A stretch of 40,494 nt of DNA from Candidatus Zixiibacteriota bacterium (lineage in GTDB: Bacteria; Zixibacteria; MSB-5A5; GN15; JAAZOE01): the NCBI GenBank assembly GCA_036480375.1, contig JAZGGI010000036.1:1-40494 (forward strand), in the 5' to 3' direction. The notes below the pieces were generated by a model. It was not told where the DNA came from and did no database searches. It saw only the letters and a program-made list of their open reading frames with translations. Made by a program: the position numbers and the translations under genes. Below are positions 1 through 40,494 of this stretch, one piece after another (within the stretch, counting starts at the first letter, position 1; every line of letters starts with the position of its first letter).

Positions 1-41
1 CTAACCACCGATTCAGGGTTCTGGCTTCTGTTGGTACTCAT
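1..41 (-). CDS. 5' end of an unidentified ORF running off the left edge
   Basis: An ATG on the minus strand at 41 opens a frame of 13 codons (MSTNRSQNPESVV) that reaches the window edge without a stop. A good ribosome-binding site, AGAGGAG, lies seven bases upstream of it. The peptide is too short to identify. The Asn-Pro-Glu-x-Val pattern near the N-terminus is reminiscent of some group II intron reverse transcriptases, but that is only a guess. The untranslated stretch upstream (42-519) shows no coding potential, which would suit a structured leader or intron RNA. Confidence 0.35.
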   Translation of the reverse strand, partial: MSTNRSQNPESVV

Positions 42-519
42 AACCAACTCCTCTCTGATATGCCAAATCTACAAAACTACGTCTTAACTTCAAGCCATTC
101 CTGTCCACTTTAGGCTGAAACGACACACCAGGAAGGCTTCTACCGGCGCGGCAGCCATTTGTGATACAGTTCCTCCTAAGCCCAAACTGTTACCGGCAAT
201 CTATTACTTTCCGACGACTGCCATTCTTTGTCGAGTGGCTCATTATTACCTCGAACTCCACATAAGTTTTCTGAGAATTAGATCGGGGCTGCCAAATGTC
301 ATCGGTTAGCTGTGATATACGTCTAACAAATCCAGCCGCCAACCTCCTGAATCTCATTAGGTTACGGATAAATGCACGCCGCATATCATTCTATCGAACC
401 TGTAAAATTTTTGCACAATCTGCCGATAGAAACAATAATGATTAGCCCGCATTGTCTACGTTTGATAAACGTAATACAAAAGCGATAGATAAGAATTTGG
501 CCAAATTAGGGATAACTAG
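42..519. other. 478-base stretch with no convincing gene
   Basis: This lies between the minus-strand ORF at the edge and the plus-strand kinase at 520, so it should hold divergent promoters. A 64-codon minus frame at 190-384 has no ribosome-binding site, unusual composition and no recognisable motif, so I do not call it. The sequence may be RNA-coding or decayed; I cannot resolve which. The one clear feature is the dyad at 457-473. Confidence 0.4.
457..473. promoter_or_regulatory. 17-bp perfect dyad upstream of the first kinase
   Basis: The sequence TACGTTT-GAT-AAACGTA is a perfect inverted repeat with a 3-base centre, ending 46 bases before the kinase start codon. Its size and position fit an operator for a dimeric regulator. 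No regulator for it is identifiable here, and chance occurrence cannot be excluded. Confidence 0.35.
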
Positions 520-3345
520 ATGGCTGATGATAAGAAAACCAAGAAACAGTTAATTAAAGATCTGGTTGAGTTGCGTCGAAGGGTGGAAGAGGCTGAATCC
601 GGTTGCCGCCAGAATGCTGGTTGCAATGAAAACAACATGGCCGCACAATGGAAACTGGCATGCTCACTTGACGATATCCAGGACGGCTTGGTGCTACTCA
701 ACAAACTGGGTACTATCATCGATGTCAATCAGGCCGCCGCTGATATTTTCGGCGGCTCGAAAGATGAATTAATCGGTAAACAGTTCACCCAAATCGGCAT
801 ATTCACCCAAAAGGATGTCCCCAATCTCTTGAGTCGGTTTAAGGATCTCCTCTGCGGCGGTAAACGCGAATTAACACTGCAGATCACCAATAAACTCGGG
901 CGGACTGTCCATCTGGAAAGTTCCGTATCGGTGCGGAAGATGCCCGACGGGTCGGTTGGCATCGTGGCCATCGTAAGGGACATCACCGAGCGCAAACTGG
1001 CCGAGGAGACGCTACGGGAGAGTGAGCAGTTCAGTCGGGCGGTTATAGCAAATTCGCCTCTGGGAATCTCTGTGCGCAATCGGCATGGCAAACTGTTGTC
1101 GGTCAATCAGGCGTGGCGGGATATCTGGCAGGTTCCCGAGGAAACGGTCCGCGAGTATATGGCCGCTGGTCCGGATGAATTGAGATTTGACAACAAAGAC
1201 TTCTCTCTGGGCGAGTGGCAGTCGGAAGTGGCGAGGATCTATCGCGAGGGCGGACGGGTTCACATTCCCGAACTTCGTCTGGACAATCATCGATTGGGCG
1301 AGCCGCGCTGGGTATCCCAGACGTTCTATGCTATCAACGACGAGAGCGGCCAGGTTGAACGGGTAGTGATTGTCACCAACGACATCACCGAGCGCAAACT
1401 GGCTGAGGAAGCCCTGCAAAATAACGAAGAGAAATATCGCTCTCTTTTTGAAAATATGCTGGATGCTTTTGCACTACATAAGATTGTGTTGGACGAAAAC
1501 AATACGCCTATAGATTACATTTTCCTTGAAGTAAATAACGCTTTCGAAGTCCAGACAGGATCAATAAAAGAGGAAATAATTGGAAAAACAATTACAGAAA
1601 TATTACCCGGCATTGAAAATGATCAAGCTGATTGGATTGGAGTTTACGGAAAAGTTGCTTTAAGCGGAGAAGAAATCGGGTTTGAACAATACTCAGAATT
1701 ATTAAAGAAGTGGTATAGTGTTTCGGCCTTTTCCCCCAAGAAAAATCATTTCGCAACTATATTTACGGACATCACAGAACGCAAACGAACGGAAGACGCG
1801 TTGCGTGAGAGCGAGAAAAAATTTAAAAGAATAACCGAGCGCATATATGATGTGATCGTGGCGGCTGACCTGAAGGGTAATATCCTCTATGTATCTCCAT
1901 CTATCATACGAGTGTTTGGATACCAGCCGGAGGAATTGATCGGTAAGAAAATCACAGCATTTGCCCCTAAAGCTGAAATTCCACACATTATTGAGACTCT
2001 TCAACTCATTGCTGTTGGAAAGGACGTGGAAGGATATCACTCCGAATTTATCAAGAAAAACAGCTCCATTGCCAGCGTTGAGTTAAATGCTGTGCCAATC
2101 ATTGAGGGTGGTGAAATTGTCGGCGCTCAAGCAATTATTCGTGACATCACCGAAACCAAGCGATTGCGGGAGTTGGAGTCAAGAGCGGCTCGACTTGAAA
2201 TGGCCGGAACGATTGCCGGACAGGTGGCTCATGACTTCAATAATCTTCTGGCGCCCATAATGGCGTACCCCGAGTTCATTCGCGATGAGCTTTCACACGA
2301 CCACAAAGCCCATGCATATCTTGACGCCATCGAAAATGCCGCAAATAAGATTGCGGATATCAACCAGGATCTTTTGACAATGGGTCGACGAGGCCATTAC
2401 AGCCAGGAAGTGCTTGACCTCAATCGAATCGTGCTGCAGGCCGCACAGGAGATGGAATCGAGGACAAGGACAGTGGCAATCAAGATGAATCTTTGCAAAG
2501 ACCTTATGAAAATAAAGGGTGGGAATGCCCAGATTCATCGTATGCTCATTAATCTGCTGGTGAATGCCCAGGATGCCATGCAGGATATTGGGCAGATTAC
2601 TATCAAGACCGAGGACTATTATGCCAATAATACTTCAGTTGCGTTCGGTCGCGTCCCCAAGGGGGAATATGTAAAACTCACTATTACCGACAACGGATGC
2701 GGTATTCCTGATAAAATTATCCAGAAGATCCTTGATCCATTCTTTACGACCAAGACAACTGATAAGAAGCAGGGTTCCGGGCTGGGGCTGAGTGTGGTTG
2801 ATGCGGTCATGAAGGACCATAATGGCTATCTTGACCTGAGCAGTAAAGTCGGCCACGGAACATCATTTTACCTTTACTTCCCCGCTACCAAAGAAGATAC
2901 GGGAGAGGATGATTCTAAGCATTTAGGCTCAGGAACAGAGACGGTACTAATAGCTGATGATGATGATATCCAGCGAGAAGTCACTTCGAGACTACTGACG
3001 AAGATTGAATACAAGGTCAGTTCTGTTGAGAGTGGTGAGAAGGCCATCGAATTTCTCCTGAAAAATCCGCAGGACCTCCTGATCCTCGATATGGTGATGC
3101 CGGGCGGGATCGACGGGGCTGAGACATACCGACGAATTCTTGAGATCAGCCCGGGCCAACAGGCTATTATCCTATCTGGGTTTTCGGAGTCGGATCGAGT
3201 TTTCGAAGCTCAGAGGCTGGGAGCCGGCGCCTTTGTAAGAAAGCCAGTCACAAAGAGTGTCATTGCGGCTGCCGTCAGAGCGGAGTTGGATCGTAAGGTT
3301 GATAAATCAGTTCAAACGCCCGTATCTGTAACAACTTCCAAATAA
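520..3345 (+). CDS. Cytoplasmic multi-PAS hybrid histidine kinase with C-terminal receiver
   Basis: A 941-residue sensor kinase without membrane segments. It begins with a short charged coiled coil (about 1-30) and then four PAS domains at roughly 45-155, 170-290, 300-410 and 425-545, several closed by the typical DITERK linker. The dimerisation helix carries the H-box GQVAHDFNNLLAP, with the phospho-accepting histidine at 571. The ATPase domain follows, with N-box INLLVNAQDA, G1 DNGCGIPD and G2 GSGLGLSV. The receiver occupies about 805-930, with acidic pocket ADDDD, phospho-acceptor Asp857 and a conserved Lys in FVRKP. The ATG is preceded by TTAGGGA. No HPt or output regulator lies nearby, so its partner is unknown. 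The kinase and receiver half is a close paralogue of the kinase at 3895. PAS3 (about 1420-1800) is visibly more AT-rich than PAS1-2, which suggests domain shuffling. Confidence 0.93.
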   Translation: MADDKKTKKQLIKDLVELRRRVEEAESGCRQNAGCNENNMAAQWKLACSLDDIQDGLVLLNKLGTIIDVNQAAADIFGGSKDELIGKQFTQIGIFTQKDVPNLLSRFKDLLCGGKRELTLQITNKLGRTVHLESSVSVRKMPDGSVGIVAIVRDITERKLAEETLRESEQFSRAVIANSPLGISVRNRHGKLLSVNQAWRDIWQVPEETVREYMAAGPDELRFDNKDFSLGEWQSEVARIYREGGRVHIPELRLDNHRLGEPRWVSQTFYAINDESGQVERVVIVTNDITERKLAEEALQNNEEKYRSLFENMLDAFALHKIVLDENNTPIDYIFLEVNNAFEVQTGSIKEEIIGKTITEILPGIENDQADWIGVYGKVALSGEEIGFEQYSELLKKWYSVSAFSPKKNHFATIFTDITERKRTEDALRESEKKFKRITERIYDVIVAADLKGNILYVSPSIIRVFGYQPEELIGKKITAFAPKAEIPHIIETLQLIAVGKDVEGYHSEFIKKNSSIASVELNAVPIIEGGEIVGAQAIIRDITETKRLRELESRAARLEMAGTIAGQVAHDFNNLLAPIMAYPEFIRDELSHDHKAHAYLDAIENAANKIADINQDLLTMGRRGHYSQEVLDLNRIVLQAAQEMESRTRTVAIKMNLCKDLMKIKGGNAQIHRMLINLLVNAQDAMQDIGQITIKTEDYYANNTSVAFGRVPKGEYVKLTITDNGCGIPDKIIQKILDPFFTTKTTDKKQGSGLGLSVVDAVMKDHNGYLDLSSKVGHGTSFYLYFPATKEDTGEDDSKHLGSGTETVLIADDDDIQREVTSRLLTKIEYKVSSVESGEKAIEFLLKNPQDLLILDMVMPGGIDGAETYRRILEISPGQQAIILSGFSESDRVFEAQRLGAGAFVRKPVTKSVIAAAVRAELDRKVDKSVQTPVSVTTSK

Positions 3346-3563
3346 TTCAACAAAATTCCGAACCTGCCAATATCGCCTTCTTGTCCGGGCAACAATATAT
3401 ACAACGATAACTTAGGTGATCTATATTTTAGGTTGCAGATAATCAAAAGCAATGTAATAAATCTATCCAGAATGCCGATAAATAGGAGGACAGCAATTTT
3501 ATATGTTGTTTGAAATTAGGGGGCATTAAAGTCAGTTAGGGCAATCACTCTATATATTCCAAA

Positions 3564-3848
3564 ATGACTTCAATGTCATGGAAGTTTATCAACATGACCT
3601 TAAAGTTTTGTGGATGGGAAATGAAGGGGAAACACAGGCTTTTTCTACGGATTGTAATTCTTTGTTCAGTAGTTGCAATTGTAGTTGGGGCTACCTTCAG
3701 AATACTATATACCGCCGCTTTTGAACAGCAACACTCACGATTGGCAGAGGTTGCTCAAAGCCAAACGCGGCTGGTCGAAGCCATCGCCAAATATGATTTG
3801 CCACCAATCCTTCGAAATCGCGGAGCAGAGATCGCGGATGATGGATGA
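3564..3848 (+). pseudogene. N-terminal stub of a membrane sensor kinase
   Basis: The frame gives up to 94 residues, and the better start is probably the ATG at 3621. It has a basic tail, one transmembrane helix (LFLRIVILCSVVAIVVGATF), and then an exit-helix sequence AAFEQQHSRLAEVAQSQTRL. That opening is characteristic of large PAS/Cache sensor kinases of the QSQxRLxEAxA type. The frame then ends abruptly in ADDG and a stop, and no PAS, kinase or receiver follows. The next gene starts 46 bases on with a different sensor. I read it as the remains of a third tandem kinase whose body was lost by deletion or recombination. It could still be translated as a short membrane peptide. Confidence 0.6.
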
Positions 3849-3894
3849 CAAAAACCACAGAAGTAGCATGCGGAATAAGTAGAAGGGCTCCGGT

Positions 3895-6800
3895 TTGAGC
3901 GGTACGGAAAAGACAAGAATGACACGCGATATGAGAGAAGCGGGGAAAGGTCGGAAACATGCGTCCAGGGTGACAAAGTATGCCCTGCTACTGGCGGCGG
4001 GATGGACACTGGTCATCATCGCTTCGCTGGTGTGGAACTATTTTCACGAACAGGATGGGGCACTCACCGCGGCGAGGGTGGCCGCCCGGGCTCAATTTGC
4101 AAAAGACGTTATCTACCGCCGTTGGAATGCTGGCTATGGTGGCGTCTATGTTCCGATATCTGATTCATGCCAGCCAAACCCGCATTTGGCAGATGTCGAG
4201 GAACGCGATATCGAAACCCCCTCGGGTCGACGTCTGACGCTGATCAATCCGGCCTATATGGCACGCCAGGTTCATGAGTTGGGTTGGCAGGCCGAAGGGA
4301 TACGCGGGCACATCACGAGCCTTAACCCGATTCGTTTGGCCAATGCCGCTGACCCCTGGGAAAAGGTCGTACTGGGATCCTTCGAGCGGGGCGAGCGGGA
4401 ATTCGCCTCCGTCGAATCACTCGACGGTAAGTCGCATCTACGGCTGATGCGTCCCTTGGTGACTGAGAAGGGGTGCCTCAAGTGCCATGCCAAACAGGGT
4501 TACAAGGAAGGCGACATACGCGGCGGGATTAGCATGTCGATGCCAATGGCTCCGTACACCGCAATCATGCGGAAAAACACTGCGGCTATCGGTGTCGGCC
4601 ATGGCGTGTTATGGCTGCTGGGCCTTGTGGCGCTGACGTTGGGCGCCCGCAACATCTGGCGCCGTGAGCGCGAACGTAAGCGGGCGGAGGTGGCGCGCGA
4701 ACGCGAGCAGGAATTCATGCAGACGGTCATCGACGGGTTTCCCGAAGGCCTGATGGTAGTGAACCACGACTATACGATCGCGCTGGCTAATCGAATGATT
4801 TGCGATATGGCTGGAGAGAAAGACCCGGTAGCTGCCTGTCTGAAATGCCACCAGATTTCTCACAAAAACGAATCCCCATGTGAAGACAAGGAGCATTCCT
4901 GCCCCCTGCGTCAAGTTATCGAAACGTGCGCGCCCGTCACGGTCGAACACCTTCACTACGACGCCAGGGGCCAAGAGATAGCTTTCGAGATCACTGCCGC
5001 GCCCATCTTCGACGCGAGCGGTGAGGTCGTTCAGATAATCGAGTCATACCGTAATATCACCGAGCGCAGGCGGGCGGAAGAGGCGCGCAAGAAACTCCTG
5101 CACGACATGGGCGAACGCGTTAAGGAACTTCAATGCATGTATAGTGTGGCAGAATCTATCCGGACACGAACCACCCTGGAGGAGATATTCCATGATGTGG
5201 CCGAGTTAATCCCCCCCGCATGGCATTACCCGGAGATCACAAGAGGCAAAGTGATCTTTGATGGGAAGAAGTATGTTTCAGAGCCATTCGAGGAGACCCG
5301 GTGGAAGCAGTCAGGCGACATCATTATGAACGGTGAGTTCCGGGGGTTGATAGAGGTTTATTATCTGGAGGAGCGCCCGGAGCTGGATGAAGGTCCGTTC
5401 ATGACAGAGGAACGAAACCTGATCGACGGGATGGCCAGGAATATTAGCGAAGCTATAGAGCGCAAACAGGCGGAAGAGGCATTAATAGAATCGGAACGCC
5501 ATTATCAGGAATTGTTTAGTTCCGTTATGGAAGGCATCGGTATTGTCGATGAAAACGAAACAATAAAATTCGTCAATCCGGCTTTTGTAAAGATATTCGG
5601 GGAAAATTCGGCAAATGACATGCTGGGGAAAAATCTTCTCGACTACTTCTCTGAAAGCCAGAAGAATATTATTCTTTCGGAAACTGACAAAAGAAAAACC
5701 GGAGATAGTTCTCAATACGAGTTGGAAATAACAACTGCGGAAGGCATGAAAAAACATCTTCATGTTTCCATAACGCCAAGATTTAATAAGAACAATGAAT
5801 ATAGAGGAGCCTATGGTTCAGTTCTGGATATTACCGAAACCAGGCGTCTGAAGGATTTGGAATCCCGGGCTCAGCGTCTCAAAACCGCCGGACAGATTGC
5901 CGGTCAGGTAGCTCATGATTTCAATAACTTACTGGCGCCTCTGGTTGCCTATCCGGAATTTATCAGAGATGGGCTTCCCGAAAATCACTCTGTTTTGACT
6001 TTTCTGGATGACATGGAAAATTCCGCTCGAAAGATCGCCGATATTAATCAGCAGCTTCTGACGTTAGGAAGACGCGGACATTATAATCAGGAATTATTTA
6101 ACCTCAATGAATTGGTCGAACAGGCTATCAAGGAACTGGAGGCGGTTCCGGATACTTTGAGTATCAAGACCGACCTGGATTTGACATTGATGAATACAAA
6201 AGGCGGCAAAGCTCAACTATATCGCGTTTTAATAAACCTGTTAAACAATGCCCGGGATGCGACGCGAGACACCGGTGAAATTTATATCAAAACCGAAAAT
6301 TGGTATATCGAAGAGGACATTGATGGTTACAATCGGATCCCCGTTGGGGAGTATGCCAGGGCGTCTATTACCGATAAGGGCTGTGGAATTCCCGAGGATG
6401 TTCAACATAAAATATTTGATCCCTTTTACACGTCTAAATCTACGGATAAAAAGAGAGGCTCCGGTCTGGGATTAAGCATCGTTGATTCGGTCGTGAAAGA
6501 CCACGGTGGGTTTATTGATCTGGATTCTACCGTCGGGGAAGGGACGACTTTCCATTTATATTTTCCCATCGCCCGAGACGTTAGAGACAAAAATGAACAG
6601 GTTCAACCAATGGCCGGCTCAGAAAAAATGCTGGTTGTTGACGATGACGAAATTCAAAGACAGGTGACTTCCCGATTGCTAAAAAAACTGGGATATCAGG
6701 TCGTCATTGCCGAAAGCGGCAATAAGGCGATTGAGCTGGTTCGGGAAAATTCATATGATTTGATTTTACTCGATATGATTATGCCTCCCGGAATTGATGG

Positions 6801-7002
6801 GGTGGAGACATTTAAGCGCATTAGAGAAATTAAATCCGATCAAAAAGCTATAATTGTATCCGGTTTTTCCGAAACGGATCAAGTTATGAAAGCGAAGTCG
6901 ATGGGTGTTGGCGCGTTCGTAAAAAAGCCTTTAACTAAGAAAACTCTTATGATGGCCGTCAGAAGAGAACTGGACAGAAAGAACGAACCGGTTGTATCGT
7001 AA
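3895..7002 (+). CDS. Membrane hybrid histidine kinase with DUF3365-type heme-c-like sensor
   Basis: A 1035-residue hybrid kinase starting at TTG (AGAAGGG lies upstream). A transmembrane helix at about 28-47 and another at about 228-250 flank an extracytoplasmic DUF3365/Tll0287-like domain. That domain contains C194-L-K-C197-H198, a CxxCH motif able to hold covalent heme c. The cytoplasmic part has a Cys-rich PAS domain (CLKCHQ ... CPLRQ, about 278-400), a GAF-like segment (about 410-525) and a second PAS (about 535-650). A HisKA with His674 in AGQVAHDFNNLL follows, then an ATPase domain and a receiver with Asp960. The kinase-receiver half closely resembles the gene at 520. The first 1.2 kb is clearly GC-richer than the rest, consistent with grafting of a foreign sensor onto a resident kinase core. 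A redox or gas signal is the natural inference. Confidence 0.9.
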   Translation: MSGTEKTRMTRDMREAGKGRKHASRVTKYALLLAAGWTLVIIASLVWNYFHEQDGALTAARVAARAQFAKDVIYRRWNAGYGGVYVPISDSCQPNPHLADVEERDIETPSGRRLTLINPAYMARQVHELGWQAEGIRGHITSLNPIRLANAADPWEKVVLGSFERGEREFASVESLDGKSHLRLMRPLVTEKGCLKCHAKQGYKEGDIRGGISMSMPMAPYTAIMRKNTAAIGVGHGVLWLLGLVALTLGARNIWRRERERKRAEVAREREQEFMQTVIDGFPEGLMVVNHDYTIALANRMICDMAGEKDPVAACLKCHQISHKNESPCEDKEHSCPLRQVIETCAPVTVEHLHYDARGQEIAFEITAAPIFDASGEVVQIIESYRNITERRRAEEARKKLLHDMGERVKELQCMYSVAESIRTRTTLEEIFHDVAELIPPAWHYPEITRGKVIFDGKKYVSEPFEETRWKQSGDIIMNGEFRGLIEVYYLEERPELDEGPFMTEERNLIDGMARNISEAIERKQAEEALIESERHYQELFSSVMEGIGIVDENETIKFVNPAFVKIFGENSANDMLGKNLLDYFSESQKNIILSETDKRKTGDSSQYELEITTAEGMKKHLHVSITPRFNKNNEYRGAYGSVLDITETRRLKDLESRAQRLKTAGQIAGQVAHDFNNLLAPLVAYPEFIRDGLPENHSVLTFLDDMENSARKIADINQQLLTLGRRGHYNQELFNLNELVEQAIKELEAVPDTLSIKTDLDLTLMNTKGGKAQLYRVLINLLNNARDATRDTGEIYIKTENWYIEEDIDGYNRIPVGEYARASITDKGCGIPEDVQHKIFDPFYTSKSTDKKRGSGLGLSIVDSVVKDHGGFIDLDSTVGEGTTFHLYFPIARDVRDKNEQVQPMAGSEKMLVVDDDEIQRQVTSRLLKKLGYQVVIAESGNKAIELVRENSYDLILLDMIMPPGIDGVETFKRIREIKSDQKAIIVSGFSETDQVMKAKSMGVGAFVKKPLTKKTLMMAVRRELDRKNEPVVS

Positions 7003-7037
7003 TTGTTTTAACCTAATTTCGAAATTTCCCATATACC

Positions 7038-7062
7038 AAATCCAAGTCAGGATTTTTTTTGC
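7038..7062 (+). terminator. Weak intrinsic terminator after the second kinase
   Basis: AAATCC and GGATTT form a 6-bp stem around a 6-base loop, followed directly by a run of T. It lies 36 bases past the kinase stop. The stem is AT-rich, so it may be inefficient. Confidence 0.45.
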
Positions 7063-7173
7063 TGCGGAGTAAACATTTATATTGTCCGAGAATAAATTAA
7101 CAGCGATATTCCATAATTGCCGAACAGTCTATTGATACGTAGCATATTAATCGCTTGAACAGGCGGGGCTTAA

Positions 7174-8328
7174 ATGTCAGGTTTACTTGCGTACCGTTCA
7201 CAATTTAATTCACTCAACAATTGTCATCACTTAATATCAAACTCTCTCGGTGCAATGCCGAATCAGACCGCGGAAATGCTTTCCCAATTTGCCCGGATGT
7301 GGGCCGATCGCTCTGTACGAGCCTGGGAAGAAAAATGGTGGATGCTGGCCAGGGAAGTGGGTGATAAAATCGGCCGTCTAATCAACGCGCCTTCAAATTC
7401 CGTAACAATGCAGCCCAACGTAACCAGCGCCGAGGCGGTAATTCTTTCCTGCTTTGATTTTCAAGCCAAACGCAATAAAGTAGTCATGGTTGATGCTGAG
7501 TTTCCTTCGCTGTTATATTTGTATAAATCCTGGCTTGGACCGGCCGGTCGATTGGAAATTGTTGAATGCGGAGCCGGCCCGATCCTCCCTCTCGAAAAAC
7601 TTCTTGATGCTATTGATGAAAAAACGCTGCTGGTCTCGATTTCGAGCGTATTTTTCAGATCTTCATACTTAATCGATGCCGCCGCGGTTATCGAAAAGGC
7701 TCACCAGGTGGGCGCAAAGGTTGTTCTTGATATTTACCAGGCCTTTGGCGTGGTACCTCTGGATGTTAAAAAACTGGAAGTTGATTTTGCCGCTGGCGGT
7801 TGTTTGAAATGGATATGCGGTGGACCAGCCGCCTGTTTCCTGTATGTCAGACCCGATTTGTCATCCAAACTTAAACCGCGCATTACCGGATGGCTGGCGC
7901 ATGTCGAACCGTTTGCCTTTGAAGCACAACAAATGAATTATACCGACGGCGCTTATCGGTTTTTAAATGGCACGCCGTCGGTCTTGTCTTTTTATGTTTG
8001 CCAACCGGGTCTTGATATAGTCTCAGAAATTGGTGTCGAAAGGATCCGGAAGAGATCGCTTGAGATGACAACGAGAATGATTGATAACGCCGCCGGGAAA
8101 GATTGGTCTGTTTTCGTGCCGCAAGAGGAAGAACTGAGGGGCGGTACGGTAGCGCTGAATATACCTCATGCCCAGCGAATCTCAAAAATACTCCTGGAAC
8201 GGGATTTCCTGATTGATTATCGCCCCGGAGTGGGAATTCGCGTCTCACCTCATTTTTACAATACCGACCAGGAGATAGATGATATCTTTGATGAAATCGA
8301 AAAGATAAAGGCCGAGGAAAATTGGTAA
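7174..8328 (+). CDS. Kynureninase-like class V aminotransferase-fold PLP enzyme
   Basis: A 384-residue fold-type I PLP protein. The N-terminal SNSLGAMPNQT resembles the GNSLGLxP substrate loop of kynureninase. The segment ARMWADRSVRAWEEKWW also fits that family, as does the late sequence YRFLNGTPSVLSFY. The Schiff-base lysine is Lys212 in GGCLKWICGGP, and DIYQAFG before it supplies the Asp that contacts the pyridine nitrogen. GCGGGG lies upstream of the ATG. Kynureninase cleaves kynurenine to anthranilate and alanine, but no other tryptophan-degradation gene is nearby. A related beta-lyase or desulfurase-like activity is therefore possible. The family assignment is firm; the exact substrate is inferred. 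Confidence 0.75.
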   Translation: MSGLLAYRSQFNSLNNCHHLISNSLGAMPNQTAEMLSQFARMWADRSVRAWEEKWWMLAREVGDKIGRLINAPSNSVTMQPNVTSAEAVILSCFDFQAKRNKVVMVDAEFPSLLYLYKSWLGPAGRLEIVECGAGPILPLEKLLDAIDEKTLLVSISSVFFRSSYLIDAAAVIEKAHQVGAKVVLDIYQAFGVVPLDVKKLEVDFAAGGCLKWICGGPAACFLYVRPDLSSKLKPRITGWLAHVEPFAFEAQQMNYTDGAYRFLNGTPSVLSFYVCQPGLDIVSEIGVERIRKRSLEMTTRMIDNAAGKDWSVFVPQEEELRGGTVALNIPHAQRISKILLERDFLIDYRPGVGIRVSPHFYNTDQEIDDIFDEIEKIKAEENW

Positions 8329-8445
8329 CCTTCTCCGCATTTACTATTATCGCAAATCACTCAATTCTGGGCTGGGTTTGCGCTCTCAAACGTCCCCATT
8401 ATATTTTTTATCCTTAGTTTTTCAGTATTTTGCGTTCTTTTTATG

Positions 8446-8474
8446 CCCCTAATATTCGAATTCGTAATTAGGGG
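8446..8474. repeat. Perfect 8-bp hairpin in the intergenic gap
   Basis: CCCCTAAT and ATTAGGGG form a perfect stem around a 13-base loop that itself contains ATTCGAAT. No T-run follows on the plus strand. It may be a weak terminator or an operator, 118 bases after the kynureninase-like gene. Confidence 0.4.
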
Positions 8475-8479
8475 CCGAA

Positions 8480-8554
8480 ATGTCAAAAGAGCTTGAATCC
8501 GCCGAAGAGCTCTACCCCGCCAAACCTTGGCGGCCGCCCTTGGAAATGAACTGA
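8480..8554 (+). CDS. Possible 24-residue peptide
   Basis: An ATG six bases after TAGGGG opens MSKELESAEELYPAKPWRPP plus four more residues, then a stop. The composition is protein-like (acidic helix, then a Pro/Trp tail), but the ribosome-binding sequence is simply the 3' arm of the hairpin at 8446-8474. I have no homology support for it. It is listed only because the gap is otherwise unexplained on this strand. Confidence 0.2.
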   Translation: MSKELESAEELYPAKPWRPPLEMN

Positions 8555-8632
8555 ATCGAAAGAAAACAGCAGCGATCTAATCGCAATTGAGTAATCTTCC
8601 GGTATGATAGTTCATACTTTCACTCCTCGCCA

Positions 8633-8809
8633 CTACTTGAGTATGAATCCGTCGAATATCCAATTATCCCCGGGAATAAAATTTCCCACAATTGAGCGAA
8701 CGCTCATCAATTCGACCTGATTTTTGCATTTGGAGCAGCATTTATTGTAATCAGAATCGGCGCAGTTTTTTTCCCGAATACTCTTCTCTTGCCTGACGAT
8801 CTTAAGCAC
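8633..8809 (-). CDS. Small Cys-rich protein, unknown function
   Basis: A GTG at 8809 sits five bases after a near-perfect AGAGGAGG. The frame runs 58 codons to TAG. The protein starts MLKIVRQEKSIREKNC and carries Cys16, Cys24, Cys25 and Cys28 (pattern C-x7-CC-x2-C), which could bind zinc or iron. The C-terminal half (VGNFIPGDNWIFDGFILK) is hydrophobic. It lies 149 bases downstream of moeA on the same strand, so it could be the last gene of the Moco unit or have its own AT-rich promoter (8820-8880). A second tiny frame, 8577-8615 on the minus strand (MNYHTGRLLNCD), follows with its own GAGGAG. I do not recognise a family. Confidence 0.5.
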   Translation of the reverse strand: MLKIVRQEKSIREKNCADSDYNKCCSKCKNQVELMSVRSIVGNFIPGDNWIFDGFILK

Positions 8810-8958
8810 TTATTCCTCCTCTAATATTTTTGTATATGTATATATGTCTATATATGGATAAAAGTTTCAATTATTTTTTGGCTTTTCGAATATTTTTACA
8901 TGGCATTGAAAGTCAATGGCTTGATAATAGAAATAAGAATGAAGCTTCCTATGGTGTA

Positions 8959-10170
8959 TTAACTTAGAAGCTGATTCCAGAAGATTACTTGTACTTGAGT
9001 CGAAGCCGGTACATTATTTCCGGAGAGATCACTAAAAATCAATCCGTCCGAATTTAAAAGTGCCGACAATGCCGCCGATGACTTCTTTTCCGAATACTCG
9101 GCCGTAATACCGCTCCGGGTCCGCCGGAATTTTCCCGGCCAGATAAGCAGCCGCCCGCCCGGCCTGATTTGCTCGGGATTAATAACCGCGTTTTCGGCAC
9201 GAATCTCATAATCATCTCGACCGATCAATTTCTTTAGAACTGGAATAACAAAAACGGCGCAGGTTACGGCGGTTGATAACGGATTCCCCGGCAAACCAAA
9301 CAACAACCGTTGACTTTTTTTGGCGAAGAAGATTGGTTTGCCCGGTTTGATTCTCGCCTTATGAAAAACCTGCTCGAAGCCGATTTTATTCGCCGCTCCG
9401 ATAACGAGATCTTTTTCGCCAGCCGATACCCCGCCGCTTGTAATGATGACGTCAAAATCAGCCGAGAGGGCTTGCTCGAGTTTTTCAGATTCATCGATAA
9501 CCGTCGGACCGATTTCAATCCGTTCGACAAAGGGTTTAATTAGAGACGAGACAGTGTACTTGTTACTATCATATATTTGTCCGAATTTTAATTTTTCGCC
9601 GGGGGAAACGAGCTCATTGCCGTTGGAAAACACAAGTACGGACGGCTTTTTAAATACCGAAACTTCTTTAAGACCGATTCCGGCCAGGATACCGATGTCA
9701 AGGGGAGTCAATAAATGACCTCGTTTTAATACGAGTTGGTCTTTATGTATATCTTCCCCGGCCGGCCTTATGTTTTTCCCCTGAGTAATAGGCTTTGCAA
9801 AAACAACATGGGCATCATCATAAACCGTATCTTCGAATTTAACAACCGTATCAAATTTATCCGGCACAGGAGCCCCGGTCATTATTCTAATCGGTCGATT
9901 TTCCGATATTTTCGCGCTGCCGGAATCACCGGCAAAGACAGTCGTATCGATCGGCAATTTAATTGGATTATCGGGTGAGCATCTTTCCAACCATTCGGCC
10001 CGAACGGCAAATCCATCCATCGCGGAATTTCTAAAGGGTGAGATCGATAATGGCGAGATTATATCTCTTGAAAGAACATAAGAGACGGCGTCTTCAATCG
10101 GTTTTGCCATTTCACCGAGCGGATTAGCAGCATCAAAGATCAAGGAAGAAGCTTCTTCGAATTCAATCAT
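8959..10170 (-). CDS. moeA: Molybdopterin molybdenumtransferase MoeA
   Basis: A 403-residue protein of normal MoeA length. It inserts molybdate into adenylylated molybdopterin in the last step of Moco synthesis. Recognisable segments are the N-terminal SPFRNSAMDGFAVR, RIMTGAPVP, IRPAGEDI, and the MogA-like domain with SNGNELV, TSGGVSAGEKD and FGLPGNPLS. The C-terminal beta-barrel domain IV follows. The start ATG overlaps the mogA stop by eight bases, so the two are translationally coupled. It is the last recognisable Moco gene of the operon. The family is certain from these motifs. Confidence 0.95.
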   Translation of the reverse strand: MIEFEEASSLIFDAANPLGEMAKPIEDAVSYVLSRDIISPLSISPFRNSAMDGFAVRAEWLERCSPDNPIKLPIDTTVFAGDSGSAKISENRPIRIMTGAPVPDKFDTVVKFEDTVYDDAHVVFAKPITQGKNIRPAGEDIHKDQLVLKRGHLLTPLDIGILAGIGLKEVSVFKKPSVLVFSNGNELVSPGEKLKFGQIYDSNKYTVSSLIKPFVERIEIGPTVIDESEKLEQALSADFDVIITSGGVSAGEKDLVIGAANKIGFEQVFHKARIKPGKPIFFAKKSQRLLFGLPGNPLSTAVTCAVFVIPVLKKLIGRDDYEIRAENAVINPEQIRPGGRLLIWPGKFRRTRSGITAEYSEKKSSAALSALLNSDGLIFSDLSGNNVPASTQVQVIFWNQLLS

Positions 10171-10669
10171 TTTGTTTTGAATCCTTCTGGCAATCTTTTA
10201 ATTGTCCGGCGATTAGCCTGAGGGGATGCCCAATTATGGGGAGCAAAAACTCGAGTATTTCACTAACCGCCTTGGGTGAACCGGGCAAATTAATTATAAA
10301 TGAATTTTTGGCGACTCCCGATACGGCCCGGGAAAATATGGCGTTAGAAGAATACTGGGCGCTAAATGTTCGTATCGCCTGGTCAACTCCCGGAGTAGGT
10401 TTCTCAATTATCTTTTTGGTAACCTCGGGTGTGATATCTCGCGGGGTGCATCCGGTACCGCCAGATGTAAGAATCAAGCAGGTATCAGACGCGATCATTT
10501 TATTGAGGGCGGCCGTTAATTTCTCGGCATCATCGGGGACAATATCGGTATGCTCTATTGAATATTTTGATTCATCGAGAAATGACCGAAATGCCGGAAT
10601 GCATTTATCTTCCCGCTCACCCGCTGAAGCCCGATCGGAAACGATTATTATGCCGACTGAAAATCTCAT
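10163..10669 (-). CDS. mogA: Molybdopterin adenylyltransferase, MogA/MoaB family
   Basis: This enzyme adenylylates molybdopterin ahead of MoeA. The motifs SDRASAGE, LTSGGTGCTPRDITPE and NLPGSPKAVSEILE are those of the MogA/MoaB fold. I place the start at ATG 10669, giving 168 residues, because it lies directly behind the MOSC gene stop (TAATATG). The eight codons upstream of it have no proper start. MogA and MoaB cannot be separated with certainty from motifs alone; adjacency to moeA favours the biosynthetic role. Confidence 0.9.
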   Translation of the reverse strand: MRFSVGIIIVSDRASAGEREDKCIPAFRSFLDESKYSIEHTDIVPDDAEKLTAALNKMIASDTCLILTSGGTGCTPRDITPEVTKKIIEKPTPGVDQAIRTFSAQYSSNAIFSRAVSGVAKNSFIINLPGSPKAVSEILEFLLPIIGHPLRLIAGQLKDCQKDSKQND

Positions 10670-10670
10670 A

Positions 10671-11108
10671 TTATTCGAGCGCGACCGTATCACCGACTGA
10701 TATTTCTCCGCTTTCGACGACGCGCGCGAAGACGCCTTCCCGAGGCATGATGCAGTCGCCGACCAGTTTTTTTATCTGGCAACCGTTATGACACTTTTTA
10801 CCAATTTGCGTGATAATTAGTTTTATGCCTTTGCCAATGGTAACCGTGTCGCCGATTTGAACCCGCGATAAATCGATTCCGGCAGTGGTTATATTCTCCG
10901 CAAAATCGCCTGGCTGAACATTCAGCAGTTCATGTTTGACTTTGACAAATGATTCCAGGGGCAACAGGGATACCTGTCTTTTACTCCCAAAATGAGCGTC
11001 GCCCTCCATGCCCTTATCCATAATCAGGTGGGCTGATTCGACGTTTTTCTTTTTTCCCCCTTTATTTTTGGAAATCGAAATTCTATGTATTTTCCCGGCC
11101 GAAGTCAC
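10671..11108 (-). CDS. MOSC-domain protein
   Basis: A stand-alone MOSC domain of 145 residues. It shows GDAHFGSKRQVSLLPLESF, GDFAENITTAGIDL, IGDTVTIGKGIKLIIT, a Cys pair in CHNGC, and IMPREGVFARVVESG. MOSC proteins bind or transfer the molybdenum cofactor or its sulfur, and small ones are common in Moco operons. The GTG at 11108 is preferred over an upstream TTG at 11132 because AGGAGG lies eight bases before it. The gene overlaps the end of moaC by 26 bases and abuts mogA. Confidence 0.88.
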   Translation of the reverse strand: MTSAGKIHRISISKNKGGKKKNVESAHLIMDKGMEGDAHFGSKRQVSLLPLESFVKVKHELLNVQPGDFAENITTAGIDLSRVQIGDTVTIGKGIKLIITQIGKKCHNGCQIKKLVGDCIMPREGVFARVVESGEISVGDTVALE

Positions 11109-11565
11109 CTGACTTGCCTCCTGTTTTCTCAAGTAGCATCAAATCTGAAATGACAATATCTTTATGTACCGCTTTGAGCATATCATAAACCGTCAGGGCC
11201 GCGACGGAACAGGCTGTCAGAGCTTCCATCTCCACTCCGGTTCGCGACGAGCACCTAACAGTCGAAAAGATTTTTATCATATTTTGGGATTGGTCGAATT
11301 CAAATTCAATTTCAACATGATTTAACGGTAGTTGATGACAGAGAGGAATTAATTCCGAAGTTTTCTTGGCCGCCTGAATTCCGGCCAGTTTTGCCACCGT
11401 TATAACGTCGCCTTTGGCGCTGCGATTTTCACGAGCGATCTCAAAACTTGTCTCATTTAGTTTAACAGAAACAGTTGCTCTTGCCTGGCGATTGGTAATC
11501 TCTTTTTCGCCGACATTTACCATTCGAGCCTTTCCGTCTGAATCGAGATGGGTCGGTTTATTCAT
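11083..11565 (-). CDS. moaC: Cyclic pyranopterin monophosphate synthase MoaC
   Basis: A 160-residue protein of normal family length. MoaC converts the MoaA product into cyclic pyranopterin monophosphate. It shows ARMVNVGEKEITNRQA, AKLAGIQAAKKTSELIPLCHQLP, VRCSSRTGVEMEALTACSVA, LTVYDMLKAVHKD and the end motif LLEKTGGKSG, all classical. The start ATG lies one base past the moaA stop and GGGGGA serves as ribosome-binding site. Confidence 0.95.
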   Translation of the reverse strand: MNKPTHLDSDGKARMVNVGEKEITNRQARATVSVKLNETSFEIARENRSAKGDVITVAKLAGIQAAKKTSELIPLCHQLPLNHVEIEFEFDQSQNMIKIFSTVRCSSRTGVEMEALTACSVAALTVYDMLKAVHKDIVISDLMLLEKTGGKSGDFGRENT

Positions 11566-11566
11566 A

Positions 11567-12514
11567 TTATCCCCCGACCTGATAAAATGAAGGCAGACTA
11601 TTGAGATTATTCATCGCGGCATTACATCCTCGAAGATTTTTCGACGCCAATATCTGCGACAATTTGTTCTGCAAATCAATTGATTTATCATTCAGTATAC
11701 TAAACAGATTAAATCCTTGTGAAGAAAACAGGCAGCCGTATATCATCCCATCGGCGGTCAATCGAATTCGATCGCATGAGGCGCAAAAAGGATGGCTGAC
11801 CGGGCTGATAAATCCTACCCGAATATCCAAATCCGGCGAGCTGAAGTAACGGGCCGCTGCCGAATCTTTATGAGGCAATGGAGAAAATTCGTATCTTGAA
11901 TTTGCCCTCAGCTCTTCATTAGCCAGATACCCTCTCCTTTGTTTATTATTATGCCGGGTAGGCATGTATTCAATAAATCTGATATCGATGCCCATTGTGT
12001 TCGCGAATTCAATCATATCATCGGCTTCATCGTCATTAACACCGTTGATGAGAACGCAATTCAATTTTACTTCCGATATTGATTCACGGGTGGATTCGAT
12101 TCCTCTGATTACTTTATCGAAGCCATCAACCGATGTTATAGACCTGAATTTATCGGGATTGAGAGTATCGAGGCTGATATTAACGCTGTCAAGTCCGCTT
12201 TCGGCATACAAAGGCGCGAGTTTTTCGAGAAGAAGTCCGTTTGTAGTTATTGCGGTAAAAATATCGGGATCGAATTCTTTGGCGTGGCTTATGAGTTTGG
12301 GGAGCGGTTTATAAAGAGTAGGTTCGCCGCCGGTAAATCGAATTTTGCGTATGCCCAATTGATGCAATGCGCGAATAGCATCAAAAAATTTCCCGGGAGG
12401 GATTTGAGGCAATTTCGGATCATTTGTTCCCGGCGGACGGCAATAGAAACAGTTCAAATTGCAATTAGACAATAATGATAATCGAAGATATTCTGGCATC
12501 TTAATCGCGTTCAT
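11567..12514 (-). CDS. moaA: GTP 3',8-cyclase MoaA (radical SAM)
   Basis: MoaA performs the first committed step of Moco synthesis on GTP. The radical-SAM cluster motif is in NCNLNCFYC. FTGGEPTLYK is the SAM-binding GGEP region, and the second, C-terminal cluster uses CASCDRIRL ... YGC. The protein ends in Gly-Gly, the conserved MoaA tail needed by the enzyme. I start it at ATG 12514 (316 residues), where GAGG lies upstream and the overlap with mobB is 14 bases. An upstream start at 12550 is possible but would give a 50-base overlap. Confidence 0.95.
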   Translation of the reverse strand: MNAIKMPEYLRLSLLSNCNLNCFYCRPPGTNDPKLPQIPPGKFFDAIRALHQLGIRKIRFTGGEPTLYKPLPKLISHAKEFDPDIFTAITTNGLLLEKLAPLYAESGLDSVNISLDTLNPDKFRSITSVDGFDKVIRGIESTRESISEVKLNCVLINGVNDDEADDMIEFANTMGIDIRFIEYMPTRHNNKQRRGYLANEELRANSRYEFSPLPHKDSAAARYFSSPDLDIRVGFISPVSHPFCASCDRIRLTADGMIYGCLFSSQGFNLFSILNDKSIDLQNKLSQILASKNLRGCNAAMNNLNSLPSFYQVGG

Positions 12515-13010
12515 GGTCATCATCCTCGGGTTGCAAGCCAAAACGGCCAATCACAAATTCAGCCAACTCTTCCGTTTTGTCGAGAGGGAAATAATCGTTC
12601 GCCATATTGTTATTAACGGGTCCGTAAACGGCAATAATATGGTCGGAGCTAATCTCTCCTAAATCATCAATTTTGCGTGTCAAAAGTATCGTGGACCTTT
12701 TTGCTCCTTTATTACCTTCAACAAAGCAAACATCACAGTTGTTCTTGAGAAACTCAAAAATTTTTACCCTGTTTTCTTCATCGGGTGAGGCGAAAAGCGC
12801 CATGTCGGCGCTGCTAATCCCGACCGTAAAGCGCGCCCCGGCCCGCCGGTGGCGAAAAGTATCTTTACCTTCGGTATCAAAAGTATGCGAATGAAAAGTA
12901 TGTTTTACCGTCGCCACTCTCAACCCGCGATGGCTCAGAAGGGAGGCCATTTTTTCTATCAATGTTGTTTTGCCGGAATTCCGGGCGCCGATAATACCTA
13001 TTTCAATCAT
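12501..13010 (-). CDS. mobB: Molybdopterin-guanine dinucleotide biosynthesis adaptor MobB
   Basis: A small P-loop GTPase that assists MobA. Walker A is GARNSGKTTLIEKM, followed by VATVKHTFHSHTFDTEGKDT, in which the His/Asp pair is typical of MobB, and CFVEGNKG. I choose the ATG at 13010 (169 residues) because it overlaps the mobA stop as ATGA and GGGGGTCG precedes it. The longer frame starting at 13061 would lie inside mobA. Confidence 0.92.
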   Translation of the reverse strand: MIEIGIIGARNSGKTTLIEKMASLLSHRGLRVATVKHTFHSHTFDTEGKDTFRHRRAGARFTVGISSADMALFASPDEENRVKIFEFLKNNCDVCFVEGNKGAKRSTILLTRKIDDLGEISSDHIIAVYGPVNNNMANDYFPLDKTEELAEFVIGRFGLQPEDDDHERD

Positions 13011-13564
13011 AACTCGACCCCCGATAATTCCGCGTCCCGGGGAGTATTGATATTTCTCCACTTTTTATTCGGTACCGGCAGAAGCCGGGTATCTAATTTT
13101 CCAACCGCATCCTGCATTTTGAAATTTCCTCGCTCAGCCATTGGCAGCATAACCTTCAATGCCGACTTGTGGTAAATGCCGCACAGAGGCTGGGACAGAC
13201 CATCTTCACTATACCCAAGAAATTGCTCAACCCTGTAGAGCCTGAATAAATCGGTGAGATTTTGGGGAGTTATATCAATCAAATCGGCGGCCGTGATGAA
13301 GCAAATATCTTCGGGGCAATCCTCGAGAGCCGAAATAACTCCCGCCATTGGTCCCCGAGCGTGAGGGTAGTCGGATAGCACTTTGAAAGTTTCAGATTGA
13401 TTAATTCCAACTCCATTGCCAACCAGTTTTATATCATCGCATACTGAGGCGCATGTTTCAATTATGCGTTCCAAAAGCGACAGGCCTTTTAGCTTCAAAT
13501 GCAGTTTATCTGTTCCCATCCTGGAACTGGAACCGCCGGCAAGTATGTAAGCGAATCGAGTCAT
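13007..13564 (-). CDS. mobA: Molybdenum cofactor guanylyltransferase MobA
   Basis: MobA attaches GMP to molybdopterin, so this organism makes the MGD form used by the DMSO-reductase family. The 185-residue protein shows the nucleotidyltransferase opening ILAGGSSSRMGTDK, the metal-site region FITAADLIDI (an A replaces the usual C or G), QPLCGIYHK and the terminal NINTPRD. It is the first gene of the operon. There is no separate ribosome-binding site: the start codon lies just after the terminator hairpin at 13566-13597, so its expression depends on that leader. Confidence 0.93.
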   Translation of the reverse strand: MTRFAYILAGGSSSRMGTDKLHLKLKGLSLLERIIETCASVCDDIKLVGNGVGINQSETFKVLSDYPHARGPMAGVISALEDCPEDICFITAADLIDITPQNLTDLFRLYRVEQFLGYSEDGLSQPLCGIYHKSALKVMLPMAERGNFKMQDAVGKLDTRLLPVPNKKWRNINTPRDAELSGVEL

Positions 13565-13565
13565 A

Positions 13566-13597
13566 TTAAAAAATCCATAGCCCGACGGCTATGGATT
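13566..13597 (-). terminator. Intrinsic terminator between leader and mobA
   Basis: Reading the minus strand, AATCCATAGCC and GGCTATGGATT make a perfect 11-bp stem with a 4-base loop, followed by a T-run that ends two to four bases before the mobA ATG. A terminator placed between a structured leader and the first gene is the classic expression platform of an attenuating riboswitch. The 3' arm also covers the only purine-rich stretch near the start, so translation could be blocked too. Confidence 0.8.
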
Positions 13598-13609
13598 AAA
13601 AAAAATCCC

Positions 13610-13697
13610 TCTCCTTTGCCAATTCGGGCAGGCTGGGCGATTACTCCCCCAACCGTAGAGTCCCCGCCGACCTCGTGGGCGCAACGGGATTCGGAGA
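13610..13697 (-). promoter_or_regulatory. Probable molybdenum-cofactor (Moco/Tuco) riboswitch
   Basis: On the minus strand the leader folds with a closing stem TCTCC (13697-13693) / GGAGA (13614-13610). Inside it is a hairpin GGCG-GGG-ACTC ... GAGT-AAT-CGCC (13668-13636). The 3' part, GCCTGCCCG ... GGCAAAGGAG, resembles the conserved 3' part of the Moco motif known upstream of E. coli moaA (GCCTCCCG ... GGAAAGG). An alternative pairing AATCCC/GGGATT could compete with the closing stem and switch the downstream terminator. Position ahead of seven Moco genes supports the call. I have not run a covariance model, so the exact class is inferred. Confidence 0.62.
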
Positions 13698-13777
13698 TAT
13701 TCGAAATCTATTGTCAATTAGATGATACTGTGTTTGGGCGTGAGCCTCCTCAACTATCTTCTTTACAATTCACGAAA

Positions 13778-13804
13778 GCCTCAAATTTCGTTGAACTTTG
13801 AGGC
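13778..13804 (-). terminator. Hairpin downstream of the HD-GYP operon
   Basis: GCCTCAAA and TTTGAGGC form a perfect 8-bp stem with an 11-base loop, followed on the minus strand by TTTCG. The T-run is short, so termination is plausible but not certain. It lies about 250 bases past the HD-GYP stop. Confidence 0.4.
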
Positions 13805-13816
13805 AATCAATTACTT

Positions 13817-13855
13817 AATTTGGAATTTACGAAAATCTTAAGAGGATTCCAAATT
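13817..13855. repeat. 10-bp inverted repeat
   Basis: AATTTGGAAT and ATTCCAAATT are perfect inverted repeats 19 bases apart. Neither side has a T-run on the minus strand; on the plus strand ATTTTC follows. It may be a weak stem-loop that protects the 3' end of the HD-GYP transcript. Confidence 0.35.
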
Positions 13856-14054
13856 ATTTTCATCAAAGAGTCATCTATATTACCTAAATTTCAATAAGAC
13901 CGCGCCAGGCCCTTATGAATGTAAATTCATCCATTTCGATCGGATTTACGTTAATGCAATCTGATATAAATTTGATATTTTTGTTGGGATTGAGAATTGT
14001 CTGCAATAAGTAAAAGAAATTGCCTGGATGAAATTGATCGAATTTAGGAATTGT

Positions 14055-15950
14055 TTAGCTCAATTGCCGGGCTTCTTCAGAAACCTCGGCCATGCATTGA
14101 GACCAAATGCTATACATCTCGTCATCACGGGTACGCGAGTTAATCACCAGGTCGGCTTTACCTTCTCCAATCATGGTCTCGAAGCATTTGAGAATAACCG
14201 GATCGAAAGTAGTGGCTGATTCCTTCCTCATGATTTCGAGGGCCGTTTGAACATCGCGGGCCGGACGGTAAACTCGGTCGGACGTGAGGGCGTCAAATAC
14301 ATCGGCGACACAGATTATTCTGGCGCCCAGGGGAATATCCTCGCCTTTGAGACCCAATGGATAACCGGTGCCATCCAATTTTTCATGATGATGGAGAATT
14401 GATGGTTTGACATCCCATGGAAGTTCCTTGGCCCTAAGAAGTTCAACGCTTAATTCCGGGTGTTTCATGATATGCAAATATTCTTTTTTGGTTAGTTTTC
14501 CCGCCTTTTTCAAAACTTCATCTTTAATGTTTATCTTGCCAATATCATGTAAAAGCGCCGCGGCCGCGATCGTTTTCAGCATATTGGTCGGAAGCCCCAA
14601 CTCACGAGCTAATAGAAGAGCCAGGGAGGCTACCCGATCGGAATGACCCTTGGTATACTTATCTTTAAGATCGACATCTTTCGCCATGGAGTCAAAAATT
14701 TCGAGATATAATTTTTCAATGGAATTGATAACCTGCTCGGTTTGTTCTCGCTTCCCCTCGGCTTTGATGCTGGCATAAATCTGGTAGGAGGATTCCAGAT
14801 CATTGAGGGCTTCAAAATGATTTTGTGTAGCTCGATAGAGTTTACCGCGTTCAAGAAGCACTTCCGCTTCAAGAAATCGGGTTCCCATGTCACGGCTTAT
14901 TTCGAGAGCCGTTTCAAAAAACTGCTTCGAAACTTCATATTCTTCTTCATGAAAAGCGATCTTGCCGGCGATTCTTTTGACTTCAATCAAATGGCTGTTA
15001 ACCAGCCCGGTTTCCTGCAGATAAGCATCGGCATTCTGGCAATGGATTTTGGCGTTGGTCAAATCGCCTTTTTTCAGAAACAGGTCAGCCAAATTGATAT
15101 TGACTATTAAGGTCAAAGATGCATCGTTAATGCTCCGCGCGATATCGTTGGCTTCTTTGAAATATTCAAAAGCGTCGTCTTCTTTGCCCTGTTCAAGATA
15201 TGCGATAGCGATATTATTTTTTGTATAAGCGCTTTTACGGACCTGATTATTGGCCTCATAGATTTTCAGAGATTCAGAATATAATTCCAGCGCCTTCTCG
15301 CGATTGCCTTTCATATTCATAATAGCGCCGAGATTATTGACCAAATCGGCGTAAAGAATCTCATCGCCGATTTTTTCGGCCAGCTCGATAGCCTGACCAT
15401 AATTGACTTCGGCTTCTTCAAATTCGCCCAATTCGAGATAAATAACTCCCAGGTTGCGCAGCGCTTTGCAAGTACCCCGATCGTTTTTTAATCTTCGATT
15501 GGACCCGATTGCCCGCTGTACGTATCCCAGGGCTCGATCAAAATCGCCCTGTTTGGCCAACAATTGTCCAATTTGTGTGAAGGTCTCCGCCTTGATATTC
15601 AATTGGCTGGCATCACGGCAATATTTTAATATTTTCTGGAATTCATTTATGGCTTCATCATACTTACCCTGGGCGGAAAAAGCCTTACCTTTTTCCTGAT
15701 GCAACTCAAAACGGAGTTCAAGAGAAAACTCCGGAAGACCTTTGGAGTCCCAAATTTCTTCCAGAGTACATAAGTAATTGATGGCTCTGTCGTATTCAAA
15801 ATCTTTGTTCGCGCTCTTTGCCAGAGCCATCAAGTTACTTATTGTTTTCGCCCAATCTCCATCAACATTAAGCTGAATACTCTGTGAAGTCTTACCCGCC
15901 TCACGCTTAATGCTGATTTCACGGGTCATGTCCTGGTAAGCGTTAGCCAC
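14055..15950 (-). CDS. TPR-repeat HD-GYP phosphodiesterase
   Basis: A 631-residue soluble protein. Residues about 30-410 are a solenoid of tetratricopeptide repeats, for example GDFDRALGYVQRAIGSNRRL and LGEFEEAEVNYGQAIELAEK. The C-terminal domain (about 418-600) is HD-GYP, which hydrolyses cyclic-di-GMP. It has His468-Asp469 in ALLHDIGKINI, HHEKLDGTGYP with the GYP at 529-531, and DVFDALTSDRVYRPA, so all key residues are present. It starts at GTG with GAGG upstream and overlaps the preceding TPR gene by eight bases. The TPR part replaces the usual receiver or PAS sensor and probably binds a protein partner. It is the last gene of the sigma-54-dependent operon. Confidence 0.92.
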   Translation of the reverse strand: MANAYQDMTREISIKREAGKTSQSIQLNVDGDWAKTISNLMALAKSANKDFEYDRAINYLCTLEEIWDSKGLPEFSLELRFELHQEKGKAFSAQGKYDEAINEFQKILKYCRDASQLNIKAETFTQIGQLLAKQGDFDRALGYVQRAIGSNRRLKNDRGTCKALRNLGVIYLELGEFEEAEVNYGQAIELAEKIGDEILYADLVNNLGAIMNMKGNREKALELYSESLKIYEANNQVRKSAYTKNNIAIAYLEQGKEDDAFEYFKEANDIARSINDASLTLIVNINLADLFLKKGDLTNAKIHCQNADAYLQETGLVNSHLIEVKRIAGKIAFHEEEYEVSKQFFETALEISRDMGTRFLEAEVLLERGKLYRATQNHFEALNDLESSYQIYASIKAEGKREQTEQVINSIEKLYLEIFDSMAKDVDLKDKYTKGHSDRVASLALLLARELGLPTNMLKTIAAAALLHDIGKINIKDEVLKKAGKLTKKEYLHIMKHPELSVELLRAKELPWDVKPSILHHHEKLDGTGYPLGLKGEDIPLGARIICVADVFDALTSDRVYRPARDVQTALEIMRKESATTFDPVILKCFETMIGEGKADLVINSRTRDDEMYSIWSQCMAEVSEEARQLS

Positions 15951-17022
15951 TTAATCCTCGCTTGAAATGATCCAGGGCTTGAACGGCATCGTGCAGACCC
16001 TTATCCATTCCAACCGATCGATACACATTAATCGCCGCGTCAAGCTTGGCAATAGCCTCGTAGCTATTACCCAGTTCTTTTGCCAGAAGGCCCTGTTCGT
16101 ACAATACATCGGCTTCCAAGGCAGACAGTTTATGCTCAATTGTCATTTGGAGCGTTTCCTCAAGCAATTTCTTTGATTCTGTTAAATTCCCGGTCAATCT
16201 TAAGGTTTTACATTCCAGTACACCGAGTTCAGCTTCCAATGCTTTTGAAGATAATCCGGGAAGTATTTTGCGAGCGGTTTTCAGGACTGACTTTGCCAAA
16301 CGATATTCTTTGTTTTCCAAATAACATTTGGCAATGTTTTGATAACATATTTCTACCAAATTGAGATCTTTCTCTTCCAAAGCCAGGGCCAGGGCTTTAT
16401 TCAGACTATCGGTGGCCGCCAAAGTGTCCCCCAGTTCAGTCTGAGTCAGACCGATGTTCAATAAAACATAACCCTGTCGAATTAAATTGCCCGTACTCTG
16501 AAAATCAGCCAGGCAGAGTTTAAAGGTATTAATTGACTCCTGTAATTTGCCGGTAGCTGATTGAATAGCTCCGAGAGTATTTAATATAGTCGCCCGGAGT
16601 TGATAATCATTTGCCTCAGATACCCATTCGAGGGCAGTCTGGCAAAGATGTTCGGATTCGCGATAGTTGCCTTGCTGAAACAGCATATTGGCTCGATTTC
16701 TGGCGCATTGCGCCGCACCGCCGGGATTTTCCAGTTCAATGAAAATCTGTTGGGCTTCACGATAATTAAAGGCCGCTTTGTCCCAATCAGATTGCATCAT
16801 CCAGGCCCGACCGGTCTCTTTGAGAATTTGAGCCCGTAGCTCTTTGTCACGAGACGCCTGTGGCGAGTCAATTGCCGGAACCAAAAGTTCCATTGCTACC
16901 ACGGGATTTCCCTGTTTGAGCCAGTCTCGCGCCAAGTTAAGCAGAGCGAATCCATCGTTAATCCGGGAAGCTACTTCTTGATTTTCCTGATTTATGATTA
17001 ACTCTTTCATCGTCCATTCCAT
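15943..17022 (-). CDS. TPR-repeat protein
   Basis: A 359-residue protein made almost entirely of tetratricopeptide repeats, such as QSDWDKAAFNYREAQQIFIE, GKLQESINTFKLCLADFQST and LGDTLAATDSLNKALALALE. It has no signal peptide, membrane helix or catalytic domain. The repeat style matches the N-terminal half of the HD-GYP protein it overlaps, so the two probably arose by duplication and may pack together. An alternative start is the ATG four codons in (17010). The role as adaptor or scaffold is inferred from repeats and operon position. Confidence 0.85.
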   Translation of the reverse strand: MEWTMKELIINQENQEVASRINDGFALLNLARDWLKQGNPVVAMELLVPAIDSPQASRDKELRAQILKETGRAWMMQSDWDKAAFNYREAQQIFIELENPGGAAQCARNRANMLFQQGNYRESEHLCQTALEWVSEANDYQLRATILNTLGAIQSATGKLQESINTFKLCLADFQSTGNLIRQGYVLLNIGLTQTELGDTLAATDSLNKALALALEEKDLNLVEICYQNIAKCYLENKEYRLAKSVLKTARKILPGLSSKALEAELGVLECKTLRLTGNLTESKKLLEETLQMTIEHKLSALEADVLYEQGLLAKELGNSYEAIAKLDAAINVYRSVGMDKGLHDAVQALDHFKRGLSG

Positions 17023-17055
17023 CTTTTTAATGGTGAAATTTCCTGCTTATCCCAA

Positions 17056-17598
17056 TTAGTCCGATATCAAGCCATAGGCTGAAAAATGATAAAGTTGGCC
17101 GACAACGATTTTTCGCTCAAAATCAATCTCGCAATCCATCTCAACGAAATTGCCATTACGGTTTATATAGACGATCCGGATAGTTGATTCATCAATACCG
17201 TTAAGATTGGCGTCACGATAAGACATTGTTACCGTAACCGGCTTATTAAAGACCAAACCATGAGTGCCGAACTCATTATAGAAAATCTCGGCATCCGGGA
17301 TATCAATGCTGAATAAAGTGTCATTATCAATTGCCCCCGGAGGAATATCAAGAGCTACGTCATAAAGCTCAATTCTACCGCCTTCTTTAGCCGATATAGC
17401 CTTCTCAGTATAAAGGCTTAAACCCTTGGCGAACATAACCCCTTCATCGGTTCTGTTCAAGAGCCTTGGCCCGTCGCTGGAACTCGAATCAATCGCGACA
17501 GGGTTATTTGAACATGCCGTAAAAAGCATGACCAAACATGCTAAAATTACAATTGCCCCGATTTTGTTAACGCTGTTGAAAAGATTAAAACCCTTCAT
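17056..17598 (-). CDS. Lipoprotein with ZU5-like domain
   Basis: A 180-residue predicted lipoprotein. The start is the ATG at 17598, eight bases after AAGGAG; a longer frame to 17637 lacks such a site. The signal peptide is hydrophobic and ends in the lipobox LFTAC. After a flexible linker comes a beta-rich region with GGRIELYDVALDIPPGAID and FNKPVTVTMSY, the IPPGA pattern of bacterial ZU5-like surface domains. It is the first gene of the operon behind the sigma-54 promoter at 17651-17667, with the TPR gene 33 bases on. Acting as an envelope-facing sensor or anchor for the TPR/HD-GYP pair is speculation. Confidence 0.8.
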   Translation of the reverse strand: MKGFNLFNSVNKIGAIVILACLVMLFTACSNNPVAIDSSSSDGPRLLNRTDEGVMFAKGLSLYTEKAISAKEGGRIELYDVALDIPPGAIDNDTLFSIDIPDAEIFYNEFGTHGLVFNKPVTVTMSYRDANLNGIDESTIRIVYINRNGNFVEMDCEIDFERKIVVGQLYHFSAYGLISD

Positions 17599-17650
17599 TT
17601 CAGCACTCCTTGTTTTTTGTGTGTGCCCTTTTCTCATTTGGAATAATCTT

Positions 17651-17667
17651 AAGCAAGGCCTGTGCCA
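17651..17667 (-). promoter_or_regulatory. Consensus sigma-54 (-24/-12) promoter
   Basis: The minus strand reads TGGCAC-AGGCC-TTGCTT, an exact match to TGGCACN5TTGCW. Transcription would start near 17640 and give a leader of about 42 bases before the lipoprotein ATG at 17598. The gene directly upstream on the same strand encodes a sigma-54 activator. Confidence 0.88.
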
Positions 17668-17693
17668 TTGATGTAAATTAGTCTTATCTTGTT

Positions 17694-17706
17694 GTACTAT
17701 TAGTAC
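17694..17706. promoter_or_regulatory. Short dyad near the sigma-54 promoter
   Basis: GTACT-ATT-AGTAC is a perfect inverted repeat about 27 bases upstream of the -24 element, a position where a second regulator or IHF-type factor could act. It is short enough to be chance. Confidence 0.25.
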
Positions 17707-17756
17707 TTACGCTATTTCATATGGGAGTGTCTGGAATAGGTAAATTACAAAGAATT

Positions 17757-17771
17757 GGAACGAATTGGACC
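17757..17771. promoter_or_regulatory. Candidate activator site 1
   Basis: GGAACG-AAT-TGGACC is an imperfect dyad sharing the half-site GGAACG with the perfect dyad at 17838-17852. It lies about 90 bases upstream of the -24 element, in the range used by enhancer-binding activators. Confidence 0.45.
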
Positions 17772-17837
17772 ACCGGACAATCATAAATCATTGTTAGTTG
17801 TTGTATATTAATAACTTACTGGAAATTTCGAGAATTT

Positions 17838-17852
17838 GGAACGGTTCGTTCC
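17838..17852. promoter_or_regulatory. Candidate activator site 2 (perfect dyad)
   Basis: GGAACG-GTT-CGTTCC is a perfect 15-bp dyad lying five bases past the stop codon of the activator gene and about 170 bases upstream of the -24 element. Its centre is 81 bp from that of site 1. It is the best candidate for the binding site of the adjacent Fis-type HTH. Confidence 0.5.
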
Positions 17853-17857
17853 ATCAA

Positions 17858-19213
17858 TCAACTTTTGCGGCGATTTTGTTCCAGTTTGTGGAAATCTATT
17901 ATGCGCCTTAAGCGGGGACGGGATATCTTAAGGTATTCGGCCGTCTGGGATTTGTTCCATTCACATATATTGAGGACTTCCAGAACAACCTGAGCCTCAA
18001 TTTCGTCGAGAGCCTTTCCCCGCGGAGGCATATTTATGGTAACATGCTTTCTCTCGGCGACGCCCACGCGGCTTTTTTTGAGGGCCGACCGGATTTCCTG
18101 CAGATTGATTGTCCGCCCTCTATTTAGTAATACCGCTTTTTCTATGACATTGGAAAGTTCCCTGATATTCCCGGCCCAGTAATGACTTTTCATCTCTTCG
18201 ATTACTTCATCTTTTATAATCAACTGCGGCTTACTATATAGAGAACTGAAATGTCTGAGAAAATGATGCACCAGTTCAGGGATATCTTCCGGGCGTTCAC
18301 GCAGAGGCGGGATTTCAATCGTCAACAAATTAAGTCGAAAATATAAATCCTCTCGGAATTTCCCCGATTCTATGGCATTTTTCAAATCAAGATTGGTTGC
18401 CGCGACGACCCGAACATTAATATTTCTCTCGGCGACCTCCCCGACACGGCGTAGTTTTTTATCCTCGAGAATCTTAAGCAGCTTAGCCTGAGCCGAAGCG
18501 GTCAGGTTGCCGACTTCGTCGAGAAACAAAATACCGTTTTGGGCAAATTCAAATAATCCCAGTTTTTCGGCCTTTGCGTCGGTAAAAGCGCCTTTGGAAT
18601 GTCCGAACAATTCAGCCTCAAATAGTTCATCGGGAATCGCCGAGCAGTTGACCTCCACCATATTGGAAGCCGCCCGAACGCCGGTACTATGGAGAATTTT
18701 TGATATTAAACTTTTACCGGTTCCGGTTTCACCCAGTATCAATGCGCTGGGGAAATCGACATCCGATAAGACTAATATTGTTTTGCGGATTTCCTGAATA
18801 TGTTTGGAATTTCCGACCAGGGCCTGAATATCGAATCCATCTTTGCCGGAAGGAGGGGCGGGAATTTCATTTTTCAGTTCTTCCAGAAAATAATGGAGTT
18901 TTTCCAGACATTCATCGGAGGTTAATAATTCCGAGACACCCAATTTGGAAACCCGGATTGCCTCATCAATAGTCGGATTTTTTGACTTGCCGACGATTTT
19001 GGCTTCCTTGGAGTTATGGGCCAGAGATACCAAAAAATCAGGGGATGAAAATTCGGGATTATCAAGATCGACAAATACCAGGGAGGCATCGCCGAGCTGC
19101 TCAACCGGGCCGCTTTTTTCTACCCAATGGATATCGTTGGAATTTCGGCGCTCTAATTTGCTACGATCTTTGCCACCGCAAATATCGCCGTAAATAATCG
19201 ATTTATCTGGCAT
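17858..19213 (-). CDS. Sigma-54-dependent activator with degenerate receiver
   Basis: A 451-residue NtrC-type activator. The first 115 residues look like a worn receiver: Asp49 (VFVDLD) could be the phospho-acceptor, but the N-terminal acidic pair is missing. The AAA+ domain has Walker A GETGTGKS (161-168), Walker B ILFLDE (228-233) and RERPEDIPEL. The sigma-54 contact loop reads GAFTDA (208-213), an Asp in place of the second Gly of GAFTGA. A Fis-type HTH occupies about 403-447 (NKSQTAEYLKISRPRLRRII). The ATG follows AAGGAG. It probably drives the downstream operon through the promoter at 17651. Its own signal, phosphorylated or not, is unknown. Confidence 0.92.
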   Translation of the reverse strand: MPDKSIIYGDICGGKDRSKLERRNSNDIHWVEKSGPVEQLGDASLVFVDLDNPEFSSPDFLVSLAHNSKEAKIVGKSKNPTIDEAIRVSKLGVSELLTSDECLEKLHYFLEELKNEIPAPPSGKDGFDIQALVGNSKHIQEIRKTILVLSDVDFPSALILGETGTGKSLISKILHSTGVRAASNMVEVNCSAIPDELFEAELFGHSKGAFTDAKAEKLGLFEFAQNGILFLDEVGNLTASAQAKLLKILEDKKLRRVGEVAERNINVRVVAATNLDLKNAIESGKFREDLYFRLNLLTIEIPPLRERPEDIPELVHHFLRHFSSLYSKPQLIIKDEVIEEMKSHYWAGNIRELSNVIEKAVLLNRGRTINLQEIRSALKKSRVGVAERKHVTINMPPRGKALDEIEAQVVLEVLNICEWNKSQTAEYLKISRPRLRRIIDFHKLEQNRRKS

Positions 19214-19320
19214 TTTGCTCCTTTTGATGATAGTATCGGATATTGAGCCGATTCTCTAAACAAAACCGGGGCAAAAGATTTGGCCGGAACAGTTTAGAAA
19301 AAACGGTGTTGAAGATTTAT

Positions 19321-19326
19321 TATAAT
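19321..19326 (+). promoter_or_regulatory. Possible -10 element for the isochorismatase gene
   Basis: A perfect TATAAT lies 31 bases before the ATG at 19358. No good -35 is found at standard spacing, so this is tentative. Confidence 0.3.
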
Positions 19327-19357
19327 TACCGGTTTCAAAAAAGCGGGAGCAAAAACA

Positions 19358-19897
19358 ATGTTAAAACTTGATAACACGGCACTGGCCATCGTTGATATTC
19401 AGGGCAAGCTGGCCGGATTGATGCACGAAAAAGATAAGCTGTTTGAAAATGCCATTAAGATGATCAAAGGCGCACAGGTGCTGGAGTTGCCGATTCTCTG
19501 GAATGAGCAGGTGCCCGATAAATTGGGGGAGACGATCCCTCAGGTAAAAAAACTGTTTGCTCAAATTCGGCCGATGTCCAAATCGTCGTTCAGTTGCTGT
19601 GGTAACGAAGATTTCATCAAAGCTCTGACGCAGACCAGACGCAAGCAAATAATCGTCATAGGTATCGAGACGCATATTTGCGTTTATCAAACGGTTATCG
19701 ATTTGCTTAATGCCAGTTACGAAGTCTATGTGGCCGCCGACGCGGTGTCATCACGGACGATGGAAAATAAGCATATTGGCCTTACGACAATGAAAGACGC
19801 CGGAGCGAAAATTACCAGTGTCGAGATGTCCTTGTTTGAAATTCTCCGGAAAGCCGGCGGCGATCGCTTCAAACAAATCAGCAAGATCGTAAAGTAA
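19358..19897 (+). CDS. Isochorismatase-family cysteine hydrolase
   Basis: A 179-residue cytoplasmic hydrolase of the YcaC/isochorismatase fold. The catalytic triad can be read as Asp13 (AIVDIQGKL), Lys75 (RPMSKSSFSC) and the nucleophile Cys108 in GIETHICVYQT, with the following YEVYVAADAVSSR typical of the family. Substrates of such enzymes are small amides or vinyl ethers, and the substrate here cannot be told. It is divergently oriented to the sigma-54 activator, with GGGAG upstream of the ATG. Family firm, substrate unknown. Confidence 0.9.
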   Translation: MLKLDNTALAIVDIQGKLAGLMHEKDKLFENAIKMIKGAQVLELPILWNEQVPDKLGETIPQVKKLFAQIRPMSKSSFSCCGNEDFIKALTQTRRKQIIVIGIETHICVYQTVIDLLNASYEVYVAADAVSSRTMENKHIGLTTMKDAGAKITSVEMSLFEILRKAGGDRFKQISKIVK

Positions 19898-19909
19898 ACT
19901 TGCCTTCTC

Positions 19910-19954
19910 AAAATGGGTTTGTTTCCTCAGATTAACGTTTTGGGTCATATCAAC
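19910..19954 (+). repeat. 45-bp direct repeat, copy 1
   Basis: An exact 45-base sequence starting AAAATGGGTTTG and ending GTCATATCAAC. It begins 13 bases after the isochorismatase stop and is repeated 135 bases on. If translated it gives MGLFPQINVLGHIN, but that is a by-product of the repeat. Confidence 0.85.
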
Positions 19955-19993
19955 AAGCGAAAGCCTGTTTTCAGCTGTCGCGTAGATGACCTA

Positions 19994-20027
19994 CCGTCGG
20001 TTCACCGCTTCGCTAAGGGACCGACGG
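19994..20027. repeat. Inverted repeat inside the repeat unit
   Basis: CCGTCGGT and ACCGACGG are perfect 8-bp inverted repeats around an 18-base loop. They lie between the two 45-bp direct repeats and add to the palindromic character of this patch. Confidence 0.6.
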
Positions 20028-20044
20028 CACAGAGAGCAACTTCT

Positions 20045-20089
20045 AAAATGGGTTTGTTTCCTCAGATTAACGTTTTGGGTCATATCAAC
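20045..20089 (+). repeat. 45-bp direct repeat, copy 2
   Basis: Identical over 45 bases to the copy at 19910-19954, and the flanking CTTCT is also nearly shared. The repeat spacing (135) is divisible by three, which keeps a spurious frame open through both copies. This looks like a small tandem duplication or a dispersed intergenic repeat. Confidence 0.85.
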
Positions 20090-20131
20090 TCGGTGTTAAA
20101 TACGAAAGGTAAATACCTGTTTTTCCAGTAG

Positions 20132-20151
20132 GGGTCGCTCGCGAGCGACCC
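20132..20151. repeat. 20-bp perfect palindrome
   Basis: GGGTCGCTCGCGAGCGACCC is fully self-complementary and is followed by another near-palindrome CAGGCGTCGCCTG (20158-20170). GC-rich palindromes of this kind are typical REP-like intergenic elements or nuclease/methylase hot spots. No T-run follows on the plus strand. Confidence 0.65.
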
Positions 20152-20292
20152 AGAAAGCAGGCGTCGCCTGTCGCGACGGTTATGCATATTATTTTTTAGA
20201 TAACCCATACTACTAAATGAGGATGTTTTCGGAAATTACATCAGATTAGTTGATTAATTGTGAATGCTCATATGTGGGAACTCGTAGAATAA

Positions 20293-20913
20293 TTAAGCTT
20301 TTACAGATATATATTCGCTCAATAATTTCCGCAATTGCTCATATGTCTTTTTATTATTAACTCTTGCGGGATGCCTAAATGGAACAACTAAATATTTTCC
20401 GCATTTGGATATTTTTTCATGTGGGTTATCTGGATTAACACCCAAATTGAGAAGCCAAATAAGGCTTTCAAAAGTTCCGCATGCTATAATTATATCTGGG
20501 TCAATTTCTGTAATTTGTTCGCTAAGAAGATGTCTTCCGATATAAGCGTGCGCATTTATAACAGCCATATTAGAAATGCTTCCCCCTGAAGTTTTTTTAA
20601 GATTTATACAAGCAATTTTATGAATGTCCTTGGTGTAAATTTCATTTTTGTCAATGTCTTTATACTCTGGAAAACCATTTAAGATTCCTGATGTCCAGCG
20701 GGCAATAGTAAACCACATGCGAATTCTTAATCCATCATTGAAGAGTGTTCTCAGGTCGCCGCCCGGCCAATCATTAACCTCTTTCATCACATACAATATT
20801 TTTTTAGACGATTCTTCATATTGCTTCTCATTAAATATTCCATCCTTACAGATTTTGTTTGAATCAATCCCTAATTTTCGATAATGATCAACCCATTTTT
20901 CCCAAATATCCAT
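20293..20913 (-). CDS. Uracil-DNA-glycosylase-superfamily-like protein
   Basis: A protein of 206 residues from ATG 20913, chosen because AAAGGGG lies upstream; the frame extends to 20946 without another site. The layout is that of a UDG fold: KKILYVMKEVNDWPGGD where motif 1 sits, IACINLKKTSGG in the middle, DPDIIIACGTFESL as the core strand, and VPFRHPARVN-K where family members carry the HPS-type loop. Key catalytic residues of known UDG families are not clearly present, so DNA-repair activity is not proven. It is alone on this strand, close to repeats, and AT-rich compared with the neighbours, suggesting acquisition. Confidence 0.6.
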   Translation of the reverse strand: MDIWEKWVDHYRKLGIDSNKICKDGIFNEKQYEESSKKILYVMKEVNDWPGGDLRTLFNDGLRIRMWFTIARWTSGILNGFPEYKDIDKNEIYTKDIHKIACINLKKTSGGSISNMAVINAHAYIGRHLLSEQITEIDPDIIIACGTFESLIWLLNLGVNPDNPHEKISKCGKYLVVPFRHPARVNNKKTYEQLRKLLSEYISVKA

Positions 20914-20930
20914 ATAATTTACCCCTTTAA

Positions 20931-20962
20931 TTCGTACCCCACACATTGGTGGATTTAAAACG
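20931..20962 (+). repeat. Copy A of a 32-bp palindromic repeat (uninterrupted)
   Basis: TTCGTACCCCAC-ACATTGGTGGATTTAAAACG. A second copy at 21995-22182 has the same flanks but is interrupted by a 147-bp insertion. The core CCCCACxCATTGGTGG is an imperfect palindrome. This copy lies just upstream of the UDG-like gene. Confidence 0.75.
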
Positions 20963-21218
20963 ATTCATCGGCTATGATAATAATAGAAAAATAATAGGAT
21001 AATGGCAATCACTTTCTTTGTCGGGAACCTGTGTTTCTGACAATTGCGCAAAGAGCGATAATTCCCAAAATGGCGCAGAACAGGGATGTTACCCCACTGC
21101 TTGTTTTCCCTTATAGGACTATCACACAGTAAAATTCGATATAAAATAATTATTTCAGCTAATCTTATCGCACACTAATACCGATAATAATTAAAACAAA
21201 TATTATAGGAAATACGAT
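20963..21218. other. AT-rich intergenic stretch before the histone-fold pair
   Basis: No gene is visible. It contains the promoters of the UDG-like gene (minus) and of the histone-fold pair (plus), but no standard -35/-10 pair stands out. TAGGA (21206-21210) is the ribosome-binding site of the next gene. Confidence 0.4.
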
Positions 21219-21506
21219 ATGAAAACGCATGATATTGATTTTAGCCCATCGGCAATGAACACTCTGGATGATGTGAGTCAAGGGATGTATGCCACTCTAC
21301 TTGATGAAGCGCAACAATTAGCCAGGAACAACTTTGATGACAGGGTAGAGCCAAGGCACGTTTTGACCGCCGTAGGGAATATTGCCAAACGAATAGTAAA
21401 TGCCGGTTCTCAAGGAAATAGATTTGTGAATAGTGATACCAAAAATCGCTGGAGAGAACCAATCACAAAACAGGAACCAATTGAATTGATGTCAACAGAG
21501 GCATAA
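21219..21506 (+). CDS. Small protein with a probable histone fold
   Basis: A 95-residue soluble protein. Residues about 9-53 follow the alpha2-loop-alpha3 pattern of H3-type histones: FSPSAMNTLDDVSQG, MYATLLDEAQQLARNN, then DRVEPRHVLTAVGNI. This matches the eukaryotic order FQSSAVMALQEA ... LVGLFEDTNLCA ... RVTIMPKDIQLA by eye. The tail (about 60-95) is polar and likely disordered. TAGGA precedes the ATG. One base separates its stop from the next start, so the two are translationally coupled and probably form a heterodimer. Alternative reading: the Clp N-terminal repeat has a rather similar helix pattern, including an EHLL-like motif. A profile comparison would settle this. Confidence 0.5.
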   Translation: MKTHDIDFSPSAMNTLDDVSQGMYATLLDEAQQLARNNFDDRVEPRHVLTAVGNIAKRIVNAGSQGNRFVNSDTKNRWREPITKQEPIELMSTEA

Positions 21507-21507
21507 G

Positions 21508-21990
21508 ATGGAAGATGATAGAAAATTCGATGATTTAAACAGAGAAGAATTTCCGGAATCGAGTAATGAGCCCGAAATTCCCACGAGTTTAATTGACCAA
21601 ATTTTTGGCAGGAAACTAACTCGACGCGGCGAATTCAATTATTCTGGAAATATGAATTGGCATAAGGACGCTCTTGAGGAACGCAGGTCGGCTGGAAATG
21701 ATATATTGAAAGCGCTTAGCCATGCATCGACAACAATGGCAAAGGCCAGGAGATCATCGGTAGTAACTGATGCCGATGTGCGAGATGCACTCCGTCGATT
21801 GGTATTGGGTCTTAATCAAACACCGTTGGTTAGATTATGCCGTTTAATATCTATAGCTGCAGTTTTTTGGGGTGGCACTCTAACCGCGCAAGGTTTCCAA
21901 ACCGGAGATTACAATCTCATTGCTATTGGAACAGGATTTGGAATTGCCCTTATTGGCTTTGAAGAACTTCTTCTACATTTTAGAAGGTGA
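21508..21990 (+). CDS. Probable membrane-anchored histone-fold protein
   Basis: A 160-residue protein. An acidic, disordered N-terminus (about 1-45) is followed by a helical unit at about 55-105, with GNDILKALSHASTTMAKARR and VVTDADVRDALRRLV, the latter like the loop2-alpha3 segment of archaeal histones. Two transmembrane helices come next: LISIAAVFWGGTLTAQGF (about 113-130) and YNLIAIGTGFGIALIGFEEL (about 135-155), with a short Gly/Gln turn between. Both ends would be cytoplasmic, leaving the histone-like part free to meet DNA or the partner. AGAGG lies seven bases before the ATG, at the end of the upstream gene. The pairing with another histone-like gene is what makes the call credible; each alone would be weak. 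Confidence 0.5.
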   Translation: MEDDRKFDDLNREEFPESSNEPEIPTSLIDQIFGRKLTRRGEFNYSGNMNWHKDALEERRSAGNDILKALSHASTTMAKARRSSVVTDADVRDALRRLVLGLNQTPLVRLCRLISIAAVFWGGTLTAQGFQTGDYNLIAIGTGFGIALIGFEELLLHFRR

Positions 21991-21994
21991 TAAA

Positions 21995-22182
21995 TTCGTA
22001 CCCCACCCATTGGGCTTGTTGAAAAACCACCGCCAAGAGTTGCGGCGGGTCTTGGTTTTGTGAAACAAAATTGTGATCTGCTGTGTATCAAGAACTTACG
22101 ATTCGAAATGTTTCCCCATTCTTTAGGCTGAAGATCATTTCAGGACTTTTTCAACATGCCTCATTGGGTGGGTTTAAAACGT
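21995..22182 (+). repeat. Copy B of the 32-bp repeat, split by an insertion
   Basis: The left flank TTCGTACCCCACCCATTGGG and right flank CATTGGGTGGGTTTAAAACG are those of copy A (20931-20962). Removing bases 22015-22161 and one CATTGGG restores an uninterrupted copy with only small differences. It lies just after the histone-fold pair. Confidence 0.75.
22015..22161. mobile_element. MITE-like insertion with 7-bp target duplication
   Basis: A 147-bp insertion without coding capacity, bounded by direct repeats CATTGGG (22008-22014 and 22162-22168). Its ends read CTTGTTGAAAAACC on the left and, in reverse complement, AGGCATGTTGAAAAAGTCC on the right, sharing TGTTGAAAAA as terminal inverted repeat. 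TGTTGAAAAA-type ends occur in IS5/IS1182-like insertion sequences, so a parent transposase elsewhere in the genome is likely. The uninterrupted copy at 20931 acts as the empty-site comparison. Confidence 0.7.
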
Positions 22183-22419
22183 CCTATTGTACCCTTGGGT
22201 ACGAAATTATAAATCAATGAACCGTAAGAAGCATTGATCTACCCAAATTAAATACCAATTTATAGATTTTGCCATTACAATTTTCTGTGCCCGGTAACGT
22301 ATTTAATAAAACGAAGCTCTTGGAATAGGGGAAATGTCGGACAGATAACTTGACTTTATTACGGAGTTATGATAGGTTTTCCACATTAATTAGTCAATTA
22401 AACGCAAGGAGAATTTCAG
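22183..22419. other. Upstream region of the ferritin-like gene
   Basis: No gene is seen. GTACCC-TT-GGGTAC (22189-22202) is a perfect dyad. TTGACT occurs at about 22349, but no -10 lies at normal distance. AAGGAG ends about nine bases before the ATG at 22420. Confidence 0.35.
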
Positions 22420-22917
22420 ATGAACGCATTTGAATATGCCAAGAATATGGAATTGGATGGAAAAAAATATTATGAAGAGCATGCCGATCGAATGACCGAG
22501 CCAGTGCTGAAACGGATATTTGAGGAGTTGGCTCACGATGAGGACCGGCATTATAGAATATTTATCGCCATGGCCAGAGGCGAATTCGGTGACGTCGAAG
22601 CCGGTTTCAAAACAGCTATCTTAGAGACGACTAAAAATGTCTTTCAAAAATTGAAAGATGAAGAAAAAGACATCGATGCCTTCTCAGCCGAAGTTCGGGA
22701 TGCTTGGGTCAAGGCCTGCAATATTGAAGAGCAGTCTGAAAAATTCTATAAGGAACAATCTGAAAAAGCCGAGTCGGATGAGCAGAAAGATATCTGGAAT
22801 AGAATTGCTGCTGAAGAGCATAAACACTGGGTGGCTATTAATAATGTGATAAATTTTTTGGATCGGCCCAAGCAATGGCTGGAAGATGCCGAATGGTCGA
22901 ATCTCGATAATCTCTAA
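22420..22917 (+). CDS. Rubrerythrin-like ferritin-family diiron protein
   Basis: A 165-residue four-helix-bundle protein. Iron ligands can be read as Glu11, Glu19 or Glu20, Glu41-x2-His44 (HDEDRHYR) in the first half, and Glu103/104 and Glu133-x2-His136 (AAEEHKHW) in the second. The C-terminal rubredoxin domain of classical rubrerythrin is missing, as in the simpler erythrin-like members. Such proteins scavenge peroxide or store iron. Preceded by AAGGAG and closed by a strong terminator, it is a single-gene unit. Confidence 0.88.
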   Translation: MNAFEYAKNMELDGKKYYEEHADRMTEPVLKRIFEELAHDEDRHYRIFIAMARGEFGDVEAGFKTAILETTKNVFQKLKDEEKDIDAFSAEVRDAWVKACNIEEQSEKFYKEQSEKAESDEQKDIWNRIAAEEHKHWVAINNVINFLDRPKQWLEDAEWSNLDNL

Positions 22918-22949
22918 GATCAATGATTCAAGCAATTCTCATATTAACC

Positions 22950-22970
22950 CCCGCTTCGGCGGGTTTTTTT
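22950..22970 (+). terminator. Strong intrinsic terminator
   Basis: CCCGC-TTCG-GCGGG with a UUCG-type tetraloop followed by seven T, 32 bases after the ferritin-like stop. Confidence 0.93.
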
Positions 22971-23042
22971 ATTGGCATTGTTTGACATTCCTCGCGTATT
23001 CGGGTAAATTAGTAAATTCTAATTTTTGAAAAAGGCGTTTTT

Positions 23043-23375
23043 ATGAGTCGTTTTTTTATTATATGCCTGCTCTCTCTGGCGATTGTTGTAACGGTCTCAT
23101 GCACCAAAAAGAAAAAACTTATCATCCTCGATAATTGCGGCGAAGTGGAACGGATTGTCGATTTGTACGGCAATGTCCGCAAGCTGGATGCCTTTCTGGT
23201 TAAATATAATATCGATACCGCAATGGGTGATACTCTTCCCGGCTGCGGGTATTTATTACAATTGGGCGATAATGCCGTCCAGATCGACACGATCATGCAT
23301 TACAAGGAATTAAAAGAAGCCTGCGTCAAATTTTTTGAACTGGATACTTTGAACACCGAAAAGAATAGTAATTAG
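23043..23375 (+). CDS. Small lipoprotein of unknown function
   Basis: 110 residues with a short signal peptide ending in the lipobox VTVSC, then a basic stretch (TKKKK). The mature part has Cys32, Cys68 and a late Cys at about 94, and alternates strands and helices. I do not recognise a family. Its end overlaps the end of the convergent ychF by four bases. Confidence 0.7.
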   Translation: MSRFFIICLLSLAIVVTVSCTKKKKLIILDNCGEVERIVDLYGNVRKLDAFLVKYNIDTAMGDTLPGCGYLLQLGDNAVQIDTIMHYKELKEACVKFFELDTLNTEKNSN

Positions 23376-24430
23376 ATATTGAAACGGAAGAGAATAACGT
23401 CTCCATCCTGAACAATATAGTCTTTGCCTTCCAGCCGGTACTTCCCGGCGTTTTTGGAAGCCGCCATTGAGCCGCATTCTGCAAAATCATCATATTTGAT
23501 AACTTCGGCCCGAATAAATCCTCGCTCCATGTCAGTGTGAACCGCTCCGGCGGCCTTGCGGGCATTGGTGCCGCTTGAGATAGTCCATGCTCGGACTTCC
23601 GGATCACTGAGGGTGAAAAACGAAATCAATCCCAGGAGGCTGTATGATTTTTGAATCAATAATTCCATCGCAGGTTGTTTTATGCCCAGATCGGACAGGA
23701 AGGCGTCGCGGTCTTCGGGGTCAAGCGAACCGATTTCCATTTCTATCTTACCGCAGATGGCGACAAATTCTCTAATGCCCGGAATTTCTCGGTCTTTAAA
23801 TAAATCCAGCCATTTCGATTCATTACCGATATCATCTTCGGAAATATTGAGCACCACCAGAAGAGGTTTCTGCGACAGGAAGCGATATCCCCGCAGAAGC
23901 TTTTCCTCGTTCTCTTCCAGTCCCGTTTCGGAAAGCGGCGTTTCATTTTCGAGATTGCCGAGGCATTTTCTCAGAGTTTCGACTTCACCCTGAAGAGTCT
24001 TATCACCGGTCAGTTTGGCGGTACGTTCTTTTTTCTCAATATTGCGCTCGATAATCACCTGGTCGGAAAGCATCATCTCATCGAGAAAAAGCCCGAAGTT
24101 TTTTTTGGGCGTACAGTCGGGGGCATAACAATTGATGACGACCATGAGAGCATCGGCATAGCGCAGATCATCGGGGATATTTAACGTTGACGCGTCGGTA
24201 TTTTTGCCTTTGCCGGAAAAGGCGGTAATGTCGAGATAATCAATTTCGGCGTAAGTTGTCTTTTTTGGTCGAACAAGCTCAGACAATTTATCGAGGCGGG
24301 CATCGGGGACTTTGATAATCGCACGGTGTGAGGCTTTGGAGAAATCGCCAACCGCTTCGGATTTTCCGGCGGCGGCGTTGAATATGGTCGTTTTGCCTGA
24401 CTGCGGCAGGCCGATAATTCCAATTTTCAC
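23372..24430 (-). CDS. ychF: Redox-regulated ATPase YchF (Obg family, OLA1-like)
   Basis: A 352-residue P-loop protein of YchF length. It has Walker A GLPQSGKTT, Asp/Gly switch region DITAFSGKGK, a noncanonical G4 (LNISE, where YchF proteins carry NxxE and prefer ATP), and a coiled-coil insertion with many Glu/Lys. The C-terminal TGS domain reads GAVHTDMERGFIRAEVI ... YIVQDGDVILFRF. YchF binds ribosomes and is involved in stress responses. The usual Asn-Val in the P-loop is Gln-Ser here. The start overlaps the nfo stop as ATGA. Confidence 0.93.
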   Translation of the reverse strand: MKIGIIGLPQSGKTTIFNAAAGKSEAVGDFSKASHRAIIKVPDARLDKLSELVRPKKTTYAEIDYLDITAFSGKGKNTDASTLNIPDDLRYADALMVVINCYAPDCTPKKNFGLFLDEMMLSDQVIIERNIEKKERTAKLTGDKTLQGEVETLRKCLGNLENETPLSETGLEENEEKLLRGYRFLSQKPLLVVLNISEDDIGNESKWLDLFKDREIPGIREFVAICGKIEMEIGSLDPEDRDAFLSDLGIKQPAMELLIQKSYSLLGLISFFTLSDPEVRAWTISSGTNARKAAGAVHTDMERGFIRAEVIKYDDFAECGSMAASKNAGKYRLEGKDYIVQDGDVILFRFNI

Positions 24431-25290
24431 TTTTTGGCTTTCTTCTTTTTTATCAGCGACCTGAGGATTTTCAGATTTTCAATATCTTCTTTAGCCGATT
24501 CTTTAGGCGTTTCCAAAATCATGGGGACTTTTTTCAAACGACGGTCATTCAGGAAAAATCCAAACGGCTCCTTGCCAATAAATCCTTTCCCGATATGTTC
24601 ATGACGGTCAACCTTGGCGCCGAAGTCCTTTTTGGAGTCATTAAAATGTATGATTTTGAGCCGGTCCAGTCCAATAATATTGTCGAAATCTTTGATGGAT
24701 GCCTTGTAATCTTTTTCAGTCGAGAACGGGTAACCGGCGGCGAAGATGTGACAGGTATCGAGGCAGAGGCCTATCCGATCTTTATTTTCGGTCAGGTCGA
24801 TAATTCGGGCGAGTTGCTCGAACGTGTATCCCAGGTTCGTGCCCTGCCCGGCGGTAGTTTCGAGACAGATGGTCACTTTGCCGTTTAGGTCGGTGTTCAT
24901 GATTTTATTGAAAGCGTCGGCAATTCGTTTTAACCCGACTTCTTCGCCGGAACCGACATGAGAGCCGGGATGCATGACGAGGTTCTCGATACCGAGCATA
25001 TCGCATCGTTTCATTTCTTCGGCGAAACCGTTTGATGATTTTTCAAATAGTGTATCATCCGGCGAAGCCAGATTTATCAAATAGCTGTCGTGGGCGCAGA
25101 CGACTTTGACGCCGGTTTCTTGTTGAGCTTCGTAGAATTTTTCGATATCATCATCGGTCAATGGTTTGGCTTTCCATTGATTGGAGGATTTGGTGAATAT
25201 CTGGATTGCATCACAGGTAGCTTCGAGCCCGTGATGCGGGGCGTTGAAGACGCCACCGGCGATAGACATGTGCGCACCGAGAATCGACAT
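24427..25290 (-). CDS. nfo: Endonuclease IV (AP endonuclease)
   Basis: A 287-residue protein from the ATG at 25290 (MSILGAHMSIAGG, the usual family start); a longer frame to 25332 has no ribosome-binding site. It cleaves at abasic sites in base-excision repair, using three zinc ions. Zinc ligands sit in VVCAHDSYLINLASP, NLVMHPGSHVG, ICLETTAGQGTNLG, GLCLDTCHIFAAGY, IIHFNDSKKDFGAKVDRHEHIGKG and MILETP, all in place. Co-transcribed with ychF. Confidence 0.96.
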   Translation of the reverse strand: MSILGAHMSIAGGVFNAPHHGLEATCDAIQIFTKSSNQWKAKPLTDDDIEKFYEAQQETGVKVVCAHDSYLINLASPDDTLFEKSSNGFAEEMKRCDMLGIENLVMHPGSHVGSGEEVGLKRIADAFNKIMNTDLNGKVTICLETTAGQGTNLGYTFEQLARIIDLTENKDRIGLCLDTCHIFAAGYPFSTEKDYKASIKDFDNIIGLDRLKIIHFNDSKKDFGAKVDRHEHIGKGFIGKEPFGFFLNDRRLKKVPMILETPKESAKEDIENLKILRSLIKKKKAKK

Positions 25291-25438
25291 ACTCGTTTTA
25301 ACCTTTCTCAAGATGGTGAATATATATGTCATATACGCAAAAGGGCAAGGAATAAGGTGAGGGGATGTTGGGTAATTCGTAATTATTATTACGTAGCGAT
25401 AACCCTGGGATTGTGGCCAGGTGAATATAACCAGAACT

Positions 25439-25636
25439 TTAATTCGGTGTTTTGATATCCGATACGATCAATCCTTTATGATTGGAACCGATCTTACGCT
25501 GGTCATTATCAAAAATCAATTTGATGCGGAAACCCTGACGATGGAATTCCTTGTAGGAAACCAGAACCGAGCCGATATTCCCGACCCCGACCATGGCAAC
25601 GTTCCGGATGCGGACATCTGATCCGCAATCTAATCT
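25439..25636 (-). pseudogene. Relic of redox-sensing repressor Rex
   Basis: A 65-codon open stretch encodes the start of the Rossmann domain of Rex: IRNVAMVGVGNIGSVLVSYK, EFHRQGFRIKLIFDNDQRK, IGSNHKGLIVSD, then a stop. The GxGNxG dinucleotide motif and the acidic FDND end of the second strand are intact. The N-terminal winged helix and the C-terminal half are absent. An in-frame stop lies just upstream (25637-25639), and the only ATG is inside the first strand. It lies immediately downstream of pspC. Normal Rex is about 210 residues, so this is a fossil. Confidence 0.78.
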
Positions 25637-25641
25637 TCACC

Positions 25642-25869
25642 TTACCCCGTTGCGGCACCGTCTTTGACGTGGGTGTTCTTTGGGACGGCGTTGGGAATGA
25701 ATAGACAGCTAACAAAATAAACGATCACCGTTGGAAATATAGCGGTGCTGATTGCCAGGACAATTGTTATCAATCGTACCAGCGTCGGATCGACTTCGAG
25801 CATCTCACCGATCCCGCCACAAATCCCAGCAATTTTGCGATCTTCTATCGAACGATATAATCTTTTCAT
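25642..25869 (-). CDS. PspC-domain membrane protein
   Basis: 75 residues, close to a bare PspC domain. The opening KRLYRSIEDRKIAGICGGIG and then EMLEVDPTLVRLI are diagnostic. One long hydrophobic helix (TIVLAISTAIFPTVIVYFVS) follows, then a short polar tail. Stand-alone PspC proteins belong to envelope-stress responses. No other psp gene is nearby. The upstream bases include AAAGGGG before the ATG. Confidence 0.9.
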   Translation of the reverse strand: MKRLYRSIEDRKIAGICGGIGEMLEVDPTLVRLITIVLAISTAIFPTVIVYFVSCLFIPNAVPKNTHVKDGAATG

Positions 25870-26012
25870 GCTACACCCCTTTTATATTTAGATACGGGCG
25901 ACTGGCACCAATGTTACTATATATACAAATCGTAAGGCTGATTATTCATAACTTCTTTGACAGCCAGACCGGATGGGATAGTTGAAAAACTGAGTTTTGG
26001 AATAGTTTTTAC

Positions 26013-27089
26013 TTATTTAGCCATCCCTGCCACGGCCAGTTGATGTTCCTGCTCGTGTTTGCGCAAAGCCTCAATCGTTTCACTCAAATCGCCGTCAAGG
26101 ATAGCCTGCAATTTGTACAGCGTCAGATTTATCCGATGATCGGTAACGCGCCCCTGAGGGAAATTATACGTCCGAATTTTGGCCGAGCGGTCACCCGAAC
26201 CGACCATCGATTTGCGGTCGGCGGCGATTTTATTCTGTTGCTCTCGGATTGCCTTGTCAAGAAGCCTCGCTCGCAAAACTTTCATAGCTTTGGTTTTATT
26301 TTTCAATTGAGATTTTTCATCCTGACAGGTGACAACCAAACCTGTCGGAAGGTGCGTGATACGCACGGCCGAATCGGTAGTGTTGACCGACTGCCCGCCC
26401 GGACCGGACGAACGATATACATCCACTTTCAATTCGGATTCTTTAATCTCGATATCGACATCCTCGGCTTCGGGAAGAACCGCTACCGACGCCGCCGAGG
26501 TATGGATTCGGCCCGAGCTTTCGGTGGAAGGTACTCTCTGGACCCGATGCACGCCCGATTCAAATTTCAAAAGTGAGTAGGCGCTATCGCCGTTGATGCC
26601 GAAGACTATTTCTTTCAGGCCGCCGATTCCGGTCGGGTTGCCGGATAATAGTTCTACCTTCCAGCCCTGGTCTTCGGCATACCGGGAATACATACGGTAT
26701 AAATCGGCCGCGAAAAGAGCCGCTTCCTCGCCGCCGGTCCCGGCCCGAATCTCGACTAAAACGTTTTTATCGTCATTGGGGTCACGGGGAAGAAGAAGTA
26801 TCCGCAGCTTATCTTCAATCTCTTTTTGCCGGGATTCGTTTTCTTCCAGTTCGGTCGTTGCCATCTCAACCAAATCGGCGTCTTCATCGGCCTGAATAAT
26901 CTCGCGCGCTTCATTGATGTCTTTTATTAATTTTCGATATGCGTCGCCGATTCGTTTTATCTCCTCGAGATGACGGTGTTCGCGCGCCAGACTTTTCAAT
27001 TTGCTCGGACTGGCAAGAACCTCGGGCGAAGATAATTCCACTCCGACCGCGTCGTATCGTTCATCTATTTTATCGAGTAACTCCAGCAT
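26013..27089 (-). CDS. prfA: Peptide chain release factor 1
   Basis: A full-length (358-residue) RF1. It reads UAA and UAG through the Pro-x-Thr motif (PST at 187-189 in [15 protein letters not shown]) and triggers hydrolysis with GGQ at 231-233 ([17 protein letters not shown]). The third-domain signature [16 protein letters not shown] and the [12 protein letters not shown] segment are present. It follows DUF1385 and rpmE in a conserved housekeeping order. A prmC/hemK gene, which often follows, is not in place here. Confidence 0.97.
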
Positions 27090-27178
27090 AGTATCCTCAT
27101 TGCTACCTTAAAAATATAGACAAGATAAACTTGCCGTGCAAGGCGTTTTAGTTTTTGCGGATTGAAATTGAAGAAACG

Positions 27179-28156
27179 CTAAGTCGCGGGGACCTGGACT
27201 CGTTTGACCGATAGCTCCGAATTCTCAATATTCATGGCCGATTCCAACGCGACGATAGCGACTTCGATCTGGTCAGTTGTCGGTTCTTTGGTGGTGATAC
27301 TTTGCAGCCATAAACCGGGAGCGATCAGAAGCCTGGTAATTTTGGAATCGCGGGTTTTGCCTGACAGCTTCAACAATTCGTATGACGCCCCGGCCACCAG
27401 AGGCAGAAGCGAAAAATGAATGCCGAACCGCTTCATCAGCCCAGGCGCTTCTCCCGTTACAATTGCGTAAATCGTATCCGAGATAGAATAAATAAGAATG
27501 GCAAAAATCGCGACGATCAATATAAAACTTGTTCCGCAACGGGGATGACGACGGGGGTAAGAACTGACATCTTCCGGAGACATTCTGGCCCCCGATTCAA
27601 AAGCGAAAATCGATTTATGCTCGGCTCCATGATAAGCGAAAACCCGTTTAAAATCAGCGATAAATGAGATTCCCCAGACATACATAATAAAAAATATTAC
27701 GCGAATAATTCCGGCAACGATGTTAAATAACAGCGCGTCTTTCTTTACATGAAGAAGGGAAGAAATTACCAGAGGCAGAAAGAAAAAGATCGTAATCCCC
27801 AGCGCCAGGGCGAAGACAACCGTTCCGGCCAAAACCAGAGTATTCGATTTTTTCTTTTCTTTTTCTTTGTAAACTTCGCCGTTTTTGGCGGCTTCTTCTT
27901 TTTCGATTTCCGTAACCGCGACATCCGCCGAAAAATTCAATGATTTGATGCCGATAATCAGCATTTCAATGAACGAAACGGCTCCCCGGATGATCGGCCA
28001 GCCTAATATCTTTTTACGTTTGGTCAGAGAAATATATTTATCGGTTTTGACCTTGATTTCACCGGAAGGAATACGTACCGCCGTGGCGATGCGGTCATCC
28101 GACCTCATCATTACGCCTTCGATTACAGCTTGTCCGCCCACCGCCAAATCCGGCAT
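27179..28156 (-). CDS. DUF1385 (YqhQ-type) membrane protein
   Basis: 325 residues. It starts with the family motif VGGQAVIEGVMMRS, then SLTKRKKILGWPIIRG, with membrane segments around 110-160 (VLAGTVVFALALGITIFFFL) and 205-225. A conserved His/Cys cluster reads YHGAEHKSIFAFE and YPRRHPRCGTSFIL, which suggests metal binding. The function is not established. The gene is frequently found between rpmE and prfA, as here. Confidence 0.9.
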   Translation of the reverse strand: MPDLAVGGQAVIEGVMMRSDDRIATAVRIPSGEIKVKTDKYISLTKRKKILGWPIIRGAVSFIEMLIIGIKSLNFSADVAVTEIEKEEAAKNGEVYKEKEKKKSNTLVLAGTVVFALALGITIFFFLPLVISSLLHVKKDALLFNIVAGIIRVIFFIMYVWGISFIADFKRVFAYHGAEHKSIFAFESGARMSPEDVSSYPRRHPRCGTSFILIVAIFAILIYSISDTIYAIVTGEAPGLMKRFGIHFSLLPLVAGASYELLKLSGKTRDSKITRLLIAPGLWLQSITTKEPTTDQIEVAIVALESAMNIENSELSVKRVQVPAT

Positions 28157-28282
28157 GATGTCTCCTGTAGTTCTATAAAGAACAGTCTCAACTAATATAA
28201 AAGCGGCTGGAGGCTATCTCCCAAAAATCTCCAACCGTAAGAATAATACGCATCAATCAAACCTGAAGCTAAAAATAATCTA

Positions 28283-28492
28283 TTATTTTTTCTTGTCCAG
28301 TTTATATTTCCGACGGAAACGCTCGACGCGACCGGCCGTATCGACCAGTTTCTGCTTACCGGTGAAAAACGGATGGCAATCGGAGCAGATTTCCACCTTG
28401 ATATCCTTGAGAGTCGAACGGGTTTCAATCACTGCTCCGCAGGCACAGGTGATTGTGGTCGGTTCATACTTGGGATGAATTTTCGGTTTCAT
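28283..28492 (-). CDS. rpmE: 50S ribosomal protein L31, zinc-binding form
   Basis: 69 residues, normal length. [11 protein letters not shown] opens the protein, and the zinc ribbon uses Cys16, Cys18, Cys36 and Cys39 (CAC ... CSDC). [20 protein letters not shown] is the classic C-terminal block. The C+ form indicates that zinc is normally available. AAAAGGTG precedes the ATG. Confidence 0.97.
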
Positions 28493-28613
28493 ATTTACAC
28501 CTTTTTCATTTCAACTTTATACGCAGGCTTTTTCCTCAAGACAGTCGGTCAATATAACGTTTTTCGGTAAAAAGACAAGTAATTTTACTACGGCTCGATT
28601 GTTGCCGGTTAGA

Positions 28614-29537
28614 CTATTCTTCGAGTAATTTCCAGAGATAGCCGCCGGATTTTTCGAGCTGTTTTTTGGCCTCGGATTTGTCAATCCCGAGGGTCTGCAT
28701 GGCAATAGCGACTTTAACCGAACCGCTGGATGCTTCCAGTAACTTATCGGCCTGGTCATAGTCAATATCGAGAAGCTCTATCAAAATCTTGCGAGACCGG
28801 GCTTTGAGTTTATTCGAGGTCGCCTTCAAATCCACCATCAGGTTGCCGTAACATTTTCCCAAAAGTACCATGGCCGCGGTTGAAATCATGTTCAGCGTCA
28901 TCTTTTGGGCTGTCCCGGATTTCATCCGGGTTGATCCGGTAATTACCTCCGGGCCAACTATTAGCTGAATAAGAAAATCGGGTTTAATTTCCAATGAATT
29001 GGCATTATTGCAGATGATAAAAGCCGTTGCCGCTCCGACAGATTTTGCATACTCGATTCCTGCGATTGTATAGGGTGTCTTAATCGAAGCGGCTAAGCCA
29101 ATCAGCATATCGTCCTTAGAAAAATTGAATTTCACCAAATCGATTTTGGCCTGTTCGGTTTCGTCTTCGACTCCCTCTTTTGATAGTACCAGCGTATCTC
29201 TGCCTCCGGCGATAACGCCGGTGAATAGAGATGGGTCGGCTCCAAAAGTAGGCGGTATTTCGGCGGCATCAAGAACGCCCAATCTTCCCGAAGTTCCGGC
29301 TCCGATATAGAATATTTGCCCGCCATTTCGAATGACATTGGCGACTTCTTCAGCCGTTCGGGCGATTTGAGGGATTTGTTCGGCAACGGCACCAGCGACG
29401 GTTTGATCTTCCTGATTAATTATCCGGCATATATCGACCACCGGAAGGCGGTCGATATTAAAAGATTTGGGATTGGAGCTTTCGGTTTCGAGTTGTTTCA
29501 GGTGACCAAGGAGTTTTCTCGCTTTGTCGCTCATCAA
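28614..29537 (-). CDS. murQ: N-acetylmuramic acid 6-phosphate etherase
   Basis: 307 residues, full length. It converts MurNAc-6-P to GlcNAc-6-P and lactate in cell-wall recycling. The SIS domain shows IGAGTSGRLGVLDAAEIPPTFG and VIAGGRDTL, followed by AASIKTPYTIAG and the GSTRMKSGTAQKMTLNMIST block specific to MurQ. It overlaps the upstream lipoprotein gene by four bases (ATGA). No MurNAc transporter or kinase lies nearby. Confidence 0.96.
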   Translation of the reverse strand: MMSDKARKLLGHLKQLETESSNPKSFNIDRLPVVDICRIINQEDQTVAGAVAEQIPQIARTAEEVANVIRNGGQIFYIGAGTSGRLGVLDAAEIPPTFGADPSLFTGVIAGGRDTLVLSKEGVEDETEQAKIDLVKFNFSKDDMLIGLAASIKTPYTIAGIEYAKSVGAATAFIICNNANSLEIKPDFLIQLIVGPEVITGSTRMKSGTAQKMTLNMISTAAMVLLGKCYGNLMVDLKATSNKLKARSRKILIELLDIDYDQADKLLEASSGSVKVAIAMQTLGIDKSEAKKQLEKSGGYLWKLLEE

Positions 29538-30277
29538 TTCGTCACGATTATCGAATCGGGAGAAGAAATAACTATTCCAGCTACCCGACCGGTTACGTCG
29601 CCGGTCGTAATGTTATTGGCCGGACGGCCTGTTGCCGGGATATCAAACGGAATTGCATCGCCATCAAACGGAGCTCCGGTATAAGCGGCCACATATATCA
29701 TATGAGTGCCGACTATCCGATCGGTAAGATTTAGCATAAACGTTTCCGAGGGAATTGAACCCGATAGATTTCCTGTAAATTCACCATATCCGTCCAGGTC
29801 GGAAAATGCCGCCGGAGGAGTTGTCGCCAAAATATAACCGGAACTTCCCGAGCTACCACTCCAGGCAACCGCTTCAGCGCCCCCGGTGTAATTCCTAATA
29901 TCCGGGCCGTTAATTGTCACCGAGCCGGGCAACGTAATATTAGTAGAAAGTATCTGGGTAGTCGAATCGCTGATTTGCAATTGATAACTATTGCCCACTA
30001 ATATTGTATCGGGACCATAAGCCCGATAATATCGAACAGTATTGCTTGAAATTTCTATGCTGGCCAGAGTCACATTTGCTTCGGTAAAAACTTGATTATT
30101 TTTGAGCAACGAAATCTCAATAAAGGCCGAATCGGTTTCGAGGCTTTTTGTCAATACTGCCGCGACAGTGTAACTGTCTTCATCCCCTGAACCGGGGTTC
30201 GTTAAATCCCCTCCGCAACCGGTCATCAATACCGTTGCGGCAACTATTATCCAGGATATTTTGAAAATCTTTTTCAT
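29534..30277 (-). CDS. Lipoprotein of unknown function
   Basis: 247 residues with a signal peptide and lipobox LMTGCGG. The rest is beta-rich, Ser/Thr/Gly-rich and probably immunoglobulin-like. It contains VAWSGSSGSSGYILATTPP, a fibronectin- or DUF4249-like look found in FCB-group surface proteins. No catalytic motif is seen. It is translationally coupled to murQ, which may only reflect transcription, since the product should be outside the cytoplasm. Confidence 0.75.
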   Translation of the reverse strand: MKKIFKISWIIVAATVLMTGCGGDLTNPGSGDEDSYTVAAVLTKSLETDSAFIEISLLKNNQVFTEANVTLASIEISSNTVRYYRAYGPDTILVGNSYQLQISDSTTQILSTNITLPGSVTINGPDIRNYTGGAEAVAWSGSSGSSGYILATTPPAAFSDLDGYGEFTGNLSGSIPSETFMLNLTDRIVGTHMIYVAAYTGAPFDGDAIPFDIPATGRPANNITTGDVTGRVAGIVISSPDSIIVTN

Positions 30278-30415
30278 ATCATTATTATCGGAACGGCGTC
30301 ATGCACAATTTACCCTAATATGGTAGCGATTCCGAATAATAAACGCAAATAAGAATTTTAGATTTTGTGCAATTTTTATTGCCAATCCTTATGTCAGACT
30401 GTTATTTATCGGATT

Positions 30416-31339
30416 ATGACAAAAAAGACAAAAGAAGCTATCAAAGCAAGTATGGCCATCGTAATCGCCGTCGTGGCGGTTCTGGCTCTCTGGATTTATC
30501 CCCTGATTCAATCGGGAAAAATTATCAGCCGACCTGAAATCGAAGGGGTGTCTGAAAAGTCCGATTCGGGACTTAATACCGAACCGTTCACGATCATGAC
30601 CGAAGATAATTTGAAACTGGTTTGCTATTTCATGGCGGCGCAAAATGAAAACAATGGGGCGTCGGATTCGGCATTAGGTACCGTTATCGTTTTGCATGGA
30701 TTGTCGGATGATTTATCCAGTCGATATGAAAAGGCGCGCCATCTGACCGATGCCGGATTTAATGTATTTTATTATGACCAGCGGGCGTTCGGCGAAAGCG
30801 AAGGCGATTACCGCAGCGGCGGGTATTTCGAAAGTAACGATTTGCAGACGGTCATCTCGCGCCTCTATCTTGAGGATAAAATTATCGAACCCCTGATTAT
30901 CTGGGGAAAGGACCAGGGCGGTACAGCCGCTATCAGAATCTGGGAAAACGAAAGTCGGATAGATTTTGTTATTGCCGAAGAACCGATTATTGACGGGCGC
31001 GACTGGCAAAAAAGAGAAATCGCCAGGAGAGATTTGTCCATTCCCGATTTTTATCTCGGGTTTATCTGGTGGTGGATGAAACAAAAATCGGGATATGAAA
31101 TTGATATTGAGGAAACCGATATATCCGACCAATTCGGAATGGCGACCGAATTCCATCCCGATAATTTTTTGCTTATTGCTTCCGGAGAAAACGATATTCC
31201 CCAAAATGAATCTCTGGCCGAATTACGCGATATCGGAGGGAAGTGGATGATCCTGCCGGAAGCAGAGGAGGACTTAATTAATGCCAATAGTGATAGATTG
31301 ATGAATGCGTTTGTGGAATTGGTAAAATCTAAAGAATAA
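30416..31339 (+). CDS. Membrane-anchored alpha/beta-hydrolase-fold protein, catalytically degenerate
   Basis: 307 residues from the ATG at 30416 (a TTG-initiated longer frame begins at 30365). An N-terminal helix (IVIAVVAVLALWIYPLI) anchors it. The fold is clear: TVIVLHGLSDDLSSRY (oxyanion strand), FNVFYYDQRAFGESEG and the nucleophile elbow LIIWGKDQGGTAAIR. At that elbow the canonical Gly-x-Ser-x-Gly has Asp166 instead of Ser. Where a catalytic His is normally found near the end (GAGH-type), this protein has LPEAEED. It is either an unusual Asp-nucleophile enzyme or, more likely since the His is also absent, a pseudoenzyme. The function is unknown. Confidence 0.78.
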   Translation: MTKKTKEAIKASMAIVIAVVAVLALWIYPLIQSGKIISRPEIEGVSEKSDSGLNTEPFTIMTEDNLKLVCYFMAAQNENNGASDSALGTVIVLHGLSDDLSSRYEKARHLTDAGFNVFYYDQRAFGESEGDYRSGGYFESNDLQTVISRLYLEDKIIEPLIIWGKDQGGTAAIRIWENESRIDFVIAEEPIIDGRDWQKREIARRDLSIPDFYLGFIWWWMKQKSGYEIDIEETDISDQFGMATEFHPDNFLLIASGENDIPQNESLAELRDIGGKWMILPEAEEDLINANSDRLMNAFVELVKSKE

Positions 31340-31345
31340 TTATTA

Positions 31346-32242
31346 CTACTCAACAAACAGCATCGATACGCCGATGACGGCGATTATCGCGCCCAGTACC
31401 GAACGAAGGGTTGGGCGCTCTTTATAGAATATCATTACAAGTAGAATCACCACGACCGGAAATGACGACATAATTGTCGCCGCGATTCCGGCTTGAGTAT
31501 GTTTAACGGCAACCAAAGACATCCAGACGCCTATCGTCGGCCCCAAAAAGGCCGCGCCTACTAAAGCATATAAAGCCTTGCGGGATGAAATTGCTTTAAA
31601 CGTTGAAATTATTTCACTGCGTAATCCGGCAAAAATCCAAATTATAACTGCCGATGACAACATACGTATAAAGGTCGCCGAAAGAGGGTTGAATGATTCC
31701 CCCATGCCTTCTTTGGCCAATACCAGCCCCAAAGCCTGACCCGCGGCGCCTCCGACACCCATTAGTATTCCAACCAATTTCGAACCTTCCCGACTATTGA
31801 TCTTTGAATCTTTTTTATCGGTTGATACCCAGGCGACTCCAAACAAAGTTATCCCGATTCCGGCAATTGCCATGAAAGATAAATATTCACCCAGCAAAAA
31901 GAAAGCGGCGATGGCGGTCATGGGCGGAGCCAGTGACTGCATCAATGCTCCGTGACGCGGGCCGAGTATGACCAGGCATCTAAAATAACAGGTATCCCCG
32001 AGAACCAGGCCGATTAGTCCCGATAATGTCAGATAAAGTATGGCTCGGGTGTCGGTTCCGGTTGGAAATAAAGTACTATATCCAAAGACAAGAAACAGCG
32101 CGAGGAATATCGCCGAGATTGGTATGCGCAGTTTATTGACATTATATGAGCCGATACTGCGCCCGGCAATCGTAAATAACAACGTCCCGCCTGCCCAGCA
32201 GAAGGCTGTTGATAAAGCAGCCAGTTCACCCAGAAGATTCAT
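31346..32242 (-). CDS. EamA-family (DMT superfamily) transporter
   Basis: 298 residues with ten hydrophobic segments arranged as two EamA halves. The first covers about 1-135 (AALSTAFCWAGGTLLFTIAG, LVLGDTCYFRCLVILGPRHG, LAPPMTAIAAFFLLGEYL) and the second about 150-295 (VVAVKHTQAGIAATIMSSFP, VVVILLVMIFYKERPT). Members export amino acids, purines or other metabolites. The substrate cannot be read from sequence. It lies tail to tail with the hydrolase gene. Confidence 0.93.
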   Translation of the reverse strand: MNLLGELAALSTAFCWAGGTLLFTIAGRSIGSYNVNKLRIPISAIFLALFLVFGYSTLFPTGTDTRAILYLTLSGLIGLVLGDTCYFRCLVILGPRHGALMQSLAPPMTAIAAFFLLGEYLSFMAIAGIGITLFGVAWVSTDKKDSKINSREGSKLVGILMGVGGAAGQALGLVLAKEGMGESFNPLSATFIRMLSSAVIIWIFAGLRSEIISTFKAISSRKALYALVGAAFLGPTIGVWMSLVAVKHTQAGIAATIMSSFPVVVILLVMIFYKERPTLRSVLGAIIAVIGVSMLFVE

Positions 32243-32266
32243 TAAAATATCTCATATTCAAAACGG

Positions 32267-33418
32267 TTAATGGGGAACGCATTTCCTTAAAGCGGATATT
32301 AAAGTCTTCATGTCGGATTCATTATTGTACAGGTGAACAGAAACTCGGATACATCCTTCACGCAATGACGTGATAATCGATTTACGGGTGAGATACTTGT
32401 AAATATCTTCGATCTTATCACCCGTGTCTCTAAAACTCAAAATTGAGCTTCGATGTTTTTGCGCCAGGGAACTCGCGATTTGAAAATACGGTTCCGATTT
32501 GAGATAGGTGATCAATTTATCAAGTAAATTATGATTATGCTTTTGAATATTCTTAATCCCGTTTTTAAGCATAAAATCAAGAGACCATTCAATAGCATTC
32601 ACCAGTGACACCGGATACGTCCCCAGTTCATATTGCTGAGCGCCCAATACATAGGATTTATTGAAATTGCGAAAATTTGACCAGTTAGCTTTCCAGTCAA
32701 CTCCCAGCCAGCTTCGCCAGGGGGGCAATATAATTTTCTGGATCCTATCGGAAGCGTAAAAGATCCCCGTTCCCTGTGGTGACAGCAGCCATTTTTGACC
32801 TCCGGCCGAAGCGATATCGATGCCCCAGTCTTTGACTCGTAGCGGTTCACATCCGGCGCCCTGAATGGCGTCGACGACAAAATATATTTTGTGCTTCCCG
32901 CAAATCTCTCCGATTTTTTTCAGGTCATTTTTATGACCGTTAAAAAACTGCACGAAAGAAATCGATACGACTTTCGTTTTTTTCGTTATAGCTTTTTGCA
33001 AATCATCGATATTTAGAAACCCGTTTTGCGTCTTAATAAATTTAACTTTAATGCCGCGGTTGCGGAGTTCCAGCCAGGGATAAACATTGGCGGGAAATTC
33101 TACATCGACGAGAAGCACTTCATCATCTTTGCCTAAGGGCAATCCAAACGCGGCCAGGTTGATGCCGAAGGTTGTATTGAATCCAAATCCGGTTTCCGAC
33201 TGCCGGCATCCGAAAATCTTCGAGGCATTTCTACGTATTGAATCTAACGACGAAAACAATTCTTTCCGCGCTCCGATGGCCGCCATATTCGCGATGCGAT
33301 TACTGTCGGTTATGATTTTGAAAGCCGGATTGGGGAGAGGACCATTTGAGGCGGCATTGAAATAAACTTTCTTACTGGTGTGTGGAAAGTGTCTGCGAAG
33401 AGATTTCTCGATGCTCAT
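32267..33418 (-). CDS. Class V aminotransferase-fold PLP enzyme
   Basis: 383 residues. It shows VYFNAASNGPLPNPAFK (cysteine-desulfurase/isopenicillin-N-epimerase-like opening), VVSISFVQFFNGHKNDLK, FVVDAIQGAGCEPL with the pyridine-binding Asp, and the Schiff-base Lys209 in SAGGQKWLLSPQGTGIFY. The late IRVSVHLYNNESDM is also typical. No catalytic Cys loop like that of IscS is visible, so a lyase or epimerase-like role is more likely than desulfuration. Its substrate is unknown. It shares class with the gene at 7174 but is a separate lineage. Confidence 0.85.
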   Translation of the reverse strand: MSIEKSLRRHFPHTSKKVYFNAASNGPLPNPAFKIITDSNRIANMAAIGARKELFSSLDSIRRNASKIFGCRQSETGFGFNTTFGINLAAFGLPLGKDDEVLLVDVEFPANVYPWLELRNRGIKVKFIKTQNGFLNIDDLQKAITKKTKVVSISFVQFFNGHKNDLKKIGEICGKHKIYFVVDAIQGAGCEPLRVKDWGIDIASAGGQKWLLSPQGTGIFYASDRIQKIILPPWRSWLGVDWKANWSNFRNFNKSYVLGAQQYELGTYPVSLVNAIEWSLDFMLKNGIKNIQKHNHNLLDKLITYLKSEPYFQIASSLAQKHRSSILSFRDTGDKIEDIYKYLTRKSIITSLREGCIRVSVHLYNNESDMKTLISALRKCVPH

Positions 33419-33427
33419 TTTTAATCC

Positions 33428-33853
33428 TTAAAGAATATATATATATCCGATTATGCCGTAGACTATGACCAGCTTTATCAAATAACCGGCCAGTTGAAAT
33501 AAAACATACGATAGAGGTAATTTTACTCGCATAATCAGGGATATCGTAAAAGGTACTATTCCCAGGACAAAAAGAACAAATGCGACGGCGATGCCCGCCC
33601 GCGCGCCATAAAAAGGAAGGGTTAAATAAAACAAACTGTAAATAGCGGATGGGACGGCAACGAGAAACGATAATTGCATTATATATTTGGAGAAGAAATA
33701 ACCGATGCTGATCTCTTCCAAAATATCTTTGGGGAGTTTATTGAGTAACGCCAATTTTTTCTCCAGAAGATACCAGATATAATCGATTATCAAAAGCGAG
33801 ATTCCGGCCCAGAGAAGTGAAAAGAGCAAAAGCTCAAAACTGAATCCCATCAT
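33428..33853 (-). CDS. Four-helix integral membrane protein, unknown
   Basis: About 141 residues from the ATG at 33853, which overlaps the stop of the SDR gene as ATGA with AAGGA eight bases upstream; a longer frame starting at 33880 would overlap more. Four hydrophobic helices are visible, e.g. FELLLFSLLWAGISLLIIDY and GIAVAFVLFVLGIVPFTISL. There is a short polar loop KLALLNKLPKDILEE. No family is recognised. Coupling to the SDR gene suggests a joint role in lipid or envelope sugar metabolism, but that is inference. Confidence 0.65.
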   Translation of the reverse strand: MMGFSFELLLFSLLWAGISLLIIDYIWYLLEKKLALLNKLPKDILEEISIGYFFSKYIMQLSFLVAVPSAIYSLFYLTLPFYGARAGIAVAFVLFVLGIVPFTISLIMRVKLPLSYVLFQLAGYLIKLVIVYGIIGYIYIL

Positions 33854-34842
33854 TTTAGCCATCCTTTTTTGCGGTACCACTTAATTGCCATTCGAGCGCC
33901 ATGGGTAAAATTCGTTTGCGCCTCGAAACCCAGTTCATTCCTGGCTTTGGATACGTCAAATTCCCAGTCGGCGGTTAATTCTATTACTTTTTCCCGCGAA
34001 AAGTGAGGCGTTTGCCCCAAAGCCCGGAATAAAAATTCGGAGAATAACGCCATGCCTTTAAGAAACGATAGAGGGATCGAGATACCAATCCCTTTTTTAT
34101 TAAGTAATGTACCTATCTCATCGAGCATTTCCCGAATTGTGTGCGCTTCTCTATCTGCGATTATATATGCCTGGCCGGAAGAAGTTGATGATTCGATCGC
34201 ACATTTAATTGCTTCAGCCAGGTCATCGACATAAATCATCTGAACTCGATTTCGCCCCCCCGCCATATAGGGACGGATACCTTTGTTGACGATATTAAAC
34301 AGTGGAAAGATTGCTTTGTCTCCCGGACCGTAAACACCGGGCGGGCGAAGAATTGTAATCGGGAATAAATCAAAATATGGTCGAGCTGCTTCTTCGGCGG
34401 CAAGTTTGCTCTGTCCATAAGTTGTCAGGGGTTGCGGCGGGTTTTCTTCGCGACGGGGCTTACCAGGTGACGGCCCGTAAGCTGCGGTCGATGAAATAAG
34501 AACAAATCTCTTGAGATTAATATTGTGATTCTTGACGGCGTTCAATATATTCAAAGTTCCCTGCTGATTAATCCGAAAATATGTTTCCTTCCTTTTCGCC
34601 TTAACCAGGCCGGCCAGATGAATTATGTAATCGGCACCGGTTACCGCCGGAATGAGAAAATCGGGATTGGTAATGTCGGCCATGTATTTGCTATAGGGAA
34701 TATCGCTGAGTAAGCTTAAATTTGAACTCTCTCGACAGATAATCCTGATGGCGTATCCTGACGCGGCCAGGAGCCGGCAAACTCGGCTGCCGATAAAACC
34801 ATTAGCGCCTGTTATTAAAATCGTTTTGATTTCGCCCTGCAT
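33850..34842 (-). CDS. NAD-dependent epimerase/dehydratase (extended SDR)
   Basis: 330 residues. The Rossmann motif is TGANGFIGSRVCRLL, followed by HLAGLVKAKRKE, a Ser in VLISSTAAYGP, and the catalytic Tyr-x3-Lys in TYGQSKLAAEEA. Then come PPGVYGPGDKAIFP and the family block YVDDLAEAI. It probably acts on a nucleotide sugar or a sterol-like/terpenoid alcohol; the substrate is unknown. Downstream comes the coupled four-helix membrane protein. Confidence 0.9.
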   Translation of the reverse strand: MQGEIKTILITGANGFIGSRVCRLLAASGYAIRIICRESSNLSLLSDIPYSKYMADITNPDFLIPAVTGADYIIHLAGLVKAKRKETYFRINQQGTLNILNAVKNHNINLKRFVLISSTAAYGPSPGKPRREENPPQPLTTYGQSKLAAEEAARPYFDLFPITILRPPGVYGPGDKAIFPLFNIVNKGIRPYMAGGRNRVQMIYVDDLAEAIKCAIESSTSSGQAYIIADREAHTIREMLDEIGTLLNKKGIGISIPLSFLKGMALFSEFLFRALGQTPHFSREKVIELTADWEFDVSKARNELGFEAQTNFTHGARMAIKWYRKKGWLK

Positions 34843-34880
34843 CCCGCCAATTTACCGGATTGAAGGCTGCTTTTCAAGCT

Positions 34881-35549
34881 TTAGTTATGCTCAGATTCAT
34901 CGTTATAAATCTTGTATTGTGATCCCAATTTTACCAGAGCCATCGCCATGACCGTTCGGGGCCGTTGATCCCAGATATGCTGAGCGGCTTCAATCATGCT
35001 TTGTCCGGTCGCGAAGATATCATCGAAGAGAAGAATATTTTTTTCCTGGACTAATTCAGGATAATCGAGGCGGTATCGCCTTAAATTATCCTCTATTCTC
35101 TCGTTAAAGGTACGCGCCTTTTGAGGCGGGCCGACATTAATATGCGAAAAAATATCATGACGAACCGGCCAGTTAAATTCTTTTCCTATTGCTTCAGCCA
35201 GGTATTTCACGGGACTTATCGGGCAATTTGTAATTGTATCGGGAATTGTTATTATCAAATCCGGATGTTGAGGAAGAGGATATTCCCTGATAAAACTAAT
35301 TAGAATCCCAGATAGTTTCTTTGCCGCTTGCGCATTTTGGCGGTATTTCATCAAATGAATCAAACGTCCCATATCAGTCTTTTTGTGAAAAATATCCTCC
35401 GAATACTTGCCCAGAGCAGCCGAGTATGAAAAAGGACCCGGCAATTGATTGATGTTTATCTCGGGATTTAATCGGGCAATATCATTTTCATTCGCCCACA
35501 GCCGAAAAAAGGACAAAATATATTTTTCTAATAATTCCCGGAGTTTCAT
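34881..35549 (-). CDS. ComF-like phosphoribosyltransferase
   Basis: About 222 residues from the ATG at 35549 (a TTG at 35585 is an alternative; neither has a strong ribosome-binding site). It has LIHLMKYRQNAQAAKKL (the LKxx region of ComF proteins) and ARTFNERIEDN. The PRPP motif is NILLFDDIFATGQSMIEAA, with its two Asp. The N-terminal zinc finger of classical ComF is missing. A role in DNA uptake cannot be claimed from this alone; it may be a general purine/pyrimidine salvage-type PRTase. Confidence 0.78.
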   Translation of the reverse strand: MKLRELLEKYILSFFRLWANENDIARLNPEININQLPGPFSYSAALGKYSEDIFHKKTDMGRLIHLMKYRQNAQAAKKLSGILISFIREYPLPQHPDLIITIPDTITNCPISPVKYLAEAIGKEFNWPVRHDIFSHINVGPPQKARTFNERIEDNLRRYRLDYPELVQEKNILLFDDIFATGQSMIEAAQHIWDQRPRTVMAMALVKLGSQYKIYNDESEHN

Positions 35550-35706
35550 TAAATTACAATTTAAGCTATTTGGAAAATTTGGCAACTATTTCGCAATAAT
35601 GGACGCTTAAGTATTCAAAAAATCTTACGATTCAGGAACAAAAGGCAAGATTGGGGGTTAAAGTCATCAATAAGACAATCGAGGACAAATGTTGTTATAT
35701 ATTGAC

Positions 35707-35734
35707 TTGACCGCGAGAAGAAAATCCTTATATT
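35707..35734 (+). promoter_or_regulatory. Sigma-70-like promoter of the HMA gene
   Basis: TTGACC (35707-35712), 16-base spacer, TATATT (35729-35734). Transcription would begin near 35741, followed by AGGAGG at 35756-35761 and the GTG start at 35767. Confidence 0.65.
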
Positions 35735-35766
35735 GTTTGTAGATAAAACTATTTTAGGAGGCTTGA

Positions 35767-36228
35767 GTGAAAATGCGTATATTTTCGGTATGTTTGATGT
35801 TGGTCGCTCTCTTTGCGTTTGGCAGCTCGGCGATTGCCGGTGAGGGATGTCCTTCCTCCAAAGCCAAGTTGACCAAAGCTAATAGCGATGGACACACGGG
35901 CGCTTGTGTTCCGGGTAAGGATTGTGAAGTCGTTATTTTTACCGTATCGAACATGACTTGCGGCGGATGCGTCGGTAGAATTACCAAAACTCTGACGGCC
36001 GTTGAAGGCGTTCATGGCGTCAAGGTCAGCCTTGAGAAAGGTACCGCCACCGTTCATTATAAGATAGATTCCAAGGTGGAACCTTCTATGTTGACGGCGG
36101 TTGTTACCAAAGCCGGTTATCCGGCCAAATTGTCTGACGCCAAGGCCACCGGTGCAAAGGCCGCTCACGGCGGTTGCGACCCGGCCAAGTGCAAAGACAA
36201 AAAGGCCTGCTGCCCGGGCAAGAAATAA
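35767..36228 (+). CDS. Secreted heavy-metal-associated (HMA) protein
   Basis: 153 residues starting at GTG five bases after AGGAGG; the in-frame ATG at 35773 is the alternative. A signal peptide (RIFSVCLMLVALFAFGSSAIAG) directs it out of the cytoplasm. The HMA domain spans about 57-125, with the metal motif Met-Thr-Cys65-Gly-Gly-Cys68 and TKAGYPAKL at its end, the layout of copper chaperones and MerP. The tail is Cys-rich (CDPAKCKDKKACCPGKK) and may add metal sites. HMA domains are usually cytosolic or MerP-like, so this may be a periplasmic copper or mercury scavenger. It is a single-gene unit with its own promoter. Confidence 0.88.
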   Translation: MKMRIFSVCLMLVALFAFGSSAIAGEGCPSSKAKLTKANSDGHTGACVPGKDCEVVIFTVSNMTCGGCVGRITKTLTAVEGVHGVKVSLEKGTATVHYKIDSKVEPSMLTAVVTKAGYPAKLSDAKATGAKAAHGGCDPAKCKDKKACCPGKK

Positions 36229-36245
36229 GTTTATATTATAAACTT
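36227..36245. repeat. 19-bp AT-rich dyad at the HMA stop codon
   Basis: AAGTTTATA-T-TATAAACTT overlaps the TAA stop and lies ahead of the terminator at 36255. It may simply stabilise the 3' end. Confidence 0.4.
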
Positions 36246-36254
36246 AAAAATTTG

Positions 36255-36287
36255 GCGGAGGAGCCTGGGTGAGTTTCTCCGCTTTTT
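36255..36287 (+). terminator. Intrinsic terminator after the HMA gene
   Basis: GCGGAG and CTCCGC pair across a 16-base loop and are followed by TTTTT, 26 bases after the stop codon. Confidence 0.75.
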
Positions 36288-36326
36288 CTATTGCCCCAAT
36301 CAGATATTTTGGGCTATATTAGCGCC

Positions 36327-37274
36327 ATGAAATTTATAGAATGTTTTCTTGCGATAAGCATGATATTTATTCTCGTTATCCCCGCTTACGCCACCAAGTA
36401 CGCCGGTGAGCCGTTTTCGTTAGGCGTTGGCGCCGGGCCTCTCGGTATGGGGGGAGCCGTCATTGCGGGACCATTCAACGCGACATCCGGTTATTGGAAT
36501 CCTGCCGGACTGGCCTACACTTCCGGACGCCAGATAATGACCATGCACTCGGAAACATTCGGTTCGCTTCTGAATCATGATTTTATCGGATTTTCTTCTA
36601 ATTCTGGAAAATCTACGGGATTGAATAGCTATGGTGCCTACCTGTATTATCTGGGAGGGGGTGGCATAAAAATTACCGAATTTGATCCCCAGAGTCAATA
36701 TCCGGTTGTCGTTCGAGAAGAAAATCATTTTGATATTATGCTGGGCGGATCGCTGGCAGGCAAATATCGGGATAATGTATCATATGGCATCACCGCCAAG
36801 ATAATATACCGCGATATCGCCGTTGAAACCGCCTACGGTCTGGGCCTAGATGCCGGGGTTGTCTATAAAGTAGATACCATAATAACCGCGGCGCTGGTCG
36901 TCACCGATTTGACCTCAACTTTTCTGGCCTATTCCAATGATAATACCGAAACGATTTATCCCGCTGTCAAACCGGGGATGTCGATTCGCTTCGCCCATCA
37001 AAGTATGACGGCTCTTGCAACAGGACAGGTGATTTTCAGATTCGAAGGACGAAAGCAAAACGCCGAGTTATGGCAGGGCGAAATCTCAGCCGATTTTCAA
37101 GCTGGTTTACAACTGGGTTATAAAGATATCGCGTTCGGACGAATCGGGTATGACCAGTCTCGTTTTACTGCCGGACTCGGCGCCATTTTTGATAAATATA
37201 TAATTGATCTGGCGTATTTACATCACAGTGATTTTGATGAAACTTTCCGCATCTCCGCGGGAATAAATTTCTGA
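36327..37274 (+). CDS. PorV/PorQ-family outer-membrane beta-barrel protein
   Basis: 315 residues from ATG 36327 (a frame reaching 36291 has no better site). After a signal peptide ending in PAYA comes the diagnostic opening SLGVGAGPLGMGGAVIAG and YWNPAGLAY. The rest alternates short amphipathic strands, e.g. DNVSYGITAKIIYRDIAV and LQLGYKDIAFGRIGYD, and ends in an aromatic-hydrophobic strand (FRISAGINF) as expected for BAM-dependent insertion. PorV/PorQ proteins are typical of the FCB group and support surface-protein secretion. Confidence 0.85.
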   Translation: MKFIECFLAISMIFILVIPAYATKYAGEPFSLGVGAGPLGMGGAVIAGPFNATSGYWNPAGLAYTSGRQIMTMHSETFGSLLNHDFIGFSSNSGKSTGLNSYGAYLYYLGGGGIKITEFDPQSQYPVVVREENHFDIMLGGSLAGKYRDNVSYGITAKIIYRDIAVETAYGLGLDAGVVYKVDTIITAALVVTDLTSTFLAYSNDNTETIYPAVKPGMSIRFAHQSMTALATGQVIFRFEGRKQNAELWQGEISADFQAGLQLGYKDIAFGRIGYDQSRFTAGLGAIFDKYIIDLAYLHHSDFDETFRISAGINF

Positions 37275-37328
37275 AAATAATTATTCTGGTGGGACAAGAT
37301 CAAATCCGACCAGACTATCCTAAACACT

Positions 37329-37862
37329 TTAATTGCCTTTGATGGGTAAGACGAACTCAAATGAATCGGCTTCCTTGTCTGAAGGCAATGTGAATCCGGC
37401 TATTTCTTGAAAACTTCTATCCCAGTCAACTGCTTCTTTGGCTTGGCGTTTAGTCTCACGGCCGAATTCTTTCAGTAGTTCGTTAATGAAAACTTTTCCT
37501 TTCCCTAGGGCTTCTTGTTGTTCAGTCACTAATTGCTTTCTCGCCTCCAAATAACTGATCTTTAGGCTATTCGGATTTCCCTTACTATCAAGTACAATTC
37601 GATGTGCTTGATGTCGGGCTATCTCTATAAGATCTTTGTCTTTAACAAGGCCGAAGTAGTTTTTGCCTAGCGCAATAAAAAATAAAAGTACTTGACCTAC
37701 AATGAATATAAATCCCCACCGGAGCAAAGACCATTCGCGTTCAGTGAGTTGAGAACCTTCGGTGGTAAACTCATGCCAACCATGATAGAAGAAGAATATC
37801 CATGAGGCAATAATGATGCCACTAAATATGGTCAAGACTACTATTCTCGTCACAAGCCGCAT
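37329..37862 (-). CDS. Two-helix membrane protein with cytoplasmic coiled coil
   Basis: 177 residues. Transmembrane helices are VLTIFSGIIIASWIFFFYH (about 9-27) and LLRWGFIFIVGQVLLFFIAL (about 46-65). The remaining 110 residues are cytoplasmic, charged and helical (SYLEARKQLVTEQQEALGKG, then LLKEFGRETKRQAKEAVDWD) and suggest a coiled coil. No family is recognised. The ATG overlaps the stop of the EVE gene by one base (TAATG), so the two are made together. Confidence 0.65.
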   Translation of the reverse strand: MRLVTRIVVLTIFSGIIIASWIFFFYHGWHEFTTEGSQLTEREWSLLRWGFIFIVGQVLLFFIALGKNYFGLVKDKDLIEIARHQAHRIVLDSKGNPNSLKISYLEARKQLVTEQQEALGKGKVFINELLKEFGRETKRQAKEAVDWDRSFQEIAGFTLPSDKEADSFEFVLPIKGN

Positions 37863-38314
37863 TATGTTTGCCCTCCATTAACTGAAGTACCGGGAGGAGA
37901 CCAATCTCCACCGAGATAATGTTTTATCAGTTCTCGTAATTCCATATCTTCTGATTCTGTAAGAAGGAAGTTAGTCCCCGGTGGATACCGAAACAGCAGA
38001 TTATTTCCCAGAACCGGATTATTTTGAATAAGCTTACTTGGGATAAATCGTTTTGGGTGGGCAAGAAAGGACTTCTTACACTCAACCTTAACCCGATTAA
38101 CACCCTGCTCATCTACGAACGTGTGCGAATCCGATATTTGACCCCATCCGTAAAGTCCACGATGTTTTGGACTGCCAGCCAGCCAGAAGTATATGATGTT
38201 TCCAGCATTCATCTTGTCGCGTTCCCTACTGGCAAGCCAAGCTACGCGATCACCAACCTTGAGGTGTTTGCGAAGATCGTACTTTTCAGGTACTGATTGA
38301 AATATGAAACTCAT
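37862..38314 (-). CDS. EVE-domain protein
   Basis: 150 residues, nearly all an EVE domain (PUA-like fold). It has FIFQSVPEKYDLRKHL, VGDRVAWLASRERDKMNAGN and IYFWLAGSPKHRGLYGWGQI, and ends near ELRELIKHYLGG. EVE domains bind modified bases in DNA or RNA and are often found in modification-dependent restriction or RNA-modification contexts. Here it is translationally coupled to a membrane coiled-coil protein instead of a nuclease. No ribosome-binding site of note is seen. Function unknown; family likely. Confidence 0.75.
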   Translation of the reverse strand: MSFIFQSVPEKYDLRKHLKVGDRVAWLASRERDKMNAGNIIYFWLAGSPKHRGLYGWGQISDSHTFVDEQGVNRVKVECKKSFLAHPKRFIPSKLIQNNPVLGNNLLFRYPPGTNFLLTESEDMELRELIKHYLGGDWSPPGTSVNGGQT

Positions 38315-38843
38315 AAATTCTCCAATGTGGTTAAAGATCTATATTGCCGTTAACAAGATATCCTTGAGTCCTATACATTATCCTGGTTTTCATTTCTATT
38401 ATCATTAATAACAATCTACCATTCGTAAGCTAAGGAAATCTAATTAAAAGCATTCGTAACTTTGATTTCCCAGGCTTATTACTTTAGCCCAGTGCTGGCT
38501 GATATTTGTAGATGATACCAGATGCAGTACCTAATAAAACCTAAAAGCTATACGCGAATAATGCAAGAAAAATTTAGGCCTTTGACACTGAAAGCGAAAT
38601 ATAATTTACAGTAATTCCAATATCGATCATTCAAATGTTATTCATGCCGTGCCGACGTTCGCGCTTGCGAGGAAACTGGTAGCAGAATGAGTTATTGATT
38701 AAAATGTGTATAGGTTTAAATTTCAAATGTACTTTTCCCTTGCCCCGTGCGAGGGTATTATATACTTTGGGTTAACATGAATTCACAAACCACCGCAAAA
38801 AACGTCATTTACCTATTATACAGTTATCGCTTCGGGAGGACTC
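38315..38843. other. 529-base intergenic region, no gene found
   Basis: It lies between the minus-strand EVE pair and the plus-strand symporter and must carry both promoters. It is AT-rich, with a GC-rich island around 38650-38680. TTGCCC ... TATACT (about 38740-38765) resembles a promoter but the spacing is too short to call. No tRNA, terminator or repeat was seen. Confidence 0.4.
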
Positions 38844-40241
38844 GTGGAAAAATTTCATGAAATTCTAACTACTATTAATGATAATCTCTGGGGCAGTCAG
38901 GAAACTTTCCCCTGGATGCTTGTGGCGCTGATCGGAACGGGTATATTTATAGCATTTCGTCTATCGTGGATTCAGCTACGCCAGGTCAAACACGCCATCG
39001 ATATTACTCGGGGCAAATATGATAATCCCGAACACGCAGGGGATATCTCTCATTTTCAGGCTTTATCCACCGCTCTTTCGGCCACGATTGGAATTGGTAA
39101 TATAGCAGGAGTCGCTACAGCGATTCATTACGGCGGGCCGGGGGCCTTGTTTTGGATGTGGCTGACAGGGATTTTGGGAACATCACTAAAATACGCCGAA
39201 TGTACTCTTTCGATGAAGTATCGAAAAATCAATCCCGACGGCTCGGCGTCCGGCGGACCGATGTATTACATCGAAAAAGCCCTGGGATGGAAATGGCTGG
39301 CGGTTGTTTTTGCCGGAGCGGCGTCGATTTGCGCCCTGGCGACCGGAAATGCCGTGCAGGCTAACACCGTAGCCGACCAGATGAAATCCGATTTTAATAT
39401 CAGCGTCTATATCACCGGAGCCGTTATCGCGATTCTGGTTGGAATGGTTATTCTGGGCGGTATCAAAAGAATTGGTCGGGTAACATCAATTCTGGCGCCC
39501 ATCATGACCGTTATTTATATCCTCGGAGCTCTTTTAATTATTCTCATAAATTATGATAAAATTCCCGGAGCGATCACAACGATTGTCAATTCGGCTTTCT
39601 CGCCGCCGGGAATGGCGGCCGGATTTGCCGGAGCCGGATTCATGCACTGTCTTATCTGGGGAATCAAACGCGGCTTATTTTCGAATGAAGCCGGTCAGGG
39701 TTCGGCGCCGATCGCGCATGCCGCGGCCAAGACCGACGAACCGGTTCGCGAAGGTACCGTCGCCATGATGGGTCCTTACATTGATACCATCACAATTTGT
39801 ACTTTGACGGGACTTGTAATTGTCCTGACCAACGCCTGGAATGCGGTTGACGCGGCCGGAAACGGATTATTTCTCAACGGTTCTCCTTTAACGACTTATG
39901 CTTTTTCTCAGGGACTCACCTTCATGGGAGGATACGGCGGATATATCGTAACCGCAGCGGTGCTCCTCTTTGCCTCGTCAACGATGATATCATGGTCATA
40001 TTACGGCGACCGCTCGATTCAATATCTGTTTGGAGATAAAGTAATAATTCCGTACCGAATTATTTTCTGCCTGATGATTTTCTGGGGAGCAGTTAACCCG
40101 CTTGAAGTAGTCTGGACTTTTGGAGATATTTGTCTGGCCTTGATGGCCTTACCCAATCTGTTGGCCTTGATTGTTCTGGCCGGACTCGTCAAGAAAATAA
40201 CCGACGAATATTATTCCCGCGAACATAAACCCTACCGATAA
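38844..40241 (+). CDS. Sodium/alanine symporter (AGCS family)
   Basis: 465 residues with about eleven hydrophobic helices. It starts at GTG five bases after GGGAGG. The family block FSNEAGQGSAPIAHAAAKTD is present, along with ALSATIGIGNIAGVATAI and YAECTLSMKYR. It imports alanine or glycine with sodium. It follows a long upstream region and is a single-gene unit; the IS end lies only 15 bases past its stop. Confidence 0.95.
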   Translation: MEKFHEILTTINDNLWGSQETFPWMLVALIGTGIFIAFRLSWIQLRQVKHAIDITRGKYDNPEHAGDISHFQALSTALSATIGIGNIAGVATAIHYGGPGALFWMWLTGILGTSLKYAECTLSMKYRKINPDGSASGGPMYYIEKALGWKWLAVVFAGAASICALATGNAVQANTVADQMKSDFNISVYITGAVIAILVGMVILGGIKRIGRVTSILAPIMTVIYILGALLIILINYDKIPGAITTIVNSAFSPPGMAAGFAGAGFMHCLIWGIKRGLFSNEAGQGSAPIAHAAAKTDEPVREGTVAMMGPYIDTITICTLTGLVIVLTNAWNAVDAAGNGLFLNGSPLTTYAFSQGLTFMGGYGGYIVTAAVLLFASSTMISWSYYGDRSIQYLFGDKVIIPYRIIFCLMIFWGAVNPLEVVWTFGDICLALMALPNLLALIVLAGLVKKITDEYYSREHKPYR

Positions 40242-40256
40242 ATTCCAATAGATACC

Positions 40257-40272
40257 CCCGGCTAAAGCCGGG
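40257..40272. mobile_element. Right-end hairpin of an IS200/IS605 element
   Basis: CCCGGC-TAAA-GCCGGG is a compact imperfect-palindrome-type hairpin 35 bases beyond the transposase stop. Elements of this class have a subterminal hairpin at each end, recognised by TnpA as single-stranded DNA. The exact cleavage site is not resolved. Confidence 0.7.
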
Positions 40273-40306
40273 ATTCTATAGGCTTACACCAAACGCTTCG
40301 CGGTTG

Positions 40307-40494
40307 TTACAACTCCTGACGGAGTTGTCCTGAATCCTGTTGTCCTTGTAGTTCTACATAGTTCAGGATTGTCTTCTCGTCCAAACCTACACTGCTTACG
40401 AAATAGCCCGGTGACCAAACAATGTTTTCATTCCAATAGACTTTTGACAACCACGGAAAAAACTCTCGCATCCTTGACGCCAATTGACTTTTTA
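40307..40494 (-). CDS. tnpA: IS200/IS605-family transposase TnpA (C-terminal part, runs off the edge)
   Basis: The last 61 residues of a Y1 (HUH) transposase are visible on the minus strand, open to the window edge. SRMREFFPWLSKVYWNENIV, WSPGYFVSSVGLDEKTILNY and VELQGQQDSGQ are strongly characteristic of the TnpA C-terminus, with the catalytic Tyr in the last helix and the terminal Gln-Glu-Leu. The HUH motif lies beyond the window. No frameshift is seen in what is present. A perfect 8-bp hairpin (ACAACTCC-TGAC-GGAGTTGT, 40309-40328) overlaps the stop codon. Confidence 0.92.
   Translation of the reverse strand, partial: KSQLASRMREFFPWLSKVYWNENIVWSPGYFVSSVGLDEKTILNYVELQGQQDSGQLRQEL

Follow-up and report, generated by a model that had tools for sequence, protein, structure and literature searches.

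Among solved structures, the best sequence match of the sigma-54 activator described here is NtrC1 of Aquifex aeolicus (4l4u, 1ny5; E 5e-69), with which it shares the order of receiver-like domain, AAA+ domain and Fis-type HTH, while its structural matches comprise NtrX, NtrC1, NtrC4, FleQ and VpsR. It departs from the NtrC family in that the acid pair and Lys of the receiver are missing, the sigma-54 loop reads GAFTDA and the target operon is unrelated to nitrogen control. FleQ and VpsR (8p53, 7v2b) likewise carry an atypical receiver-like N-domain on the AAA+ sigma-54-activator scaffold, but differ in that both bind c-di-GMP. The LFRS motif of FleQ carries an Arg before the AAA+ core; at the position placed by analogy, just before A/S-L-V/I-G, the activator family described here has no Arg. 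DVU2106 of Desulfovibrio vulgaris, a GAFTDA sigma-54 activator that controls gene sets on both sides of it, resembles the present protein in its loop and in the predicted position of the targets next to the activator gene, but is classed as a single-component regulator and has its targets listed under cell division (PMC4641369). The same G-to-D change in the loop is found in NorR G266D, which is active without signal and still needs its enhancer sites; this one, unlike the present activator, is a laboratory mutant, and its parent protein NorR differs further by its GAF sensor domain and by acting with three enhancer sites (PMC2941729).

We analysed a 40,494-bp stretch of DNA (the window) from an uncultured bacterium of the Zixibacteria lineage, in which the activator gene is followed on the same strand by two dyads, a sigma-54 promoter and three genes (Table 1).

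Table 1. Features of the predicted sigma-54 control region and of the genes on either side of it, in window coordinates.
Feature	Coordinates	Strand	Remarks
Sigma-54 activator (bEBP): receiver-like N-domain, AAA+ with GAFTDA loop, Fis-type HTH	17858..19213	(-)	
D1, promoter-distal dyad, GGAACGAACCGTTCC (minus-strand reading)	17838..17852	(-)	predicted activator site; counterpart in 23/23 related intergenic regions
D2, promoter-proximal dyad, GGTCCAATTCGTTCC (minus-strand reading)	17757..17771	(-)	predicted activator site; counterpart in 23/23 related intergenic regions
Sigma-54 promoter, -24 GG / -12 GC, TGGCACAGGCCTTGCT	17652..17667	(-)	exact TGGCACN5TTGCW, 0 mismatches
Predicted ribosome-binding site AAGGAG of lipoprotein gene	17606..17611	(-)	read from sequence
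Lipoprotein, lipobox ending FTAC (Cys29), ZU5-like domain with invariant HFSAY	17056..17598	(-)	
TPR protein, 359 aa	15943..17022	(-)	distant paralog of TPR half of TPR-HD-GYP protein
TPR-HD-GYP protein, 631 aa	14055..15950	(-)	HD_5 1e-41; HD-GYP residues intact

A sequence-only reading of this DNA had placed an exact TGGCACN5TTGCW promoter before the lipoprotein, TPR and HD-GYP genes, and our pattern scan bears this out: the match, with its -24 GG and -12 GC elements at the fixed spacing, is the sole exact one in the window. The whole 3.59-Mb genome holds three such sites, as compared with one for the backwards control pattern, so that the chance of finding one in a given 220-bp gap is of the order of 1e-4; it also encodes one rpoN gene (PF04552, 3e-58). 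Transcription is expected to start near 17641. The lipoprotein gene most likely starts at the ATG at 17598 and not at 17637, because of the AAGGAG ribosome site and the alignment of orthologs; were 17637 the start, the longer frame would open practically where transcription is expected to begin.

All three exact promoters of the genome (17652-17667 of the window; L001, 1501-1516; L002, 1501-1516) have predicted lipoprotein genes about 30-55 bp downstream, an arrangement which fits the proposal that sigma-54 controls the bacterial exterior (PMC3162934).

Two dyads sharing GGAACG had also been noted, about 90 and 170 bases upstream of the promoter. On the plus strand of the window GGAACGN7CC occurs just at 17757 and 17838, 81 bp apart, and the dyad centres lie 98 bp (D2) and 179 bp (D1) from the -24 GG, in line with those distances, with D1 5 bp from the stop codon of the activator gene. 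Read on the plus strand, D1 is GGAACGGTTCGTTCC, in which 6 of 7 pairs match, and D2 is GGAACGAATTGGACC, a weak palindrome taken alone with 4 of 7. In the comparison with relatives, blind palindrome scores were 135 for the D1 zone and 120 for the D2 zone against shuffled means of 90 (z of 12.5 and 8.2, respectively), and none of 1000 dinucleotide shuffles reached the observed score. Mean column information came to 1.22 bits for D1, 1.15 for D2, 0.26 for the spacers and 1.15 for the promoter, the last value being partly by construction because the promoter was chosen by consensus. Two genomes display symmetric letter changes on both dyad arms (GGAACGAATCGTTCC in G003, GGTTCATTTTGAACC in G017), so that dyad symmetry is kept.

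Spacing varies within narrow classes: the centre of D2 lies 96-99 bp from the -24 GG in most genomes, 88 bp in G015 and 108-109 bp in family f3, and D1 and D2 are 78-82 bp apart, or 90-93 bp in family f3. G025 and G031 have longer activators, whose stop codons overlap D1, and keep the D1-D2 spacing. Successive length classes are roughly one helical turn apart, the pattern to be expected if the proteins have to face the same side of a loop; this supports the reading without being conclusive, since just about three independent length changes underlie it, and the 10.5-bp periodicity statistic, inflated by shared ancestry, is not taken as a probability. Repeated, conserved and phased, the two dyads have the features of an enhancer pair upstream of the predicted target promoter of a sigma-54 activator.

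We searched 80 genomes of the same order, accepting activator orthologs at E <= 1e-100, and found the activator in 24 and the TPR gene in 24; both genes are shared by 23 of 25 genomes, and in the other two, G031 and G060, they lie near contig ends. The four-gene module is present in about 25 of the 80, with activator and operon either both there or both missing. In 20 fetched regions the four-gene block is kept while its outer neighbours vary. The order activator, D1, D2, -24/-12 and lipoprotein is found in all 23 readable intergenic regions, which span three families, and a GGCA...TTG promoter is conserved in every one of these aligned relatives; activator identity among relatives falls from 69 to about 44%, and the spacers share almost no sequence. 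Loss of the dyads or the promoter in relatives that keep the genes, the outcome that the sequence-only reading had said would count against it, is seen in 0 of the 23 gaps. These counts come from related genomes and represent non-independent events. When named genomes were searched with the activator, only paralogs of 33-45% were found, and the module family was followed through relatives in the order rather than in named genomes. The comparative evidence that the adjacent activator reads this predicted enhancer-promoter arrangement is strong.

One module, L148, comes from a family f3 genome (G033) and has an activator sequence and spacing like those of family f4, which suggests that the whole module was transferred with its sites.

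That the neighbouring gene encodes a sigma-54 activator, as had been claimed, is confirmed by its domains (PF00158, 3e-59; HTH_8, PF02954, 1e-7). Its N-domain has the predicted topology b1-a1-b2-b3-a3-b4-a4-b5-a5 of a receiver, with an invariant D49 at the end of b3 in 19 aligned orthologs; in all 19, the acid pair after b1 is absent (G9 is invariant and position 10 variable), as is the Lys after b5. With these residues missing, phosphorylation control is unlikely, and the protein departs from a phosphorylation-controlled response regulator. Since the receiver-like domain probably takes no phosphate, a partner protein or a ligand would be the more likely input. Of 24 orthologs, 20 have GAFTDA as their sigma-54 loop and 4 have GAFTGA or GSFTGA; GAFTDA is a minority among the other activators that we fetched. 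It is among the listed variants that should still activate (PMC4641369); by way of caution, a pull-down did not detect VfmH of Dickeya, another GAFTDA protein, together with RpoN (PMC10714721). Autoregulation of the activator was considered and rejected: no dyad pair lies upstream of its gene in the window, and none is consistent in relatives.

The first gene downstream of the promoter does encode a lipoprotein, in agreement with the earlier reading, whose description of it as uncharacterised holds only in part, for the product has a confidently predicted ZU5-like fold. Its structural model (mean pLDDT 82.7) matches the ZU5 domains of ankyrin and UNC5b (E 6.5e-5 to 4e-4), and 16 orthologs all keep H171-F172-S173, which lies in the turn that leads into the last strand. 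The ankyrin and UNC5b domains are like it in fold and the PIDD domain in this HFS; all three are unlike it in that the present protein is a bacterial lipoprotein with a single short domain, which scores below the Pfam ZU5 gathering cut-off (17.4 vs 21 bits). HFS, within HFSAY (17080-17090), is the motif at which PIDD and Nup98 undergo self-cleavage; in PIDD the cut falls at HF/S in the corresponding place (PMC3210808), and autoproteolysis by ZU5 domains has been suggested for surface proteins of bacteria (PMC3482391). We regard the lipoprotein as a candidate self-cleaving ZU5 domain. In G031 (B117_G9; L043 / L144), the lipoprotein gene, close to a contig end, is interrupted by two TAA codons in its reading frame and may be a pseudogene or reflect an assembly error.

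The TPR and TPR-HD-GYP genes overlap by 8 bp, which is consistent with one transcript. The HD-GYP motifs (HD-GK, HHE and GYP) are intact in the window protein and in nearly all whole homologs across the order, and the genome encodes three clear GGDEF domains, which together make c-di-GMP breakdown plausible; the predicted HD-GYP phosphodiesterase probably acts on c-di-GMP. About 490 bp downstream of the operon and on the same strand lies a molybdenum-cofactor cluster (8959-13564; MoeA, MogA, MOSC, MoaC, MoaA, MobB and MobA by sequence, with MoaC and MobB confirmed by Pfam), which was not found beside the module in fetched relatives.

Several other readings of the region were weighed. The promoter could be sigma-54 dependent while the dyads are recognised by some other regulator, whether a further sigma-54 activator, a repressor or something like LexA, and the adjacent activator acts elsewhere; about 19 sigma-54 activators are encoded in the genome, and GAAC...GTTC resembles the Bacillus-type LexA box. 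We find this highly unlikely, as the sites and the adjacent activator gene are co-inherited in every genome, with the sites against its stop codon, no second target with both dyads and a promoter is recognised in the module's own genome, and further pattern matches in the order are scattered singletons. A LexA-type box was rejected on its own account, because the half-sites are spaced by 5 where the LexA box has 4 and the arms vary widely between families. The proximity of D1 to the stop codon could also be that of a transcription terminator or RNA structure ending the activator gene, with D2 a chance match, but this is scarcely credible: 17600-17900 holds no terminator-like site, shuffled versions of the region fold just as well (z = -0.21) and it matches no Rfam family, which led us to reject RNA structure in the gap, D1 overlaps the stop codon itself in G025 and G031, and D2 recurs in 23 genomes with the same consensus and at a distance that hardly varies.

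A further possibility accepts the control region as described and takes the operon away from c-di-GMP, the HD-GYP domain being a protein-interaction module or acting on another nucleotide and the TPR regions being the main output. HD-GYP substrates are diverse, and we keep this as a serious if unlikely alternative; set against it are the HD, HHE and GYP residues retained in nearly all intact homologs of the order and the diguanylate cyclase domains encoded in the genome. We also looked for a wider regulon and rejected it: contig C45 of the same genome carries a perfect dyad with no good promoter next to it, and scans for dyads plus promoter, in this genome and across the order, returned the module and scattered single matches known by pattern only.

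Taken together, it is very likely that the locus is a self-contained sigma-54 regulatory module, in which the output of the operon probably includes a c-di-GMP phosphodiesterase. Its elements, their conservation, spacing and co-inheritance are read directly from the genomes, and from them we infer how it would work. The activator would bind the 15-bp dyads D1 and D2 immediately downstream of its own gene and assemble there into an AAA+ oligomer, which would reach RNA polymerase-sigma-54 at the -24/-12 site through DNA looping and open the promoter by ATP hydrolysis. The lipoprotein, TPR and TPR-HD-GYP genes would then be transcribed together, yielding an envelope ZU5-type lipoprotein and a cytoplasmic TPR-coupled HD-GYP phosphodiesterase with predicted activity, probably on c-di-GMP. 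The circuit put forward in the sequence-only reading is upheld for activator, dyads, sigma-54 promoter and operon by the conservation test and by the co-occurrence of activator and operon, whereas its final step, c-di-GMP breakdown, is suggested by the HD-GYP motifs. Counting against the circuit are the departure of GAFTDA from GAFTGA, the weakness of D2 alone and the roughly 19 sigma-54 activators of the genome, another of which might bind the dyads instead.

A more ambitious and rather improbable reading would be a relay from envelope to second messenger. Here the activator, its receiver unable to take a phosphate and its GAFTDA loop loosened, would work from the dyads that follow its own gene; it would drive a ZU5 lipoprotein that cleaves itself and serves to sense or reshape the cell surface, together with a TPR-HD-GYP enzyme that lowers c-di-GMP, and the TPR proteins would feed back on the activator. 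The literature searched held no paper that treats sigma-54 in Zixibacteria, nor one that brings together HD-GYP, TPR, sigma-54 and a lipoprotein; the type of control is textbook, and the gene module appears undescribed.

Regulator, sites and targets travel together, and synthetic DNA in E. coli therefore permits a test of the resulting predictions (two footprints, helical phasing and a single target operon). A natural GAFTDA loop joined to a degenerate receiver offers a test case for how signal-independent activators are restrained, and the ZU5 lipoprotein with its HFS motif adds a small candidate from bacteria to a type of self-cleaving domain that is familiar mainly from death and inflammasome proteins of animals. 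The locus provides a complete predicted control region, with binding motif, promoter and regulator, supported by comparative genomics in a lineage without a cultured model for the question.
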